DNA of 64,000 nt from Hoeflea sp. (lineage in GTDB: Bacteria; Pseudomonadota; Alphaproteobacteria; Rhizobiales; Rhizobiaceae). The position numbers and the translations under genes are program-made. The DNA is taken from positions 62,001 through 126,000 of the forward strand of contig JAHRFE010000029.1 of the NCBI GenBank assembly GCA_019084245.1, in the 5' to 3' direction. Shown in pieces: positions 1 to 64,000 of this stretch (its first letter is position 1; the number at the start of each line of letters is the position of its first letter). The notes below the pieces were generated by a model that saw only the letters and a program-made list of their open reading frames with translations, searched no databases and was not told the DNA's origin.

Positions 1-440
1 CCCTGGACGATGCCCTGCGTGCCGATATAGATCCAGGATCCTGCGGTCATCTGGCCGTACATGGCAAGCCCGCGCTTGTCCAATTCGTTGAAATGATCCC
101 AGTTGGCCCAGTGCGGCACCAGGTTCGAATTGGCGATCAGCACGCGCGGCGCATCAACATGGGTGCGGACCACGGCGACCGGCTTGCCGGACTGCACCAC
201 CAGCGTCTCGTCATCGTTCAGGCTCTTGAGGCTTGCGATGATCTGGTCGAAATCCTTCCAGGTGCGCGCGGCGCGGCCGATGCCGCCATAGACCACCAGC
301 TCATGCGGGTTCTCGGCCACGTCGGGGTGCAGATTGTTCATCAGCATGCGCATCGGCGCCTCGGTCAGCCAGCTCTTGGCGGTGATCTCGGTTCCGGTCG
401 GCGGATAGACATCCCGCTGATTGTGTCTCGGATTGGTCAT
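1..440 (-). CDS. hutU: Urocanate hydratase, N-terminal part (runs off the window)
   Basis: Urocanase, the second enzyme of histidine degradation, hydrates urocanate to 4-imidazolone-5-propionate in the cytoplasm using tightly bound NAD. Only the first 146 residues are present; the gene continues beyond base 1. The translation starts [16 protein letters not shown] and contains the family segments [15 protein letters not shown] (about residues 49-63), [15 protein letters not shown] and [17 protein letters not shown], all typical of bacterial urocanases. The ATG overlaps the hutG stop in an ATGA, so it is the distal part of the leftward operon hutI-hutH-hutG-hutU. No frameshift is seen in the visible part. 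The identification is firm. Confidence 0.95.
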
Positions 441-1237
441 GAGCGGTCTCCCAGGGAAGGTGCGATATCGACAAGCGAGGTGAGAATTGTCTTGAGGTGG
501 ACGCGCAGCCGCTCGGCCTTCTCCGAATCGTAGTCGAACGGCAGGCTTTCGGAGGCGAGATGCGTGCTTTGCGCCAGCTCCATCTGGATGGCGTGGATGT
601 TGCCGGCGGGACGGCCGTAATGGCGGGTGGTCCAGCCGCCCTTGAAGCGGCCGTTGAGAATGCTCGAATAGCCCTCCGCACCGGCGCAGATGCCGGCCAC
701 GACGGCTTCGATCACGGGGGCGCAAGTCGCGCCATTGTTGGTGCCGATGTTGAAATCGGGCAAAGTCCCCTCGAACAGGAACGGGATGTGCGAGCGGATC
801 GAGTGGCAGTCATAGAGGATCGCCACACCGTGGATTTTCCGCACGCGGGCGAGTTCGGCCTCAAGCGCCGCATGATAGGGCGCATGCCAGGCGAGCCGGC
901 GCGCCTCGATCTCGGCGGCGTCGGGTGCATCGAGCCACAGCGGTTCACCATCGAAATCCGTCATCGGCACGAGGCCGGTGGTGTTCTGACCCGGGTAAAG
1001 GCTCGCGCCGGAAGGATCGCGGTTGGCGTCGATGACGTAGCGGTGGAAATTGGCCCGCACCGTGGTGACGCCGTCGATGAGGCCGTCATAGAGCCGGTCG
1101 ATGTGCCAGTCGGTGTCACCGAGCGTCTGGCCGAGTGGAGTGAGTCGCGCAAAGATGTCTTCCGGCACGAAGGTACCAGTGTGCGGCAGGCCGAGAACCA
1201 GAGGGCTCTCACCACGCCTGACCTCGACCGGAGTCAT
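437..1237 (-). CDS. hutG: N-formylglutamate deformylase (amidohydrolase)
   Basis: HutG hydrolyses N-formyl-L-glutamate to glutamate and formate, the last step of the five-step histidine pathway that goes through HutF. The 266-residue protein begins [22 protein letters not shown] and carries the N-formylglutamate amidohydrolase signatures: LPHTG near the N-terminus, [25 protein letters not shown] and [16 protein letters not shown], which supply the metal-binding His/Asp residues. A start 12 codons upstream is open but lies inside hutH; the ATG at 1237 overlaps the hutH stop in an ATGA and is preferred. It is translationally coupled on both sides. The co-occurrence with hutF fixes which of the two HutG types this is: a deformylase, not a formimidoylglutamase. 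Confidence 0.93.
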
Positions 1238-2775
1238 GCCGCCTCTCCTGCAAGCAGGCTTGCGACATCGCATTCGCCCTGCACCCTTCCCTCGGCCACC
1301 AGTGCCGCGGCACGGGCAATGTCGCCCGCCATGAAGCGGTCATCGGTGAGCGTGGCAATCTCCGAGCGTATCAGGCAGATCGCGCCCTTGAGCACCGGGC
1401 TGGTGACGAGAGGCGCGCGGAACTCAACGCCCTGCGCCGCGCACATCAGCTCGACGCCGATGATGACGTTCAAATTGTCATTCATCCGCTTCAGGCGCCG
1501 CGCGCCATGGGCGGCCATGGAGACATGGTCTTCCTGGTTGGCCGAGGTGGGGGTGGAATCGGTCGAGCAGGGATTGGCCAGATGCTTGTTCTCGCTCATC
1601 AAAGCTGCGGTGGTGACTTCGGCGATCATCAGGCCGGAATTCAGGCCCGGCGCGGGCGTGAGGAACGGCGGAAGGTCGAAGGAAAGGCTCGGGTCAACCA
1701 TCAGCGCCACGCGGCGCTGGGAGATCGCGCCGATTTCGGCAATCGCAAGCGCGATCTGGTCAGCGGCAAAGGCCACGGGTTCCGCGTGAAAATTGCCGCC
1801 CGAGACGATCTTGCCTTCCTTGACCAGCACCAGCGGATTGTCGGAGACGGCATTGGCCTCGATTTCGAGCGTCCGGCCGGAAAACCTCAAAAGGTCGAGC
1901 GCCGCGCCCGCCACCTGCGGCTGGCAGCGGATGCAATAGGGATCCTGGACGCGGGCATCGCCCTCGCGGTGGCTTTCGCGGATCACCGAGCCCGCCATCA
2001 CCGCGCGCATGGCGCGGGCGACGTCGATCTGGCCGCGGTGGCCGCGAAAGGCGTGGATGCCTTCCTCGAGCGGCGCGGTCGAGCCCATGATCGCATCGGT
2101 CGACAGGCACGACGAGACGATGCTGGCCTCGAGATTGCGGATGGCGGAGAAATAGCCGGTGAGCGCGCAGGCGGTTGAAAATTGCGTGCCGTTGATCAGG
2201 CCGAGACCTTCCTTGGGCGCAAGCACCGCAGGCTCGACGCCGGCGGCTGCCAGCGCCTCGGCGGCCGGCATGCGCTCGCCGTTGAATATCGCTTCGCCCT
2301 CACCAATCATGGCGGCGGCCATGTGCGCGAGCGGCGCGAGATCGCCCGAGGCGCCAACCGAGCCCTGGCTGGGGATCACCGGTGTCACGCCCTTGGCCAG
2401 CATGTTCTGGATCACCGACAGCGTCTTCCAGGTGATGCCCGAGGCGCCGCGGCCGGCGGACAGCAGCTTGAGCGCCATCATCAGCCGTGTGGTGGCGACA
2501 TCGAGCGGCTCACCCACGCCGCAGCAATGGGACAGGATCAGGTTGCGCTGCAATTGCGCGGTGTCGCCGGGCTTGATGCGGACGCTGGCGAGCTTGCCGA
2601 AGCCGGTGTTGACGCCATAGACCGCCTCGTCGCCGGCGGCGGCCTGGCGCACCAGCTCGGCTGCGGCCTCGATTCCCGGGAGGGCGCTGTCATCGAGAAC
2701 GACCGCCGCGCCGGTGCGCCAGATCTCCTCAAGTTGGCCAAGTGTCGCCTGGCCGGGTACGAGCGTCAGCGTCAC
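1234..2775 (-). CDS. hutH: Histidine ammonia-lyase (histidase)
   Basis: Deaminates L-histidine to urocanate and ammonia, the first step of histidine catabolism. The 513-residue protein has the Ala-Ser-Gly triad at residues 142-144 ([14 protein letters not shown]) that cyclises to the MIO electrophile, and the active-site Tyr in YGVNTGFGK at residue 53; both positions equal those of the well studied Pseudomonas histidase. [12 protein letters not shown] and the [13 protein letters not shown] segment are also family-specific. I chose the GTG at 2775, which overlaps the hutI stop in a GTGA; an upstream ATG would add 86 residues of low-quality sequence overlapping hutI. It is the second gene of the operon after hutI. 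Confidence 0.95.
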
Positions 2776-3965
2776 AGGTCGCCTCCAAAAATCCGCTTCC
2801 AGAGCGGGTTGAATCCAATGCGGTAGGCCAGTTCGGCCGGATGTTCGATGTCCCAGATCGCAAGATCGGCGCGCAGGCCCGGCTTGATCATGCCGGCGTC
2901 GTCCATTCCGAGAGCGCGGGCAGCATTGCGCGTCACGCCGGCCAGCGCCTCTTCCGGCGTCATGCGGAACAGGGTGCAGGCCATGTTCATGGACAGCAGC
3001 AGTGACGACATCGGCGAGGAGCCGGGATTGCAATCGGTGGCCACCGCCATCGGAACGCCATGGGCCCGGAACGCCGCAATCGGCGGGGCAACGGCCTCGC
3101 GCAGGGTGTAGAAGGCGCCGGGCAGGATCACGGCGATGGTTCCCGCCCTGGCCATGGCCTCGGCGTCCCCATCATTGGCGTATTCGAGATGATCGGCGGA
3201 CAATGCGCCATATCGTGCCGCGAGCCTGGCGCCGCCGAGATTGGACAATTGCTCGGCGTGCAGCTTCACCGGAATGCCGAGAGCTTTGGCGCGGTCGAAA
3301 ACGCGGGCGATCTGGGCGGGCGAGAAGGCTATGCCTTCGCAGAACCCGTCCACCGCATCGACCAGACCTTCCGCATGGGCGGCTTCCAGCCCCGGGATGC
3401 AGACCTCGTCGATATAGGCGTCGGCGCGGCCATTGTATTCGGGTGGCGTTGCATGGGCGCCGAGATAGCTGGTCCTGACCCGGACCGGCCTCCGGCTGGC
3501 GACTGACCGTGCCACGCGCAGCATCCTGAGCTCGGTGTCGATGTCGAGGCCGTAACCCGACTTGATCTCGATGGTGGCGACACCCTCGGCGATCGTGGCG
3601 TCGACCCGGGCGAGCGCCCCTTCGAGCAACTCAGCTTCCGAGGCGGCGCGCGTGGCGGACACCGTGGAGACGATGCCGCCGCCGGCGCGGGCGACCTCTT
3701 CGTAGGTGGCGCCTTCGAGCCGCATCTCGAATTCGCGGGCGCGGTTGCCGCCATGGACCACATGGGTGTGGCAATCGATGAGCGCGGGCGTGACCACGCG
3801 GCCTTCAAGATCCAGCGTCTCCTGATCGCGGAATTCGGCGGGCAGATCGCTCATGGGGCCGGCCCAGGAAATCAGGCCATCTGCCATTACAACGGCGCCC
3901 TGCTCCACCAGCCCGTAAGCCGGTGCGCCGTCCATCGTCGCCAGCGTTGCGTTGGTCAGAAGCAC
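2772..3965 (-). CDS. hutI: Imidazolonepropionase
   Basis: Hydrolyses 4-imidazolone-5-propionate to N-formimidoyl-L-glutamate. The 397-residue amidohydrolase has the metal-binding HTH in [16 protein letters not shown] (His66, His68), a second metal/substrate region KLHAEQLSN, and [11 protein letters not shown] containing the conserved Asp late in the chain. It is close to the usual family length of about 400. The GTG at 3965 is preceded by AAGGA seven bases upstream, and it is the first gene of the leftward hut operon with a leader of roughly 25 bases from the predicted promoter. Its start region is shared with the divergent hutF promoter. Confidence 0.95.
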
Positions 3966-3975
3966 TTTTTCGTCC

Positions 3976-4004
3976 TTGTTATGTCGGCGTTATTTGACTA
4001 TAAG
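3976..4004 (+). promoter_or_regulatory. Predicted sigma-70 promoter of hutF-hutC
   Basis: TTGTTA at 3976-3981 and TATAAG at 3999-4004 are separated by 17 bases, matching the housekeeping consensus at 4 of 6 and 5 of 6 positions. The predicted transcript would begin about 25 bases before the hutF ATG, which has CAAGAGG as ribosome-binding site at 4024-4030. The -10 box touches the HutC-type palindrome, so repressor binding would block it. Read from sequence only. Confidence 0.6.
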
Positions 4005-4026
4005 TATATACATATTAATCTGTCAA
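3997..4026 (-). promoter_or_regulatory. Predicted sigma-70 promoter of hutI-hutH-hutG-hutU
   Basis: On the minus strand a perfect -35 box TTGACA (complement of 4021-4026) is followed after 18 bases by TATAGT (complement of 3997-4002), one mismatch from consensus. The GTATATAC palindrome lies in the spacer. This is the strongest promoter-like sequence in the locus and sits about 30 bases before the hutI GTG. Confidence 0.65.
4003..4012. promoter_or_regulatory. HutC-type operator palindrome
   Basis: AGTATATACA contains the perfect palindrome GTATATAC and matches the published HutC half-site pattern TGTA-N2-TACA at 7 of 8 positions. It overlaps the -10 box of the rightward promoter and the spacer of the leftward one, so a single HutC dimer could shut both hut operons. 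The hutC gene is present at 5398-6099, making autoregulation likely. The site is inferred from pattern and position. Confidence 0.65.
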
Positions 4027-4036
4027 GAGGCGCGAA

Positions 4037-5401
4037 ATGGCGATTGTGTGGGCGGAAAAGGCTCTGCTGGAGGATGGCTGGGCCGAAGATGTGACGATCA
4101 GCATCGCGGACGACGGCCGCATTGCCGCGATTGAAACCGGGCAACCGGCGGAAGGGCATCGCACCGGGATCCTCCTGCCCTCGCCGGTCAATTGCCACAG
4201 CCACGCCTTCCAGCGCGCCATGGCGGGATTGACCGAGAAGCGTGGGCCGGACGCATCGGATTCGTTCTGGACATGGCGGCAATTGATGTTCCGGTTTCTC
4301 GACCGGCTGACGCCCGACCATGTCGAGGCGATCGCCGCCTTCGTGCAGATGGAGATGCTGGAAGCAGGCTATTCCACCAATGTGGAATTCCATTATCTGC
4401 ACCATCAGCCAGGCGGCGTGCCTTACGACAACATCGCCGAGATGGCCGGGCGGATCGCCGCGGCCAGCACCCGATCCGGCATCGGCCTCACCCTGCTGCC
4501 GGTGCATTACCAGTATGGCGGTCTGGACAAGCGGCCGCTCGGCCCGGGGCAGATCCGCTTCGGCAATACACTCGACGAGTACGCGCGGCTGCACCAGTCC
4601 TCGGCGGAGATCATCGCGCGGCTGCCCGCCGATTGCGCGATCGGCGTGGCGCCGCACAGCCTGCGCGCGGTGGCGCCTCAGGATCTGGCGCATCACGCGA
4701 GCCTTGCCGGCGGCAATCCGCTGCACATGCATCTGGCCGAACAGATCGCCGAGGTCGAAGAGGTGCAGGCGACCCTCGGCAGGCGGCCGGTGGAATTCGT
4801 GCTCGACAACATGGAGCTCGACAACCGGCATTGCTTCATCCACTGCACCCAGATGCGGCCGCACGAGACTGAGGGGCTGGCCCGCAGCGGCGCCGTGGCC
4901 GGGCTCTGCCCGATTACCGAATCGAGCCTCGGCGACGGCATATTCGACGGCGTGCGCTGGCTTGAGAATGGCGGCTCCATCGCCATTGGCTCGGATTCCA
5001 ACATTCGCATATCGCTGAGCGAAGAACTGCGGACGCTGGATTATTCGCAGCGGCTGCGCGACCACTCGCGGGCGGCCCTGGCAAGTTCGGACAAATCCAC
5101 CGGCCGCCGGCTGTTCGACGCCATCAATGCCGGCGGCGCCTCGGTCTCGGCGCGCGATACCGGCGCAATAGCTGTGGGCAAGCTTGCCGACCTGATGGCG
5201 CTCGACGCGCAATCGGTGGATCTTGCCGGGCGCTCGGGCGACACTCTCCTCGATTGCTTCGTCTTTGCCGGCGACGACCGGATGGTCAGCGACGTCTGGT
5301 CGGCAGGCCGGCACATGGTGAGCCAGGGCCGGCACATCAGGCGGGAGGCCATTGTACAGAATTATGTCCGCACCATGAAAGATCTCAGGGAGGCAATTTG
5401 A
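4037..5401 (+). CDS. hutF: Formimidoylglutamate deiminase
   Basis: HutF converts N-formimidoyl-L-glutamate to N-formyl-L-glutamate and ammonia, feeding HutG; this defines the five-step histidine route. The 454-residue amidohydrolase has the zinc motif PVNCHSHAFQRAM near residue 55, the HutF-specific DSFWTWRQLMFRFLDRL, LHMHLAEQIAEVEE, a later His in FIHCTQMRP and the catalytic Asp in IAIGSDSNIRISL. The ATG at 4037 has a ribosome-binding site six bases upstream (CAAGAGG) and a short leader from the divergent hut promoter. The stop codon overlaps the TTG start of hutC, so the two genes are coupled. Confidence 0.95.
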   Translation: MAIVWAEKALLEDGWAEDVTISIADDGRIAAIETGQPAEGHRTGILLPSPVNCHSHAFQRAMAGLTEKRGPDASDSFWTWRQLMFRFLDRLTPDHVEAIAAFVQMEMLEAGYSTNVEFHYLHHQPGGVPYDNIAEMAGRIAAASTRSGIGLTLLPVHYQYGGLDKRPLGPGQIRFGNTLDEYARLHQSSAEIIARLPADCAIGVAPHSLRAVAPQDLAHHASLAGGNPLHMHLAEQIAEVEEVQATLGRRPVEFVLDNMELDNRHCFIHCTQMRPHETEGLARSGAVAGLCPITESSLGDGIFDGVRWLENGGSIAIGSDSNIRISLSEELRTLDYSQRLRDHSRAALASSDKSTGRRLFDAINAGGASVSARDTGAIAVGKLADLMALDAQSVDLAGRSGDTLLDCFVFAGDDRMVSDVWSAGRHMVSQGRHIRREAIVQNYVRTMKDLREAI

Positions 5402-6099
5402 GCGGAGGAGATTTCAACAGCTGGCAGTCGGTGCAGGCGGAGGTGCTGCGCCGGATCAATGCCCGCGAATGGAAACCGGGGGAGTTCATCCCCAACGAGG
5501 CGGAACTGGCGCTCAAGTTCAACTGCGCGCGCGCGACGGTCAACCGGGCGCTGAGGGCGCTGGCAGAGACCGGGCTGCTCGACCGCCGCCGCAAGGCCGG
5601 GACGCGGGTGGCGCTCAACCCGGTGCGCAAGGCGACGCTCGCCATTCCCGTCATCCGCTACGAGATCGAGGGCAAGGGCCAGAGCTACCGCCACACCGTG
5701 TTGTCGCGAAAGAGCGCCGTGCCCCCTTCCGGCATCCGCGCCCGCATGCGCACCGAGCCCGGCGTCAAGCTCACCCATCTCGTCACGCTGCATCTGGCGG
5801 ATGGCAAGCCCTATGTCTTCGGCGACCGCTGGATCAATCCGGAAGCAGTTCCCGGCATCGAGAGCGCCGATCTCACGGCCAAGAGCGCCAATGAGTGGCT
5901 TGTGGCCAACGTCCCGTTCGAGGGTGGCGACTTTTCGTTCTCGGCCATGACCGCGGGACCGAGGGAGGCCGAGATCCTTGCCTGCAAGGAAGGCGAAGGC
6001 CTCTTCGTCATCGACCGCAGCACCTGGAACTCGACGCATGTCATCACCTCGGTGCGGCTGACCTTTGCGCCGGGCTACAGGATGCACACGGAAATCTGA
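5398..6099 (+). CDS. hutC: GntR-family histidine utilisation repressor
   Basis: HutC represses hut genes and is normally released by urocanate. The 233-residue protein has an N-terminal winged helix-turn-helix (about residues 25-65, including NEAELALKFNCARATVNRAL and a basic wing DRRRKAGTRV) followed by a UTRA effector domain (about 85-230). The TTG start at 5398 overlaps the hutF stop (TTGA) and has AGGGAGG four bases upstream; a longer open frame upstream overlaps hutF entirely and does not look like protein. It is transcribed with hutF, so it should regulate itself through the palindrome at 4003-4012. The 3' end converges on the next operon with a 17-base gap. Confidence 0.92.
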   Translation: MSGGDFNSWQSVQAEVLRRINAREWKPGEFIPNEAELALKFNCARATVNRALRALAETGLLDRRRKAGTRVALNPVRKATLAIPVIRYEIEGKGQSYRHTVLSRKSAVPPSGIRARMRTEPGVKLTHLVTLHLADGKPYVFGDRWINPEAVPGIESADLTAKSANEWLVANVPFEGGDFSFSAMTAGPREAEILACKEGEGLFVIDRSTWNSTHVITSVRLTFAPGYRMHTEI

Positions 6100-6116
6100 G
6101 CCCCGAAGGGGACGTT

Positions 6117-6899
6117 CTACTTGCCCTTCCAGACCGGATCGCGCTTTTCGGCGAAGGCCTTGAAGCCCTCAAGATTGTCTTCCGATCCATAGAGCACGTC
6201 GACGGTGCGCAACTGCCGTTTCGTGACCTTGTTCATGGTGTCCTGGAACTTTTCGCCTTCGGCCTCGCGCACCACTTCCTTGATGGCGGCGAAGACGAGC
6301 GGCGGGCCGGAGGCCAAGAGCCGCGCCATGTCCCAGGCCTTGTCCATCAGTTCGTGGGCCTCGTGGATGTGGTTGACGAAGCCCCAGCGGTGGGCTTCTT
6401 CCGCATCGAGCCAGCGGCCGGTGAACAGCATCTCCATCGCGATGTGATAGGGAATGCGCTTGGGCAGCTTGATCGAGGCCGCGTCCGCCACCGTGCCGGA
6501 GCGGATCTCGGGCAGCGCGAAGGTGGCATGATCGGCCGCCAGGATGATGTCGCAGGAGAGCGCGATCTCGAGCCCCCCGCCGCAGCAGATGCCGTTCACC
6601 GCGCAGATCACCGGCTTGTTGAGATGCGGCAGTTCCTGCAGGCCGCCGAAACCGCCAACGCCATAATCGCCGTCGACCGCGTCGCCGTCGGCGGCGGCCT
6701 TCAGATCCCAGCCGGGGCAGAAGAATTTTTCGCCCGCCGCCGTCAGGATCGCCACCCGGAGGTCGGGATTGTCGCGGAAATCGCGGAACACCTCGCCCAG
6801 GATACGACTGGTCTTCAAATCGACTGCGTTGGCCTTTGGCCGGTCGAGCGTGACTTCGAGAACGTGTCCGACAATGCGGGTTCTGACGGGTCCGGTCAT
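6117..6899 (-). CDS. caiD: CaiD-like crotonobetainyl-CoA hydratase / enoyl-CoA hydratase
   Basis: Crotonase-fold protein of 260 residues, the size of E. coli CaiD (261). Family features are ICAVNGICCGGGLEIALSCD (oxyanion-hole glycines, about residues 97-116), FALPEIRSGTVADAASIKLPKRI and the C-terminal FAEKRDPVWKGK, which strongly resembles CaiD. CaiD hydrates crotonobetainyl-CoA to L-carnitinyl-CoA; that activity fits the carnitine dehydrogenase, acyl-CoA dehydrogenase and CoA ligase encoded upstream in the same operon. It is the last of eight leftward genes. A generic enoyl-CoA hydratase role cannot be excluded from sequence, but the operon makes the betaine-type substrate likely. Confidence 0.82.
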   Translation of the reverse strand: MTGPVRTRIVGHVLEVTLDRPKANAVDLKTSRILGEVFRDFRDNPDLRVAILTAAGEKFFCPGWDLKAAADGDAVDGDYGVGGFGGLQELPHLNKPVICAVNGICCGGGLEIALSCDIILAADHATFALPEIRSGTVADAASIKLPKRIPYHIAMEMLFTGRWLDAEEAHRWGFVNHIHEAHELMDKAWDMARLLASGPPLVFAAIKEVVREAEGEKFQDTMNKVTKRQLRTVDVLYGSEDNLEGFKAFAEKRDPVWKGK

Positions 6900-6915
6900 G
6901 GGTGGTATCCTTTTC

Positions 6916-8967
6916 TCATTCAGCGTCGGTGAGGCGGATCAGCGCGTCGACGGCGATGGCGTCGCCGGCGCGCGCGATCAGCGGATTGACTTCCAGCTCA
7001 ACCAGCCGGTCAGCCTGGGCGCTCGCATAGAGGCAAATGGACAGCACCGCGTCGCTAAGCGCCTCCCTGTCGGCTGCCGGCTTGCCGCGATAGCCCGCGA
7101 ACAGCGGCGCAATCCTGAGGCTGTCCAGCGCCAGCATGATCTCGGACCGGCTCGCCGGCAACAGCAGATGCGCGGTGTCACTGAGAATTTCGGTCAGCAC
7201 GCCGCCAGCGCCCAAGGTGAGCATGAAGGCGCCGGTCGGATCGCGGGTGATGCCGACAAGCACTTCGGCGAGGCCGCCGACGATCATCTCTTCCGCCAGG
7301 TAGCCGGTAGCGACGCCTAGCATCTTGCGGGCCTCGGCTTCGAGCTGCGCCGCATCGGCGATGTTGAGCGCGACAAGACCGGCCTCGCTCTTGTGGGCGA
7401 CGCCGGTGCCCTTGAGCGCCAGCGGATAGTTCATTGCGCGCACGCCGCGCAACAGGTCCTCGACCGAGGGCGCCGCCACCGACTGGGGAACGCCGAGCCC
7501 GAAGGCGGACAGGGCCTGCTTGGAGGCCGCTTCGCTCAGGATCGAGGCGGGTCCCGGCGCATCGCCCGCCAGCACGATCGGTTGCGGAACCAGGCTGTCG
7601 AGGCGCCCGGCGGCGATCGCGGCGGAAATCGCGGCGATGCCCTCGCTCATGCCATGCAGCACGGCGACGCCGCCCTCCATGAAGGCGCGCGTGAAATGGT
7701 CCGACATGTTTTCGGGCAGGCTCGCCAGCACCGCCGCGCGCGCGCCGGTTTCGGCCTTGGCGGCGAGGATCGCATCGACGGCGCACTGATAGCCCGAAGG
7801 ATCGCAGCGGTCGGCGCGCGGCATGTCGAGGACGAAGACCGAAAGATCGAAGCTGCCGGACATCACGGTCGCAAACACCCGGGTCATGCGCGGCGTGTCG
7901 CCCCAGATGAAGGTGTGGTAGTCGAGCGGATTGGCGATGGTGACAATGGGGCCGAGCTCGGCCTTCAGCGCCGCGCGCTGGCCGGGCTCGAACTCGGCAA
8001 AATCCAGAAGCGTGCCGCCGCTCAGATCCGCCATAAGGCTCGCCTCGCCGCCCGAGCAGCTGACCGAGCAGACCGCGTCGCCGGGCAGCGGGCCGATCAT
8101 GTGCAGCAGTTTGAGGGTTTCCAGGAACACCGCGATGGTCTCGACCTCGATGATGCCGAGGCGCATGAGCAGGGCGGAGCCCGCCGCCGCGCTGCCCGCG
8201 AGCGAGGCCGTGTGGGTCATGGTCGCCGCGCGTGCCTTGTCGGAGCGGCCGATCTTGATGGCGACGACGGGCTTGCCCTTGATCCGCGCCCTGGCGGCAA
8301 AGGCCTCGAGCGCGCGCAGGTCGCCAAAACCTTCGAGATAGAGGCCGATGGCAGTGACGCGGTCATCGTCAAGAAGCGCCTCGGCGATGGCGCTGGCGCC
8401 GGTCTGGGCCTGGTTGCCGGCGGCCACCACATAGGCGATCGGCAGGCCACGCGCCTGCATGGTCATGTTGATGGCGATGTTGGAGGACTGGGCGACAATC
8501 GCCACGCCGCTGTCGACCGGAACAGCGCCGTGCTGATCCGGCCAGAGCGTGACATTGTCGAGATAGTTCAGGAGCCCGTAGCAGTTGGGCCCGAGGATCG
8601 GCATGTCTCCGGCAGCCTCGATCAGGCGGGCCTGCAGCTCGGCGCCGCCGGCGGTTTCGGCTTCGCTTTCGAGAAAGCCCGAGGCAAAGCAGGTGGCCCC
8701 GCCTGCCCCCATGGCGCTCAGCTTTTCCACCACCTCGATGGTGGCGTCGCGGTTGACGCCGATGAAGCTCGCGTCGGGCGCCGACGGAAGATCGTCGATG
8801 GAGGCGAGGCACGGCACGCCCAGGATGTCGGCGCGCTTCGGGTTGACCGGCCAGATGTCGCCGTCAAATCCGGATTTCTTGAGCTGGGCCACGACATTGA
8901 CGGCCCAGCCGCCGCCGAACAGCGCGATGGATTTCGGCCGCAGCAGGCGGGAGAGATCGCGGGTCAT
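6916..8967 (-). CDS. Acyl-CoA synthetase, NDP-forming type
   Basis: A 683-residue single-chain member of the ADP/NDP-forming acyl-CoA synthetase family. Visible order: CoA-binding Rossmann domain (about 1-130; LLRPKSIALFGGGW), succinyl-CoA-ligase-like domain with the phosphorylated-His segment TMTHTASLAG (about 250), a third CoA-ligase domain, and a C-terminal ATP-grasp domain (about 470-680; YPLALKGTGVAHKSEAGLVALN). It would activate an acid to its CoA thioester, or run in reverse to form ATP. In this operon the likely substrate is gamma-butyrobetaine, crotonobetaine or carnitine, replacing the AMP-forming CaiC or the CoA-transferase CaiB, neither of which is in the window. The substrate is inference; the family assignment is firm. 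The ATG overlaps the upstream stop in an ATGA. Confidence 0.82.
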   Translation of the reverse strand: MTRDLSRLLRPKSIALFGGGWAVNVVAQLKKSGFDGDIWPVNPKRADILGVPCLASIDDLPSAPDASFIGVNRDATIEVVEKLSAMGAGGATCFASGFLESEAETAGGAELQARLIEAAGDMPILGPNCYGLLNYLDNVTLWPDQHGAVPVDSGVAIVAQSSNIAINMTMQARGLPIAYVVAAGNQAQTGASAIAEALLDDDRVTAIGLYLEGFGDLRALEAFAARARIKGKPVVAIKIGRSDKARAATMTHTASLAGSAAAGSALLMRLGIIEVETIAVFLETLKLLHMIGPLPGDAVCSVSCSGGEASLMADLSGGTLLDFAEFEPGQRAALKAELGPIVTIANPLDYHTFIWGDTPRMTRVFATVMSGSFDLSVFVLDMPRADRCDPSGYQCAVDAILAAKAETGARAAVLASLPENMSDHFTRAFMEGGVAVLHGMSEGIAAISAAIAAGRLDSLVPQPIVLAGDAPGPASILSEAASKQALSAFGLGVPQSVAAPSVEDLLRGVRAMNYPLALKGTGVAHKSEAGLVALNIADAAQLEAEARKMLGVATGYLAEEMIVGGLAEVLVGITRDPTGAFMLTLGAGGVLTEILSDTAHLLLPASRSEIMLALDSLRIAPLFAGYRGKPAADREALSDAVLSICLYASAQADRLVELEVNPLIARAGDAIAVDALIRLTDAE

Positions 8968-9251
8968 TCGTCGGCCTTCGCGCGCTCAAGATGGCCGAGA
9001 TCGCGATCCGGATCGACGCGGTCGCGCACCCTGCCCTTGAGCGCCTTGACGTCCGGAAAGCCGCCCTCGCGCGCGCGGTCCCAAATCAGCTCGCCGTCAA
9101 CCTCGATGGTGAACACGCCGCCAGTGCCGGGCACCAGCGTGACCGAGCCCAATTCCTCCGAGAAGGTCGAGAGCAGTTCCTGCGCCATCCAGCCGGCGCG
9201 CAGCATCCAGTTGCACTGGCGACAATAGGTTATCGTGACGGCCGGTTTCAT
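8964..9251 (-). CDS. SelT/SelW/SelH-like CxxC protein
   Basis: A small protein of 95 residues starting MKPAVTITYCRQCNWMLRA. The CxxC (residues 10-13) right after a first beta-strand, the downstream ELGSVTLVPGTGGVFTIEVDG and the ending with FPDVKALKGRVRDRVDP are the hallmarks of the selenoprotein W-like thioredoxin-fold family; here both positions are cysteine rather than selenocysteine. Members are thought to act in thiol redox chemistry but bacterial roles are not settled. The gene is tightly embedded between acyl-CoA dehydrogenase and acyl-CoA synthetase (ATGA overlap with the latter), so it is co-transcribed with carnitine catabolism. A longer open frame upstream overlaps the dehydrogenase and was not used. 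Confidence 0.8.
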   Translation of the reverse strand: MKPAVTITYCRQCNWMLRAGWMAQELLSTFSEELGSVTLVPGTGGVFTIEVDGELIWDRAREGGFPDVKALKGRVRDRVDPDRDLGHLERAKADE

Positions 9252-9283
9252 GCCTGTGGGCTCCAATGTTGCGCCAAGATCGA

Positions 9284-10447
9284 TCAAGCCCCGAATGGCC
9301 GAAGCAGTGCGCGCGAAATGATGTGGCGCTGGATTTCCGACGTGCCTTCCCAAATGCGTTCGATGCGGGCGTCGCGCCAGATGCGTTCGAGCGGCAATTC
9401 GTCCATCAGGCCCATGCCGCCATGGATCTGGATCGCCTCGTCGGCGACCATGGCGAGCATTTCGGTGGCCTTGAGCTTGGCCATGGCCATGTCGGCGTCG
9501 GTGGCCTGGCCGCGGTCGAACTTCCAGCCGGCTTCCAAGATCATCAGCTCGGCGGCCTTCATTTCCATCGCCATGTCGGCCAACTTGAAGGAGACGCCCT
9601 GGAACTTGCCGATCGGCTGGCCGAACTGTTCGCGCGTCGCCGCCCATTCGACCGAATGCCGGAAGGCGCGGTCGGCGCGGCCGAGGCAGGTGGCGCCGAC
9701 CTGCAGGCGCGTGGCGCCAAGCCAGGTGTTGGCGACCTCGAAGCCCTTGTGGACCTCGCCGAGGATGTTCTCGGCGGGGATGCGGCAATTGTCGAATTCG
9801 AGGATCGCGTTGGTGTAGCCGCGGTGGGAGACGTTGCGGTAGCCGTCGCGGACGGCGTAGCCGGGCGTGCCCTTGTCGACGAAGAAGGCGGTGATCAGCT
9901 TCTTGCGGCCGCGCGGCGTGTCTTCCTCGCCGGTCGCCATGAAGGCGATGGTGAAATCGGCGATGTCGGCGTGGGAGATGAAATGCTTGGTGCCGTTGAG
10001 CACCCAGTCCGTCCCGTCCTGCTTCGCGCTCGCCTTCATGCCGCGCAGGTCAGAGCCCGCGCCCGGCTCGGTCATGGCAAGGCAATCCCATTTCTCGCCC
10101 GCGACGCAAGGCTCGAGATAGCGGGCGCGCTGCTCGGGGCTGCCGGCGCAGAGGATGTTGGAGGGGCGCGCCACGCAGGTCCAGTGCAGCGCGTAATTGG
10201 CGCGGCCGAGTTCCTTTTCGTACAAAAGCCAGGTCGGCGTATCGAGCCCGGCGCCGCCGAATTCCTCCGGAATGTTGGCGGCATAGAGACCGGCGGCGAT
10301 CGCCTTCTTCTGGATCTCGCGGACGAGATCCATGTCGAGATGGCCGGTGCGCTCGACCTTGGCCTCATGCGGATAGAGCTCGGTCTCGACGAAGGCCCGC
10401 GTGGTCTCGACGATCATCTCCTGTTCCTGGGTCAGTCCGAAATCCAT
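9284..10447 (-). CDS. Acyl-CoA dehydrogenase (gamma-butyrobetainyl-CoA dehydrogenase candidate)
   Basis: A 387-residue flavoprotein of the acyl-CoA dehydrogenase family: N-terminal helical domain MDFGLTQEQEMIVETTRAF, FAD-contacting CLAMTEPGAGSDLRGMKA (about residues 122-139), a beta domain and the C-terminal helical domain with QIHGGMGLMDELPLER and RIWEGTSEIQRHI, whose Glu is at the usual catalytic-base position. In the operon, together with a CaiD-like hydratase, it most plausibly oxidises gamma-butyrobetainyl-CoA to crotonobetainyl-CoA, the beta-oxidation-like route described in Agrobacterium-type bacteria. CaiA, which runs the reverse reduction anaerobically, is the nearest alternative name. 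Substrate assignment rests on context. Confidence 0.8.
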   Translation of the reverse strand: MDFGLTQEQEMIVETTRAFVETELYPHEAKVERTGHLDMDLVREIQKKAIAAGLYAANIPEEFGGAGLDTPTWLLYEKELGRANYALHWTCVARPSNILCAGSPEQRARYLEPCVAGEKWDCLAMTEPGAGSDLRGMKASAKQDGTDWVLNGTKHFISHADIADFTIAFMATGEEDTPRGRKKLITAFFVDKGTPGYAVRDGYRNVSHRGYTNAILEFDNCRIPAENILGEVHKGFEVANTWLGATRLQVGATCLGRADRAFRHSVEWAATREQFGQPIGKFQGVSFKLADMAMEMKAAELMILEAGWKFDRGQATDADMAMAKLKATEMLAMVADEAIQIHGGMGLMDELPLERIWRDARIERIWEGTSEIQRHIISRALLRPFGA

Positions 10448-10451
10448 AGTC

Positions 10452-11213
10452 TCACACCTTCGGGTCTGGGTTTTCAGTATGGCCGTCCACGGCGATCACC
10501 TGGCCGGAGACCAGTCGCGCGCCGTCGGAGGCAAGAAAGACCGCCATGTTGGCGACGTCCTGGGCGGTCACGAAAGAGCGCATCGACACGCCCGCCTCAT
10601 AGCCGGCGCGGATGATCTCGGGCGTGGAGCCCTTGGCCTTGGCCTCGCGCTCGATGACGCCGTCGATGCGCGGGCCCTCGACGCAGCCGGGCGCAATCGC
10701 GTTGGCGCGGATGCCATGGGGGCCGAGCTCCATGGCGAGCGTCTTCATCAGGCCGATCATCGCCCATTTGGCCGAGGCATAAGGCGCGCGGTTCGGGAAA
10801 CCGTAGAGGCCGGCATTGGACGAGGTGATGACGATCACGCCGGATTTTTGCGCCTTCATCCTGGGTGCGGCATATTTCGCCGCCAGGAACGCGCCTTCGA
10901 GATTGACCGCGACGCAGCGGCGGAAATCTTCTGGCTCCACATCCTCGATGAGCGCCGTCGGGCCGGCGATGCCGGCATTGGCGCAGACCACGTCGATGCC
11001 GCCCCATTCCTCCGCGATCCGGGCAAAGACGTCACGCATGTGAACCGGATCGCTGGCGTCGCCTTCCGCCTTGAGCCAGGCGTCGGGGCACGACGCCAGC
11101 GCGCGCTCGTCCATGTCGGTGACGAGCACGCGGGCGCCTTCGGCCGCGAAGCCTTCCGCCATGGCCTTGCCGATGCCGGATCCGCCGCCGGTGATGAGGA
11201 CGCGCTTGCTCAT
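10452..11213 (-). CDS. Short-chain dehydrogenase (D-carnitine dehydrogenase candidate)
   Basis: A 253-residue classical SDR with the nucleotide motif ITGGGSGIGKAM (about 7-18), Asp in VTDMDE that favours NAD over NADP, CANAGIAG, the catalytic Ser in ITSSNAGLYG and Tyr/Lys in YASAKWAM, and the ending GQVIAVDGH. It lies two bases downstream of the carnitine dehydrogenase gene. SDR-sized D-carnitine dehydrogenases are known from Agrobacterium and would let the cell feed D-carnitine into 3-dehydrocarnitine; that is a reasonable but unproven role. It could instead act on a hydroxyacyl-CoA intermediate. Confidence 0.75.
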   Translation of the reverse strand: MSKRVLITGGGSGIGKAMAEGFAAEGARVLVTDMDERALASCPDAWLKAEGDASDPVHMRDVFARIAEEWGGIDVVCANAGIAGPTALIEDVEPEDFRRCVAVNLEGAFLAAKYAAPRMKAQKSGVIVITSSNAGLYGFPNRAPYASAKWAMIGLMKTLAMELGPHGIRANAIAPGCVEGPRIDGVIEREAKAKGSTPEIIRAGYEAGVSMRSFVTAQDVANMAVFLASDGARLVSGQVIAVDGHTENPDPKV

Positions 11214-11215
11214 CG

Positions 11216-12649
11216 CTAGTCCCGCATGCTCGCGGGCCTGGGCAGCTTCGCCTGGGCTTCGCCCAGCGCCGTGATACGCGCCAGAACCTCGCCTTCGGGC
11301 TCGCAGGATTTTCGGGTCTTGAGCGAGACATGGAGGAGGAGCTGGTTGCAGGTCGCCAGCAGTTCGCCGTCCGTGCTGCGGATCATCTCGTGATAGAGCC
11401 GGAGCTTCTTGCCGCGGGCTTCCAGTACCTGGGTGCGGACATGGATGACGTCGCCCAGATGGGTTTCGCTGAGGTAGCCGATCTCGTTGGCGACGGTGAA
11501 ATAGGACAGGCCACTGTTAATATAAGCCTGGTCGGCGCCGACCATGCCCATCACCACGTCGCCCGCATCGGAGAACACTTGACCATAGCGGCTCTCGTTC
11601 ATGTGGCCGTTGTAATCCATCCAGTCGACCGGGATGACGCGCTTGAGCGTGGTCAGCGGCGCGGAGATGTCGGTGGGCAGCGGCGGCCGGTTGCGCGCGT
11701 CGTGGAGATTTAGCAACTCGCCCGTGCCGTAGTTGCGGGGCTTCAGTGCCCGCATGATCGACACCAGATTGTCGTCGCGGATGCGCTCGAGCTCGCGGAT
11801 CGTATACTTGCCCGATTGCGCGTCCGACTGGTCGGCGATCATGTCGGTGAGTTCCTGGGTCAGTTCCGGCACGTCCATCAGCTTGGTCCAGGGCCAGGAG
11901 AGGCAGGGGCCGAACTGGGCGATGAAGTGGCGCATGCCGGCTTCGCCGCCGGCGATGCGGTAGGTCTCGAACAGGCCCATCTGCGCCCAGCGCATGCCGA
12001 AGCCGTAGCGGATGACGTCGTCGATCTCCTGGGTGGTGGCGATTCCGTCCTTGACCAGCCACAACGCCTCGCGCCAGACGGCCTCCAAGAATCGGTCGGC
12101 AATGTGGGCGTCGATCTCCTTGCGCACGATCAGCGGCTTCATGCCGATGCCGTCGAGCACGTCGCGGGCGCGGAGCAGCGTTGCCTCGACGCCGACAAGC
12201 TCGATCACCGGCAGCAAATAGACCGGGTTGAACGGGTGGGCGACGAAGATCTGCTCGGGCCGGGCCGCGCCCTGCTGCAGCTCGGAGGGCTTGAAGCCGG
12301 AGGTCGAGGACCCGATCAGCGCATCGGCGCGGCAGTGTTTCTGGATCTCGGCCAGAATGATGTGCTTGATGTCGAGGCGCTCAGGCGCGCTCTCCTGGAT
12401 CCAGTCGGCGTCCGCGACCGCCTCGGCGATGGAGCCGGCATAGCTGAGCCTGCCCTCTTTCGGCACGGTGACATCGGACAGTGCCGGCAGCGAGCGCCTG
12501 GCGTTGGCGAGCACCTCGCCCACCTTGCGCTCCACTTCCGGATCGGGATCGGAGACGACCACTTCCCAGCCGTTCAGCAGGAACCGGGCGGCCCAGCCGC
12601 CGCCGATGACGCCGCCGCCGATGATGGCGGCCTTCAAAACTTTGCTCAT
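11216..12649 (-). CDS. lcdH: L-carnitine dehydrogenase fused to betainyl-CoA thioesterase
   Basis: A 477-residue two-domain enzyme. Residues 1 to about 310 form a 3-hydroxyacyl-CoA-dehydrogenase-type domain with the NAD motif IIGGGVIGGGWAARF and the catalytic-His segment FVAHPFNPVYLLPVIELV; this oxidises L-carnitine to 3-dehydrocarnitine. Residues about 330-470 form a hotdog thioesterase domain with PVDWMDYNGHMNESRY. The fusion is known from rhizobia and relatives, where the thioesterase half hydrolyses betainyl-CoA, the product of the BKACE encoded upstream, to glycine betaine. The pathway is therefore carnitine to dehydrocarnitine to betainyl-CoA plus acetoacetate to glycine betaine. The ATG overlaps the stop of the HD-protein gene. 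Confidence 0.9.
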   Translation of the reverse strand: MSKVLKAAIIGGGVIGGGWAARFLLNGWEVVVSDPDPEVERKVGEVLANARRSLPALSDVTVPKEGRLSYAGSIAEAVADADWIQESAPERLDIKHIILAEIQKHCRADALIGSSTSGFKPSELQQGAARPEQIFVAHPFNPVYLLPVIELVGVEATLLRARDVLDGIGMKPLIVRKEIDAHIADRFLEAVWREALWLVKDGIATTQEIDDVIRYGFGMRWAQMGLFETYRIAGGEAGMRHFIAQFGPCLSWPWTKLMDVPELTQELTDMIADQSDAQSGKYTIRELERIRDDNLVSIMRALKPRNYGTGELLNLHDARNRPPLPTDISAPLTTLKRVIPVDWMDYNGHMNESRYGQVFSDAGDVVMGMVGADQAYINSGLSYFTVANEIGYLSETHLGDVIHVRTQVLEARGKKLRLYHEMIRSTDGELLATCNQLLLHVSLKTRKSCEPEGEVLARITALGEAQAKLPRPASMRD

Positions 12650-13266
12650 GCGTTTCGCTCTCTGGCAATGGTGGGATCGGTCAGCGCAACCCGCTCGCCG
12701 GCGCGGACCACTGCGGGGTCGTAGGCCTTGCGGGCGAACACCTGTTCGACCATGGGGCGGAAAAAATCGATGCCTTCATGCGGATAGTCCGGATCGAAAC
12801 TGTTCTGGTCCCAGCGCTCGCAGAAAGCGGCGCAGTCGTCGAAGCAGGGATGATCGCGATAGGCGTCGCGGGCATGGGGATTGCCGCCGACATGATGGGC
12901 GTAATAGAGCTTCTGGAAGTCGCCATGCTTTTCCACCACCCACGCACACTGCTCGCGCACGAAGGGGCGGAGAATGGCGGCCGCGTATTCATCATGATTG
13001 TAGGGCGCGTAGATGTCGCCGATGTCGTGCAGCAGGGCGGAGACCACCCAGTCCGTGTCGGCGCCATCGCGCCAGGCGCGCGTGGCGGCCTGCAGCGAAT
13101 GGCCGAGCCGGGTGATCTGATATCCCGACATGCTTTCATCGAGTTCAACCATGGCGCCGAGCAGCCGCTCGGCGGTCTTGGACGCGAACTCGATCTCGTG
13201 CCGGTTGAGGAATTCATAGTCCTCCCGGTCGCCATCTTTCATCGCGGTGAATTTGACCTTCTCCAT
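12646..13266 (-). CDS. HD-domain protein of the PhnZ/TmpB/MIOX-like oxygenase type
   Basis: A 206-residue HD-superfamily protein starting MEKVKFTAMKDGDRED. Metal-ligand candidates are His56 (RLGHSLQA), His80-Asp81 (ALLHDIGD), His91 (YNHDEY), His114 (VEKHGDF) and Asp153 (RWDQNSFDP). That set and spacing match PhnZ and TmpB, mixed-valent diiron oxygenases that cleave aminoethyl- and trimethylammonioethyl-phosphonates, rather than an ordinary phosphohydrolase. The Tyr/Glu latch of PhnZ is not clearly conserved (Met46 and Tyr49 occupy the region). It sits between BKACE and carnitine dehydrogenase (ATGA overlap with the latter), so its substrate is probably a quaternary-ammonium compound. The fold is well supported, the reaction is unknown. 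A longer upstream frame overlapping BKACE was rejected. Confidence 0.78.
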   Translation of the reverse strand: MEKVKFTAMKDGDREDYEFLNRHEIEFASKTAERLLGAMVELDESMSGYQITRLGHSLQAATRAWRDGADTDWVVSALLHDIGDIYAPYNHDEYAAAILRPFVREQCAWVVEKHGDFQKLYYAHHVGGNPHARDAYRDHPCFDDCAAFCERWDQNSFDPDYPHEGIDFFRPMVEQVFARKAYDPAVVRAGERVALTDPTIARERNA

Positions 13267-13286
13267 GAGAGCCTCCCAACCCTGGT

Positions 13287-14204
13287 TCAGTCTGATGCCG
13301 GCGCACGCTTGGTCAGGTTCAACCGTTCGCGCACCTCCTGCGGACCGATCACCCGCGCGCCCATGTTCTCGACGATCGTCACGGCGCGTTCGACCAATTG
13401 CGCATTGGTGGCGAGTTCGCCCTTGCCGAGCCAGAGATTGTCCTCGAGCCCGACGCGGACATTGCCGCCGGCCAGAACCGCGGCCGCCACATAAGCCATC
13501 TGGTTGCGCCCCAATGAGAACGCCGACCAGTTCCACTCACTGGGCACATTGTTGACCATGGCCATGAAGGTGTTGAGGTCATCCGGCGCGCCCCAGGGAA
13601 CGCCCATGCAGAGCTGCACCAGCGCGTCGGGCGCGAGCACGCCTTCCTTGACCAGTTCCTTGGCGAACCAGAGATGGCCGGTGTCGAAGGCCTCGATCTC
13701 GGGCTTGACGCCCATCTGGGTCATCATCCCGCCCATGGCGCGGAGCATGCCCGGCGTGTTGGTCATGACGTAATCGGCTTCGGCAAAGTTCATCGTGCCG
13801 CAATCGAGCGTGCAGATTTCGGGCAGGCAGACGCGGACATGCTCGACGCGTTCGGAGGCGCCCGCCATGTCGGTGCCGACTGCTTTGAGCGGCAACGGGC
13901 TTTCGGTATCGCCGAACACCATGTCGCCGCCCATGCCGGCGGTCAGGTTCAGCACCACGTCGACATTGGCGTCGCGGATGCGCTCGGTGACCTCGCGGTA
14001 GAGCGCGACATCGCGGCGGGGCGCGCCGGTTTCAGGATCGCGGACATGGCAGTGGACGATCGCGGCGCCGGCCTTGGCCGCATCGATCGCCGAGCTGGCG
14101 ATCTGCTCGGGCGAGCGCGGCACGTGCGGGCTGCGATCCTGGGTGGAGCCGGATCCGGTGACGGCGCAGGTGATGAAGACCTCGCGGTTCATGGTCAGGG
14201 GCAT
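13287..14204 (-). CDS. Beta-keto acid cleavage enzyme (BKACE, DUF849), 3-dehydrocarnitine type
   Basis: A 305-residue TIM-barrel zinc enzyme of the BKACE family, which condenses a beta-keto acid with acetyl-CoA and splits it to acetoacetate and a new acyl-CoA. Zinc ligands are His51 and His53 in AAIVHCHVRDPETG; other signatures are NLTAGMGGDMVFG, PEICTLDCGTMNF and VRVGLEDNLWLGKGELATN. Beside carnitine dehydrogenase the substrate should be 3-dehydrocarnitine, yielding betainyl-CoA. The ATG at 14204 has a strong AAGGAGG nine bases upstream, ruling out a much longer open frame that extends under the divergent regulator. It is the first gene of the eight-gene leftward operon. Confidence 0.9.
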   Translation of the reverse strand: MPLTMNREVFITCAVTGSGSTQDRSPHVPRSPEQIASSAIDAAKAGAAIVHCHVRDPETGAPRRDVALYREVTERIRDANVDVVLNLTAGMGGDMVFGDTESPLPLKAVGTDMAGASERVEHVRVCLPEICTLDCGTMNFAEADYVMTNTPGMLRAMGGMMTQMGVKPEIEAFDTGHLWFAKELVKEGVLAPDALVQLCMGVPWGAPDDLNTFMAMVNNVPSEWNWSAFSLGRNQMAYVAAAVLAGGNVRVGLEDNLWLGKGELATNAQLVERAVTIVENMGARVIGPQEVRERLNLTKRAPASD

Positions 14205-14282
14205 ACGGTCAATCCTCCTTTTTGATCCTTGAGCAATGATGACCGGCTTGCAGTCGGATGCATTGCCTTTTACGAAGAAAAC
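14205..14282. promoter_or_regulatory. Divergent carnitine-operon control region
   Basis: Seventy-eight bases separate the BKACE start from the AraC-type regulator start. Complement of 14214-14220 gives AAGGAGG, the BKACE ribosome-binding site. The only repeat I see is a short imperfect one around GACCGGCTTGCAGTCGG (14241-14257). The promoter boxes are not obvious, but this must hold the leftward operon promoter and the regulator's binding site if the regulator acts locally. Confidence 0.45.
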
Positions 14283-15293
14283 ATGACACAAAACAAAGCG
14301 CTCAGGACGATTTCCGAACTGCGCCGGCCGATCTCGGTCGATCTCCTGGTGCTGCCGGGGTGTTCGCTGCTGACCCTGTCGAGCGCCGTCGAACCGCTGC
14401 GGGCGGCCAACCGTCAATCCGGGCGAACCGCGTTCAATTGGCGGTTTGTTTCGCTCGACGGGGATGCGCCCGTGACCTCCTCGGGGATCGCCTGGCCGGT
14501 CTCGGGCAAGCACGACCCGGCATCGCGCTGCGATCTGCTCGGCGTCATCGCGGGCTTTGGTGCGGCGCAGATCACCGACCGAAGGCAGTTCCGGCACATC
14601 TACCGGGCGGCGCGCAACGCCACCATCGTCATGGGCATCGAGTCGGGTCCATGGCTCTTGGCGCGCACCGGGCTTCTCGACGAGCACCGCGCGGCAACCC
14701 ACTGGGAGGATTTCGAGGAGTTCGCCGCTGCCTTCCCCAATGTCGATCTCAGGCCGGACCGCTACGTCATCGACGGGCGCTTCATCACCACTTCCGGAGC
14801 GTCGCCGACATTCGACATGATGGTGGACATGGTGCGGCTCGTGCTTGGGCACCCGGTGGCGCTGGATGTGGCAAGCAGCTTCGTCCATGACGATCTGCGC
14901 GCGGCGGGAGATCCGCAGGTTCACGTCACCCTTGCCGGCGCCAGTCATGATGCGCGTCTCGTCCGCGCGATCAGGATCATGGAAACCCATATCGACGCAC
15001 CGCTCAGCATCGCGGCGATCGCCAGGCGGGTGTCGATGTCGGCGCGCGGACTCGAGCAGTTGTTCGCCCGGCAATTGGGGCAGACGCCGGGGAGTTATTT
15101 TTTGTCGCTGCGGCTGGCCGCGGCCCGGCGGCTGGTCAATGACACGCGGCTCAGCATGACCGATATCGCCTCCCGGACCGGTTTTTCCTCGCAATCGGCA
15201 TTCTCGCGGGCGTTCAGCCGCCAAGTCGGGATCTCACCGACATCGAGCCGCAGCGGCCGGTCGAGCATTGCCGAAAAAATCAGCCGCCCTTGA
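14283..15293 (+). CDS. GATase1/AraC-type transcriptional regulator, CdhR-like
   Basis: A 336-residue regulator with an N-terminal DJ-1/glutamine-amidotransferase-like sensor domain (about 20-190; ISVDLLVLPGCSLLTLSSAVEPL) and a C-terminal AraC double helix-turn-helix (about 225-320; APLSIAAIARRVSMSARGLEQLF and MTDIASRTGFSSQSAFSRAF). This architecture is shared by CdhR, GbdR and SouR, which sense carnitine, glycine betaine and sarcosine in Pseudomonas. Divergent placement against BKACE indicates activation of the carnitine operon. I used ATG 14283; a TTG at 14229 would extend into the BKACE promoter. The 3' end overlaps the convergent permease gene by 14 bases. Confidence 0.82.
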   Translation: MTQNKALRTISELRRPISVDLLVLPGCSLLTLSSAVEPLRAANRQSGRTAFNWRFVSLDGDAPVTSSGIAWPVSGKHDPASRCDLLGVIAGFGAAQITDRRQFRHIYRAARNATIVMGIESGPWLLARTGLLDEHRAATHWEDFEEFAAAFPNVDLRPDRYVIDGRFITTSGASPTFDMMVDMVRLVLGHPVALDVASSFVHDDLRAAGDPQVHVTLAGASHDARLVRAIRIMETHIDAPLSIAAIARRVSMSARGLEQLFARQLGQTPGSYFLSLRLAAARRLVNDTRLSMTDIASRTGFSSQSAFSRAFSRQVGISPTSSRSGRSSIAEKISRP

Positions 15294-16062
15294 CCGGCAC
15301 CTTGGCCTCGAGCCAGCGGAAGGCCATGACCAGCACACCGGTCAGCATCATGTAGATCAGCGCCAGCAGCAGCAGCGGCTCGTAGGTCAGATAGGTGTCC
15401 TGGCGGACCCGCGAGATGATGGCGTAGACATCGACCACGGTGATGGTCGCCACCAGCGGCGTGGCTTTCAGCTGCAGCACGGTCTCGCCGGCGAGCGTCG
15501 GCAGGGCGCGGTGGATGGCGCGCGGCAGCCAGATCCGCCGGAACGAGGTCCATGGCGACATGCCATAGGCGCGGCCCGCCTCGAGTTCGCCCTTGGGCAC
15601 GCCGGCAAAGGCGCCACGCATTACCTCGCCCTCGTATCCGGCAAAGGACAGCGTCAGCGCCAGCACGCCGTAGGGCCAGGCGGAACGCAGGTAGGGCCAG
15701 GCCCAGGAGTCGCGGATTTCCGGATACTGGGCAAACAGCGAGCCAAGCCCGTAATACAGAAGCCACAATTGCAGAAGCAGCGGCGTGCCGCGGATCACTG
15801 TGCAGAAGGCGCGTGCCGGTCCGGCGAGCCACCAGGGGCCGGCGGCCTGCGCAATTCCCAGCGGCACCGCCAGCATGAAGCCCATGACGCTGGTCAGAAA
15901 TAAAAGCCAAAGCGTGGTGCCGACGCCCTCGACCAGCCGCCACGAATAGCGCGGCAGCCAGTCCCAGCGCATGGTCACCGCAGCCAACAGGATAATGCCG
16001 ATGCCGATGCCGATCAGCACAAGGCGGTGCGGCTCCTTCCAGCTTCTGAGTTCCGGGCCCAT
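15280..16062 (-). CDS. Polar amino-acid ABC transporter permease (HisM-like)
   Basis: A 260-residue inner-membrane permease with about five hydrophobic segments and the conserved cytoplasmic EAA-type loop (GELEAGRAYGMSPWTSFRRIWLPRAI) that docks on the ATPase. It is the second permease and last gene of the leftward operon ATPase, binding protein, permease, permease; its ATG overlaps the previous stop. It resembles the HisM/OccM class for basic amino acids and opines. Divergence from DDAH and arginine-type catabolic genes suggests arginine, methylarginine or a related guanidino compound as substrate, but this is inferred. Confidence 0.85.
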   Translation of the reverse strand: MGPELRSWKEPHRLVLIGIGIGIILLAAVTMRWDWLPRYSWRLVEGVGTTLWLLFLTSVMGFMLAVPLGIAQAAGPWWLAGPARAFCTVIRGTPLLLQLWLLYYGLGSLFAQYPEIRDSWAWPYLRSAWPYGVLALTLSFAGYEGEVMRGAFAGVPKGELEAGRAYGMSPWTSFRRIWLPRAIHRALPTLAGETVLQLKATPLVATITVVDVYAIISRVRQDTYLTYEPLLLLALIYMMLTGVLVMAFRWLEAKVPVKGG

Positions 16063-16793
16063 CAGCGCACCGCCGGCATGCCGCGGCGGGCGTGGCGCTC
16101 GATCCGGCGGATGACGACATTGGAGATCAGCGTCACCATCAGATAGAGCAGCCCCGCCGCACAGAAGAACAGGAAATAGGATTTGGTGGTGCCGCCCGCC
16201 TGCCGCGTCACCAGCGTCAGTTCAGCCACGCCGACAACGGCGAGCAGCGCCGTGTCTTTGGTGGCAATCAGCCAGAGATTGGAAAGCCCGGGCACAGCAT
16301 GCGGCAACATGCCGGGCAAGGTGATGCGCCTGAGCACCTGCGGCGACGACATGCCATAGGCGCGCGCCGCCTCGATCTGGCCGTGGGGCACGGCCTTGAA
16401 GGCGCCACGCAAAACTTCCGTCTGATAGGCGCCCTGAACCACGCCGATGACAAAGATGCCTGCGACGAGGCCGCTGATATCCATCGGGCCGGCGCCGATC
16501 AGCATCATGAACTTGTTGAGCGCATCGGTTCCGGCGTAATAGAGCAGCAGGATCAGCACCAGCTCCGGCACGGCGCGCACCAGCGTTGTGTAGACGTCGA
16601 GAATATCGCGCAGGATCGGCCCGCCATAGAGCTTGCCGGTGGCGCCGCCGACGCCGATGACGAAACCCACAAGATAGCCGCCGACGGCGACCTGAAGCGA
16701 GACGGCGAGACCCTTGAGCAGCACGCCGCCCCATCCCGGCGGCTCCAGCGCCAGAAGCTCCCAGGAGGCGAGGCCCGCGATCCATTCAAGCAT
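16062..16793 (-). CDS. Polar amino-acid ABC transporter permease (HisQ-like)
   Basis: A 243-residue membrane protein with a long periplasmic/amphipathic N-terminus, TM segments such as LAVSLQVAVGGYLVGFVIGVG, a DVYTTLVRAVPELVLILLLYY core typical of the His/Glu/Gln permease family, and the EAA loop GQIEAARAYGMSSPQVLRRITLP. It pairs with the downstream HisM-like permease as a heterodimer. It follows a 13-bp perfect hairpin placed after the binding-protein gene. One base is shared between its stop and the next ATG. Confidence 0.85.
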   Translation of the reverse strand: MLEWIAGLASWELLALEPPGWGGVLLKGLAVSLQVAVGGYLVGFVIGVGGATGKLYGGPILRDILDVYTTLVRAVPELVLILLLYYAGTDALNKFMMLIGAGPMDISGLVAGIFVIGVVQGAYQTEVLRGAFKAVPHGQIEAARAYGMSSPQVLRRITLPGMLPHAVPGLSNLWLIATKDTALLAVVGVAELTLVTRQAGGTTKSYFLFFCAAGLLYLMVTLISNVVIRRIERHARRGMPAVR

Positions 16794-16807
16794 GAGCGGG
16801 ACTCACA

Positions 16808-16837
16808 CCGGGCCGGCGGGAATACCCGCCGGCCCGG
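16808..16837 (-). terminator. GC-rich hairpin after the binding-protein gene
   Basis: A perfect 13-bp stem (16808-16820 with 16825-16837) around the loop AATA, in the gap between binding protein and permeases. There is no T-run, so it is more likely an mRNA-stabilising or attenuating stem-loop than a full terminator. It would keep the binding-protein message more abundant than the permease message. Confidence 0.7.
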
Positions 16838-16866
16838 CTGCAGCGAATGCGCCAGCTGAGCGCATG

Positions 16867-17637
16867 TTACTGGCCGTAGATGTCGAAGTCGAAATAGGCC
16901 TTCGAGAACTCCGCATAGGTGCCGTTTTCACGGATTGCGGCGATGGCCGCGTTGAACTTTTCGCGCAGTTCGTCGTCACCCTTGCGCAGGCCGATGCCGA
17001 CGCCAGCGCCCAGGATGGCCGGGTCGTCTTCAACCGCGCCGACGATCTCGCAGCAGGCGTCAGATTTGACGAAGGCATCGAGCGCCAGCGAATCCGCCAT
17101 GATCGCGTCGACGCGGCCGGCGGCCAGATCCTGGTTGGCCTCGTCCTGGGTCTGGTATTCCTTGATTTCGGCAGCGACATCGCCGAAATGGGTGGTGACG
17201 TAATCCTGGTGGATGGTCGAGACCTGGACGCCGATGATCTTGTCCTTGAGGCCTGCGTCATCCGGGGTGATTCCCGAGCCCTTGGCGGTGGCGATGACCG
17301 AGGGGGTGTTGTAGTATTTGTCGGAGAAATCGATGGTCTTCTGGCGCTCTTCAGTGATCGACATCGAGCCGACGATGGCGTCGATCTTGTTGGATGTCAG
17401 CGCCGGGATGATGCCGTCCCAGGCGACCGGGGTGACGACGCAATCGAGCTTGGCTTCCGCGCAGACGGCGTTCATGAACTCGATCTCCCAGCCGGTCCAG
17501 TTGCCCGAGGCGTCCGGCTCGGTGAACGGCGGATAGGGCTCGGCGGCGACGCCGACGCGGACTGTTTCGGCGGAAGCGGCGCTGGCTGCAAGCGTCAGGC
17601 CAAACGCGGCGATGGTTGTGATGATCTGTTTGTTCAT
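16867..17637 (-). CDS. Polar amino-acid ABC transporter substrate-binding protein
   Basis: A 256-residue periplasmic binding protein of family 3 with a Sec signal peptide (MNKQIITTIAAFGLTLAASA, cleavage near ASAASA-ET). The mature part begins VRVGVAAEPYPPFTEPDASGNWTGWEIEFMNAV, and the Asp/Arg-type ligand-binding features of basic amino-acid binders are present (GSMSITEERQKTIDFSDKYY). Ligand is not predictable with certainty; the position next to DDAH and aminotransferase points to arginine-like compounds. It is the second gene of the leftward operon, 48 bases after the ATPase gene. Confidence 0.87.
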   Translation of the reverse strand: MNKQIITTIAAFGLTLAASAASAETVRVGVAAEPYPPFTEPDASGNWTGWEIEFMNAVCAEAKLDCVVTPVAWDGIIPALTSNKIDAIVGSMSITEERQKTIDFSDKYYNTPSVIATAKGSGITPDDAGLKDKIIGVQVSTIHQDYVTTHFGDVAAEIKEYQTQDEANQDLAAGRVDAIMADSLALDAFVKSDACCEIVGAVEDDPAILGAGVGIGLRKGDDELREKFNAAIAAIRENGTYAEFSKAYFDFDIYGQ

Positions 17638-17685
17638 GGTTTTTTCCCTGTTAGAAATTTCGGGCTTTGCCCATTCACCCCTGGA

Positions 17686-18492
17686 CTATTGGACAGTCGC
17701 AAGGAATTTCTGCAAGCGCTCGGATTTCGGGGCGCTGTAAACGACATCGGGCGGACCTTCTTCCTCGATCACGCCGCCGGCCAGGAACACCACATGATTG
17801 GCGACCTCGCGGGCAAACTTCATCTCATGGGTGACGAGCAGCATGGTGCGGCCTTCACGCGCCAGGTCGGCGATGACCGCAAGCACTTCGCCCACCAGTT
17901 CCGGATCGAGCGCGGATGTCGGCTCGTCAAACAGCATGACTTCGGGTTCCACGGCCAGCGCCCGGGCGATGGCCGCGCGCTGTTGCTGACCGCCCGACAG
18001 AAAGGCCGGATAGACATCGCGCTTGTCGGAGAGGCCGACGCGGTCGAGCAGCTTTTCAGCGCGCGCGATGGCCTCGTCACGCGGCACGCCCATGACCTGC
18101 ACCGGCGCCTCGATGATGTTGCCCATGACCGTCATGTGCTGCCAGAGATTGAAGCTCTGGAACACCATGGCGAGACGGGTGCGGATGCGCCGGAGCTGGC
18201 CCGCATTGGCCGGCTGAAGTCCGCCGCGACCGTCGGACTTCATGTCAATGGTTTCGCCCTTGATGCTGATCGCGCCCTGGGTCGGCAGTTCGAGCATGTT
18301 GATGCAGCGCAGCATGGTGGATTTGCCGGAGCCGGAGCCGCCGATGATGGCCACCACGTCGCCGGTCTTCGCTGTCAGCGACACGCCCTTGAGGACTTCG
18401 AGATCGCCGAATGTCTTGTGCAGGTCAGCGACCTGAACCGCGGGCGGAGTCTGATAATCGCCGGTTTCAGCACCGGGTTGTGGACTGCTCAT
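17686..18492 (-). CDS. Polar amino-acid ABC transporter ATP-binding protein (HisP-like)
   Basis: A 268-residue ABC ATPase: Walker A GGSGSGKSTML, Q-loop VFQSFNLWQHMTV, signature LSGGQQQRAAIARAL, Walker B VMLFDEPTSALDPE and switch His in LLVTHEMKFA. It belongs to the HisP/GlnQ/OccP class. It is the first gene of the leftward transport operon, facing the DDAH operon across 113 bases. C-terminal YSAPKSERLQKFL is typical of this class. Confidence 0.9.
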   Translation of the reverse strand: MSSPQPGAETGDYQTPPAVQVADLHKTFGDLEVLKGVSLTAKTGDVVAIIGGSGSGKSTMLRCINMLELPTQGAISIKGETIDMKSDGRGGLQPANAGQLRRIRTRLAMVFQSFNLWQHMTVMGNIIEAPVQVMGVPRDEAIARAEKLLDRVGLSDKRDVYPAFLSGGQQQRAAIARALAVEPEVMLFDEPTSALDPELVGEVLAVIADLAREGRTMLLVTHEMKFAREVANHVVFLAGGVIEEEGPPDVVYSAPKSERLQKFLATVQ

Positions 18493-18541
18493 ACGTTCCC
18501 TTTGCTACCTCGTCTGACGCGAAGTTGGCCAATCGTGACCC

Positions 18542-18569
18542 TTGCGCAGCAATTAATCAAGTGTATAAT
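18542..18569 (+). promoter_or_regulatory. Predicted promoter of the DDAH-TetR-aruH-aruI operon
   Basis: TTGCGC (18542-18547) and a perfect TATAAT (18564-18569) are spaced by 16 bases, 36 bases before the DDAH ATG. It lies in the divergent region with the ABC transporter operon, so both may share control. Confidence 0.6.
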
Positions 18570-18585
18570 TTGAGAAAATTTCAAA
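18569..18585. promoter_or_regulatory. Imperfect 17-bp palindrome, candidate operator
   Basis: TTTGAGAAAATTTCAAA pairs at 6 of 8 positions around a central base, with perfect TTTGA/TCAAA ends. It starts at the last base of the TATAAT box, where a repressor would block initiation. The TetR-family gene at 19472 in the same operon is the natural candidate. Confidence 0.45.
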
Positions 18586-18605
18586 CCACCCGAACGGACC
18601 CCTTC

Positions 18606-19475
18606 ATGACATACGGATGCCAATCCATGACCGCGCCTCTGAAGCGCGTCGCCATGCGCACGCCCGGCGCGAGCCTTCTTTCCGCAAAAGCCGAGGACTG
18701 GCATTACGGACCCGGCTTCGACGGCGCGCGCGCCATCGCACAGTTCGGCGCATTCGCCGATCTGGTGGCGACCTGCGGCACGGAGGTGCTCTGGATCGAG
18801 GATTCGGGCGACGGCCTCGCCGACGCAATGTTCACCCATGACCCGTCGCTGATGAGCGATCATGGCGCGATCATCCTCCGCATGGGCAAGCCCGGCCGCA
18901 TGGCAGAGCCCGAACTGCACAAGGCTGCCTATCAGTCCGCCGGCATTCCGATCCTGGGCGAGATCGTCGCTCCAGGCTCGGTCGAAGGCGGGGATTGCGT
19001 GTGGGTGGACACGACGACGCTGGCGATCGGCCGCGGCGTGCGCACCAACCAGGCGGGTATCGAACAGCTGGCTGCGATGCTCGCACCGCACGGCGTCACG
19101 GTGCTCGGCTACGACCTGCCGCTCGGCAACGGCGCCGACGCCTGCCTGCACCTGATGTCGGTGATCTCGCCGCTCGACGAGAAACTGGCGCTGGTCTACG
19201 CCCCGATGCTGCCCGTCGCCTTCTGGCAATTGCTCAAGGACAAGGGTTACACGCTCCTCGAAGCGCCGGCGGACGAATTCGCCGCCTCCAACGGGCTCAA
19301 TCTCAACGTCCTGCCGCTGACGCCCGGCGATGTGCTGATGGTCGAGGGCTTCCCCAAGACCCGGAAGCTGATGGAAGACGCCGGGTGCCGCGTGCGGACA
19401 TTCGAGGCCGACGCCCTGTGTATCCCCTGCGAGGGCGGGCCGACCTGCCTCACCCGTCCCGTGTGGCGGGAATGA
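18606..19475 (+). CDS. Dimethylarginine dimethylaminohydrolase / amidinotransferase-family protein
   Basis: A 289-residue member of the guanidino-group modifying superfamily. The catalytic triad can be read as Glu127 (GSVEGGD), His182 (ACLHLMSVIS) and Cys281 (GGPTCLTRPVWRE near the C-terminus), the order and spacing of bacterial DDAH. DDAH splits asymmetric dimethylarginine or monomethylarginine into citrulline and dimethylamine or methylamine. The start at 18606 is preferred over ATG 18627 because the YGCQSM segment it adds is conserved in this family. The next gene overlaps in an ATGA. Other superfamily activities such as arginine or agmatine deimination are possible, but the short single-domain form and the nearby arginine-pathway genes favour DDAH. 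Confidence 0.8.
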   Translation: MTYGCQSMTAPLKRVAMRTPGASLLSAKAEDWHYGPGFDGARAIAQFGAFADLVATCGTEVLWIEDSGDGLADAMFTHDPSLMSDHGAIILRMGKPGRMAEPELHKAAYQSAGIPILGEIVAPGSVEGGDCVWVDTTTLAIGRGVRTNQAGIEQLAAMLAPHGVTVLGYDLPLGNGADACLHLMSVISPLDEKLALVYAPMLPVAFWQLLKDKGYTLLEAPADEFAASNGLNLNVLPLTPGDVLMVEGFPKTRKLMEDAGCRVRTFEADALCIPCEGGPTCLTRPVWRE

Positions 19476-20101
19476 CGCGGCGGGCGTTTCATCACGAACC
19501 TGAATCGGTGCGGCAAAAGGATCTGATTGCCGCAACGCTTGACAGCATCGCCGAACTGGGGCTGGCAGGCGCCACCGTGCGCGAGGTGTCCTACCGCGCC
19601 GGCGTCACGCCGGGGCTGATCCGGCGCTATTTCGACAACAAGGAACGGCTGGTCGCGGCCGCCTACCGCACCTTCATTGCGGATCTGATCGCCAAGGCGG
19701 AAGCGGGCTGCGGCGACGGGCCGGCGCTCTCGCAGCTTGCGGGCCTCATCCGCGCCAGCGTCACGGCACCCGTGGCCGACGGACGGACGTTGTCGATCTG
19801 GGCGGCGTTCATCGGGACGGTGAACTCGGATCCGGCGATGGCGGAGGTGCATCGCGAAGGCTACCAGGCATTCCGGGACCTGATCGAACGGCTGGTCGGC
19901 GAGGTCATGGCCGAACGCGGAGAGCCTGCTTCGAAACAGGAAATCCGCCGGCATGCGATTGTGCTCAACGCATTGCTCGATGGTCTCTGGATCGAAATCT
20001 CCATGGGCGGCGATGATTTTTCGCGGCTCGACGTGATCCGGATCGCACTCGATTCGGTGGCGACATTGCTGGGGATAGACCCGGCGGAATTCAGGGAATA
20101 A
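19472..20101 (+). CDS. TetR-family transcriptional regulator (BetI-like)
   Basis: A 209-residue regulator with an N-terminal helix-turn-helix (about residues 20-65; LAGATVREVSYRAGVTPGLI then RRYFDNKERL) and an all-helical ligand domain resembling BetI (SIWAAFIGTVNSDPAMAEVHREGY and LLDGLWIEISMGG). It is coupled to DDAH by an ATGA overlap and lies six bases before the aminotransferase gene, so it should control this operon and perhaps the divergent transporter. The effector is unknown; an arginine derivative is likely given its neighbours. Confidence 0.82.
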   Translation: MTRRAFHHEPESVRQKDLIAATLDSIAELGLAGATVREVSYRAGVTPGLIRRYFDNKERLVAAAYRTFIADLIAKAEAGCGDGPALSQLAGLIRASVTAPVADGRTLSIWAAFIGTVNSDPAMAEVHREGYQAFRDLIERLVGEVMAERGEPASKQEIRRHAIVLNALLDGLWIEISMGGDDFSRLDVIRIALDSVATLLGIDPAEFRE

Positions 20102-20106
20102 CCAAG

Positions 20107-21270
20107 ATGCATTACGCGGCAATCACCGAGCGCCTGGCCCATACCGGCGGCGCCAAATGGGCCATTCATCAGCGCTGCCGGGCCATGAAGAAGGCCGGCG
20201 CCGACATCATCGAGCTGACCATCGGCGAGCCGGACCAGCCGCCCGATCCGCAATTGTTCGAGATCTGCCACGCCTCGATGCTCGCAGGACGCACCGGCTA
20301 TTCGAGCGGCCGCGGCGAACCGGATCTGCTTGAGGCAATCGCGGCGCGCTACAGCCGCAGGCGGCCGGGCGTCGACGCAAACAATGTGATGTGCTTTCCC
20401 GGAACCCAGACCGCGCTGTTTGCCACGATGATGGCACTGACCGGTCCCGGCGACGGCGTGTTGGTGGGCGATCCCTTCTATGCAACCTATGAAGGCGTCA
20501 TCGTCGCCAGCGGCGCGCACCGGGAATCAGTGCCGCTCAGGCCCGAAAACGGGTTTCGCATGAAGGCGGAGGACCTTGAATCCGCAATCACACCGCAGTC
20601 GCGCGTGCTGCTGCTCAACTCGCCGCACAATCCGACAGGCGCGGTGCTCGGTGCCGACGAGATCGCCCGCATCGGCGCGGTCTGCAGGAAAAACAATCTC
20701 TGGATCGTCGCCGACGAGGTCTATGAGGAACTGGTGTTTGACGGGACGTTCGCCTCGCCGTTTGACAATCCGGACCTCGCCGACCGGGTGATCGCCCTCT
20801 CGTCGATTTCCAAATCGCATGCGGCGCCCGGCTTCCGCAGCGGCTGGGCGGTCGGACCGCATGAATTCTGCGAGAGATTGCTGCCCCTGTCGGAGACCAT
20901 GCTGTTCGGCAACCAGCCCTTCATCGCCGACATGACGGCATTTGCGCTCAATGCGGACCTTCCCACCTCGGCGCGGATGCGCGCCTCCTACAAGAGCCGG
21001 GCCGCCATGTTCGCCGACACGCTGGACGGGCTCGACGGCGTCAAACCGTTCCGGCCGCAAGCCGGCATGTTCATCGTGCTCGATGTGTCGGGCACCGGGC
21101 TCGACGGAGAGACCTTCGCCTGGCGGCTGCTGGAAGCGGGCGTCGCCGTGATGCCCGGCTCGTCCTTCGGGGCCAATGCCGGCGCGTTGGTGCGATTGAG
21201 CCTTACGGTGCCCGACGAGTCCGTCATCGAGGCCTGCGGGCGGATCGCCAAATTTGTGGAGGGGATTTAA
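20107..21270 (+). CDS. aruH: PLP aminotransferase, arginine-pyruvate transaminase (AruH-like)
   Basis: A 387-residue fold-type I aminotransferase. Active-site residues are visible: Asn175 in SPHNPTG, Asp203 and Tyr206 in VADEVYEEL, Schiff-base Lys236 in SSISKSHAAPGFRSGW, and the Arg of LVRLSL for the substrate carboxylate. AruH transfers the amino group of L-arginine to pyruvate giving 5-guanidino-2-oxopentanoate, and length and partner gene (AruI-like TPP decarboxylase directly downstream, sharing one base as TAATG) match. With DDAH in the operon, methylated arginines may be substrates too. General aspartate-type aminotransferase is the fallback call. Confidence 0.78.
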   Translation: MHYAAITERLAHTGGAKWAIHQRCRAMKKAGADIIELTIGEPDQPPDPQLFEICHASMLAGRTGYSSGRGEPDLLEAIAARYSRRRPGVDANNVMCFPGTQTALFATMMALTGPGDGVLVGDPFYATYEGVIVASGAHRESVPLRPENGFRMKAEDLESAITPQSRVLLLNSPHNPTGAVLGADEIARIGAVCRKNNLWIVADEVYEELVFDGTFASPFDNPDLADRVIALSSISKSHAAPGFRSGWAVGPHEFCERLLPLSETMLFGNQPFIADMTAFALNADLPTSARMRASYKSRAAMFADTLDGLDGVKPFRPQAGMFIVLDVSGTGLDGETFAWRLLEAGVAVMPGSSFGANAGALVRLSLTVPDESVIEACGRIAKFVEGI

Positions 21271-22859
21271 TGTCTGAACACGCGGTCACGGTTGGGGAAG
21301 CCCTCGTCACGCTGCTGGAACAGGCCGGCGTCGACACGGTCTTCGGCATTCCCGGGGTGCACACGATCGAGCTCTACCGCGGCCTCGCCGCAAGCGCGAT
21401 CCGTCACGTCACGCCGCGCCACGAACAGGGCGCGGGCTTCATGGCCGATGGCTATGCCCGCGTCACCGGACGGCCGGGCGTGTGTTTCGTCATCACCGGG
21501 CCGGGCCTCACCAACACGCTGACCGCCATGGCACAGGCCCGCGCCGACAGCATTCCGATGCTGGTGATCTCCGGCGTCAACGCGACCGCAACGCTGGGCC
21601 GAGGACGCGGCCACCTGCACGAACTGCCCGATCAGGCCGCACTCGCCCGCAGCGTGGCGCTGTGGTCGCACACGCTGACCGATCCGGCGGAGTTGAGCAC
21701 GGTGCTGGAACAGGCCTTCCGAGTGATGACCGGGGGCCGGCCCGGACCGGTGCATCTCGAGATCCCCACCGACGTGATGAAGCTGCCCGCCGGCACTCAG
21801 AGCTTCACCCCGCCGGCGCACACGCGCCCGCGCCCCTCCTCCGCAGATCTCGCCGCGGCAATCGACATGATTGCGCACGCCCGGCATCCGGCGATCCTGA
21901 TCGGCGGCGGGGCTGTGGGCTGCGCCGACGCCGTCCGGCGCTTCGCCGAGGCGCTGGATGCGCCGGTCGTCTCCACCACCAATGCCCGCGGCGTCATGGC
22001 GGGGCACGTGCTCGATGTGCCGGCGAGCCCGAGCTTTGGCTGCGTGCGCGACCTGCTCGCGGAGGCCGACCTGGTGCTGGCGCTCGGCACGGAGCTCGGA
22101 CCGACCGATTGCGACATGTACGAGGATGGCGGCTTCGCGCTGCCCGAAACCCTGATCCGCGTCGACATCGACGCCGGCCAGCTGTCGCGCGGCGCGCCGG
22201 CGGCTCTGGCGATCGAGGCCGATCTCGGCGCCTTCCTTGAGGACCTGCTCGGCGAAGCCGGGACCTGGCGCGGGACTGCCGGTGGCGGGGCGCAGCGCGC
22301 CAAGGCCACGCGCGATCTCGCCAAGGCGAGCCTGGGCGACACCTATCGCTCCCATGTCGGGCTGATCCAGGATATCTGGCAGGTGTTACCTGAAGCCACG
22401 CTGGTCGGCGATTCGACGCAACTGGTCTATGCCGGCAACATGTATGTGGACGCGCCGCGCCACGCCTCCTGGTTCAATTCCGCCACCGGCTTCGGCACGC
22501 TGGGCTATGCGGCGCCCGCCGCAATCGGCGCCGCGCTCGGACAGCCCGGGCGGCCGGTTGTGGCGCTGCTGGGCGATGGCGGGTTCCAGTTCACGCTTGC
22601 CGAAATGGGCAGCGCACGCGATTGCAACGCCGATGTGGCTTTCGTGGTCTGGAACAATGCGGGCTACATGGAGATCGAGACGTCGATGACATCAGCGAGC
22701 ATCACGCCGATCGGCGTCACGCCGTTGGCGCCCGATTTTTCAGCCATTGCGGCCGCCTACGGGCTGCCGTCGCGCCGGGTTCAAAGCCGCGAGGAGCTTC
22801 TCCAGGCCTTGAAGGATCTGCCCAGGCCCTGCCTGATAGAGTATCTCGATTCCAGATAG
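21270..22859 (+). CDS. aruI: ThDP-dependent decarboxylase, 5-guanidino-2-oxopentanoate decarboxylase (AruI-like)
   Basis: A 529-residue acetolactate-synthase-like enzyme. N-terminal PYR domain contains the catalytic Glu in TPRHEQGAGFMADGYARVTG (about residue 50); the central domain follows; the C-terminal PP domain has the ThDP/Mg motif GDGGFQFTLAEMGSARDCNADVAFVVWNN (in the stretch from about 435). No separate regulatory subunit gene is nearby, arguing against biosynthetic acetolactate synthase. As AruI it decarboxylates the keto-acid made by AruH to 4-guanidinobutyraldehyde. The downstream dehydrogenase and guanidinobutyrase are not in this operon. It is convergent with the argE-like gene, three bases apart. 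Confidence 0.8.
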   Translation: MSEHAVTVGEALVTLLEQAGVDTVFGIPGVHTIELYRGLAASAIRHVTPRHEQGAGFMADGYARVTGRPGVCFVITGPGLTNTLTAMAQARADSIPMLVISGVNATATLGRGRGHLHELPDQAALARSVALWSHTLTDPAELSTVLEQAFRVMTGGRPGPVHLEIPTDVMKLPAGTQSFTPPAHTRPRPSSADLAAAIDMIAHARHPAILIGGGAVGCADAVRRFAEALDAPVVSTTNARGVMAGHVLDVPASPSFGCVRDLLAEADLVLALGTELGPTDCDMYEDGGFALPETLIRVDIDAGQLSRGAPAALAIEADLGAFLEDLLGEAGTWRGTAGGGAQRAKATRDLAKASLGDTYRSHVGLIQDIWQVLPEATLVGDSTQLVYAGNMYVDAPRHASWFNSATGFGTLGYAAPAAIGAALGQPGRPVVALLGDGGFQFTLAEMGSARDCNADVAFVVWNNAGYMEIETSMTSASITPIGVTPLAPDFSAIAAAYGLPSRRVQSREELLQALKDLPRPCLIEYLDSR

Positions 22860-22862
22860 AAC

Positions 22863-24026
22863 TCACACGCACATTGAATCGAGCAGCCTGTCCATGAAGG
22901 CTTCGCCGGCGGCGAGCTGGTCGAGTGACAGGAACTCGTCGGGCTGGTGTGCCTGGGCGATGTCGCCGGGGCCGCAGACCACGGTGGAATAGCCGCGCGT
23001 CTGGAACTGGCTGCCTTCGGTGCCGTAGCTCACCACATGCCGGCCATTGTCGCCGGTCAGGCGGCGGGCGAGCGTTTCCGCAGGCCCGTCGGTCTCGGGC
23101 GCCAGCGCCGGAAGCGCAAAGCCGGGATTGAGATCGATGCCGGTGTCGGGATGGATCTTCTGCATCTCGGCGGTGAGTTCCGCGGCCTTGGCCTCGAGTG
23201 CCCTCGCCCAATCTTCGGGGCTCTCGCCGGGCACAAAGCGGAACTCCATCAGGAACCGGCAATCCTTGGCGGTGATGTTGTGGGCGGTGCCGCCCTCGAT
23301 CCTGCCGACATGCAGCGTGGTGAAGGCCGGATCGAAGGGCGCGGCAAGCTCGGTTGGAGGTCGCGCGGCGTTCTCGGCGTTGCGCTGATTGGCCCAGTCG
23401 ATCAGCTTCGCCGCCTGCATGATCGCGCTCACTCCGTAAGGCAGGAGTGACGAATGCACCTCGAAGCCGCGTACGTGGATATTGTAGGCGAGGCCTCCCT
23501 TGTGCCCGGTCACCACCCGCATCATCGTCGGCTCGCCGACAATGACCTCGCGGGCCTTCGGGAGCGCGCCGAGCATGGTCTCAATCAGATCGACGACGGC
23601 TGCGCAACCGACTTCCTCGTCGAAGGACAGCGCCAGTTGAAGCGGACGCTTGAGCGGGCGCGTGGACGCCCGGGCCATTGCCATGAGCGCCAGGGCGTCA
23701 AAGCCCTTCATGTCGCAGGCGCCACGGCCATATAGTTTTCCGTCGCGCTCGGTGAGTGTCCAGGGATCGGTTGTCCAGGCCTGGCCTTCGACCGGCACCA
23801 CGTCGGTGTGCCCCGAAAGGATGACCCCACCGTCGACCTCGCGACCGGTCTGGGCATAGAGATGCGCCTTGGTGCCGCACGGGCTCATGATCCGACAGGA
23901 CGCGATGCCGTAACCCGCGAGATAGCTTTCGACCCACTCTACAAGCGGCAGATTGCTGTCCCGACTGACGGAAGGGAACGAGATCAGTTTTGCCAGTATT
24001 TCACGAGAGTTAGAATATTTTTCCAT
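22863..24026 (-). CDS. argE: Acetylornithine deacetylase-like M20 metallohydrolase
   Basis: A 387-residue M20 peptidase-family protein: LSGHTDVVPVEGQAW (first metal His and catalytic Asp), GRGACDMKGFDAL (bridging Asp), SFDEEVGCAAV (catalytic Glu-Glu), and VSYGTEGSQFQ with late His in CGPGDIAQAHQPDEFL. It matches the ArgE branch, which removes the acetyl group from N2-acetylornithine. Many rhizobia have several ArgE paralogues used for catabolic N-acyl amino acids, so the substrate is open. I used ATG 24026 (MEKYSNSREILAKLISFPSVS); an upstream open stretch of 43 codons lacks family similarity. It converges on aruI, so it may belong functionally to the arginine module. Confidence 0.8.
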   Translation of the reverse strand: MEKYSNSREILAKLISFPSVSRDSNLPLVEWVESYLAGYGIASCRIMSPCGTKAHLYAQTGREVDGGVILSGHTDVVPVEGQAWTTDPWTLTERDGKLYGRGACDMKGFDALALMAMARASTRPLKRPLQLALSFDEEVGCAAVVDLIETMLGALPKAREVIVGEPTMMRVVTGHKGGLAYNIHVRGFEVHSSLLPYGVSAIMQAAKLIDWANQRNAENAARPPTELAAPFDPAFTTLHVGRIEGGTAHNITAKDCRFLMEFRFVPGESPEDWARALEAKAAELTAEMQKIHPDTGIDLNPGFALPALAPETDGPAETLARRLTGDNGRHVVSYGTEGSQFQTRGYSTVVCGPGDIAQAHQPDEFLSLDQLAAGEAFMDRLLDSMCV

Positions 24027-24284
24027 CAATTGATCCAGGAAAGGTTTTGAGTGCCGGCATTTGACCGATTTCCACAGTTTTGTTCGTTCGAGTCGGCCTT
24101 GTCCAGACCCGGTTTCCCGGGAATTTTTATGTCGCGCCGCCGGCGGCTGGAACACTTATCATGCAAATTCAAAAACCCCACTGGTCAACCGCGAGAAAAT
24201 TGGTCAATAGTATCGGCCACCGGCTGATGGAGAGATCGGACCGGCAACAAAAATAACGGGAAAACACGTCCCGAGGGGTACAGT

Positions 24285-25296
<1,012 letters not shown>

Positions 25297-25304
<8 letters not shown>

Positions 25305-26352
25305 CGTTCAACCAGGGACTGAAGCCAAGGCCCAAGCCCCGCTCGTCAAGGTTCGGGACCTGAAGATGTATTTCCCGATCCATTCCGGCCTGTTCAGAAC
25401 GCATACCGGCAACATCAAGGCGGTGGACGGCATCAGCTTCGACATCATGCCCGGCGAAACGCTTGGACTGGTCGGCGAATCTGGCTGCGGCAAATCCACT
25501 GTCGGGCGCGCGATCCTGCGGCTCTATGATTTGACCGGCGGCACCGTCGAAATCAACGGATTCGAGATCGCCCATGTCGACCGCGACAGCCTGCGCTCGA
25601 AGCGGCCGATGATGCAGATGATCTTCCAGGATCCGCAGGCGAGCCTCAACCCGCGCATGACAGTTGCCAGCATCATCGGCGAACCGCTCGACGAGCACAT
25701 GAAGCTGACGGCGAATGAGCGCCTCGCGCGGATCTACGAGCTGATGGACTGGGTCGGCCTCAACCGGGAATTCGCCAAGCGCTACCCGCACGAGTTTTCC
25801 GGCGGGCAGCGGCAACGCATCGGCATCGCCCGCGCGCTGGCGCTCAATCCGAAATTCATTGTCTGCGACGAGCCGATCGCAGCACTCGACGTGTCGATCC
25901 AGGCGCAGGTCGTCAATCTGCTCGAGGAGCTGCAGAACCGCCTGAATCTGACCTACCTGTTCATCAGCCACGATCTGTCGATGGTGCGCCATATCGCCGA
26001 CCGCGTCGCGGTCATGTATCTGGGACGGATCGTCGAAATCGCGTCGCGCGAAAAGCTGTTTGCCGAACCGCTGCATCCCTATACCCAGGCGTTGCTGTCA
26101 GCGGTGCCGGAGCCCGATCCCGAATCCGAACGCAACCGGAGACCGATCGTGCTGCAGGGCGATGTGCCCTCCCCGGCCAACCCTCCAAAGGGCTGCAACT
26201 TTTCCACCCGATGCCCCAAAGTCATGGATGTTTGCAGGCAGATAGAGCCGGGTGTCTACGACTTCGGAGAAGGAAGACAGGTGGCCTGCCATCTGTATTC
26301 GGAAAGCATGACAACGACCGCGGAGCCAACCGCCGGCGAAAGAACAAACTGA
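25297..26352 (+). CDS. Dipeptide/oligopeptide ABC transporter ATP-binding protein (DppF-like)
   Basis: A 351-residue second ATPase subunit, forming a heterodimer with the upstream protein. Walker [15 protein letters not shown]-loop [14 protein letters not shown], signature [15 protein letters not shown], Walker [15 protein letters not shown], and C-terminal [14 protein letters not shown] cysteines are present. Asp/Ala spacing in [20 protein letters not shown]-type N-terminus is standard for DppF. ATG 25297 overlaps the dppD-like stop by eight bases. Confidence 0.88.
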
Positions 26353-26375
26353 TAATATTCAACAAGGAGACAGCC

Positions 26376-28076
26376 ATGAGACTGAAAACAATCCTGATGG
26401 GCGCCGTCGCCGCGATGGCGATTGCACCCGTCGCTTACGCCGAGCGCGGCTCGGACGGCGACGTCAAAATCATTTACTGGCAGGCACCCTCGATCCTCAA
26501 CCCGTATCTTTCGGGCGGCACCAAGGACATCGAAGCGTCCTCGCTTGTTATCGAGCCGCTGGCCCGCTTTGACCAGACCGGCATGTTGGTTCCCTATCTT
26601 GCCGAATCTATTCCGACCGTTGAAAACGGCGGCGTCAGCGAAGATCTGACCACCATCACATGGAAGCTCAAGGAAGGCCTGCTGTGGTCGGATGGCACTC
26701 CGGTCACATCAGCCGACGTCAAGTTCACCGCCGACTATTGCATGGCGCCCGATGGCGGTTGCGCCCAGAGCGCCAAGTTCGACAACGTCGAAAGCATCGA
26801 GACTCCGGATGAGCGCACCATCATCGTAAACTTCGATTCACCGAAGCCTGTTCCGTATGCGGCCTTTGTCGGCGGTCAGTCGCCGGTCATCCAGGCGGCG
26901 CAGTTCAAGGACTGCCTGGGCGCCAAGGCGCAGGAATGCACTTCGGCCAATTTTGGCCCGATCGGCACCGGTCCGTTTGTCGTCACCGATTTCAAACCGA
27001 ATGACGTGATCACAATGAAGGCCAACGAGAACTATCGCGACCCGGCCAAGCCTGCGTTTGCGACGCTGACGTTCAAGGGCGGCGGTGATGCTGCCGCCGC
27101 CGGCCGCGCGGTAATGGAAACCGGTGAGTATGACTACGCCTGGAACCTGCAGCTGGCTCCCGACGTGATCGCCAAAATGGCTGAAGGCGGCAAGGGAAAG
27201 CCGATTTCCGGCTTCGGTACGCTGGTTGAGCGCATCGAGATGAACATGACCGATCCCTCGCCGGATCTGCCGGAAGGCGAGCGCGCAACCGCCAAGCATC
27301 CGCATCCGATCCTCTCGGATTTCAAGGTACGCAAGGCTCTGTCGATGGCGATTGACCGCGAACTGCTGGTTGAAATCGGTTACGGCCAGGCTGGCCGCGC
27401 AACCTGCAATCTGGTGCCTGCGCCGGAGCTCTTCGCTTCCGACAACACCGAATGCATTGCACAGGACGTCGAAGGCGCCAAGGCGCTGCTCGAGGAAGCC
27501 GGCTGGACCGTTGGCGCCGGCGGCATCCGCGAAAAGGACGGCAAGAAGCTCTCGCTTCTGTTCCAGAGCTCGACCAATGCCGTGCGCCAGGACTTCCAGG
27601 CCCTGATCAAGCAGTGGTGGGCTGACGTCGGCGTCGAAACCGAACTCAAGAACATTGACGCGTCGGTGTTCTTCGGTGGCGATCCGGCTTCCCCGGACAC
27701 GTTCCAGAAGTTCTATGCTGACGTGGAAATGTACGCCAACAACTTTGACGGCACCGACCCGGAGCAGTATCTCGGCCAGTACACCTGCGAAAAGGCGCCG
27801 CGGCCTGAAACGCAGTGGCAGGGCGAGAACGTCAACCGCTATTGCGATCCGGCCTATGACGAACTGGTCGCAGAACTGGGCAAGACCGGCGAAATCTCAA
27901 AGCGCGCCGAAATCGCCAAGAAGCTCAATGACATGATCACCAAGGACTCGATGACCATCGTGCCGCTGGTCGATCGCGGCCGTGTTTCGGCTCACTCCAA
28001 CAGCTTGGGCGGCGTTGTGCTCAATACGTGGGATTCCGAATTGTGGAATGCCGCTGACTGGCACCGCATCAAGTAA
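26376..28076 (+). CDS. ABC transporter substrate-binding protein, family 5 (DppA/OppA-like)
   Basis: A 566-residue periplasmic binding protein with a Sec signal (MRLKTILMGAVAAMAIAPVAYA, cut before ERGSD). Family-5 features: LVIEPLARFDQTGMLVPYLAES, WKLKEGLLWSDGTPVTSADV and VRKALSMAIDRELLVEIGYG. AAGGAGA lies six bases before ATG 26376, confirming the start. Several cysteine pairs (for example CMAPDGGC and CLGAKAQEC) suggest disulfides. The ligand is unknown. It is followed by a strong hairpin before the permease genes. Confidence 0.88.
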   Translation: MRLKTILMGAVAAMAIAPVAYAERGSDGDVKIIYWQAPSILNPYLSGGTKDIEASSLVIEPLARFDQTGMLVPYLAESIPTVENGGVSEDLTTITWKLKEGLLWSDGTPVTSADVKFTADYCMAPDGGCAQSAKFDNVESIETPDERTIIVNFDSPKPVPYAAFVGGQSPVIQAAQFKDCLGAKAQECTSANFGPIGTGPFVVTDFKPNDVITMKANENYRDPAKPAFATLTFKGGGDAAAAGRAVMETGEYDYAWNLQLAPDVIAKMAEGGKGKPISGFGTLVERIEMNMTDPSPDLPEGERATAKHPHPILSDFKVRKALSMAIDRELLVEIGYGQAGRATCNLVPAPELFASDNTECIAQDVEGAKALLEEAGWTVGAGGIREKDGKKLSLLFQSSTNAVRQDFQALIKQWWADVGVETELKNIDASVFFGGDPASPDTFQKFYADVEMYANNFDGTDPEQYLGQYTCEKAPRPETQWQGENVNRYCDPAYDELVAELGKTGEISKRAEIAKKLNDMITKDSMTIVPLVDRGRVSAHSNSLGGVVLNTWDSELWNAADWHRIK

Positions 28077-28085
28077 TGCATAACC

Positions 28086-28115
28086 GGAGGGGCCCCGTTC
28101 ATTCGGGGCCCCTCC
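28086..28115 (+). terminator. GC-rich hairpin after the binding-protein gene
   Basis: A perfect 12-bp stem (28086-28097 with 28104-28115) with loop TTCATT, nine bases after the binding-protein stop and followed only by TTCTATG. It probably caps and stabilises the binding-protein message and lets some transcription through to the permeases 50 bases downstream. Confidence 0.75.
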
Positions 28116-28164
28116 TTCTATGCTGCACCTTTCTGCGCCATACTGCTGAACCGAGGCGTCGCCC

Positions 28165-29172
28165 ATGCTGACCTTTATCATCCGACGGCTATTGACGGCG
28201 ATCCCGACGCTTGTGCTCATCAGTCTGATCATCTTTCTGCTGCTCGATCTTGCGCCCGGTGATCCGCTCGCCGACCAGCCGCTCAGCATCCCTCCCGAAG
28301 TGCGCCAGAAGATGCGCGACGCGCTCGGGCTCGATTCGCCCGCCTATATCCGCTACCTGCTCTGGGCGAAGCAGTTCTTCTGGGTCGAGCCGCTCTATTT
28401 CATTGATTGGCTGGTGGGGACCAATTTTGCCGACGGCATGCAGCGCATCGTCTCCTGGCAGTTCCGCGCGCCGGTTTTCGACATCATTGTCCAGCGCGTG
28501 CCGCAGACACTCTGGGTGGTGGGGCTTGCCTATCTGGTGGGCGTGATGATCGCGCTGCCGATCGGCATCATATCGGCCTACAAGCAATATTCATGGTTCG
28601 ACCAGGTCGGCACCTTTGTTTCGATGATCGGGTTCTCTGTGCCGCCGTTCTTTTCGGGCGTGCTGATGATCGTGTTCTTCGCGATCATGCTTCCATGGTT
28701 CCCCTCGATCTATGACACCACGCTGGTGGTCAATGACTTCGAGAGCCTGGGGCAACAGATCCGGCAGATGACGTTGCCGGTGATGGTGCTGGCATTGCAG
28801 ACCACCGCGCAATTGTCGCGTTTCATGCGCGCTTCTATGCTGGACAATCTCAACCATGATTACGTCCGCACCGCCCGCGCCAAGGGCATGACCGAGAAAG
28901 TGGTCGTGCTGGTCCATGTGCTTCGCAATTCGCTGATCCCTGTCGTCACCGTGATCGCGCTCGGCATTCCGTCAATTTTTGGCGGCGCAATCATCACCGA
29001 GCAGATCTTCAAGGTGAACGGCCTGGGGCAATTGCTGATCACGGCGATCTACGCCAATGACCTGCCGATGGTGCAGACACTCGCCTTCATCTTCGCCGTC
29101 TTGATTGTGGCGTGCAACCTGATCGCCGACATGCTCTACGGCCTGCTTGATCCGAGGATCCGCTATGACTGA
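28165..29172 (+). CDS. Dipeptide ABC transporter permease (DppB-like)
   Basis: A 335-residue inner-membrane permease beginning MLTFIIRRLLTAIPTLVLISLIIFLLLDLAPGDP, the canonical DppB/OppB start, with five further hydrophobic segments and the EAA loop NHDYVRTARAKGMTEKVVVLVHVLRNSLIPVVT. A longer than usual periplasmic loop (about residues 55-105) is present. It forms a heterodimer with the DppC-like protein, whose gene overlaps by eight bases. Confidence 0.9.
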   Translation: MLTFIIRRLLTAIPTLVLISLIIFLLLDLAPGDPLADQPLSIPPEVRQKMRDALGLDSPAYIRYLLWAKQFFWVEPLYFIDWLVGTNFADGMQRIVSWQFRAPVFDIIVQRVPQTLWVVGLAYLVGVMIALPIGIISAYKQYSWFDQVGTFVSMIGFSVPPFFSGVLMIVFFAIMLPWFPSIYDTTLVVNDFESLGQQIRQMTLPVMVLALQTTAQLSRFMRASMLDNLNHDYVRTARAKGMTEKVVVLVHVLRNSLIPVVTVIALGIPSIFGGAIITEQIFKVNGLGQLLITAIYANDLPMVQTLAFIFAVLIVACNLIADMLYGLLDPRIRYD

Positions 29173-30085
29173 TGTTCCCGCCGTCGTCCCGGCAAAGCCT
29201 GACACGTCCGGCCGTTCGCAATGGTGGGATGTCTGGGATCAGTTCAAGACCCACAAGGGCGCGCTGTTCGGCGCCGCGGTGTTTCTCTTCATCGTGCTGG
29301 CGGTGACTATCGGCCCGCTGCTCTGGCCGCTTGAGCCGACCTATATCGACATACGGTCGCGCAATATTGGTCCGTCAATGGCCCATCCCTTCGGCACCGA
29401 CCAGCTCGGCCGTGACATCCTTGCCCGCATGATGGCGGGGGGCCAGGTGTCGATCGCGGTGGGGCTGACGGCGATGCTGATCAGCGTCGTGCTGGGCGCC
29501 TTCATCGGGGTTGTCGCTGGATTTTTCCGGCGGCTCGACGGCTTCCTGATGGGGCTTACGAACCTGTTCCTCGCCCTGCCGCTGCTGCCGCTTCTGCTGG
29601 TCATGGTGATGCTGTTCCGCGAAACGCTCGCGCGCAGCTTCGGCCCGGAAATGGGCACCTTCATCCTGATCGTCTCGGCGATCGGCATCACCAGCTGGAT
29701 GCAGACGGCGCGCATCGTCCGTGGCGAGGTGCTGGCGCTGAAAGAGCGGGAATTCGTGCTGGCGGCACGGTCCATCGGAACCCCTTCGAGGCGCATGATC
29801 ATCCGTCACATCCTGCCCAACGTGCTGTCGCCGATCATGGTCTCGGCAACGCTCGGGATCGCCACCGCGATCATCACCGAATCCGCGCTGTCGTTTCTGG
29901 GCTTGGGCTTTCCGCCGGATTTCCCGACCTGGGGGCGGCTGCTGTTTGATGCGATCGACTATCTGCAGCAATATCCGGAGCGGGTGTTCTGGCCGGGGCT
30001 GGCGATTTCGCTGACGGTGCTGAGCGTCAATTACATCGGCGACGGCCTGCGCGACGCGCTCGATCCCCGCATCCGTGGCCGCTGA
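29165..30085 (+). CDS. Dipeptide ABC transporter permease (DppC-like)
   Basis: A 306-residue permease with a cytoplasmic N-terminus, TM1 GALFGAAVFLFIVLAVTIGPL, the family motif HPFGTDQLGRDILARMMAGGQVSI and EAA loop EREFVLAARSIGTPSRRMIIRHILPNVLSP. ATG 29165 has GAGGA about six bases upstream; a TTG 18 bases earlier is less likely. Last gene of the operon; its stop abuts the stop of the convergent transglutaminase gene. Confidence 0.9.
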   Translation: MTDVPAVVPAKPDTSGRSQWWDVWDQFKTHKGALFGAAVFLFIVLAVTIGPLLWPLEPTYIDIRSRNIGPSMAHPFGTDQLGRDILARMMAGGQVSIAVGLTAMLISVVLGAFIGVVAGFFRRLDGFLMGLTNLFLALPLLPLLLVMVMLFRETLARSFGPEMGTFILIVSAIGITSWMQTARIVRGEVLALKEREFVLAARSIGTPSRRMIIRHILPNVLSPIMVSATLGIATAIITESALSFLGLGFPPDFPTWGRLLFDAIDYLQQYPERVFWPGLAISLTVLSVNYIGDGLRDALDPRIRGR

Positions 30086-30976
30086 TCAGGCAACGGTTTC
30101 GTTGACCGGAACCACGTCCACGAACTGATCGGTGGTCTGCCCGCCTGAAATGCGCATGGCCCCGCGCACCGGGGCGACGTCGGCGTAATCGCGGCCATGG
30201 GCCACCACGATATGACCGTCGCCGGCGAAGACCGCGTTGGTCGGATCATATTCCACCCATCCGGTTTCCGGGCCGCACCAGACTGACACCCAGGCGTGCA
30301 TGGCGTCCGCCCCTTCCAGCCGCTCCTTTCCCGGCGGCGGCAATGTGCGCAGATAGCCGCTGACATAGCCCGCGGGAATGCCCAGGCTCCTCAGCGCAAT
30401 GATCATGATGTGGGTGAAATCCTGACAGACGCCATGGCGCGACGCAAAGGCCTCGGCGGCCGGCGTGCTCACGGTCGTGGCCTCGGCATCAAACCGCATT
30501 TCCCTGTGCAGCGTCAGGCCAAGCCCGGCGACAATATCCGCCACGGGGCGGCCTGGTGGCGAGTGGCGCCGCGCCCAGACGGCAATCTCCCTGACGGGCT
30601 CTGCATAGGGAGAGGCTGCGAGAAAGTGCAAGGGCGAACGGGGTCCGAGATCGGTTTGCGCATCCAACGCCCTGGCAAGCTCCGGCAGATCCGGCGATGG
30701 CGACCCGGGCGCGGCGCTGCCGGTCACATCGACCCTGGCCTTGAGCACAATGGTGATATCGCTGTGAGGCTCGGTAAAGGCCAGTTCGGTCAGATCATTA
30801 CCGAAGAAATCCCGACGGTCCTGGCGCATGGCCGGTTTCGGCTCGATGTGGATGCTGCCCGCAATAACCCGCTGCCTTCCTTCGATGGCCAGCGGCATCA
30901 CATGTAGGATCTGGCGCGCCCCGGCGGCCGGGCTTTCGTAGATGTAATCGATGGTCAGCTTGATATCGTAGCGCAT
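30086..30976 (-). CDS. Transglutaminase-like cysteine protease-fold protein
   Basis: A 296-residue transglutaminase-superfamily protein: a bacterial transglutaminase N-terminal region (about 1-90, MRYDIKLTIDYIYESPAAGA) and a catalytic core with Cys in SRHGVCQDFTHIMI, His in DAMHAWVSVW and Asp in WVEYDPTNAVF. No signal peptide. Such proteins hydrolyse or exchange amide bonds. It is the third gene of a leftward cluster with the ATP-grasp/alpha-E fusion (four bases away) and the DUF2126 protein. Comparative work (Iyer and colleagues) predicts that such clusters make and trim a peptide or peptide tag; no product is known. Confidence 0.85.
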   Translation of the reverse strand: MRYDIKLTIDYIYESPAAGARQILHVMPLAIEGRQRVIAGSIHIEPKPAMRQDRRDFFGNDLTELAFTEPHSDITIVLKARVDVTGSAAPGSPSPDLPELARALDAQTDLGPRSPLHFLAASPYAEPVREIAVWARRHSPPGRPVADIVAGLGLTLHREMRFDAEATTVSTPAAEAFASRHGVCQDFTHIMIIALRSLGIPAGYVSGYLRTLPPPGKERLEGADAMHAWVSVWCGPETGWVEYDPTNAVFAGDGHIVVAHGRDYADVAPVRGAMRISGGQTTDQFVDVVPVNETVA

Positions 30977-30980
30977 CGCA

Positions 30981-33380
30981 TCAATCGAGATATTGGGCTT
31001 GAATGTCGCCCGTCAGACGCCCGATCGCCTTTTCAAGCTCGACGAGCTCGGGTTGGCCGAGAGTTTGCGGCGTGTGCACCGAAAGATCGGCATGGATCCG
31101 CAAGACCGCACGGGACAGATCCGACAATTGCCCATTGACGTCGGCGCCGGGCAACAGGCTGACCTGTTCGCGGATCTCGTCGATGTGAAAGGCAATCGAG
31201 CGCGGATTGAGCGGATCGAGCGCAAGCAGATCAACCACCGTGTCGCGGCTGGCGGTGACCGAATAGCGCCGGCGGTGGGTCATGACACTGTCGCCAACCT
31301 CGACGCACAGTTCAAAGCCGCCCTGGGGACCGTTCCATTCGCCGAAACGCGCCAGCAGATCCGCCATGCCGATGGCGCGTTCCAGCGAGCGGCCGATGGT
31401 CAGGAACCGCCAGCCGCTGAAGCGGTACATGTTTTCATGGACCAGCCCTGAAAATCCGGTGATCTTGCGCAGCAGAACCCCCATCGCGGCGGCGGCATCC
31501 TCGCCCGGAACCACGGTCTTTCGCATGCTGGCGACGGTGCGCTCGAGATCTGCCAACGAGGCCCAGGCATCGACGGAAAACCGGTCGCGCACCTGATTGG
31601 CGGAATTGACAGCCAGCGCAATGGTCCTCTCGACTTTTCGGCAAACACCCTCCGACATGTCGAGACCAAGATCATCGAGATAGGTTTCCAGCGCCGTCAT
31701 CAGCGGCGTTCCAGCTGCGGGCGTTTCCGGCAGCCGGCTCATATAGGCCCTGGTCAGACGCATCTGGCCTTCGGCGCGCTCGACATAACGGCCGAGCCAG
31801 AAGAGATTGTCGGCGGCCCTGCTCGGCAGCAGGCCGGGCGATGCGCGAACGAACACTTCTCCCGGCTGCATCAGCATGGAATCTTCCGGCACCGGCGTGT
31901 CGGACACGACCCAGACGTCGGCGACCGAGCCGCCGCTGCTGATGGAGACCGCCGACGGGTCCTGACCGGTCGCGGCCAGACGGGCAAACCCGCCGGGCAT
32001 CAGCTGCCAGCCGTCGCGGGTGCGCGCCATGAACACCCGGATCCGCATCGGTCGCGGCGTCAGTTTTCCATCCTGCCAGGTCGGCGTGGTCGAGAGCGAC
32101 ACCAGTTCTTGGCCGACGAGATTGCGACTCTCCGCCTCAAGCCAGGCATCGAGGTCGAGACCAGTTTGAGACATGTCGCCCTTGAGCACCGCCCCGGCAT
32201 CCGGCTCGAGCGGTAGCCGGGTGGAATTGGCGGACCCGATCAGCATAGCATGGGCGTTGTCCCGCACATGGGCCCGTTCCGCCTCGCCGCCGCACCACCA
32301 CGTGGCAATGTTCGGGATGGCGAGCGGCTTGCCGTGAAGCACCCGCGACAGCCGCGGCAGGAAGGCGAGAAAGGCGCGGCTTTCAAGAATGCCGGCGCCC
32401 AGCGCATTGATCATGGTGACGCCCTGAGCGCGCACCGGGCCAAGCAGCCCGGGCGTTCCAAGATGCGAACTCGCCTTGAGTTCCAGGGGATCGGCCCAGG
32501 CGGCATCAAGCCTGCGCCACAGCACACTGATGGGTTTGGGGCCCGAGACGGTACGCACCATCAGCCTGCCCTGGTCGACAACAAGATCGTCGCCCTCAAG
32601 CAGCATCATGCCGAGGTAGCGGGCGATGTAGGCGTGCTCGAAATAGGTGTCATTCATCGGACCCGGCGTCAGAATGCCGACGCGGCTGCCATCTTCGCGG
32701 CGGAGCGCATTGAGCCCGTCCCGGAAGGCCCGGAAGAAGCCGGCCAGGCGCTCGACATGCGAATCCGTGTAAAACCCTGGAAACGACCTCACCGAAGCCA
32801 CGCGGTTTTCAAGCGCGTAACCGGCGCCCGACGGGGCCTGGGTCCGGTCGCCCAGCACCCACCAGCCGCCATCAGGCCCACGCCCGATCTCAAAAGCCAC
32901 GAAATGCAGGAAATGACCCGACGCGGGCTTCACGCCGACCAGCGGACGCAGCCATTCGGGATTGGATGCAATCACGCTTGCCGGAAGATGGCCTTCGGCC
33001 ACCAGCCGGTTTTCCCCGTAAAGATCGGCGACAACCGACTCGAGCAGATCGGCCCGTTCAGCCAGCCCCTCGGCCAATGCCTGCCATTCGGCTTCGGGCT
33101 GGATCACCGGCACCGGGCTCAGCGGCCAGTCCCGCGGGCTCTTGCCGTCGCCATACTGGCGCACGAAGACACCGGCGTCGCGCAGGTACTGGGCGCCGCG
33201 GGCGAAAGCGCGTTCCCGCTCTTCCGGACTCAAGCCATCGAGATGCGCGATCAGCTTTGTCCAGGCCGGGCGGACCCTGCCATCCTCGGAGAGCAGTTCA
33301 TCCGGGACGCCAGGCAAGGCGGCATAGTCCGACACGATCGACGGCCGGTCCTTTCGCGGAGCCATGGCGGGACCCGGCAC
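30981..33380 (-). CDS. Circularly permuted ATP-grasp ligase fused to an alpha-E domain
   Basis: A 799-residue fusion. Residues about 80-480 are the type 2 circularly permuted ATP-grasp region (DUF404/DUF407; LLESVVADLYGENRLVAEG, FVAFEIGRGPDGGWWVLGDRTQAPSGAGYALENR, INALGAGILESRAFLAFLP and IATWWCGGEAE). Residues about 505-795 are the all-helical alpha-E domain (DUF403; NLFWLGRYVERAEGQMRLTRAY and RRRYSVTASRDTVVDLLALD). In many bacteria these are separate adjacent genes, so the fusion supports physical cooperation. Expected chemistry is ATP-dependent amide-bond formation. The start is either GTG 33380 or ATG 33365; both are close to the upstream stop, and neither has a clear ribosome-binding site. 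Confidence 0.87.
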   Translation of the reverse strand: MPGPAMAPRKDRPSIVSDYAALPGVPDELLSEDGRVRPAWTKLIAHLDGLSPEERERAFARGAQYLRDAGVFVRQYGDGKSPRDWPLSPVPVIQPEAEWQALAEGLAERADLLESVVADLYGENRLVAEGHLPASVIASNPEWLRPLVGVKPASGHFLHFVAFEIGRGPDGGWWVLGDRTQAPSGAGYALENRVASVRSFPGFYTDSHVERLAGFFRAFRDGLNALRREDGSRVGILTPGPMNDTYFEHAYIARYLGMMLLEGDDLVVDQGRLMVRTVSGPKPISVLWRRLDAAWADPLELKASSHLGTPGLLGPVRAQGVTMINALGAGILESRAFLAFLPRLSRVLHGKPLAIPNIATWWCGGEAERAHVRDNAHAMLIGSANSTRLPLEPDAGAVLKGDMSQTGLDLDAWLEAESRNLVGQELVSLSTTPTWQDGKLTPRPMRIRVFMARTRDGWQLMPGGFARLAATGQDPSAVSISSGGSVADVWVVSDTPVPEDSMLMQPGEVFVRASPGLLPSRAADNLFWLGRYVERAEGQMRLTRAYMSRLPETPAAGTPLMTALETYLDDLGLDMSEGVCRKVERTIALAVNSANQVRDRFSVDAWASLADLERTVASMRKTVVPGEDAAAAMGVLLRKITGFSGLVHENMYRFSGWRFLTIGRSLERAIGMADLLARFGEWNGPQGGFELCVEVGDSVMTHRRRYSVTASRDTVVDLLALDPLNPRSIAFHIDEIREQVSLLPGADVNGQLSDLSRAVLRIHADLSVHTPQTLGQPELVELEKAIGRLTGDIQAQYLD

Positions 33381-33383
33381 GGC

Positions 33384-36300
33384 TCAGATTCCCGGTTTGC
33401 GGCGCAGGTCGAGCGTGAACGGAAACTCCGGATGCGGCGTTTCAGGCACCGGCATCGACGCACCCGGCGTATGGCCGCGATGCTCGAAACGGGCAAGGCG
33501 GCGCGCTTCGGCCTCGTTGCCATTGACCGGAAACGTGTCGTAGTTCCGTCCGCCCGGATGGGCGACATGATAGACGCAGCCGCCCAAAGGCTTGCCTGAC
33601 CAGGTGTCAAAGATGTCGAAGGTCAGCGGCGCGTTGACCGGCAGCACCGGATGAAGCGCCAGTGTCGGCTGCCAGGCCTTGTAGCGCACGCCGCCAACCG
33701 ATGTTCCGGATTGTCCGGCTGCGGCCAAGGGCACGGGGCGGCCATTGCACGCCACGAGATAGCGCGTCGGATCGGCGCTTTCGAGCTTGACCTGCAGGCG
33801 CTCGACCGAACTGTCAGTGTAGCGGACCGTTCCGCCGATCGCGCCGGTTTCGCCGAGCACATGCCAGGGCTCCAGCGCCTGTCTGAGTTCGAGCCGGACG
33901 CCCTCATAGCTGACTTCGCCGCAGAACGGAAAGCGGAACTCGGCCTGCGCCTCGTACCATTCCGAGCGAAGATCGAAGCCGTGATCGCGCAGATCGCGCA
34001 GCACATCGAGAAAATCCTGCCAGATGAAATGCGGCAGCATGAACCGGTCGTTGAGCGCCGTTCCCCAGCGGGTGAAACGCCCGGTGGCAGGTGCCTGCCA
34101 GAACCGGGCGATCAGCGCGCGGATCATCACCTGCTGCGCGAGACTCATGCGCGGCTCCGGCGGCATCTCGAAGCCGCGGAACTCAACGAGGCCAAGGCGG
34201 CCGGTCGGGCCATCCGGCGAATAGAGCTTGTCGATGCAGATTTCCGCGCGGTGAGTGTTGCCGGTGACATCGGTCAGCAGGTTTCGCAACAAGCGGTCGA
34301 CCAGCCAGGGCAAGGGCGGCTTGCCGGCATCGGGATGCGGGATCTGTTCCAGCGCCATCTCAAGCTCATAGAGGGCGTCGTGGCGAGCCTCGTCGATGCG
34401 CGGCGCCTGGCTTGTGGGGCCGATGAACAGGCCGGAGAACAGATAGGAGAGGCTCGGGTGACGCTGCCAGTGCAGGATGAGGCTCGCAAGCACATCCGGG
34501 CGTCTGAGAAACGGGCTGTCGAGCGGCGTAGCTCCGCCGACGACGACATGATTGCCGCCCCCTGTGCCGGTGTGGCGTCCGTCGATCATGAACTTGTCGG
34601 CGCCGAGCCTTGTCTGGCGCGCCTCCTCGTAGACGCCTTCGGTGATCGCCTTGCATTCATCCCAGTCGGTGGCCGGATGCACGTTAACCTCGACCACGCC
34701 AGGGTCGGGCGCGACGCGGATCACGTTGAGGCGCGGATCATGCGGCGGGCCGTAGCCCTCGATATGAACCTTGAAGCCAAGCTTGTCCGCGGCGCGCTCG
34801 GCCGCCGAAATCAGTTCGAGATAATCCTCGACCTTCTCGACTGGCGGCATGAACACGCAGAGGCGGCCATCGCGCGGCTCGACCGAGATCGCGGTGCGGA
34901 CGGCGCCATCCAGGTCGCCGATCGTCTGCTCGACACGGTTCTGCGTGGCTTCGGCGGCTGTGAACTGGGCGACGGCCTGCGGAGTAGCTGCCGCTGCGCG
35001 GACTTCGTCCAGTGCGGAGGCCAGCGCTTGGGCCGCCACATCCGGCAGATCGCCCTTGGGCTCTGTCGGATCGGCCGGATTGACATAGGGATAGGACGCG
35101 GCCGGAACATGCGGCAGCGATCCGAGCGGCAGACGGTAGCCGACCGGGCTGTCGCCCGGAACCAGGAAGATATGGCCGCGGCGGGTCTTCCATTTTTCCG
35201 ACCGCCAGCCATGGGCGGCGGCTTTCGATTGCCAGCGCTGGACCGGGAGCACGAAACCCGACGGCTTGGCCAGCCCGCGACCGAACACGGTGGCGATGCG
35301 GTGCCGCTCCTCGGGGTCTTCAAGCTTCGAGTTTTCGGGCGTCACATTGTCTGGAAGATTACCTTCCTTGATGATCCATTCCGCCGGGTCCTCATAGGCC
35401 GGGGCGACATGATCACCGGTGATGCCGAGATTGTCGGCGATGGTGGCGAGCAGATCCTTGGCGGTCTCGGCAGTCGCCTGACCGGTATCCTTGCCCTCAT
35501 CGGCGATGAGTTCGGGATTGTGCCAGATCGGCTTGCCATCGCGCCGCCAGTAAAGCGAAAAGGTCCAGCGCGGCAGGGTTTCACCGGGGTACCATTTGCC
35601 CTGCCCGTAGTGGAGGAAACCGCCCGGCGCGAAGCGATTGCGCAGCCGGCGGATCAGCTTGTCGGCGGCCTCGCGCTTTTGCGGACCGACGGCGGCGGTG
35701 TTCCATTCCTCGCTTTCGAAATCGTCGATCGATACGAAAGTCGGCTCGCCGCCCATGGTCAGCCGGACATCGCCTGCCTTGAGCTTGGCGTCGATATCAT
35801 GGCCAAGCGCGTCAAGCGCCGACCAGGATTCTTCGCTGAAGGGCTTGGTGATGCGCGGATGTTCCGCCATCCGGTCGACGCGCATGTCGAAGGCGAAATC
35901 GACCTCGGCAAAGCTCGCCAGACCCGAAATAGGAGCTGCGTTGCGGAAATGCGGCGTGGCGGCCAGAGGAATGTGGCTTTCGCCGGTCAACAGGCCCGAG
36001 GTCGGGTCGAGACCGATCCATCCGGCACCGGGCAGATAGACCTCGGCCCAGGCATGCAGATCGGTAAAATCATGATCGGTGCCGGGCGGACCGTCGAGCG
36101 AAACCAGGTCCGGCTTGAGCTGGATCAGATAGCCCGAGACGAAGCGCGCGGCGAATCCGAGGTGCCTCAGCGCCTGCACCAGAAGCCAGCTGGTGTCACG
36201 GCATGAGCCCTTGCCGGTCTCGAAGGTTTCCTCGGGCGTCTGCACGCCCGGCTCCATGCGGATGACATAGCCGATCTCATTGGCAAGCCGAGCATTGAGG

Positions 36301-36740
36301 CCTACGACAAAATCCACGGTCCGGGCCTGTTCGCGCGGCACCGTCTGCAGAAATGCCGCCAAGCGCGGACCCGCGGGCTCGGGCGTCCGGTAGATCACCA
36401 GATCCGGCTCGATGTCTTCAGGATAGGTGAACGGCCAGGTTTCGGCCGATTCCTCGACGAAAAAGTCGAACGGATTGTAGACCGTCATGTCGGCGACCAG
36501 ATCGACCTCGATCTTCAGTTCCATGACCGGGTCGGGAAAGACATAGCGCGCCAGCCAGTTTCCATAGGGATCCTGCTGGTAATTGACGAAATGTTCCTTC
36601 GGACTGATCTTGAGGGAGTGCGACACCACCCTTGTCCGGCTGTGCGGCGCCGGCCGGAGACGGATGATCTGGGGGCCGAGGCTAACCGGCCTATCATATT
36701 TGTAATGGGTCAGATGGTGTACGCTTGCCAGAATCGACAT
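33384..36740 (-). CDS. Transglutaminase-DUF2126 large fusion protein
   Basis: A 1118-residue protein. The N-terminal part (about 1-290) is a transglutaminase unit: [19 protein letters not shown], Cys in [16 protein letters not shown], His in [14 protein letters not shown] and Asp in [10 protein letters not shown]. The rest (about 300-1110) is DUF2126, with [33 protein letters not shown] and [21 protein letters not shown]; published analysis places this region near the COOH-NH2 (glutamine-synthetase-like) ligases. It is first in the leftward three-gene cluster. ATG 36740 was chosen because [13 protein letters not shown] is the normal family start; a longer frame adds 15 unrelated residues. Molecular function is unproven. 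Confidence 0.87.
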
Positions 36741-36914
36741 GGGATGTATCCGTTGATCGGGCTGCCTTGCGGCAACGCACACCATGCATTGCCCGTCCGG
36801 CCATGTCCACCGCCCGTGATGCAGCGCACATGAATTCGCAGCGGGAAACCGCTGTCAGCCTGACCCTGCGCACGAATGCAGCGGGATTGGGTACTTTTCA
36901 GCAATCAAACGGCA

Positions 36915-36956
36915 AAGGGCGGGCGCGGCCGGGATGACCCGGCGCGCCCGCCCCTT
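36915..36956 (-). terminator. Terminator-like hairpin downstream of cheW
   Basis: Stem 36917-36933 with 36938-36953 around loop ATGA, 16 pairs with one bulge, extremely GC-rich. On the minus strand, the cheW direction, it is followed by CCCTTTGCC, a short T-run. It lies about 25 bases past the cheW stop, so it probably ends that transcript and insulates the DUF2126 gene. Confidence 0.7.
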
Positions 36957-36981
36957 CAAAGAGCAGATCTGGTGCGAATTC

Positions 36982-37449
36982 TCAGGCGGCGAGTTCGCCT
37001 TCTTCGTCGAGCAGCGAATCAAGGTCGAGATGCGAGATCATCGACTTGTCCTTGGCGATGATCGCCGTGGTCATGCGCTGAACTTCGGTCGCGCCGACTT
37101 CCGGTACGCTCTGGATTTCGTCTTCGGCAACGGTGACCATGTCGGACACATTGTCGACCAGGAGGCCCACGAGTTGTCCGCGGATGCTGGCAACGATGAT
37201 CGCGGAGCGTTCGGTCGGCTTGATGGCGTCAAGGCCAAGCCGCAGCGCCATATCGATCACCGGAATGACGGTTCCACGCAGATTGATGACGCCCAGGACG
37301 TGGCGCGGCGCATGCGCCAGCGGCGTGGCCGGTGTCCAGCCGCGAATTTCCCGGACAGCCATGATGTTCACGCTGAACACCTGTTCGCCGAGGAAGAACG
37401 AGATAATTTCGAGACCTGAAGTCTTGTTGGCGGTTTGCGTGCTGCTCAT
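36982..37449 (-). CDS. cheW: Chemotaxis adaptor CheW
   Basis: A 155-residue CheW: LEIISFFLGEQVFSVNIMAVREIRG (about 13-37), HVLGVINLRGTVIPVIDMALRLGL and IVASIRGQLVGLLVDNVSDMVTV, the standard two-subdomain SH3-like fold that links receptors to the CheA kinase. GAGGA seven bases before ATG 37449 supports the start. It stands alone here, without cheA or receptors nearby, so it is an accessory copy or part of a scattered chemotaxis set. A C-terminal acidic tail (LDLDSLLDEEGELAA) extends slightly past the core. Confidence 0.9.
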   Translation of the reverse strand: MSSTQTANKTSGLEIISFFLGEQVFSVNIMAVREIRGWTPATPLAHAPRHVLGVINLRGTVIPVIDMALRLGLDAIKPTERSAIIVASIRGQLVGLLVDNVSDMVTVAEDEIQSVPEVGATEVQRMTTAIIAKDKSMISHLDLDSLLDEEGELAA

Positions 37450-37887
37450 CGTATCCTCGTTTTTATTGATCCGACCCGACCCGGATATGCCTCGGAGCCT
37501 GGTCCGGCCTGTCCGGTGGTAAATCTGCAAACAGGCGGCACGCCCAAAAGCCTTCATGTGCCGGGCACGGAGAAAGTCCGCGCATGGGAGGAATGTCGGG
37601 CCTGAAACAAGCGCCAATCCCCATGCTTCGATCTAACCATGCTTTCGTTAAGAATGCGAAAACACGGCGCCACAGGAATCCGCCATCTGTTGAGGTGAAA
37701 ACAGCAGGAAACGAGATTTCTTCATGTTGGTTAATTGAATGTGACTATCGGTCCGTCATGGATACTGCGCGGCCCAGGCGAAGACCGGAAGCCCGTGTCG
37801 CGCCCCTCGCCCCAAACGCCTGTCGCCCTCAAGCGGGTTTGCTTGAGGGCGACAGGATCACAGACAGTATTCAGGCGCTGTGGTCGC
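37450..37887. other. Intergenic region between cheW and the RNA helicase gene
   Basis: About 440 bases without a convincing gene. It must carry the cheW promoter near its left end (ribosome-binding site just before 37449) and the 3' end of the helicase transcript near its right end, marked by a 16-bp perfect hairpin at 37819-37856. The A/T-richer stretch 37640-37760 shows no clear promoter boxes or repeats. Confidence 0.6.
37819..37856 (-). terminator. Perfect 16-bp hairpin downstream of the helicase gene
   Basis: 37819-37834 pairs perfectly with 37841-37856 around loop GGGTTT. It lies about 30 bases past the helicase stop on the minus strand. No T-run follows in either direction, so termination may be Rho-dependent with the hairpin protecting the 3' end. 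Confidence 0.65.
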
Positions 37888-40092
37888 TCAGGCCTTGGGC
37901 TTGCGCTTCAATCCGCCCTTGCCGCCATCGGCGGTGACACGCTTGGTCACGTCGGCGAGCGGGTTCTTTTCGCCCTTGCGGTGCGGCTTGGCGGGTTTTG
38001 CCCCGGGCTTGAAGTCCGGCTTGAAATCGGCCTTGGCACCTGGCTTGTCGCGCTTGGGCTTCTTGTCCTTGGCAAACGGCTTCTTGTCCTTGGCAAATGG
38101 CCGGTCAATTCCGGCATCAGCCGCCTTGGCGGATGGAGCGGGCCTGGCCGCCGCAGGCTCCGGGCTTGCCTTTTCAGGCTTTCCAGCCGGGGGCGCATCA
38201 TCATAGGGCCAGCCGCCGGCCTTTGCCGGTGCGGGCGCATCATCACGGGGCGAAGGTTTCCGGTCGGCATAGGCATCGTGCCGCGGCGGACGGTCATCGC
38301 GCTTCTTGCCCCCGGTGAAAGGGCGTTTCTTGGCGTAATCCGGCTTGGCCTTTTCCCGCGGACGATAGTCATCGCCCGGCTGGTCCTGCCGCTCCATGCG
38401 CGGGGCGGAGGTGGTCTCCGCGTCCGACGATCTGGCGGGGCGCGGCGGCCGCGACGGCGCCTCGGGGACGCCGCTCAAACGGGTCACCGTGACATTCTTC
38501 TCGATCTTGCGCGTCGGACCGATGGCGGCTTCGAACTTGTCGGCCGCCACTCCCGCGATCTCGACATGGGTCTCGAGATCGTGAATGCGGATCGAGCCGA
38601 TCTCATTCTTGGTGATGTGACCGGCACGGCAGATCATCGGCAGCAGCCAGCGCGGCTCGGCCGATTGCTTGCGACCGAGCGACAGGGAGAACCAGACGGC
38701 ATCCTTGATCGCCACATGCTCGCGCGGCGCGCGCTCGGCAAAGGTCCCGCCGGACGCGCCGCCGGGAGCCGAGACAGGGCCGTCATCAATCAGTTCCTCG
38801 GGCGACGAGCGGCCGGCGCGGTGCAGGCGAACGAGCGCTGCGGCAACCTTGTCGGCCCCATGCCGCTCCAGGAGAGCCGCAACCATGGCGGCCTCGTCTT
38901 CAGCGACATCGGCCACAAAGGACGCGTCTTCCATCAGCCGTTCATCGTCACGGGCAAGAATTTCGTCGACCGAGGGCGGGCGCGCCCAGGCGGCGGCGAT
39001 GCGGGCGTCCGACAACAGCCGTTCAGTGCGGCGCCGCGCATTGTAGGGCACGATCAGGGCGGAGACGCCCTTGCGTCCGGCGCGTCCCGTGCGGCCCGAA
39101 CGGTGCAGCAGGCTTTCCGGGTTCTTCGGCAGGTCGGCGTGAATGACCAGTTCGAGATCGGGCAGATCGAGCCCGCGGGCGGCCACGTCGGTGGCGACGC
39201 AGACCTTGGCGCGGCCATCGCGCAGGGCCTGCAGCGCGTGGGTGCGCTCGTTCTGGCTCAATTCGCCCGACAGCGCCACGACCGAAAAGCCGCGGTTGGA
39301 AAACCGCGCGGTCAGATGATTGACGGTGGCGCGCGTGCTGCAGAACACGATGGCGTTCTTTGCGTCGTAATAGCGCAGCACGTTGATGACGGCGTTTTCG
39401 CGGTCATTGGGGGCGACCGCAAGCGCGCGGTATTCGATGTCGAGATGCTGCTTCTGGTCGCCCGCCGTGGTCACGCGGACGGCCTTGTTCTGATAGCGCT
39501 TGGCCAGATTGGCGATGCCTGCGGGCACGGTTGCAGAGAACATCAGGGTGCGGCGCTGGTCGGGGGCTGCGTCCAGAATGAACTGAAGATCATCGCGGAA
39601 GCCCAAATCGAGCATTTCGTCGGCTTCGTCGAGAACGACGGCGCGAATGGCCGACAGGTCCAGCGATCCGCGCTCGATGTGATCGCGCAAGCGGCCAGGC
39701 GTTCCCACCACGATATGGGCGCCGCGCTCCAGCGTGCGCCGTTCGGTGGTCATGTTCATGCCGCCAACGCAGGTGGCGATGCGCGCGCCGGCTTCGGCAT
39801 AAAGCCATGCCAGTTCACGCTCGACCTGCATGGCGAGTTCACGTGTCGGCGCAATCGCAATCGCCAGCGGCGCCTCGGCGCGCGGCAAGGCTTCTTCCTC
39901 ACCCATCAGCGTCGGCGCAAGCGATATGCCGAAGGCCACCGTCTTGCCCGATCCGGTCTGGGCGGACACCAGAAGGTCGGCATCGCGCAGTTCGGGCGCA
40001 AGCACAGCCTCCTGAACCGGAGTGAGCGTTTCATAGCCGCGTTTTGCCAGCGCCCGGGCTATCGCCGGCTGGATGGTCGCAAGGTCTGTCAT
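37888..40092 (-). CDS. deaD: DEAD-box ATP-dependent RNA helicase (DeaD/DbpA-like)
   Basis: A 734-residue helicase involved in ribosome assembly or RNA turnover, often cold-linked. Motifs in order: Q-motif region KRGYETLTPVQEAV, motif I SAQTGSGKTVAF, Ia PTRELAMQ, II VVLDEADEMLD, III MFSATVPAG, IV VFCSTRATVNHL, V VATDVAARGLDLP and VI HRSGRTGRAGRKG. A DbpA-type RNA-binding domain follows (about 490-560; PRWLLPMICRAGHITKNEIG). The last 165 residues are a Lys/Pro/Asp-rich disordered tail with tandem FAKDKKP and DFKP repeats, likely an RNA-binding or degradosome-tethering region. The ATG is preceded by a leader with a hairpin at 40120-40135. Confidence 0.92.
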   Translation of the reverse strand: MTDLATIQPAIARALAKRGYETLTPVQEAVLAPELRDADLLVSAQTGSGKTVAFGISLAPTLMGEEEALPRAEAPLAIAIAPTRELAMQVERELAWLYAEAGARIATCVGGMNMTTERRTLERGAHIVVGTPGRLRDHIERGSLDLSAIRAVVLDEADEMLDLGFRDDLQFILDAAPDQRRTLMFSATVPAGIANLAKRYQNKAVRVTTAGDQKQHLDIEYRALAVAPNDRENAVINVLRYYDAKNAIVFCSTRATVNHLTARFSNRGFSVVALSGELSQNERTHALQALRDGRAKVCVATDVAARGLDLPDLELVIHADLPKNPESLLHRSGRTGRAGRKGVSALIVPYNARRRTERLLSDARIAAAWARPPSVDEILARDDERLMEDASFVADVAEDEAAMVAALLERHGADKVAAALVRLHRAGRSSPEELIDDGPVSAPGGASGGTFAERAPREHVAIKDAVWFSLSLGRKQSAEPRWLLPMICRAGHITKNEIGSIRIHDLETHVEIAGVAADKFEAAIGPTRKIEKNVTVTRLSGVPEAPSRPPRPARSSDAETTSAPRMERQDQPGDDYRPREKAKPDYAKKRPFTGGKKRDDRPPRHDAYADRKPSPRDDAPAPAKAGGWPYDDAPPAGKPEKASPEPAAARPAPSAKAADAGIDRPFAKDKKPFAKDKKPKRDKPGAKADFKPDFKPGAKPAKPHRKGEKNPLADVTKRVTADGGKGGLKRKPKA

Positions 40093-40453
40093 GTCGGATC
40101 TTTCGGACTTCGTGTTTGAGCCCGCTCAAGCGGGCGCCATGTGCGGGCGAATGTCCGGCCACGGCTTTAGGGCTTCATAAAGCACATTTAAGCAAGAAGA
40201 AACGGGGCTAAGCAAGAAAGTTGCCAGGCATGCCCTCAGTGCAAGCACCGCCGCCTGCTAGGCGTGTTGATCAGTTTCGGTGGGACGCTCGAGAAAGAAG
40301 CCCGCCAAGCCGTCAACCAAAACGTGAAAATGCAGAAGCTGGAGACCTTCCGAATGAACCGACGGGAGCGGCATACGGTTAATCGGTGGGGCGAAAGCTT
40401 GACAAAATTGTGCATCCCCAGGGAACCAAGGCGAAACTGTGGCGTTGGGGGGC
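40093..40453. promoter_or_regulatory. Helicase leader and upstream region
   Basis: A 361-base gap. The helicase leader carries the hairpin GCCCGCT-CA-AGCGGGC (40120-40135). Farther upstream two direct copies of TAAGCAAGAA (40189-40198 and 40209-40218) are spaced 20 bases apart; on the minus strand each reads TTCTTGCTTA and the region contains TTGCTT and TTAAAT boxes that could form the helicase promoter. The right part (40260-40450) shows no convincing gene or repeat and presumably holds the promoter of the small secreted protein. Confidence 0.4.
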
Positions 40454-40747
40454 ATGAAAAAGATTGCTCTCATCACCGTATCCATCCTCGCACTCGGCGC
40501 AGCCGCTATTGCTGCTGATGTAGATGGGTTGTCCACCGATCGCGAAGAAGCTTCATTCGGCTCTGCTTCTATTGCGCTCGCGCCAACTGCTATCCCATCA
40601 AGCTTTGATGAAACAGGTGACGCCGTGATCGAACGCAAGATACGCCTGGTCACTGCCCCCGTCGCACCGGTCAGCTCTTGCGATGCCGCCCATTGGCCAT
40701 ATTATCCGGCAGACTGCCTGACCACGTTTGAACCCGCCGCTCTTTGA
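40454..40747 (+). CDS. Small secreted protein with a C-terminal cysteine motif
   Basis: A 97-residue protein beginning MKKIALITVSILALGAAAIA, a clear Sec signal peptide cut near AIAA-DVDG. The mature part of about 75 residues is Ser/Ala/Pro-rich and ends with CDAAHWPYYPADCLTTF, a two-cysteine WPY motif that recurs in short exported proteins of Rhizobiales and related groups, function unknown; a disulfide between the two cysteines is likely. GGGGGG precedes the ATG directly. It stands between the helicase and a LysR gene with no operon partner. Real gene call is supported by the signal peptide and motif; no function can be given. Confidence 0.65.
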   Translation: MKKIALITVSILALGAAAIAADVDGLSTDREEASFGSASIALAPTAIPSSFDETGDAVIERKIRLVTAPVAPVSSCDAAHWPYYPADCLTTFEPAAL

Positions 40748-40844
40748 GCCAAAGCACTCCAAGCCGTTCCTGCCGACACTCGCATGACACCGGCCCGGAC
40801 CGACCCCAGTTGTCAGCCGCGCGGAATGCTGGTTGTTATGCGCC

Positions 40845-41753
40845 ATGGCCTTCACGCTTCGCCAATTGCAATATTTTGTTGCTGTCGCCGCCCAGGGCAC
40901 CGTCTCGGGGGCGGCGCAGAACCTATCGATTTCGCAATCGGCAGTGACCGAGGCGATCAAGGAACTGGAGGGCGACCTTGGAGTGGAATTGTTCGAGCGC
41001 CATTCGCGCGGGCTGGCGATCACCCACAAGGGCCATCAGTTCCTGCGCCACGCGACCAAGATCCTGTCCGATGTTTCCGACGCCCGCCGCACCTTCTCCG
41101 ACGACAAGGAGAACCTTACCGGCTCACTCAATCTGGGCGTGACCTCGCTGGTGGCGGGCTATGTGCTGTCGGACCTCCTGGCGCGCTACCGCCGGGCCTT
41201 TCCCGGCGTTACGGTCTCGGCGATCGAGGACAATGGCGATTATCTCGAACACCTGCTGATTGGCGGCGAACTGGACGTCGCGGTGATCGTGATCTCGAAT
41301 TTGCGCAACCGCATGGCGCTGCAGACCGAGATCCTGGAGGTTTCGCCCTACCGGCTGTGGCTGCCGCTCGGCCACCGGCTCGCATCCGCCGAGAGCATCA
41401 CGGTGGCGGAGGTGGCCGAAGAACCGGTCATCATGCTGACCATCGACGAGATCGAGGAAAGCACCGCCAAATTGCTGAGCGCCATCGGCTCGCGGCCGAA
41501 GATCGCCTTCCGGACCCGATCTGTGGAAGCGGTGCGCAGTCTCGTCGCCACCGGCGCCGGCGTGGCGCTGTTGCCGGACCTGGTCTACCGGCCATGGTCG
41601 CTGGAAGGCGACAGGATCGAGAGCCGGGATGTGTCGGGGAGCCTGCCGATGGTCCAGGTCGGCGTTGCCTGGCGGCGCGGCAGCGAACTCACGCAAGCCG
41701 CGCGCGATTTCATCGGCCTGTCGCAGGCGCAGCGTGCGATCCGCCAGCGCTAA
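40845..41753 (+). CDS. LysR-family transcriptional regulator
   Basis: A 302-residue LTTR: winged helix-turn-helix at residues 1-60 (MAFTLRQLQYFVAVAAQGTV then AQNLSISQSAVTEAIKELEG) and a periplasmic-binding-like effector domain (about 90-295; GSLNLGVTSLVAGYVLSDLL). Its target is not evident: LTTRs usually sit divergent to their target, but the left neighbour points the same way. The downstream arsC and YdcSTUV-like operon are candidates. ATG 40845 gives the normal LysR N-terminus; a TTG four codons earlier is possible. Confidence 0.87.
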   Translation: MAFTLRQLQYFVAVAAQGTVSGAAQNLSISQSAVTEAIKELEGDLGVELFERHSRGLAITHKGHQFLRHATKILSDVSDARRTFSDDKENLTGSLNLGVTSLVAGYVLSDLLARYRRAFPGVTVSAIEDNGDYLEHLLIGGELDVAVIVISNLRNRMALQTEILEVSPYRLWLPLGHRLASAESITVAEVAEEPVIMLTIDEIEESTAKLLSAIGSRPKIAFRTRSVEAVRSLVATGAGVALLPDLVYRPWSLEGDRIESRDVSGSLPMVQVGVAWRRGSELTQAARDFIGLSQAQRAIRQR

Positions 41754-41790
41754 GCCTTTTCCGAAGCCAGCGTCTTGTCATGTCATATAA

Positions 41791-41814
41791 ATCGGATATT
41801 CTTGATATATCGAT
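41791..41814. promoter_or_regulatory. Imperfect inverted repeat upstream of arsC
   Basis: ATCGGATAT (41791-41799) and ATATCGAT (41807-41814) form an inverted repeat with one extra G in the left arm, in an A/T-rich stretch 67 bases before the arsC ATG. It resembles the AT-rich dyads bound by ArsR-type repressors, but no arsR gene is in the window. Confidence 0.35.
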
Positions 41815-41880
41815 GCGATGGGATGCGTAGGCCACCTTTGCCACGCAGGAGCACGATCTAGACGAAAAGCGAGCAAAATC

Positions 41881-42396
41881 ATGACCGACAAGATCTACAA
41901 TGTGCTGTTTCTGTGCACCGGCAACTCGGCCCGGTCGATCCTCGCGGAAGCCATCATGAACCGCGCCGGGCAAGGCCGGTTCAAGGCCTATTCGGCCGGC
42001 TCTCAACCGAAGGGCGAAGTCCACCCCTACACGCTCGACCTGCTGCGGCAGACAAACTTTGACACAAGCTTCGCACGATCGAAGGACTGGGACGAATTCA
42101 CCAAGCCCGACGCGCCGGAGCTGGATTTCGTGTTCACCGTCTGTGACAACGCGGCCAATGAAAGCTGTCCGGTCTGGCCCGGGCAGCCGATGACCGCCCA
42201 TTGGGGCGTGCCTGACCCCGCAGCAGCCGAAGGAACGGAAGCAGAAAAACATCTCGCATTTGCAGACGCTTACCGGATGCTCAATTCACGGATATCGATT
42301 TTTGTCAGCCTGCCATTGGCGAGTATTGATCGTCTCGCCCTGCAAAAACGGCTTGATGCGATCGGCCAGACTTCCGATATGGACGGCGCCGCCTGA
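41881..42396 (+). CDS. arsC: Arsenate reductase, low-molecular-weight phosphatase type
   Basis: A 171-residue protein of the LMW-PTP/ArsC family with the P-loop CTGNSARS (Cys12 to Arg18, CX5R) near the N-terminus, the Asp-containing FTVCDNAANESCPVWPG segment and HWGVPDPAAAEG. Thioredoxin-linked ArsC of Gram-positives has a second Cys in the P-loop (CTGNSCR); here it is Ala, as in the common alphaproteobacterial type, with cysteines in VCDNAANESC available for the redox relay. It reduces arsenate to arsenite. It stands alone, without arsenite efflux or arsR neighbours. A perfect 9-bp hairpin follows 44 bases after the stop. Confidence 0.85.
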   Translation: MTDKIYNVLFLCTGNSARSILAEAIMNRAGQGRFKAYSAGSQPKGEVHPYTLDLLRQTNFDTSFARSKDWDEFTKPDAPELDFVFTVCDNAANESCPVWPGQPMTAHWGVPDPAAAEGTEAEKHLAFADAYRMLNSRISIFVSLPLASIDRLALQKRLDAIGQTSDMDGAA

Positions 42397-42440
42397 GACC
42401 AGGTCTCGCCCCCTACCCGGCACCCGAAAACCCGGACGCA

Positions 42441-42463
42441 GGCTCCCATAATTGATGGGAGCC
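42441..42463 (+). terminator. Hairpin downstream of arsC
   Basis: GGCTCCCAT pairs perfectly with ATGGGAGCC (42455-42463) around AATTG. No T-run follows, so it may be a Rho-type or weak intrinsic terminator. Confidence 0.55.
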
Positions 42464-42486
42464 GATGAATGGCGCGGAAATGAGCT

Positions 42487-42509
42487 CGATATCGGTTTTC
42501 CCGATATCG
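42487..42509. promoter_or_regulatory. Perfect 9-bp inverted repeat upstream of the polyamine transport operon
   Basis: CGATATCGG (42487-42495), spacer TTTTC, CCGATATCG (42501-42509). Its position about 100 bases before the binding-protein ATG and its A/T-rich core look like a regulator operator more than a terminator. The regulator is not identified; the LysR gene at 40845 is one candidate. Confidence 0.5.
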
Positions 42510-42611
42510 CCAATCTGATAAAAGTATTTGTGGTCTCAGGATGATCGTATCACTCTTGGCTCCCGACGCAGGCAGCTATTTTGGCGGCCGCATACAGGGG
42601 AGCTCAAGCAG

Positions 42612-43775
42612 ATGAAAAAAACCTTGAACACATGCACTGCGATGGCATTGGCGCTTTCGGTCATGGCGCCGGGATTGGCGTCGGCCGAAATGATAACAGA
42701 GATCGGACCCGCTGAAGGTCAGGTCAACATTGTCGCCTGGCCGGGTTACATCGAGCGCGGCGAGACCGTGAAGGAATTCGACTGGGTCACCAAGTTCGAG
42801 GAAGCCTCGGGCTGCAAGGTCAACGTCAAGACTGCCAACACATCCGACGAGATGGTGGCGTTGATGAACGAAGGCGGCTTCGATCTCGTCACTGCCTCGG
42901 GTGATGCTTCGCTGCGTCTGATCGCGGGCAAACGCGTCCAGCCGGTCAATATCGACCTGGTCCCGAGCTGGTCGGAAGTCGATGACCGCCTCAAGGATGC
43001 GCCCTGGCACACGGTCGATGGCGTTCATTACGGGGTGCCGTACATGTGGGGCCCGAATGTGCTGATGTACAACACCGAAACCTTCAAGGAAGCCCCCACT
43101 TCGTGGAACGTCGTGTTCGAAGAAATGGAGCTGCCGGACGGCCAGACCAACAAGGGCCGCGTCCAGGCCTATGATGGCCCCATCCATATTGCCGATGCGG
43201 CGCAATACCTGATGTTCCACAAGCCGGAACTCGGCATCAAGAGTCCCTACGAACTCAACGAAGACCAGTACAAGGAAGCACTTGATCTGCTGCGCGTGCA
43301 GCGGACCTTGGTGGGCCGCTACTGGCACGACGCGTTCATCCAGATTGACGATTTCAAAAATGAAGGCGTGGTGGCGTCGGGCTCCTGGCCGTTCCAGGTC
43401 AACCTGCTCAAGGGCGACAACCAGCCAGTGGCGTCAGTCTTCCCGCAGGAAGGCGTGACTGGGTGGGCTGATACCACCATGATGCATGTCGACGCGGCCA
43501 ATCCGAACTGCTCCTACATGTGGATGGAGCACACGCTGTCGTCAAACCTGCCCAGCGACCTCGGCGTCTGGTTCGGCGCCAATCCACCCGTTCCTGCGGC
43601 CTGCACTGACGGGCGAGGCATGATGACCCCTGAAACCTGCACCACCAATGGCTTTGACAATTTCGAGCAGGTCCGCTTCTGGACCACGCCTGTGACCCAG
43701 TGCGAAAGCCAGGGCGAGTGCGTGCCCTATTACCGCTGGGTCTCGGACTATATCGGTGTCATCGGCGGCCGTTGA
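42612..43775 (+). CDS. Polyamine-type ABC transporter substrate-binding protein (YdcS/PotD-like)
   Basis: A 387-residue periplasmic protein with a Sec signal (MKKTLNTCTAMALALSVMAP to ASA, then EMITEIG). The mature part has VNIVAWPGYIERGETVKEFDWVTKFEEASGCKV and GVPYMWGPNVLMYNTETF, characteristic of the spermidine/putrescine and YdcS family. Gene order with the next four genes equals E. coli ydcS-ydcT-ydcU-ydcV-patD, pointing to putrescine or another polyamine as ligand. Six cysteines in the C-terminal third suggest disulfides. The start MKKTLNTC is supported by the signal peptide; the upstream sequence CAAGCAG is only a weak ribosome-binding site. Confidence 0.87.
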   Translation: MKKTLNTCTAMALALSVMAPGLASAEMITEIGPAEGQVNIVAWPGYIERGETVKEFDWVTKFEEASGCKVNVKTANTSDEMVALMNEGGFDLVTASGDASLRLIAGKRVQPVNIDLVPSWSEVDDRLKDAPWHTVDGVHYGVPYMWGPNVLMYNTETFKEAPTSWNVVFEEMELPDGQTNKGRVQAYDGPIHIADAAQYLMFHKPELGIKSPYELNEDQYKEALDLLRVQRTLVGRYWHDAFIQIDDFKNEGVVASGSWPFQVNLLKGDNQPVASVFPQEGVTGWADTTMMHVDAANPNCSYMWMEHTLSSNLPSDLGVWFGANPPVPAACTDGRGMMTPETCTTNGFDNFEQVRFWTTPVTQCESQGECVPYYRWVSDYIGVIGGR

Positions 43776-43802
43776 TCCGGCCCAACCAACGACCTGAACC
43801 AC

Positions 43803-43836
43803 ATCTCCCTCCCCGTGAACTTTTGGGGAGGGAGAT
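43803..43836 (+). terminator. Hairpin after the binding-protein gene
   Basis: A perfect 12-bp stem (43803-43814 with 43825-43836) around a 10-base loop, 27 bases after the binding-protein stop and 90 bases before the ATPase gene. Same placement as in the other ABC operons of this window. Confidence 0.75.
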
Positions 43837-43925
43837 TGGCAGCTCACTAGACCGTTGCATCACGATCTGCGCTCCCTTGGACCGGTGCCCTTCACGGGGC
43901 ACAACAGGACTGATCTGGATTTCCC

Positions 43926-44915
43926 ATGCCGTATGCCGTTTCCTTCCAGCAGGTATCCCGTCATTTCGGGACTGTTCGCGCCGTCGATGCGGTCGATCTC
44001 GAGGTCGAGGCGGGCGAATTCTTCGCCATGCTCGGACCATCGGGGTCGGGCAAGACCACCTGCCTGAGGCTGATTGCCGGCTTCGAGCAGCCGACCGCCG
44101 GGCATATCGAGATTTTCGGGGAAACCGCCGAGGGCGTGCCGCCCTACCGGCGCAACGTCAACACGGTATTCCAGGACTACGCGCTGTTTCCGCATCTCAA
44201 TGTCGCGGACAACGTGGCCTATGGGCAGATGATCCGCGGCGTGGCCAAAGCCGAGCGCCTGCGCGACGCCGAGGCCGCCCTTGAGATGGTCAAGCTGCCC
44301 GGTTACGGGGCGCGCAAGCCCGGACAGCTCTCCGGCGGCCAGCGGCAGCGCGTGGCGCTGGCCCGCGCCCTCGTCAACAAGCCCAAGGTGCTGCTGCTCG
44401 ACGAACCGCTGGGCGCGCTCGATCTCAAGCTGCGCGAGCAGATGCAGGAAGAGCTCAAGGCGCTGCAACGGGCGCTCGGCATCACCTTTGTCTTCGTCAC
44501 CCACGACCAGGGCGAGGCCCTGTCGATGGCCGACCGGATCGCGGTGTTCAATGAAGGCCGGATCATGCAGACCGGCACGCCAGAAGAGATCTATCGCCGC
44601 CCGAAAACCCGTTTCGTGGCGGATTTCGTCGGTTCCTCCAATGTGCTTTCCCCCGATTTGACCAGGCAACTGGGCGGACCGGCCGAATGGTCGAGCCTCC
44701 GGCCCGAGGATATACGCCTCGGCGCCGGAGGCGGCCATGAGGCCCAGGTTACTGGGACAAGCTTCCTTGGCAGCGCCACCCGCGTGACGCTGGAACTCGC
44801 GGGCGAAAAGCTCACCGTGCTTCTGCCTGCAGGATCCGATGTGCCCGCGCCGGGCGCGACCGTCCGCTTCTCGTGGGAGCCCTCGGCGCTTCACCTGATG
44901 GGGACGGAGGCATGA
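43926..44915 (+). CDS. Polyamine-type ABC transporter ATP-binding protein (YdcT/PotA-like)
   Basis: A 329-residue ATPase: Walker A GPSGSGKTTCLR, Q-loop FQDYALFPHLNVADNVAYG, signature LSGGQRQRVALARAL, Walker B VLLLDEPLGALDLK, switch VTHDQGEAL, and a C-terminal TOBE domain (about 240-325; FVADFVGSSNVLSPD). It energises uptake through the two downstream permeases. Its TGA overlaps the next ATG. Confidence 0.9.
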   Translation: MPYAVSFQQVSRHFGTVRAVDAVDLEVEAGEFFAMLGPSGSGKTTCLRLIAGFEQPTAGHIEIFGETAEGVPPYRRNVNTVFQDYALFPHLNVADNVAYGQMIRGVAKAERLRDAEAALEMVKLPGYGARKPGQLSGGQRQRVALARALVNKPKVLLLDEPLGALDLKLREQMQEELKALQRALGITFVFVTHDQGEALSMADRIAVFNEGRIMQTGTPEEIYRRPKTRFVADFVGSSNVLSPDLTRQLGGPAEWSSLRPEDIRLGAGGGHEAQVTGTSFLGSATRVTLELAGEKLTVLLPAGSDVPAPGATVRFSWEPSALHLMGTEA

Positions 44916-45868
44916 GCACCGCAACAATCCGGGCCGGCGCCATACTCCCCGGACGGGGCGGAATGGGCGGTGCGCTGTCGGATGCGTTCTGGCGCAATCC
45001 GAAGCTCCTGCTGTTCGTGATGCTGACGCCGCCGCTGCTCTGGCTCGGCATCATCTATCTCGGAAGCCTGTTTGCGCTTCTGATCCAGAGCTTCTTTTCC
45101 ATCGACGAGTTTTCCGGTCTGGTCGTGCGTGAATTCACGCTGAAGACTTATGGCGAACTGCTGCGCCCCTCCAATCTCGACATCATCGTGCGCACCGTCA
45201 CCATGGCGGGTCTGGTGACCATCGCTTCTGCGATCATCGCCTTTCCGATCGCTTATTACGCGGCGCGCTATGCGAAAGGGCGTTGGAAGGCTGTCTTCTA
45301 TCTCGGCGTGATGCTGCCCTTGTGGTCGAGCTATCTGGTCAAGGTCTATGCCTGGAAGCTGATCCTTGCCAAGGAAGGCATCCTCACCTGGATCTTCGAC
45401 AAGCTGCATCTGACCTTCCTGATCGAGGGCTGGCTGTCCCTGCCGGTTGTCGGCGGTAACTCGCTTTCGGTCAGTCTGACGGGCACGTTTCTTGTCTTCG
45501 TCTATGTCTGGCTGCCGTTCATGATCCTGCCGGTGCAGGCAGCACTTGAACGGGTTCCGGGCAATCTGCTCGAAGCCTCCGCCGATCTCGGCGCGTCGCC
45601 ACGCCAGACCTTTACCAATGTGCTGCTGCCCCTGGCGCTGCCCGGCATCATTGCCGGCTCGATCTTCACCTTCTCGCTGACGCTGGGCGACTACATCATC
45701 CCGCAGATCATCGGCACCTCGCACCGCTTCATCGGCATGGCGGTCTATGCGCATCAGGGAACGGCCGGCAACATTCCGCTCGCTGCCGCCTTCACCGTGG
45801 TGCCGGTGGTGATCATGGGGATCTATCTCTGGCTCGCCAAACGCGCGGGGGCCTTCAATGCGCTCTGA
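44912..45868 (+). CDS. Polyamine-type ABC transporter permease (YdcU/PotB-like)
   Basis: A 318-residue inner-membrane permease with six predicted TM segments, the first [25 protein letters not shown], and the EAA loop [32 protein letters not shown] loop between TM2 and TM3 is typical of PotB. ATG at 44912 overlaps the ATPase stop in an ATGA; its own 3' end overlaps the next gene by 11 bases. Confidence 0.9.
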
Positions 45869-46673
45869 TCGTCAAAATCGCACGCCCATGGGCCTGAAGA
45901 TCGCCGCCGGCGTTGGCCTCGCCTTCCTGCATCTGCCCATCCTGCTGATCTTTCTCTACGCCTTCACCACCGAGGACAAGAGCTACCAGTTCCCGCCGCC
46001 GGGGCTGACGCTGAAATGGTTCGCGGTAACCTGGAACCGACCGGACGTGTGGGAGGCGCTGGGGCTTTCGGTCCGGGTCGCCTCGATTTCCACCGTGGTG
46101 GCGCTGGTGCTGGGCACGCTCTGTGCGGCGGCGATCTCGCAGACAAGGTTTTTCGGCCGCGAAGCGATCTCGCTGCTGGTCATCCTGCCCATCGCGCTCC
46201 CCGGCATCATCACCGGCATTTCGCTGCGCTCCGCCTTCAACCTCGCCGAGATCCCGTTTTCGTTCTGGACCATCGTGCTCGGCCACGCCACCTTCTGCGT
46301 GGTCGTCGTCTACAACAACGCCGTGGCCCGGTTTCGGCGGGTTTCGGGGTCGCTGATCGAGGCCTCGATGGATCTCGGCGCCGACGGCTTTCAGACATTC
46401 AGGTATGTGATCCTGCCCAATATCGGCACGGCGCTGCTCGCCGGCGGCATGCTCGCCTTCGCGCTCAGCTTCGACGAGGTGATCGTCACCACGTTTACCG
46501 CCGGCCAGCAGGCGACGCTGCCGATCTGGATGCTCGAGGAACTGGTCAGGCCGCGCCAGCGCCCGGTCACCAATGTGGTGGCGATGGTGGTGGTGCTCGT
46601 TACCTTCCTGCCCATTCTTGCCGCCTATTATCTCACCCGGGACGGAGACCAGATTTCCGGACAGGGCAAATAA
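45858..46673 (+). CDS. Polyamine-type ABC transporter permease (YdcV/PotC-like)
   Basis: A 271-residue permease beginning with a short basic N-terminus and TM1 [24 protein letters not shown], then six segments in all; EAA loop [31 protein letters not shown]. Forms a heterodimer with the PotB-like protein. It ends 17 bases before the aldehyde dehydrogenase start. Confidence 0.9.
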
Positions 46674-46690
46674 CCTACGGGAGACACGCC

Positions 46691-48118
46691 ATGGATACCC
46701 AAATGCTGATCGGCAACCGTTTCGAGGCCGGGACGGAAGCGGAGGAGAAGATCTTCAACCCGCGCACCGGCGAGACCATTCTCAACCTGCCCGAGGCCTC
46801 CTCGATCCAGATCGAGGCCGCGGTCAATGCCGCCGAGAAGGCGTTTTCCACCTGGTCGCGGACCACGCCGGCGCAGCGCTCGGGCTATCTGCTCAGGATC
46901 GCCGACCGGATCGAGGCCGAAGCCGACGGCTTCGCCGCCCTTGAAGCACTCAACTGCGGCAAACCGATCAATGCGGTGAAGAACGACGAGATCCCGGCAA
47001 TTGTCGACTGCTACCGGTTCTTCGCCGGCGCGGTGCGCTGCATGCCCGGCAATGCAGCCGGCGAATACATGGAAGGCCATACCTCGATGATCCGCCGCGA
47101 CCCGGTCGGCATCATCGCTTCCATCGCACCCTGGAACTACCCGCTGATGATGATGGCGTGGAAGCTGGCGCCGGCGATCGGCGGCGGCAACACCGTGGTG
47201 TTCAAACCCTCCGAGCAGACCCCGCTGACGGCGTTGAAACTCGCCAAGATCATGGCCGACATCCTGCCCGAAGGCGTGGTCAATGTCGTGCTCGGCCGTG
47301 GTGAAAGCGTCGGCAACGCGCTGATCAACCATCCCAAGATCAACATGATCTCGATCACCGGCGACGTCGCCACCGGCAAGAAGGTGCTGCAGGCAGCCGC
47401 CAAGTCGGTCAAGCGGACCCATCTCGAACTGGGCGGCAAGGCGCCGGTCATCGTCTTTGACGACGCCGATCTCGACGCCGTCGTGGGTGGGCTGCGCGCC
47501 TTCGGATACTACAATGCCGGCCAGGACTGCACAGCCGCCTGCAGGATCTACGCCGGCCCGAAGATTTACGACAAGCTGGTGGCCGAACTTTCGACCGCCG
47601 TGTCGAGCATCAGATATGATCAGGCGGATGATGCCGAGAACGAGATAGGCCCGCTGATTTCCAAGCGCCAGCGCGACCGGGTGGCGAGCTTCGTCGAACG
47701 CGCCTCGGAAATGAAGCACATGGAAATCACCACCGGCGGCAAGCCGGGCGACGGCAACGGCTTCTACTACCAGCCGACGCTGATTGCCGGCGCGCTGCAA
47801 AGCGACGAGATCGTCCAGCGCGAGGTGTTCGGCCCGGTGGTCTCGGTCACCCGGTTTACCGACGCGGAAGAAGCGGTCCGCTGGGCCAATGATTCCGAAT
47901 ACGGGCTTGCCTCCTCGGTCTGGACCAAGGATGTCTCCAAGGCGATGCAATGCGCCGCACGGCTGCAGTATGGCTGCACCTGGATCAACACCCATTTCAT
48001 GCTGGTCAACGAGATGCCGCATGGCGGTATCAAGCAGTCGGGCTATGGCAAGGACATGTCGCTTTATGCCCTTGAGGATTATACTGCAGTGCGGCATGTA
48101 ATGATCGCTCACGGCTGA
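46691..48118 (+). CDS. patD: Gamma-aminobutyraldehyde dehydrogenase (PatD-like)
   Basis: A 475-residue NAD-dependent aldehyde dehydrogenase: [34 protein letters not shown] (substrate/NAD region), [10 protein letters not shown] (NAD motif), [18 protein letters not shown] with catalytic Glu about residue 247, and the active-site Cys at about 280 in GQDCTAACR. Length and gene order match E. coli PatD (YdcW, 474 residues). It oxidises 4-aminobutanal from putrescine transamination to GABA, directly linking uptake to catabolism. GGGAG lies about eight bases upstream. A related betaine-aldehyde dehydrogenase activity is the main alternative. Confidence 0.85.
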
Positions 48119-48135
48119 CAGGCCATTTCCCCGGT

Positions 48136-48161
48136 CCCGGGACGGGGTTGACCGTCCCGGG
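48136..48161 (+). terminator. Hairpin after patD
   Basis: CCCGGGACGG (48136-48145) pairs perfectly with CCGTCCCGGG (48152-48161) around GGTTGA, 17 bases past the patD stop. It probably marks the end of the polyamine operon before purU; no T-run is present. Confidence 0.6.
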
Positions 48162-48224
48162 CGGATGCTGCAAAGCCGCTGGAGAATGGCCATCCATCAA
48201 GGCCATCAACACCCGGAGACTGTC

Positions 48225-49079
48225 ATGGCGCATCCGCATTTTGTCATCACCATTGCCTGCGCCGACCAGCCCGGCATCGTTGCGGCTATCACCACCGAAC
48301 TCGCCGCGATCGGCGCCAATATCGCTGAATCGAGCCAGTTCTGGGATCGCCAGACCAACCGGTTCTTCATGCGAATCGCCATCGAGACACCGGAGGGCGT
48401 GGATGCCGAAGCCGTCAAGCGGGCGCTCAAGGCGCCGGTGGCGCGCTTCGAGATGCGGCTCGACATCAATGACATGGCCAAGCGTCCGAAGATCATCATC
48501 ATGGTGTCGAAATTCGACCATGCGCTCCTGCACTTGATCTACCAGATCCGGGTCGGCTGGCTCGACGCCGAAGTGGTAGGGATCGTTTCCAACCACGAGG
48601 ACAGCCGCAGGAGCGCCGAGAACGAGGGCATTCCCTTTCACTACTGGCCGGTGACCAAGGACACCAAGGCCGCCCAGGAAGAAAAGCTGCTCGAGCTTGC
48701 GACCCGGAGCGGCGCCGACCTGGTGATCCTGGCGCGCTACATGCAAGTCTTGTCGGACAGCCTCTCACGCCGCCTGTTCGGAAAGGTGATCAATATTCAC
48801 CACTCGTTCCTGCCGAGCTTCAAGGGCGCCAAGCCCTATCACCAGGCGCATGAGCGCGGCGTCAAGCTGATCGGCGCCACCGCCCATTACGTCACCGCTG
48901 ATCTCGACGAAGGCCCGATCATCGAGCAGGAAACCGAGCGCGTGACCCACGCCATGACCGCCGACGATTTCGTCGCAGCCGGCCGCGACATCGAGGCACG
49001 CGTGCTGGCGCGGGCGGTGAAAATGCATGTGGAATCGCGTGTCATGCTCAATGGCCACAAGACCGTGGTGTTTGGATAG
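48225..49079 (+). CDS. purU: Formyltetrahydrofolate deformylase
   Basis: A 284-residue enzyme that hydrolyses 10-formyl-THF to THF and formate, rebalancing the one-carbon pool. An N-terminal ACT domain (about 5-80; FVITIACADQPGIVAAITTEL) precedes the formyltransferase-like catalytic domain (about 90-280) with LVILARYMQVLSD, INIHHSFLPSFKGAKPYHQA (catalytic Asn and His) and TADLDEGPIIEQE (catalytic Asp). In bacteria that demethylate glycine betaine and sarcosine, purU-type genes are often near such pathways, fitting the carnitine-to-betaine route elsewhere in this window. The start at 48225 gives the standard N-terminus. Confidence 0.9.
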   Translation: MAHPHFVITIACADQPGIVAAITTELAAIGANIAESSQFWDRQTNRFFMRIAIETPEGVDAEAVKRALKAPVARFEMRLDINDMAKRPKIIIMVSKFDHALLHLIYQIRVGWLDAEVVGIVSNHEDSRRSAENEGIPFHYWPVTKDTKAAQEEKLLELATRSGADLVILARYMQVLSDSLSRRLFGKVINIHHSFLPSFKGAKPYHQAHERGVKLIGATAHYVTADLDEGPIIEQETERVTHAMTADDFVAAGRDIEARVLARAVKMHVESRVMLNGHKTVVFG

Positions 49080-49085
49080 GCAGCC

Positions 49086-49979
49086 GTGAACTGGGACGAC
49101 ATCAGGGTGTTTCTGGCTGTCGCCCGCGCCGGGCAGATCCTGGCGGCCGCCAAACGGCTGGGGATCAACCACGCCACCGCCGCGCGGCGGATCACCTCGC
49201 TCGAGACCGCGCTCGGCGCGCAGCTGGTGGTTCGCCGCACCAATGGCTGCGGGCTCACCGGGGAAGGCGAAGCCTTCCTGGCGCACGCCGAACGGATCGA
49301 AGCCGAGATGCTGGCGGCGCAGGCAAATCTCGGCCGCACCGACAGCGCCATCTCGGGCACCGTGCGGATCGGCGCGCCGGACGGGTTCGGGGTCTCGTTC
49401 CTGGCGCCGCGGCTGGGCGCACTGATCGCCAAACATCCCGACCTGAGATTGCAACTGGTGCCGGTTCCGCGCAGCTTTTCGCTGCCGCAACGCGAGGCCG
49501 ACATCGCCATCACCGTCGAACGCCCTGCGGAGGGCCGGCTGGTGGCGCGCAAGCTGGTCGACTATTCCCTGTCGCTCTATGCCTCGCGGGCCTATCTGGA
49601 GCAGCACGGAACGCCAACCCGGACGGAGCAGCTCAAGGACCACCGGCTGATCAGCTATGTGGAAGACCTGATCTTCTCGCCGTCGCTTCATTTCACCCGC
49701 GAGATCCTGCGCAACTGGACGGCGCAGTTTGAGATATCAAGCGCCACCGGACAGACCGAGGCGGTGCGGTCGGGCGCCGGCATTGCCGTTCTGCATGATT
49801 ACATTGCGGGGCTCGATCCGGATCTGGTGCGGCTGCTGCCGGAGCACCGCATCGAGCGGTCCTACTATATGGTCTATCATGAATCCGCCCGGGATCTCGC
49901 GCGGGTGCGCACCGTGGCCGATCACATCTCCACTGTGGCGCAGGCGCACAAGGCACATTTCTTTCCCGTCGACAGGTGA
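49086..49979 (+). CDS. LysR-family transcriptional regulator
   Basis: A 297-residue LTTR starting with GTG (MNWDDIRVFLAVARAGQILA), HTH around residues 17-40 (AAKRLGINHATAARRITSLE) and effector domain from about 90 (GTVRIGAPDGFGVSFLAPRL). It lies six bases after purU in the same direction, probably co-transcribed. It belongs to the LTTR group with WDD at the N-terminus; targets are unknown. Confidence 0.85.
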   Translation: MNWDDIRVFLAVARAGQILAAAKRLGINHATAARRITSLETALGAQLVVRRTNGCGLTGEGEAFLAHAERIEAEMLAAQANLGRTDSAISGTVRIGAPDGFGVSFLAPRLGALIAKHPDLRLQLVPVPRSFSLPQREADIAITVERPAEGRLVARKLVDYSLSLYASRAYLEQHGTPTRTEQLKDHRLISYVEDLIFSPSLHFTREILRNWTAQFEISSATGQTEAVRSGAGIAVLHDYIAGLDPDLVRLLPEHRIERSYYMVYHESARDLARVRTVADHISTVAQAHKAHFFPVDR

Positions 49980-50057
49980 GATCCCCCTGTTGCACACAAG
50001 CAGGCGGGAGCGAGGCCGTCAGCTTGGTCCGGGTATCTCCATCGCGGTGAACCCTGA

Positions 50058-50205
50058 AAAACAAAACGCCTGCCGGGTCAGACCCGACAGGCGCTTGTAC
50101 TTCGTCGCGACATCCAGACCGGTGCTTGGGAGGAGGATCCCGGCGCGGATAGTCTCGACTACTGCCATGCCGAACTGGGAGGAGGAGGTGTTCGACGTGG
50201 CGTTG
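50058..50205 (-). ncRNA. Candidate trans-acting sRNA with two anti-Shine-Dalgarno loops (NfeR1/CcsR-like)
   Basis: The minus strand carries two CCTCCTCCC motifs (complements of 50177-50185 and 50128-50136), each placed in an apical loop: the first between CGAAC and GTTCG (50171-50175 with 50190-50194), the second between CCGG arms plus an ATCC/GGAT pair (50112-50122 with 50140-50150). It ends in a strong stem (50067-50079 with 50081-50093, one mismatch) followed on the minus strand by TTTTGTTTTT. A weak promoter TTGCAA-N17-CATATC (complement of 50239-50211) would start transcription near 50205. This layout matches rhizobial NfeR1 (alpha-r14) and Rhodobacter CcsR RNAs, which pair with ribosome-binding sites of transporter and metabolic mRNAs. 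The 71-codon open frame here is shadow. Confidence 0.7.
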
Positions 50206-50310
50206 ACACAGATATGGTATAGTTCATGCTGCATTGCAATAGGATTCTTCAGGAATCTTTATCTTTTGGTAAACTCGCATAAGCCGCTGTAACTTTTGGT
50301 GTTTTGGCTT

Positions 50311-50322
50311 TGAACTAGTTCA
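50311..50322. promoter_or_regulatory. 12-bp perfect palindrome in the sRNA upstream region
   Basis: TGAACTAGTTCA is a perfect palindrome about 105 bases upstream of the presumed sRNA start, in the otherwise featureless stretch 50210-50360. It could be a regulator site. Nothing else is visible in this stretch. Confidence 0.35.
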
Positions 50323-50365
50323 GCGCGCCGGGCCGTCATCGGAAAGAATGCGGCAACGCAACAAA

Positions 50366-50390
50366 AAACCGGGGCGCGCGGCCCCGGTTT
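50366..50390 (-). terminator. Rho-independent terminator of the xylose transport operon
   Basis: AAACCGGGGC (50366-50375) pairs perfectly with GCCCCGGTTT (50381-50390) around GCGCG; on the minus strand it is followed by TTTTTTGTTG. It lies 32 bases past the ATPase stop and is the clearest intrinsic terminator in the window. Confidence 0.9.
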
Positions 50391-50421
50391 GTGAATGTTC
50401 AGGCAAATAGGTTGGGCTAGC

Positions 50422-51198
50422 TCAGGCGAATTGAATCGCCCCCGGCCCCGGGATCCCGTTTGGCGGGCATTTACCGGCGATGATCATGCCGAGCAGATCG
50501 TCTTCGGACACATCTGCCACCTTGACGGTGCCGACGAGCTGACCGTTCTTCATGACATTGGCCCGGTCGCACATCGCCTTGACCTGGTGAATGTCGTGAT
50601 CGATCAGGAAGATGCCGATCCCTTCGGATTTGAGTTGCTCGATCAGTTCGGCCACCATCCGGGTCTCCTGTACGCCGAGCGCCGCCGTGGGCTCATCCAT
50701 GATCAGGATCTTGGCATTGAAATAGACCGCACGGGCAATGGCGACCGATTGCCGCTGACCGCCCGAAAGACCTGCAACCGGCGTATGGAACCGACGGAAG
50801 TTCGGATTGAGGCGCTTCATGATCTTGCGCGTCTCGGCCTCCATCAAGGCGTCGTCGACAAAGCCGAGCGGCGTTGTCAGTTCGCGCCCGAGAAACAGGT
50901 TCGATGCGGCATCCAGATTGTCGGCGAGCGCCAGATACTGGTAGATCGTCTCGATCTGGTGGTTGCGGGCGTCGCGCGGGTTGTTGATTACGGCCTTCTT
51001 GCCGTTGATGAAGATCTCGCCGCCATCGCGCGGCAAGGCCCCAGACAGCATTTTCATCAGCACGGATTTACCGGCGCCGTTGTGCCCCAAGACCCCGACG
51101 ACCTCGCCGGGATAAAGATCGATGGTGACGTGATCGACGGCCTTGATGCCGCCGAACGACTTCTGCATGTCGCGCATTTCAACGAGAGGCGTGGTCAT
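50422..51198 (-). CDS. xylG: Sugar (xylose-type) ABC transporter ATP-binding protein, half-size
   Basis: A 258-residue ABC ATPase: Walker A GHNGAGKSVLMKML, signature LSGGQRQSVAIARAV, Walker B ILIMDEPTAALG, switch FLIDHDIHQV. E. coli XylG has two fused ABC domains (about 513 residues); this one is a single domain, like FrcA and many rhizobial sugar transporters, and would act as a homodimer. The end KCPPNGIPGPGAIQFA is short and not diagnostic. It is the last gene of the leftward operon; its ATG overlaps the permease stop and it is followed by an intrinsic terminator. Confidence 0.82.
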   Translation of the reverse strand: MTTPLVEMRDMQKSFGGIKAVDHVTIDLYPGEVVGVLGHNGAGKSVLMKMLSGALPRDGGEIFINGKKAVINNPRDARNHQIETIYQYLALADNLDAASNLFLGRELTTPLGFVDDALMEAETRKIMKRLNPNFRRFHTPVAGLSGGQRQSVAIARAVYFNAKILIMDEPTAALGVQETRMVAELIEQLKSEGIGIFLIDHDIHQVKAMCDRANVMKNGQLVGTVKVADVSEDDLLGMIIAGKCPPNGIPGPGAIQFA

Positions 51199-52496
51199 GT
51201 CTTGTCTCCCGTCCGGCGCCTGTAGACGATGTCGATGAAGACCGCGAGAACCAGCACGGAACCCACGACCATGTTCTGGTAGGGCGCGTCGACGCCAACC
51301 ATCGCCATGCCCGATTGCAGGCTCTGCATGATCAGCGCGCCCAGGATCGCGCCGTAGATGGTGCCCATGCCGCCTGCGAGCGCCGTGCCGCCGATGACCG
51401 CGGCCGCGATGACGCGCAGTTCGTCGAGCGTGCCGATGTCATTGGAATGGAAAGTTTGCCGCGACGAGGCCACAACGGCGGAAATGGCGCACAAGACGCC
51501 CATGATCGCGAAGATCTTCACCGTGAGCAGGCGCGTGTTGATGCCCGCCAGTGCCGCCGCTTCAGGGTTGCCGCCTGTGGCGAAAATATACCGTCCGAGC
51601 CGGGTGCGCTGGGCGATGACCGTCATGGTAATGGCGATCACGATCAGCACAAGCACCGAGATCGGCAATCCGTAGCCCTGAACCAGGCCTTCGGGCATGA
51701 TCTCGCCGCGCGCCTCGAACATCCGCTGCAGCCGCGCCGTGGGAATTTCATAGGCATTGAGGACCGCCACGAAGCCGGCAATTGCTCCCGCGATGATCAG
51801 GCCGATGATCACTTCGGCCCAGACCGGCTTGACCGGAAACTCATGCAGAACCTTGTTTCTGCGGGACCGGAACAGCGCGTAGAATGAGGCCATGATAGCG
51901 ATGGCGGCGATAATCCAGCTCCAGAACTCGCCGAGCGTGCCGTTGATGCCGCCGAAAAGCTGGAAATTCGCATCAAGCGGACCGATCGTCTGGCCCTTTG
52001 TCAGGTGCCAGGAGACATTGCGCCATACCAGAAAACCACCCAGCGTGACAATGAAGGCAGGGATTGTCAGATAGCCGATCAGCCAGCCTTGGAAGGCGCC
52101 GATCACCAGTCCTGTCATCACACCGACCAGGATCGCGATCGGCATGGTCAGCGGATGGTTGAGACCCAGTCCCAGCCATTCCGGCGTGACCACGGTCTGC
52201 ATCATCGCCATCATCGCCGAGCAGGTCGCGAGCAGCGACCCGACCGAGAGGTCGATATTTCGGGTGACGATCACAAACACCATTCCCGTCGCCATGATCG
52301 CGACCGACGCGGTCTGGATCGACAGGTTGAAGAGGTTGCGCGGCGTCATAAAACGCCCGTCGGTCAGAAAATTGAAGATCAGGCAGATGACGATGAAGGC
52401 GCCGATCATGCCGATAAGGCGGGTGTCAAGTTCAAGCGCAGCAAAGAAATTGCGTGGCTTCGCCGGCGCACTCGCAACTGGGGACGTCTCGGTCAT
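51195..52496 (-). CDS. xylH: Xylose-type ABC transporter permease
   Basis: A 433-residue membrane protein of the RbsC/XylH family with about ten or more TM segments. The N-terminal MTETSPVASAPAKPRNFF is cytoplasmic; family sequences include FNLSIQTASVAIMATGMVFVIVTRNIDLSVGS (conserved sugar-permease motif) and the EAA-like LAGINTRLLTVKIFAIMGVLCAISA. A periplasmic/cytoplasmic insertion (about 200-290) makes it longer than RbsC, as in XylH. ATG 52496 was chosen; a TTG/ATG ten codons upstream lacks support. Between it and xylF is a hairpin. Confidence 0.85.
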   Translation of the reverse strand: MTETSPVASAPAKPRNFFAALELDTRLIGMIGAFIVICLIFNFLTDGRFMTPRNLFNLSIQTASVAIMATGMVFVIVTRNIDLSVGSLLATCSAMMAMMQTVVTPEWLGLGLNHPLTMPIAILVGVMTGLVIGAFQGWLIGYLTIPAFIVTLGGFLVWRNVSWHLTKGQTIGPLDANFQLFGGINGTLGEFWSWIIAAIAIMASFYALFRSRRNKVLHEFPVKPVWAEVIIGLIIAGAIAGFVAVLNAYEIPTARLQRMFEARGEIMPEGLVQGYGLPISVLVLIVIAITMTVIAQRTRLGRYIFATGGNPEAAALAGINTRLLTVKIFAIMGVLCAISAVVASSRQTFHSNDIGTLDELRVIAAAVIGGTALAGGMGTIYGAILGALIMQSLQSGMAMVGVDAPYQNMVVGSVLVLAVFIDIVYRRRTGDKT

Positions 52497-52524
52497 GGCC
52501 GTAATCCAGGTAATGGGTAGCAAC

Positions 52525-52552
52525 ACGTCCCCACCCGGAAGGATGGGGACGT
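52525..52552 (-). terminator. Hairpin between xylF and xylH
   Basis: ACGTCCCCA (52525-52533) pairs with TGGGGACGT (52544-52552), with extra GC pairs toward the loop, 30 bases after the binding-protein stop. It is the fourth binding-protein/permease hairpin of the window and should favour xylF mRNA. Confidence 0.7.
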
Positions 52553-52582
52553 TATTCGGTTGTTTGCAACAGAGCCTGGAGC

Positions 52583-53617
52583 TTAGTTACAGGGTGCCGG
52601 GCCACCGGAGACACCCTGGCACAGGGCTTCCTTGCTGATCCAGCCAGCATCGACGACCGTGGCCAAATTTTCCTTGGTGATCGGAACCGGGGCAAGGAAC
52701 AACGCGGTCATCGTGGTGCCGCCGGGCGACGTCCACTCGGTGGTGCCTTCGATGTCGGACATCGCCGTGCCGTCTGCGAGCTTGGCGGCGATTTCGCCGG
52801 CATTCTTGCCGAGTTCACGGGCGTCCTTCCAGACGCTGACGGTCTGGGTGCCACTGGCGACACGGTTGAGCGCAGCGTGGTCGCCGTCCTGGCCGGAAAC
52901 CGGAATGCCTTGCATACCCTGGGCGGTCAGTGCCGCCACGGCGCCGCCGGCCGTACCGTCATTGGAGGCAACCACGGCATCGACCTTGTTGTCGGCTGCG
53001 GTCAGGATCTGTTCCATGTTGCGCTGGGCGTTGGCCGGAAGCCAGCCGTCGGTATAGGCCTCGCCAACGATCGTGATGTCGCCGGAATCGATGGCCGCCT
53101 GCAGGATTTCCTGCTGGCCGCCACGAAGGAAGTCGGCGTTCGGATCGGTCGGTGACCCCTTGATCATCACATAATTGCCCTTCGGCGCGGCGGCGAACAC
53201 GGCGCGCGCCTGCATGCGGCCAACTTCGACGTTGTCGAAAGTCAGGTAGAAGGCGCGGCTGTCTTCGATCAGACGGTCATAGGCGACAACCGGAATGCCT
53301 TCGTCGGCGGCAGCTGTCACGGCCGGAATAATCGCCTGGGTGTCCTGGGCGAGAATGATCAGCGCGTCGACGCCCTGCGCCATCAGGCTTTCCACATCAG
53401 ATAGCTGCTTGGCGGCAGACGATTGCGCATCGGTTGACACGTAGGTGTCGCCAGCGGCCTCGATAGAGGCCTTCATTGCGGCTTCATCGGTCTTCCAGCG
53501 CTCTTCCTGAAAATTCGACCACGATACGCCGATAGTCTTGCCTTCAGCCAACGCGGCTCCGGCCATTCCAGCTGTCATGACGACGCCAGCAACGAGCGTG
53601 CTGAGTAACTTTTTCAT
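52583..53617 (-). CDS. xylF: D-xylose ABC transporter substrate-binding protein
   Basis: A 344-residue periplasmic sugar-binding protein with a signal peptide (MKKLLSTLVAGVVMTAGMAG, then AALA-EGKTIG). The mature part matches XylF: WSNFQEERWKTDEAAMKASIEA, PVVAYDRLIEDSRAFYLTFDNVEVGRMQA and VVASNDGTAGGAVAAL. GGAGG lies six bases before ATG 53617. It is first in the leftward operon and faces a ROK regulator. Ligand xylose is inferred from family similarity and regulator type. Confidence 0.87.
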   Translation of the reverse strand: MKKLLSTLVAGVVMTAGMAGAALAEGKTIGVSWSNFQEERWKTDEAAMKASIEAAGDTYVSTDAQSSAAKQLSDVESLMAQGVDALIILAQDTQAIIPAVTAAADEGIPVVAYDRLIEDSRAFYLTFDNVEVGRMQARAVFAAAPKGNYVMIKGSPTDPNADFLRGGQQEILQAAIDSGDITIVGEAYTDGWLPANAQRNMEQILTAADNKVDAVVASNDGTAGGAVAALTAQGMQGIPVSGQDGDHAALNRVASGTQTVSVWKDARELGKNAGEIAAKLADGTAMSDIEGTTEWTSPGGTTMTALFLAPVPITKENLATVVDAGWISKEALCQGVSGGPAPCN

Positions 53618-53768
53618 GTAATCCTCCCGGGTGCATACCAAATGCAAAAACGACCAACATGCCGGCAATCAGCAGCCAGGCACGCCTCTGAGGCCTATTA
53701 ATTCGAGCCTCAAAAAAAATCGTGACTCAAAACAGCTTGCATGTCAACATGAAACGGAATTGTGACAA

Positions 53769-53800
53769 GTTGCTGCAATGCAACGTGAATTTTGCATTGC
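53769..53800. promoter_or_regulatory. Candidate operator between xylF and the ROK regulator
   Basis: GTTGC-TGCAAT-GCAAC (53769-53784) is a perfect 5-bp inverted repeat, followed by TTTGCATTGC (53791-53800), with more TTGCA cores in the same 200-base divergent region (for example around 53741). ROK repressors bind such AT-rich dyads, so autoregulation and xylF repression are likely. Promoter boxes are not clear. Confidence 0.4.
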
Positions 53801-53829
53801 ACCCGGCTGTAAGGAGGCGGCCCGGGAGG

Positions 53830-55053
53830 ATGACGATCGTACTTCGCTCAGATGACATGCGAAGACGCAACCGGCTGCGCATCATTCAGATCGTGCGGCG
53901 CGGGGGCACGGTCAGCCGTGGAGAAATCGCACAGGCCGCCACGCTCAGCCCGGCGACAGTGTCGACGATCTCGAGCGAACTGATCGTCGAGGGCGTTCTC
54001 ATCGCACGCAGCGCCGAAACAGGACCGAGCGCCGGGCGTGGCCGTCCGAGCACCAGCCTGTCGGTCAATCCACAGTTTTGTCATGCCGTCCTGATCATTC
54101 TCAAGATCGGCGCGGTCAACGTCGCCATTGTCGATTATGCCGGCACGGTGATCGCGCGCGAGCATTTCCACCTCGACATGGCCAATGTCACCATGGAGGA
54201 TTTCCGCGACACGCTGATCACCGAGATCCGTCAGACCTGGAATGCCTCCGGGCTTGCCGCTGGCCAACTCGCGCGCATTTCGATCGGCATCCAGGGCACG
54301 ACCGATATCGCCGGGCTGCGGCTGCTGCGTTCGCCTATGACGCCGCTGACTGATATTCCAGTGGCCTTTTGGCTGGAAGAGGAATTTGGCGTGCCGGTGA
54401 GGCTCGCCAATGATTGCGACCTGATCGCCCGGGCGCTGAACTGGCGCGATCCGGAGCGCTACAGCGACAATTTCGCCGCCATACTGCTGGCCCACGGCGT
54501 CGGCATGGGCCTGTTCTTGCGCGGCCAGATCATCAACGGAACACGGTCCTCTGGAACGGAATTCGGCCATATGCTGCATCAGGCGGACGGCGCCCTGTGC
54601 CGTTGCGGATCAAACGGCTGCATTGAGGCCGATGCGGGCGATTATGCGATTACGCGCCGCTACCGGGGCAAACCCGTCAACGCGACACCGCAAAGCCATG
54701 TCGAGCCGGTCGAGATCATCCGTATCGCCGAGGCCGCCCGCGCGGGCGACGCGCTCGCTGCCGAAACATTTGCGTCCGCCGGCCGTGCGCTGGGAACGGG
54801 CCTGGCGGGCATCTTCGCGCTTGTCGATCCGTTCAGGATCGCCTTTGTCGGCCACGGTGCTGCGGCCTTCGACCTGATGGAGCCGGCGTTGCGCGAGGTT
54901 CTCAAGAACTCGAACGCGTCGGCCGCGAGCAATATCCCGATTGATCTCTATGTTGACGAAATGCCGCTGGTGTTCGAAGGCTGCGGCATCGGCGCGCTCC
55001 TGGAGATCGACGCCACGCAGGCCGACCGGGTTGGGGAAACCTCAAAGCCCTGA
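53830..55053 (+). CDS. xylR: ROK-family transcriptional regulator (XylR-like)
   Basis: A 407-residue ROK repressor: N-terminal winged helix (about 15-70; VSRGEIAQAATLSPATVSTI) and a sugar-kinase-like C-terminal domain with GTEFGHMLHQADGALCRCGSNGCIEADAGDYA, including the zinc-binding cysteines. AAGGAGG lies 12 bases upstream of ATG 53830 (a second purine run touches the ATG). It is divergent from xylF and should repress the xylose operon until a sugar binds. The upstream open stretch to 53722 is not protein-like. No xylose isomerase or kinase genes are nearby. Confidence 0.85.
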   Translation: MTIVLRSDDMRRRNRLRIIQIVRRGGTVSRGEIAQAATLSPATVSTISSELIVEGVLIARSAETGPSAGRGRPSTSLSVNPQFCHAVLIILKIGAVNVAIVDYAGTVIAREHFHLDMANVTMEDFRDTLITEIRQTWNASGLAAGQLARISIGIQGTTDIAGLRLLRSPMTPLTDIPVAFWLEEEFGVPVRLANDCDLIARALNWRDPERYSDNFAAILLAHGVGMGLFLRGQIINGTRSSGTEFGHMLHQADGALCRCGSNGCIEADAGDYAITRRYRGKPVNATPQSHVEPVEIIRIAEAARAGDALAAETFASAGRALGTGLAGIFALVDPFRIAFVGHGAAAFDLMEPALREVLKNSNASAASNIPIDLYVDEMPLVFEGCGIGALLEIDATQADRVGETSKP

Positions 55054-55114
55054 TGGCAAGGCGGCGGCGGGAGAAAACCCGGAAGCAAAGCCCCCAAGCA
55101 AGGAGGAATGCAGC

Positions 55115-56551
55115 ATGATTTCAGTGAACAGGATGCCCGGAGCGGTAAGCCTCGCCCTTGTTCTCGGACTTCAAGTGGGATGGGCGCCGGCAGTCCTTGC
55201 AGATGAGCCCTGGGCCGAGCGCACGCAAGCCCTCGGCGCGATCAGCGAGATGCCATCGGGGGTCTTGTCCAGATCTGAACTCGCAAACCTTACCGCCATT
55301 GGCGAAGCCTTGTTCAGTGCAAACTTCACCACGCAGGACGGCGTGGGCCGGCCGCAGGCGACGCAAGCGATCGATCCAACCCGGCGAAAACACCCGCGCG
55401 AGCAGGTGTTTTTCCGCACTGCGGGTCCTGATGCCGGATCCTGCGCGGCCTGCCACAACCAGCCCGTCGTTGGGGGCGCGGGCGATTTTGTAACGAACGT
55501 CTTTACCTCAGAAGGGTTCGAAAGCGCCGATTTCGATTCGCTCGATCCGCAGTTTTCCAACGAGCGCGGCAGCAACCACCTCTTCGGCGCCGGCCTGGTT
55601 GAGATGCTGGCGCGGGAAATGAGCCATGAGCTTCAGTCAATCCGAGGCGAAACCCTTTCCCGAGCACGCGCTGACAACGCCGCCATCCGCCGCAAGCTTG
55701 AAACCAAGGGCGTCGAGTTCGGCTTCATAACCGCCGAACCCGACGGCTCGGTCAATCTTGACGAGCTTGATGGCGTCGATACCGATCTCGTGATCCGCCC
55801 CTTCAGCCAGAAAGGCGTGATGACCTCGCTCAGGCAGTTCACCGTCAACGCCATGAACCACCACCATGGCATTCAACCCGATGAGAGGTTCGGCGCGCGC
55901 TGGACCGGGTCGGATGATCACGACGGCGACGGAAAATCGAACGAGATGTCCGCGGCCGATGTCTCCGCGCTGGTTGCCTGGCAGGCGACGTTGCCCGCTC
56001 CGGTGCAGATGGTTCCCGAGGTGGAGGGCTGGGCCGAGGCGGCCGCGCGCGGCGAAGACAAATTTTCGGATTTCGGCTGCGCCACCTGTCACCGCCCTGC
56101 CCTGCCGCTCGACAGTCTGGCCTTCGCCGACCCCGGCCCGTTCGATCTGGCCGGCACGCTCAATGACCGCCAGGTCGCACAAAAGGCGATCTATGATTTC
56201 ACGTTGCTCGAGTGGGCGGCGCAGTTGCCCCGCGACGACCAGGGCAGTGTGCTGGTGCCCTTGTTCGGCGACCTGAAGCGGCATGTGATGACCGGCAACC
56301 AGATAGATGCGCTCGGCAACGAGCTTCTGTCGCAACGTTTCGTGGAGCGGAACATTTTCCAGACCGCAGAATTGTGGGGGGTCGGGTCCACAGGACCCTA
56401 TGGCCACCGCAATGATTTCACCACTCTTGATGAGATCATACTCGCCCATGGCGGCGCTGGGCGCGAGTCCCGCGACGCCTATGCCGCGGCCGCCGACGCG
56501 GACAAATCGGCATTGATTGCATTTCTCAAGACCCTGGTGATCATCCCATGA
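55115..56551 (+). CDS. Exported di-heme cytochrome c oxidoreductase (DUF1111/DHOR type)
   Basis: A 478-residue periplasmic protein with a signal peptide (MISVNRMPGAVSLALVLGLQ, cut near VLA-DEP). Two heme-c motifs, CAACH at about residue 110 and CATCH at about 322, plus FGAGLVEMLAREMSHEL and TAELWGVGSTGPYGHRNDFTTL, place it in the di-heme oxidoreductase/MauG-related cytochrome peroxidase family. The reaction is unknown. AAGGAGG eight bases before ATG 55115 supports the start (an out-of-frame ATG at 55108 is skipped). The stop overlaps the ATG of the FG-GAP protein, so the two are a coupled pair. Confidence 0.83.
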   Translation: MISVNRMPGAVSLALVLGLQVGWAPAVLADEPWAERTQALGAISEMPSGVLSRSELANLTAIGEALFSANFTTQDGVGRPQATQAIDPTRRKHPREQVFFRTAGPDAGSCAACHNQPVVGGAGDFVTNVFTSEGFESADFDSLDPQFSNERGSNHLFGAGLVEMLAREMSHELQSIRGETLSRARADNAAIRRKLETKGVEFGFITAEPDGSVNLDELDGVDTDLVIRPFSQKGVMTSLRQFTVNAMNHHHGIQPDERFGARWTGSDDHDGDGKSNEMSAADVSALVAWQATLPAPVQMVPEVEGWAEAAARGEDKFSDFGCATCHRPALPLDSLAFADPGPFDLAGTLNDRQVAQKAIYDFTLLEWAAQLPRDDQGSVLVPLFGDLKRHVMTGNQIDALGNELLSQRFVERNIFQTAELWGVGSTGPYGHRNDFTTLDEIILAHGGAGRESRDAYAAAADADKSALIAFLKTLVIIP

Positions 56552-58197
56552 AGCGTGTTCGTTCCCTGTCTTGCACCGTGGGCCTCTTGCTCTCAGCCTT
56601 CGTTTATCCCGCCATTGCTGAAACGACGTTTACCTCTGACGTGCCGATCCTGAATGAGGAAGCCGCGAGCGCAGGCATCGATCACAGCTACACGGGCGGC
56701 TGGGAGTTCTTCGTCGGCGGCGGCGTGGCGAGCTTTGACTGCAATGGCGACCGCCTTCCCGATCTGGTGATCGCAGGAGGCGCATCGCCTGCCGGGTTCT
56801 ATGTCAATGAGAGCGCGACAGGCGGGGCGCTGGCTTTCAAGCCGCTTGATACCGGACTGGACGCGGAAGATCTCACCGGTGTGCTCGGCGCCTATCCGGT
56901 CGACATCGACAATGACCGGCACATGGATCTCGTGCTGCTCAAGCTCGGCCGCAATCTTGTGCTCAAGGGCGGACCTGACTGCACGTTCGAAAAGGCCAAT
57001 CGAAGCTTTGAGATCGATGGTGGCAGGGCCTGGTCAACCAGCATGTCGGCGATCTGGGAAAGGAACAGCCGGTTCCCGACCATCGCGATCGGCAATTATG
57101 TCGACCGCTCCGCACCGGGAACACCTTTTGGAACCTGCGAACCCAACCAATTGCTGCGGTCCCGCCCAGGTGAAGCGCCCGATTATTCGGAACCGTTGAC
57201 GCTGGAGCCCGGCTATTGCGCCCTGTCGATGCTGTTTACCGACTGGAACCGGTCGGGACAGCCGGATCTCAGGATCACCAATGACCGGCAATACTACCGA
57301 GAGGGTCAGGAGCAGTTGTGGCAGATGTCCGAGGGCCGTCCGCCACGGCTCTATTCGGCGTCGCAAGGCTGGCAGCGCCTGACCATCTGGGGCATGGGAA
57401 TCGCCGAAACCGATTTCGATGCGGACGGGCTTCCCGAATACGCGCTCACCTCCATGGGCGACACAAAGCTGCAAAAGCTTGACGAGGAAGCGGGAGAAGA
57501 CCGGCCGACCTACCGGGACATCGCATTCGAGAAAGGCGTGACGGCGCAGCGACCCTACACCGGCGGCGACCACAAGCCCTCGACCGGCTGGCACAGCCAG
57601 TTCGCCGATATCAACAACGACACGCTCACGGATCTGTTCATCGCCAAGGGCAACGTCCAGTCCATGCCGGACTTTGCCAGTTTCGACCCCGACAATCTGC
57701 TGCTTGGCGGATTTGACGACAGCTTCCACGAAAAAGGGCTCGAAGCCGGGATCGCGCTCGATACGCGCGGGCGCGGTGCGGTTGTGGAGGATTTCAACAT
57801 GGATGGCATGCTCGATCTGCTGGTCGTCAACCGCGAACATCCCGCCAGCCTGTTTCGCAATCTGGGCGCAAAAACCGACTGGGGGCACCGGCCGCTGGGC
57901 AACTGGGTGAAGATCGAGCTGGATAATGGCAAGATCAATCCCAACGCTGTGGGCGCGCTGATTTCCGTGCGCACCGGCACCCGCACCCAGACCCGCAGGA
58001 TCCAGGTCGGCGGCGGTCATGCTTCAGGCCGGGCGGGTTTCGTGCATGTCGGCGTCGGCGTGTCCGAACGCGCGACCATCCGCGTGCAATGGCCCGACGG
58101 CGAATGGAGCCATCCCTACCGTGTGTTTGCCAACCAGCATGTGCGGATCATCCGCGGCGAGGCCAATGCACGCTACTGGTACCCTGCAGCGCAGTAA
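56548..58197 (+). CDS. Exported FG-GAP/ASPIC-UnbV beta-propeller protein (CRTAC1-like)
   Basis: A 549-residue secreted protein (signal MKRVRSLSCTVGLLLSAFVY, cut near AIA-ETT). At least five calcium-loop repeats of the FG-GAP/VCBS type are visible: DCNGDRLPD (about 63), DIDNDRHMD (118), DFDADGLPE (289), DINNDTLTD (353) and DFNMDGMLD (414). The C-terminal 90 residues are an ASPIC/UnbV domain (GALISVRTGTRTQTRRIQVGGG). Function is unknown; CRTAC1-like proteins are exported adhesion or binding modules. Its ATG overlaps the di-heme cytochrome stop, so the two probably work together in the periplasm. Confidence 0.82.
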   Translation: MKRVRSLSCTVGLLLSAFVYPAIAETTFTSDVPILNEEAASAGIDHSYTGGWEFFVGGGVASFDCNGDRLPDLVIAGGASPAGFYVNESATGGALAFKPLDTGLDAEDLTGVLGAYPVDIDNDRHMDLVLLKLGRNLVLKGGPDCTFEKANRSFEIDGGRAWSTSMSAIWERNSRFPTIAIGNYVDRSAPGTPFGTCEPNQLLRSRPGEAPDYSEPLTLEPGYCALSMLFTDWNRSGQPDLRITNDRQYYREGQEQLWQMSEGRPPRLYSASQGWQRLTIWGMGIAETDFDADGLPEYALTSMGDTKLQKLDEEAGEDRPTYRDIAFEKGVTAQRPYTGGDHKPSTGWHSQFADINNDTLTDLFIAKGNVQSMPDFASFDPDNLLLGGFDDSFHEKGLEAGIALDTRGRGAVVEDFNMDGMLDLLVVNREHPASLFRNLGAKTDWGHRPLGNWVKIELDNGKINPNAVGALISVRTGTRTQTRRIQVGGGHASGRAGFVHVGVGVSERATIRVQWPDGEWSHPYRVFANQHVRIIRGEANARYWYPAAQ

Positions 58198-58215
58198 TGA
58201 GGCCGCTTGGCATCC

Positions 58216-58950
58216 TCACTCGATATATCCGTGGCGCATGGCGTAGGCCACAGCCTGGGTTCGGTTGACCGCGCCTACCTTGCGGGCGACGTTGTTGAGG
58301 TAGTGATTGACCGTGTGTTCCGACAGATCGAGAATCCGGCCGATTTCAACCGATGTCTTGCCTGCCGCGGTCCAGAGCAGACACTCACGTTCACGATCGG
58401 TCAGGGGGGACGCGGATTTGGCCGGCTTGGCCGAAACCTGACGCAATTTTTGATGCATCAGATGCGCGTAAAGCGTCATCTCAGCGGTTTCACAGGCGCT
58501 CATCGGCGGACGATTGCCAAGGAAACACACGGCCGCGGCGCCATGGTCCGGATCATAAACCGGGACGGTGAACCAGCAATCGAGATCGTTTTCAGTCATG
58601 GTCGCAATCGCAACCGTCTTCTCGCAGTCTGCCTGGGGCGAACCAGAAGCCCGAGGCCGGTGTTCGGAAGGCGCACCAGCCTCGCGTATCATGGCGGCCA
58701 GCGGATTGGCCGCCATCAATCCGTTGTCCTCATATCCTTGAATGAGGTCGGAAGGCGCGGAGGTAATGACCACCGCCTCGGAAAACGCTCCGCTTGCAGA
58801 GCCCGACGTGTTGGCGACGAGAAAAAACTTGAAACCGAACTGTTCGGTGATTTCCCGAAGCAGCCGGAAGATGTCAAACTGGGAAACACATTGATACACA
58901 CGCTGGCGCATGGCCTGCATGTCCTGCTCTCGCGAATCGAGACCGGTCAT
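58216..58950 (-). CDS. LuxR-family regulator with autoinducer-binding-like domain (solo)
   Basis: A 244-residue protein with an N-terminal autoinducer-binding-like domain (about 20-165) and a clear C-terminal LuxR helix-turn-helix (about 178-240; PLTDRERECLLWTAAGKTSV then RILDLSEHTVNHYLNNVARK). No luxI-type synthase is in the window. Several residues that hold acyl-homoserine lactones in TraR/LuxR are not recognisable (the DP-type segment reads MAANPLAAM), so another ligand or none is possible. It converges on the FG-GAP gene with 18 bases between stops. Confidence 0.85.
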   Translation of the reverse strand: MTGLDSREQDMQAMRQRVYQCVSQFDIFRLLREITEQFGFKFFLVANTSGSASGAFSEAVVITSAPSDLIQGYEDNGLMAANPLAAMIREAGAPSEHRPRASGSPQADCEKTVAIATMTENDLDCWFTVPVYDPDHGAAAVCFLGNRPPMSACETAEMTLYAHLMHQKLRQVSAKPAKSASPLTDRERECLLWTAAGKTSVEIGRILDLSEHTVNHYLNNVARKVGAVNRTQAVAYAMRHGYIE

Positions 58951-59267
58951 CGGCCCTCCAACCGCAAGAGGTTTCCCCGCTTCATGATTCTGGCTGGTTG
59001 AGCTCCGCCTCGAACGGATCCGACCTTGTTTTTACATGGCAAGCGGTTCATGCAACCCCGGATTCTTCCACACCACTGACATTTGGAGCTGCTTACCCCA
59101 ATTCAGACCAGCCCCCACCCAAGTGGCTGTCTAGGAACACTTAAACTTAAGGATATACTAAAATTGAAGAGATGCAAAACCTTGATCCCCAGATAGTTTC
59201 GTATTGTCCGACAAGCCGCAAAGGTCATAGTGTCGCAAGCAGGACGAGGAGAACCAAAGGGGATGAC
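58951..59267. other. Divergent region upstream of the LuxR solo and acyl-CoA synthetase genes
   Basis: About 315 bases. The right half contains an A/T-rich stretch ACACTTAAACTTAAGGATA (59129-59147) that probably holds promoter elements, but no consensus pair or clear dyad stands out. No small gene is supported. Confidence 0.45.
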
Positions 59268-60896
59268 ATGCTTGGGATGATGCAGGACTGGCCGTTGCTT
59301 TGCCACAAGGTCATTGACCATGCCGCAACCTATCACGGCCAGCGAGAGGTGGTGTCGCGCTCGGTGGAGGGACCTTTTCACCGGACAAACTACCGGGAAG
59401 TTCGCGCCCGCTCGCTCAAGCTTGCGCAACGGCTGGACCGGGATGGCTATGGGCTCGGCGACCGCATTGCGACGATGGCCTGGAATACCTGGCGGCATCT
59501 GGAGTCCTGGTACGGAATTCTGGGAATTGGCGCGATTTATCACACGCTCAATCCCAGGCTTTTTCCCGACCAGATAGCCTGGATCATGAACGACGCCGAA
59601 GACAGGATGCTGTTTGTCGATCTCACCTTCGTCAAGCTGGCCGAGATGATCGCGCCGAAAGTACCGAGCCTCGAGCGAATCATCATTCTCACCGATGATG
59701 TGCACATGCCCGAAACCTCGCTCACAAACGCGATCTCCTACGAGAGCTACATTGCTGATGCCGACGGCGATTTCGCCTGGCATGACTTCGACGAGAGAAC
59801 GGCTGCGGGCATGTGCTACACATCCGGCACCACGGGCGATCCGAAGGGCGTGCTGTACTCGCACCGTTCCAATGTCCTGCATGCCATGGCAGCGCTGCAG
59901 CCAGACATGCTCTCTCTCGCCTCGCGTGACCGGCTGATGCCGGTGGTGCCGCTGTTTCACGCCAATGGCTGGTCCACTGCCTTTTCCGGCCCGATGTCGG
60001 GATGCGCGATGGTGATGCCGGGCGCCGGAATGGATGGCGCGTCGATCTACGAAATACTGACAAGGGAGAAGGTCACGATCACGGCGGCGGTGCCGACGAT
60101 CTGGCTGATGCTGCTTCAGCACATGGAAAAGCACGGCGGCGCCCTTCCCGATCTTTCCCGCGTGGTGATCGGAGGGTCGGCCTGCCCACGCGCAATCACA
60201 AGAGCATTCCAGGACGATTACGGCGTCGAGGTAATCCATGCCTGGGGCATGACGGAAATGAGCCCGCTTGGAACCATCTGCTCGATCAAGCCGGAATACA
60301 GCCATCTCGAAGGCGAAGCCAAGCTTGATATCCAGGCCAAGCAGGGGCATCCGCCGTTTACTGTCGAAATGAAAATCACCGATGATGAAAACGAGGAGTT
60401 GCCCTGGGACGGCAAGACCTTCGGCCGGCTCAAGGTTCGCGGGCCCGCCGTTTCGTCGTCCTACTACAAGGGCCGCGGCCAAGAACAGTTCGACGCAGAG
60501 AACTGGTTCGACACCGGCGATGTGGCGCATATCGACGCCTATGGCTACATGCAGATCACAGACCGGGCCAAGGATGTGATCAAGTCCGGCGGCGAATGGA
60601 TTTCCACCATCGAGATCGAGAACCTGGCGGTCGGACATCCGGATGTGGCCGAAGCCGCCGTGATCGGCGTCGCTCACCCGAAATGGGACGAACGTCCGCT
60701 GCTGGTGGTGGTCGTCAAGGAGGGCCGGTCGCCAAGCAAGCAATCATTGTTCGACTTCCTGGAAGGCAAGATCGCCAAATGGTGGATGCCGGACGACGTG
60801 GTCTTCGTTGAGGAAATCCCGCATACCGCGACGGGAAAAATTCAGAAGACGGTTCTGCGCAAGACGCTCAAGGACTACCATCTGCCCACTGCCTGA
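59268..60896 (+). CDS. AMP-forming fatty acyl-CoA synthetase (AlkK-like)
   Basis: A 542-residue ANL-superfamily enzyme that activates medium- or long-chain fatty acids to acyl-CoA. Motifs: P-loop [18 protein letters not shown] (about 182-199), [41 protein letters not shown] (hinge and A8) and catalytic Lys in [13 protein letters not shown] near the C-terminus. ATG 59268 ([11 protein letters not shown]) is the standard start of this subfamily and follows AAAGGGGA. An upstream frame of 32 codons is not protein-like. It is followed 23 bases later by the sugar dehydrogenase gene but functional linkage is doubtful. Confidence 0.88.
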
Positions 60897-60919
60897 AAAC
60901 CGCGACGCAGGAGCCAGCA

Positions 60920-61690
60920 ATGACTGAACAGACGACGATATTTCCAGATCTCAAGGGGGCCTCGGTGCTGATCACCGGCGGCGGCTCCGGCATCGGCGCG
61001 GCGCTGACCGAGGGCTTTGCCCGGCAGGGCGCGCGCGTCGCCTTCATCGACATTGCCGCAGACTCAAGCATGGCGCTGGTGGATCATCTGGCCGGCAAGG
61101 TCGACCACGCGCCGCTGTTCATCAAGGCCGATCTCACTGATCTCAACCAGTTGCGCACCGCCTGCGCCAAGGCCGACGAGGCGCATGGCGCGGTCACGGT
61201 GCTGATCAACAATGCTGCCCTTGATGACCGGCACGAGTTTCTGGAGATGAGCGGTGACTATTGGGACGAAAACCACGCGGTCAATCTGAGGCCCGTGGCC
61301 TTTGTCGCCCAGGCGGTAGCACCCGGTATGATTGCCGCAGGCGGCGGGGCGATCGTCAATTTCACATCGACTTCCTACATGCTCAATATCGGTTCCATGC
61401 CCGCCTACACCGCCGCCAAGGCAGGCATTGTGGGCCTCACCAAGGGACTTGCCGGACGGCTTGGTCCCGACGGCATCCGCGTCAATGCCATCGCGCCCGG
61501 CTGGGTGATGACGGAACGGCAGAAGCGGCTCTGGGTTACCGACGAGGGACTTGCCGCGATGATCGAACGGCAGTGCCTCAAACGGGCGATCGAGCCCGAG
61601 GACATGGTCGGGCCCTGCCTGTTCCTCGCCTCGAAAGCATCCGCGATGATCACCGCACAGGTTCTGATTGCTGATGGGGGCATGATGTGA
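60920..61690 (+). CDS. SDR sugar dehydrogenase (D-galactose 1-dehydrogenase candidate)
   Basis: A 256-residue classical SDR: VLITGGGSGIGAALTEG (NAD motif), Asp in FIDIAAD favouring NAD, NNAALDD, Ser in NFTSTSYML, catalytic Tyr/Lys in YTAAKAGIVG and the typical ending ITAQVLIADGGMM. Immediately upstream of dgoK and dgoA (GTGA overlap with dgoK), it most likely oxidises galactose or a similar aldose to its lactone, starting the De Ley-Doudoroff route known in rhizobia. L-arabinose or fucose are possible substrates too. Confidence 0.78.
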   Translation: MTEQTTIFPDLKGASVLITGGGSGIGAALTEGFARQGARVAFIDIAADSSMALVDHLAGKVDHAPLFIKADLTDLNQLRTACAKADEAHGAVTVLINNAALDDRHEFLEMSGDYWDENHAVNLRPVAFVAQAVAPGMIAAGGGAIVNFTSTSYMLNIGSMPAYTAAKAGIVGLTKGLAGRLGPDGIRVNAIAPGWVMTERQKRLWVTDEGLAAMIERQCLKRAIEPEDMVGPCLFLASKASAMITAQVLIADGGMM

Positions 61691-62619
61691 GCACGTTGCC
61701 TGCCATCATCGCGGTCGATTGGGGCACGTCGAGTTTCCGGCTGTGGCTGATGTCGAATGACGGCACGGTGCTGGCCGAACACCGCAGCCATGAGGGCATC
61801 ACCGAGGTTGCCGAGCGCGGCTTCGAAACAGTGTTGGAAAAACATCTCAGTGCGTTGCAGGTCCCGGGCACGCTGCCGGTGGTCATCTGCGGCATGGCCG
61901 GATCTCGGCAGGGATGGGTGGAAGCCGGCTATATCGACACGCCTGCCGATGTCACCACCATCAGCGTCAACGCCACGGTGGTGCCCGGCGTGGCGCGCCG
62001 GGTCATCATCATTCCGGGCCTCGCGGTGCGCTCTCTCACTGAGCCCGATGTGATGCGCGGCGAGGAAACGCAATTGCTCGGCGCGCATCTGGAACTGCCC
62101 GGCGGCGAGCGCTATTGCATGCCCGGCACGCACTCGAAATGGGTGAGCATGAACGGGGCCATGGTGACCGGGTTCGAGACCTTCATGACAGGCGAGTTGT
62201 TCGCCACCATCAGCGCCGGGACAATGCTGGTCCACTCCACTGGCGGCGAAGGCCAGGTGGACGCCCAGGATCCAGCTTTCCTGACGGGCGTCCGCGACGG
62301 CTGGACGCGGCCCGAGAAAACCACGCATCATCTGTTTTCAATTCGCGCCGGGCATTTGTTGCATGACAGAGGGATTGAAGAGAACCGAGCACGGCTTTCG
62401 GGCCTGCTGATCGGCGCGGAATTCGCTGGCGCCGGCATTCGCGGCGGCGAGCAGATCGGACTGGTGGCCAGTGGCGCTCTTCAAAGGCTTTACCACGCGG
62501 CGCTGTCGGAATGCGGCGTCACAGTTCGCGACATTGACGCTGATGTGGCAGTACGGCGGGGCCTGGTGGAATCCTGGCAACGATTTTCAAACCGGAGCGG
62601 GGATCTCAAGCGCACATGA
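61687..62619 (+). CDS. dgoK: 2-Dehydro-3-deoxygalactonokinase
   Basis: A 310-residue kinase that phosphorylates 2-dehydro-3-deoxy-D-galactonate. IAVDWGTSSFRLWL is the N-terminal phosphate motif of the family, with VICGMAGSRQGWVEA, PGTHSKWV and GLLIGAEFAGAG following. It starts with GTG overlapping the SDR stop, and its stop overlaps the dgoA ATG. Length fits the DgoK family (about 300). Identification is firm. Confidence 0.9.
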   Translation: MSTLPAIIAVDWGTSSFRLWLMSNDGTVLAEHRSHEGITEVAERGFETVLEKHLSALQVPGTLPVVICGMAGSRQGWVEAGYIDTPADVTTISVNATVVPGVARRVIIIPGLAVRSLTEPDVMRGEETQLLGAHLELPGGERYCMPGTHSKWVSMNGAMVTGFETFMTGELFATISAGTMLVHSTGGEGQVDAQDPAFLTGVRDGWTRPEKTTHHLFSIRAGHLLHDRGIEENRARLSGLLIGAEFAGAGIRGGEQIGLVASGALQRLYHAALSECGVTVRDIDADVAVRRGLVESWQRFSNRSGDLKRT

Positions 62620-63254
62620 TACGGATCAAATTTCCATCCATGAAACGCAGCCTGGTGGCGATCCTGCGCGGCATCAAGCCCGACGAGACCGCCGCGATCG
62701 TCGACGGCCTGATCGAGGCGGGTTTCACCGCAATTGAGATCCCGCTCAATTCGCCCGATCCGTTCAGGTCGATTGAAATCGCTGCCAGGCGGGCGCCAAA
62801 GGATGTGCTGATCGGCGCCGGCACTGTGCTCACGACGGACGATGCCGACCGGCTCAATGATGTCGGCGGACGGCTGATGGTAAGCCCCAATGTCGATGCT
62901 CAGGTGATCGCCCAGGCAACCTCGCACGGGATGGTGACAATGCCCGGCGTGTTCACGCCGACCGAAGCACTCGCTGCCTGTGCGGCAGGCGCCTCGGCGC
63001 TCAAGTTCTTTCCGGCCAACGTTCTCGGACCGTCCGGGATCAACGCCATCCGCGCGGTGCTGCCGAAGGATGTCGCGGTCGGCGCGGTCGGCGGGGTTTC
63101 CAACGATGATTTCGCCGCTTACGCGAAAGCTGGCATCCGCACCTTCGGGCTTGGATCGAGCCTCTACAAGGCAGGCATGGAGCCGGGAGAAGTCAAGCTA
63201 CACGGCGTGGCGGCGATCAGGGCCTATGACGCGCTTGAGGAGAACGGCCTATGA
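62616..63254 (+). CDS. dgoA: 2-Dehydro-3-deoxy-6-phosphogalactonate aldolase
   Basis: A 212-residue class I aldolase of the KDPG/KDPGal family splitting 2-dehydro-3-deoxy-6-phosphogalactonate into pyruvate and glyceraldehyde 3-phosphate. VAILRGIKPDE and catalytic Glu in AIEIPLNSPDP (about 41), GAGTV, and Schiff-base Lys in ALKFFPANVLGPSG (about 128) are present. It is coupled to dgoK (ATGA) and to the SMP-30 gene (ATGA). Confidence 0.92.
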   Translation: MIRIKFPSMKRSLVAILRGIKPDETAAIVDGLIEAGFTAIEIPLNSPDPFRSIEIAARRAPKDVLIGAGTVLTTDDADRLNDVGGRLMVSPNVDAQVIAQATSHGMVTMPGVFTPTEALAACAAGASALKFFPANVLGPSGINAIRAVLPKDVAVGAVGGVSNDDFAAYAKAGIRTFGLGSSLYKAGMEPGEVKLHGVAAIRAYDALEENGL

Positions 63255-64000
63255 GCAACGACCAGATCGCATTTACCGGATCGATCCTGAACGTACCCGC
63301 CTGCATGCTCGGCGAGGGGCCGACCTATGACCAGCATACCGGGACGGCCTGGTGGTTCGACATTGTCGGGCGCATGCTGGTCGAATACGCGTTGAAGGAC
63401 AGCACGTGTCAAATCCACGATTTGCCCGTGATGGGCAGCGTGCTGGCGCGGGTCGATGACGAACAGCAGGTGATCGCCACCGAGACAGGACTGCATCTGC
63501 GCCAGACCGCTACCGGCAAGCTCGAACTGATCACGCCGATAGAGGCGGACAATGATGTGACCCGCTCCAATGACGGGCGGGTTCACGCCTGCGGCGCCTT
63601 GTGGATCGGCACCATGGGCAAGAAGGCCGAAAAGCAAGCCGGCGCGATCTACCATGTGGCGCGCGGGGTGGTGACCACGATTTTTCCCGACATCACCATC
63701 CCCAATGCGATCTGCTTTTCGCCCGATGGCACAATCGCCTATTTCGCCGATACCGACACCGACCGGATGATGCGGGTGGAGATCGATCCGGCAACCGCGC
63801 TGCCGCTTGGCGAACCGGCGGTCTTCATTGATCATCGCGGCGAAGGCGGGCTTGACGGCGCGGTCTGCGATGCGGACGGGACCATCTGGAACGCGCGCTG
63901 GGGCGCCGGCTGCGTCGACGGCTATTCCCCTCAGGGCAAACGCCTGATCTCGCTCCAGGTACCCGCCAGTCAGACCAGTTGCCCGGCCTTCGTCGGCGAG
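63251..64000 (+). CDS. SMP-30/gluconolactonase-type lactonase (runs off the window)
   Basis: The first 250 residues of a beta-propeller lactonase: metal-ligand Glu in CMLGEGPTYD, NDVTRSNDGRVHACGALWIGTMGKK and IPNAICFSPDGTIAYFADTDTDRMMRVEID are family signatures. In the galactose cluster it would hydrolyse galactonolactone to galactonate between the SDR and a dehydratase that is not visible. The gene continues past base 64000. Confidence 0.87.
   Translation, partial: MSNDQIAFTGSILNVPACMLGEGPTYDQHTGTAWWFDIVGRMLVEYALKDSTCQIHDLPVMGSVLARVDDEQQVIATETGLHLRQTATGKLELITPIEADNDVTRSNDGRVHACGALWIGTMGKKAEKQAGAIYHVARGVVTTIFPDITIPNAICFSPDGTIAYFADTDTDRMMRVEIDPATALPLGEPAVFIDHRGEGGLDGAVCDADGTIWNARWGAGCVDGYSPQGKRLISLQVPASQTSCPAFVGE

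Follow-up and report, generated by a model that had tools for sequence, protein, structure and literature searches.

Does a short interval behind a sugar-transport operon of Hoeflea sp. encode an anti-Shine-Dalgarno small RNA (sRNA), and, if so, which regulator controls the RNA and which messages does it address? Such sRNAs are widespread in Alphaproteobacteria, and, to our knowledge, the inputs and targets of individual copies have been worked out in few cases. The interval lies in a 64,000-nucleotide stretch of DNA (hereafter, the window), in which an original prediction made from the sequence alone had placed an sRNA on the minus strand at 50058..50205. The reading preferred here, which is fairly probable, is that of a trans-acting anti-Shine-Dalgarno sRNA of the ar14/NfeR1, or "cuckoo", kind that is probably repressed by PhaR and would mask the messages of sugar-uptake genes.

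The small RNA gene, its fold and its conservation

A genuine sRNA gene of about 151 nt almost certainly occupies positions 50056..50206 of the minus strand, as delimited by a block conserved in 17 orthologs, the predicted fold, covariation and an alignment to the Rfam family ar14. The boundaries judged best run from TCAACGCC at 50206 to TTTTGTTTTTC at 50056, with the 5' end placed from the conserved TCAACGCC and the position of the predicted -10 element. Two identical anti-Shine-Dalgarno motifs with the sequence CCTCCTCCC, each in a hairpin loop, had been proposed and were recovered in full. Motif 1 (50177..50185) lies in hairpin 1 (50164..50201) and motif 2 (50128..50136) in hairpin 2 (50104..50159, with an outer and an inner stem); both hairpins have the loop CCUCCUCCC, and the motifs have mean unpaired probabilities of 1.00 and 0.95, respectively. 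The strong U-rich terminator was likewise borne out, as an intrinsic terminator at 50057..50096 with a 15-pair stem (50096-50064) followed by a T-rich tract that is present on the minus strand only; its loop is free of the CCUCCUCCC motif. Over the 148 nt originally delimited, the predicted fold reaches -67.3 kcal/mol (z = -6.1), and none of 200 shuffles was as low.

Within the 64-kb window, CCTCCTCCC occurs twice, both times on the minus strand of the sRNA and nowhere else. Because 12 of 100 shuffles of the window contain two or more such words somewhere in 64 kb, this count is weak evidence by itself, and chance occurrence of the motif pair was rejected on the basis of conservation. The surrounding DNA had been called gene-free, which stands insofar as no convincing gene covers the region, although mechanical plus-strand open reading frames (ORFs) do cross it (e.g., 49729-50292, 187 aa). 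The lengths of the 17 homologs (150-156 nt) do not all differ by multiples of three, which argues against a conserved reading frame; on account of these indels, a coding origin was rejected.

Conservation of the loops and stems in relatives, on which the original prediction had staked itself, was found in both parts, with the loops present in 17/17 orthologs and compensatory changes in the stems. In a blastn search of 61 genomes, the region was present in 17 of 18 from the genus and in none of the 43 others, the single genus genome without a match being a 75% complete assembly (G008). Every one of the 17 orthologous loci has exactly two motifs, and 25 nt around loop 2 inside hairpin 2 (CCGGGATCCTCCTCCCAAGCACCGG) are invariant across them. 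This exact 25-mer was found in 12 stretches among GTDB species genomes, all of them Hoeflea, in a search that may omit records from the genome of the window or from genomes near to it. Over the 17-sequence alignment, the stems comprise 37 pairs that are standard in 98.3% of cells, and 13 of these pairs show two-sided changes, compared with 4.6 (sd 1.3) in shuffled alignments, none of 500 of which reached 13. Four of five covariation measures exceeded all 500 shuffles, and the fifth (further pair types) was reached by two of them; slid controls gave at most 40.1% of cells paired and six pairs with two-sided changes. Hairpin 1 contributes 10 pairs, five with two-sided changes (98.2% of cells paired), while helix 3, which adjoins loop 2, is nearly invariant and shows no covariation of its own in this alignment.

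With respect to known families, an Rfam scan at the gathering threshold returned no match anywhere in the window. The proposed covariance search with ar14 (RF02344) gave a full-length alignment, end to end at 50206-50061 over model positions 1-123, with a score that falls short at 38.2 bits (E = 1.3e-5 for 521 bases searched; gathering cut-off, 58.8 bits). Homology over the full model thus relates the RNA to ar14, whereas neither its score nor its motif number (two, instead of three CCUCCUCCC hairpins including the terminator loop) fits canonical membership. Other Rfam candidates (ctRNA_pGA1, two MIR families and SorX) were discarded as below their own cut-offs, with ctRNA and MIR918 falling on the terminator, and none of the 4227 families scanned is listed under the name CcsR. 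Across the 61 genomes, 16 of the 17 Hoeflea orthologs score 33.6-45.6 bits against ar14, all below the cut-off, and the G009 ortholog is not listed at E <= 0.001. An ar14 copy above the cut-off is present in every genus genome but G007 (77% complete). In the window's own genome, the best match (97.3 bits) is such a canonical copy on contig C39, whose three hairpins bear three motifs and which a DUF1127 gene (PF06568) immediately precedes; the RNA described here ranks second, and the third match scores 21.4 bits.

A covariance model, R1, was built from the 17 Hoeflea orthologs and searched against 199 genomes of the family Rhizobiaceae at E <= 0.001. It matched 97 of them, three of which are Hoeflea, with 170-179 bits in these three and at most 52.5 bits elsewhere. 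At least 10 of the R1 places outside the xyl locus coincide by coordinates with ar14 places. The weak matches are not all ar14, some being opposite strands of one hairpin, and R1 also matches the plus strand of this sRNA's own terminator at 27.1 bits. The computed anatomy, structure and family relation of the sRNA are strong: it is an ar14 relative that stands apart by its motif-free terminator and, judging by these comparisons, a two-loop Hoeflea paralog of that genome's canonical ar14. It very probably works in an anti-Shine-Dalgarno mode.

Genomic setting, promoter and PhaR-type boxes

The sRNA follows an operon on the same strand that consists of xylF, encoding a xylose-binding protein (52583..53617; TIGR02634, 468.8 bits, cut-off 389.55), a xylH-type permease gene (51195..52526; BPD_transp_2, NCBIfam matches below cut-offs) and a xylG-type ABC ATPase gene (50422..51198; Pfam ABC_tran, best NCBIfam matches being sugar ATPases below cut-offs). 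A LysR-family regulator gene (49086..49979, plus strand; Pfam) converges with the sRNA. Between xylG and the sRNA, a terminator-like site (50366..50390, minus strand) separates the latter from the upstream operon. In all 17 genomes, xylG precedes the sRNA on the same strand, and a hairpin with a T run behind it is found 3' of xylG; the distance from the xylG stop to the sRNA start is 191-216 nt in 16 of them and 1683 nt in G009. In 15 of the 17 loci, no more than 1.5 kb separates the convergent LysR gene from the sRNA; the gene lies about 2 kb off in G009 and is not within the stretch fetched for G012. Seven of the 17 genomes have a divergent version of xylFHG (xylF 61-64% identical), with a well-conserved sRNA still behind the operon.

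Upstream of the sRNA, the alignment decays except for the blocks CATAT, TCAACGCC and a TTGCAATGCAGCAT-like element, together with a looser palindrome-like TTTAYC-N4-GATAAA. The elements assigned in the window are a predicted -10 element, CCATAT (50212..50217, minus strand; CATAT invariant in 17), a PhaR-type box, TTGCAATGCAGCA (50227..50239, minus strand), that overlaps the predicted -35 region, and, upstream of this box, the palindrome-like TTTACCAAAAGATAAA (50258..50273, minus strand), which is partly conserved and reads TTTATC-N4-GATAAA in some other genomes. A generic sigma-70 scan found no promoter here, so the promoter call rests on conservation. From the conservation of both promoter and terminator, we infer that the sRNA is transcribed, and independently so.

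The PhaR-type box is new relative to the original prediction. The footprint-based PhaR consensus, the 12-mer TGCRNYGCASMA (PMC6201568), occurs at one fixed promoter position in 16 of 17 orthologs, and G007 misses the full 12-mer; the PhaR core YGCRNYGCR is found at the box in all 17, and in 17/17 the box agrees with the S. meliloti PhaR motif described in PMC12542648 at 18-21 of its 21 positions. The promoter thereby has the consensus box expected of a PhaR-regulon member. The core of the Hoeflea box, TGCAATGCAGCAT, is identical to that of the S. meliloti SMc03815 site, which is listed as bound efficiently in electrophoretic mobility shift assays (EMSA; PMC12542648, Table 3). According to the same source, SMc03815 belongs to a PhaR-activated proteome module, yet its promoter fusion behaved as PhaR-repressed. 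The EMSA-efficient phaP1 site in that table contains TGCACTGCACAAAT, which is also the word before the Hoeflea DUF1127-ar14 locus. Control of the sRNA promoter by PhaR is modestly favored by these sequence matches, and the position of the box over the predicted -35 region suggests repression as its sign.

The window's genome encodes a PhaR-family protein (PF07879, 106.5 bits), and boxes of this type recur across it. The pattern TTGCRNYGCASMA occurs 29 times, versus five for the reversed pattern. By eye, its sites include positions upstream of the phasin gene, two DUF1127 or DUF1127-like genes and xylF, as well as before genes resembling those for sugar- and polyamine-binding proteins and GlnK. 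A crude test flagged 12 of the 29 as lying in long same-strand ORFs, one of which (L164) proved on inspection to be upstream of a sugar-binding-protein gene. A box at G000:C40:750400-750412 (L166), TTGCGCTGCAGCA, upstream of a GlnK/PII-like gene hints at a possible carbon-nitrogen link. The pattern TTGCANTGCA was counted 32 times versus four for its reversal, with several sites counted on both strands. One such site, where TGCAATGCAACA is one position off the 12-mer, precedes a gene for a PhaZ-type depolymerase (TIGR01849; 226.6 bits over its first 160 residues, with a whole-protein cut-off of 300.75). The 12-mer lies upstream of a phasin gene (Phasin_2) in 18/18 genomes, and, around the sRNA locus, a total of 403,732 strand-bases from the genus contain it 27 times, 15 of them being the sRNA boxes, and the reversed word not once.

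Similar boxes accompany canonical ar14. In Hoeflea, the 450 nt upstream of canonical ar14 contain the 12-mer in 16 of 17 loci; among other genera, the upstream flank has it in 7 of 13 loci of a first set (sense strand; reversed control, 0/30 over all its 30 loci) and in 9 of 25 of a second set (10 on either strand; reversed control, 0/25). The second set comprised 27 loci, two of which lacked a motif close to the centre and were left out, and both sets include genomes G020 and G033. A regular-expression finder for DUF1127 genes was positive at 16/17 Hoeflea loci, 0/13 others and 3/25 of the second set. The downstream flank, meant as a control, also contains the 12-mer (12/17 Hoeflea, 5/13 and 5/25 others), which makes the box characteristic of the neighborhood rather than of the sRNA 5' side alone. 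In the window's genome, the three-motif ar14 (L017, 1939-2309; G000:C39:89938-90308) follows a DUF1127 gene with an upstream box, TTGCACTGCACAA, and the box downstream of ar14 belongs to a second DUF1127-like gene, so named by resemblance, which comes after the ar14 copy (L017, 2490-2720; start 2578; same box at 2490). Outside Hoeflea, a role of PhaR at ar14 loci is suggestive only. A broader reading is that PhaR directly gates anti-Shine-Dalgarno sRNAs at both Hoeflea loci and at some ar14 loci in other genera of the family, by which carbon reserves would act back on nutrient import through RNAs covering ribosome-binding sites, and that the xyl copy has co-evolved with xylF. It is tentative, with the odds somewhat against it.

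Three other explanations of the locus can be weighed against these observations. The same anti-Shine-Dalgarno sRNA might answer to LsrB/VtlR, a LysR-type regulator, as do rhizobial NfeR1 and AbcR1, rather than to PhaR. The NfeR1 promoter has been described as bound by LsrB, with TGCA-N6-GCAT as the proposed site, and NfeR1 of S. meliloti as LsrB-activated; moreover, the letters of the box TTGCAATGCAGCA also fit the loose LysR pattern T-N11-A, and the reported Brucella VtlR motif CAATGCAGCCATGCA has CAATGCAGC in common with it. The VtlR consensus GCAT-N3-TG-N3-T, however, which an LsrB/VtlR-regulon member should have in its promoter, is absent from 16 of the 17 promoters, whereas the PhaR 12-mer fits 16 of 17. 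The one match (L046) is shifted relative to the box. On these counts, reading the box as a VtlR consensus was rejected, and LsrB/VtlR control is considered unlikely.

Even less probable is a role of the box as operator for the ROK regulator encoded next to xylF, by which the sRNA would simply belong to the xylose regulon. This idea draws on a near-identical box, TTGCATTGCAGCA (53771..53783, minus strand), before xylF in the window, but that box is present in only 2 of the 17 genomes, boxes of the same consensus precede phasin genes, and the sRNA box core is constant in 17 genomes, in which the best ROK match nearby varies between 31 and 100% in identity; the reading was rejected because of this constancy against ROK variation and the rarity of the xylF box. 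The notion that the RNA is a processed xylFHG 3' UTR, or a mere terminator between convergent genes, accords with its same-strand position after xylG in 17/17 genomes, 191-216 nt past the stop in 16. It is nevertheless highly improbable in view of the terminator-like hairpin that ends xylG in all 17, a -35/-10-like block more conserved than the sequence upstream of it, the restriction of the T-rich tract to the minus strand and the 1683-nt gap in G009. Control of an independent sRNA gene by PhaR remains the preferred reading.

Candidate targets and a proposed circuit

Targets were examined among the leaders of the window, the GGGAGGAGG sites of the genome and two conserved candidates. The original prediction had expected targets close by and had pointed to xylF, whose Shine-Dalgarno site in this genome is CCCGGGAGGATTACATG. 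Across species, this expectation is supported by computed complementarity. In 9 of 17 species, the xylF leader contains CTTGGGAGGA, which forms 10 perfect pairs with UCCUCCCAAG of the invariant loop 2, and the remaining species have nine pairs (two species), seven (five) or six (one). The longest perfect complement of the xylF leader to the sRNA loops averages 8.8 over the 17 species, compared with means of 4.0-5.2 for the neighboring leaders of xylH, xylG, ROK, LysR, purU and ald (n = 11, 17, 5, 15, 8 and 10, respectively, after rows without an N-terminal match or start codon had been dropped, leaving 5-17). The ROK control row (n = 5, mean 4.4) is unreliable, as another start codon was used.

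In this genome, the support from xylF is less distinctive, as its leader, CCCGGGAGGA, has only seven perfect pairs, a number reached or exceeded by 10 of 57 window leaders (seven or eight pairs). By duplex energy, xylF ranks 11th of 49 window leaders and the ROK gene (start 53830) first; both leader sets (49 for energy, 57 ORFs for perfect pairs) come from crude rules and are not a curated gene set. On balance, xylF is the best-supported target candidate, and the cross-species complementarity tips the judgment slightly towards its being a target of the sRNA.

A second candidate is a glucose-type binding-protein gene at C40:568896, with both GGGAGGAGGA and CTGGGAGG as sites in its leader. Its first 134 residues have no Pfam or NCBIfam match, and the name is given by resemblance. 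CTGGGAGG is present in 18/18 genomes and the PhaR 12-mer upstream in 11/18, and the longest perfect complement in its leader is 7-10 in 17/17 genomes (G008, without the sRNA, left out). The minus-strand locus around it (L031, 885-1017; G000:C40:568896-569016) thus combines a sugar-binding-protein-like gene, a PhaR-type box and the Shine-Dalgarno-like GGGAGGAGG and CTGGGAGG, and is largely conserved in the genus. Elsewhere in the genome (L035; G000:C42:6427-6435), the leader of a gene resembling those of monooxygenases has CTGGGAGGAGGA, 12 bases complementary to sRNA loop 1. The 16S rRNA selects the same sequence as the sRNA loops at Shine-Dalgarno sites, and sugar-binding-protein genes may merely possess strong sites of this kind.

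Taken together, the preferred reading may be set out as a circuit. The sRNA would be driven by its own promoter downstream of the xylFHG terminator. When polyhydroxybutyrate (PHB) is low, PhaR (AniA) probably sits on the box over the -35 region and represses the sRNA, whereas under carbon excess PHB granules would titrate PhaR, freeing the promoter and raising the level of the sRNA. Its two loops would then pair with GGGAGGA-type ribosome-binding sites, above all those of xylF and the glucose-type binding-protein gene, and such masking of Shine-Dalgarno sites may block the translation of xylF and other uptake genes, as we infer from complementarity and from the behavior of NfeR1. With a promoter box like that of the PHB-sensing regulator PhaR and loops that could cover ribosome-binding sites, the sRNA may allow stored carbon to restrain the import of sugars.

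An invariant loop, a fixed neighbor with matching complementarity and a promoter box for a known carbon sensor together outline a circuit, open to experimental test, that would connect PHB storage with sugar uptake. Should PhaR act on ar14 loci elsewhere as well, the ar14 family would gain a further input besides LsrB and NtrC. In a limited literature collection, judged by title or the start of the abstract, no report of a link between PhaR and anti-Shine-Dalgarno sRNAs was met, and no paper in it treats Hoeflea, an sRNA and the Shine-Dalgarno sequence together; the study of PhaR in S. meliloti (PMC12542648) does not mention NfeR1 in its main text. A precedent for the input is MmgR of S. meliloti, a PhaR/AniA-repressed sRNA whose promoter contains such a box and is listed as bound efficiently by PhaR; this sRNA reportedly adjusts PHB accumulation, probably by way of phasins (PMC12542648). 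MmgR is another RNA, and the two are likened by the PhaR-type promoter box only.

Comparison with related RNAs

The exposed CCUCCUCCC hairpin loops on variable stems place the Hoeflea sRNA among the cuckoo-type RNAs, a group (RFMSmelA075/RFMSmelA099) that was reportedly described by Reinkensmeier and Giegerich in 2015. Members are described as built of hairpin modules with a common loop motif in variable number (PMC3927594); the Hoeflea RNA has modules with the same loop motif and differs in its motif-free terminator hairpin. The design of NfeR1 and CcsR had been invoked in the original prediction, and this comparison holds for the relation to ar14, but not for the terminator loop, which has no motif, nor for the gene before the sRNA, which is not of the DUF1127 type. 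RS0680a of Rhodobacter sphaeroides is presumably one of the CcsR RNAs. It has two stem-loops with the motif in each (PMC3927594), and the CcsRs are described as processed from an RNA that also carries the DUF1127 gene ccaF1 and starts at an RpoH promoter (PMC10253847). The Hoeflea sRNA resembles CcsR1-4 and RS0680a in its two motif-bearing stem-loops, whereas it is encoded by a solitary gene that has a predicted promoter to itself. Instead of being co-transcribed after a DUF1127 gene, which marks the CcsR/CIN1 type, it has xylG upstream, behind a terminator-like site; in Hoeflea, the DUF1127 arrangement is that of the canonical ar14 copy.

The nearest relative is ar14/NfeR1 of Sinorhizobium meliloti, with which the Hoeflea sRNA shares the CCUCCUCCC hairpin loops, a terminator, the size class and a significant alignment. 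As reported in PMC10746234, NfeR1 uses these motifs to repress ntrB and binding-protein mRNAs. It has three motifs, whereas the xyl-linked sRNA of Hoeflea has two and a long second hairpin; and while NfeR1 is reported with LsrB and NtrC sites, the Hoeflea sRNA is tied to xylG and has a PhaR-type box at its predicted -35 region.
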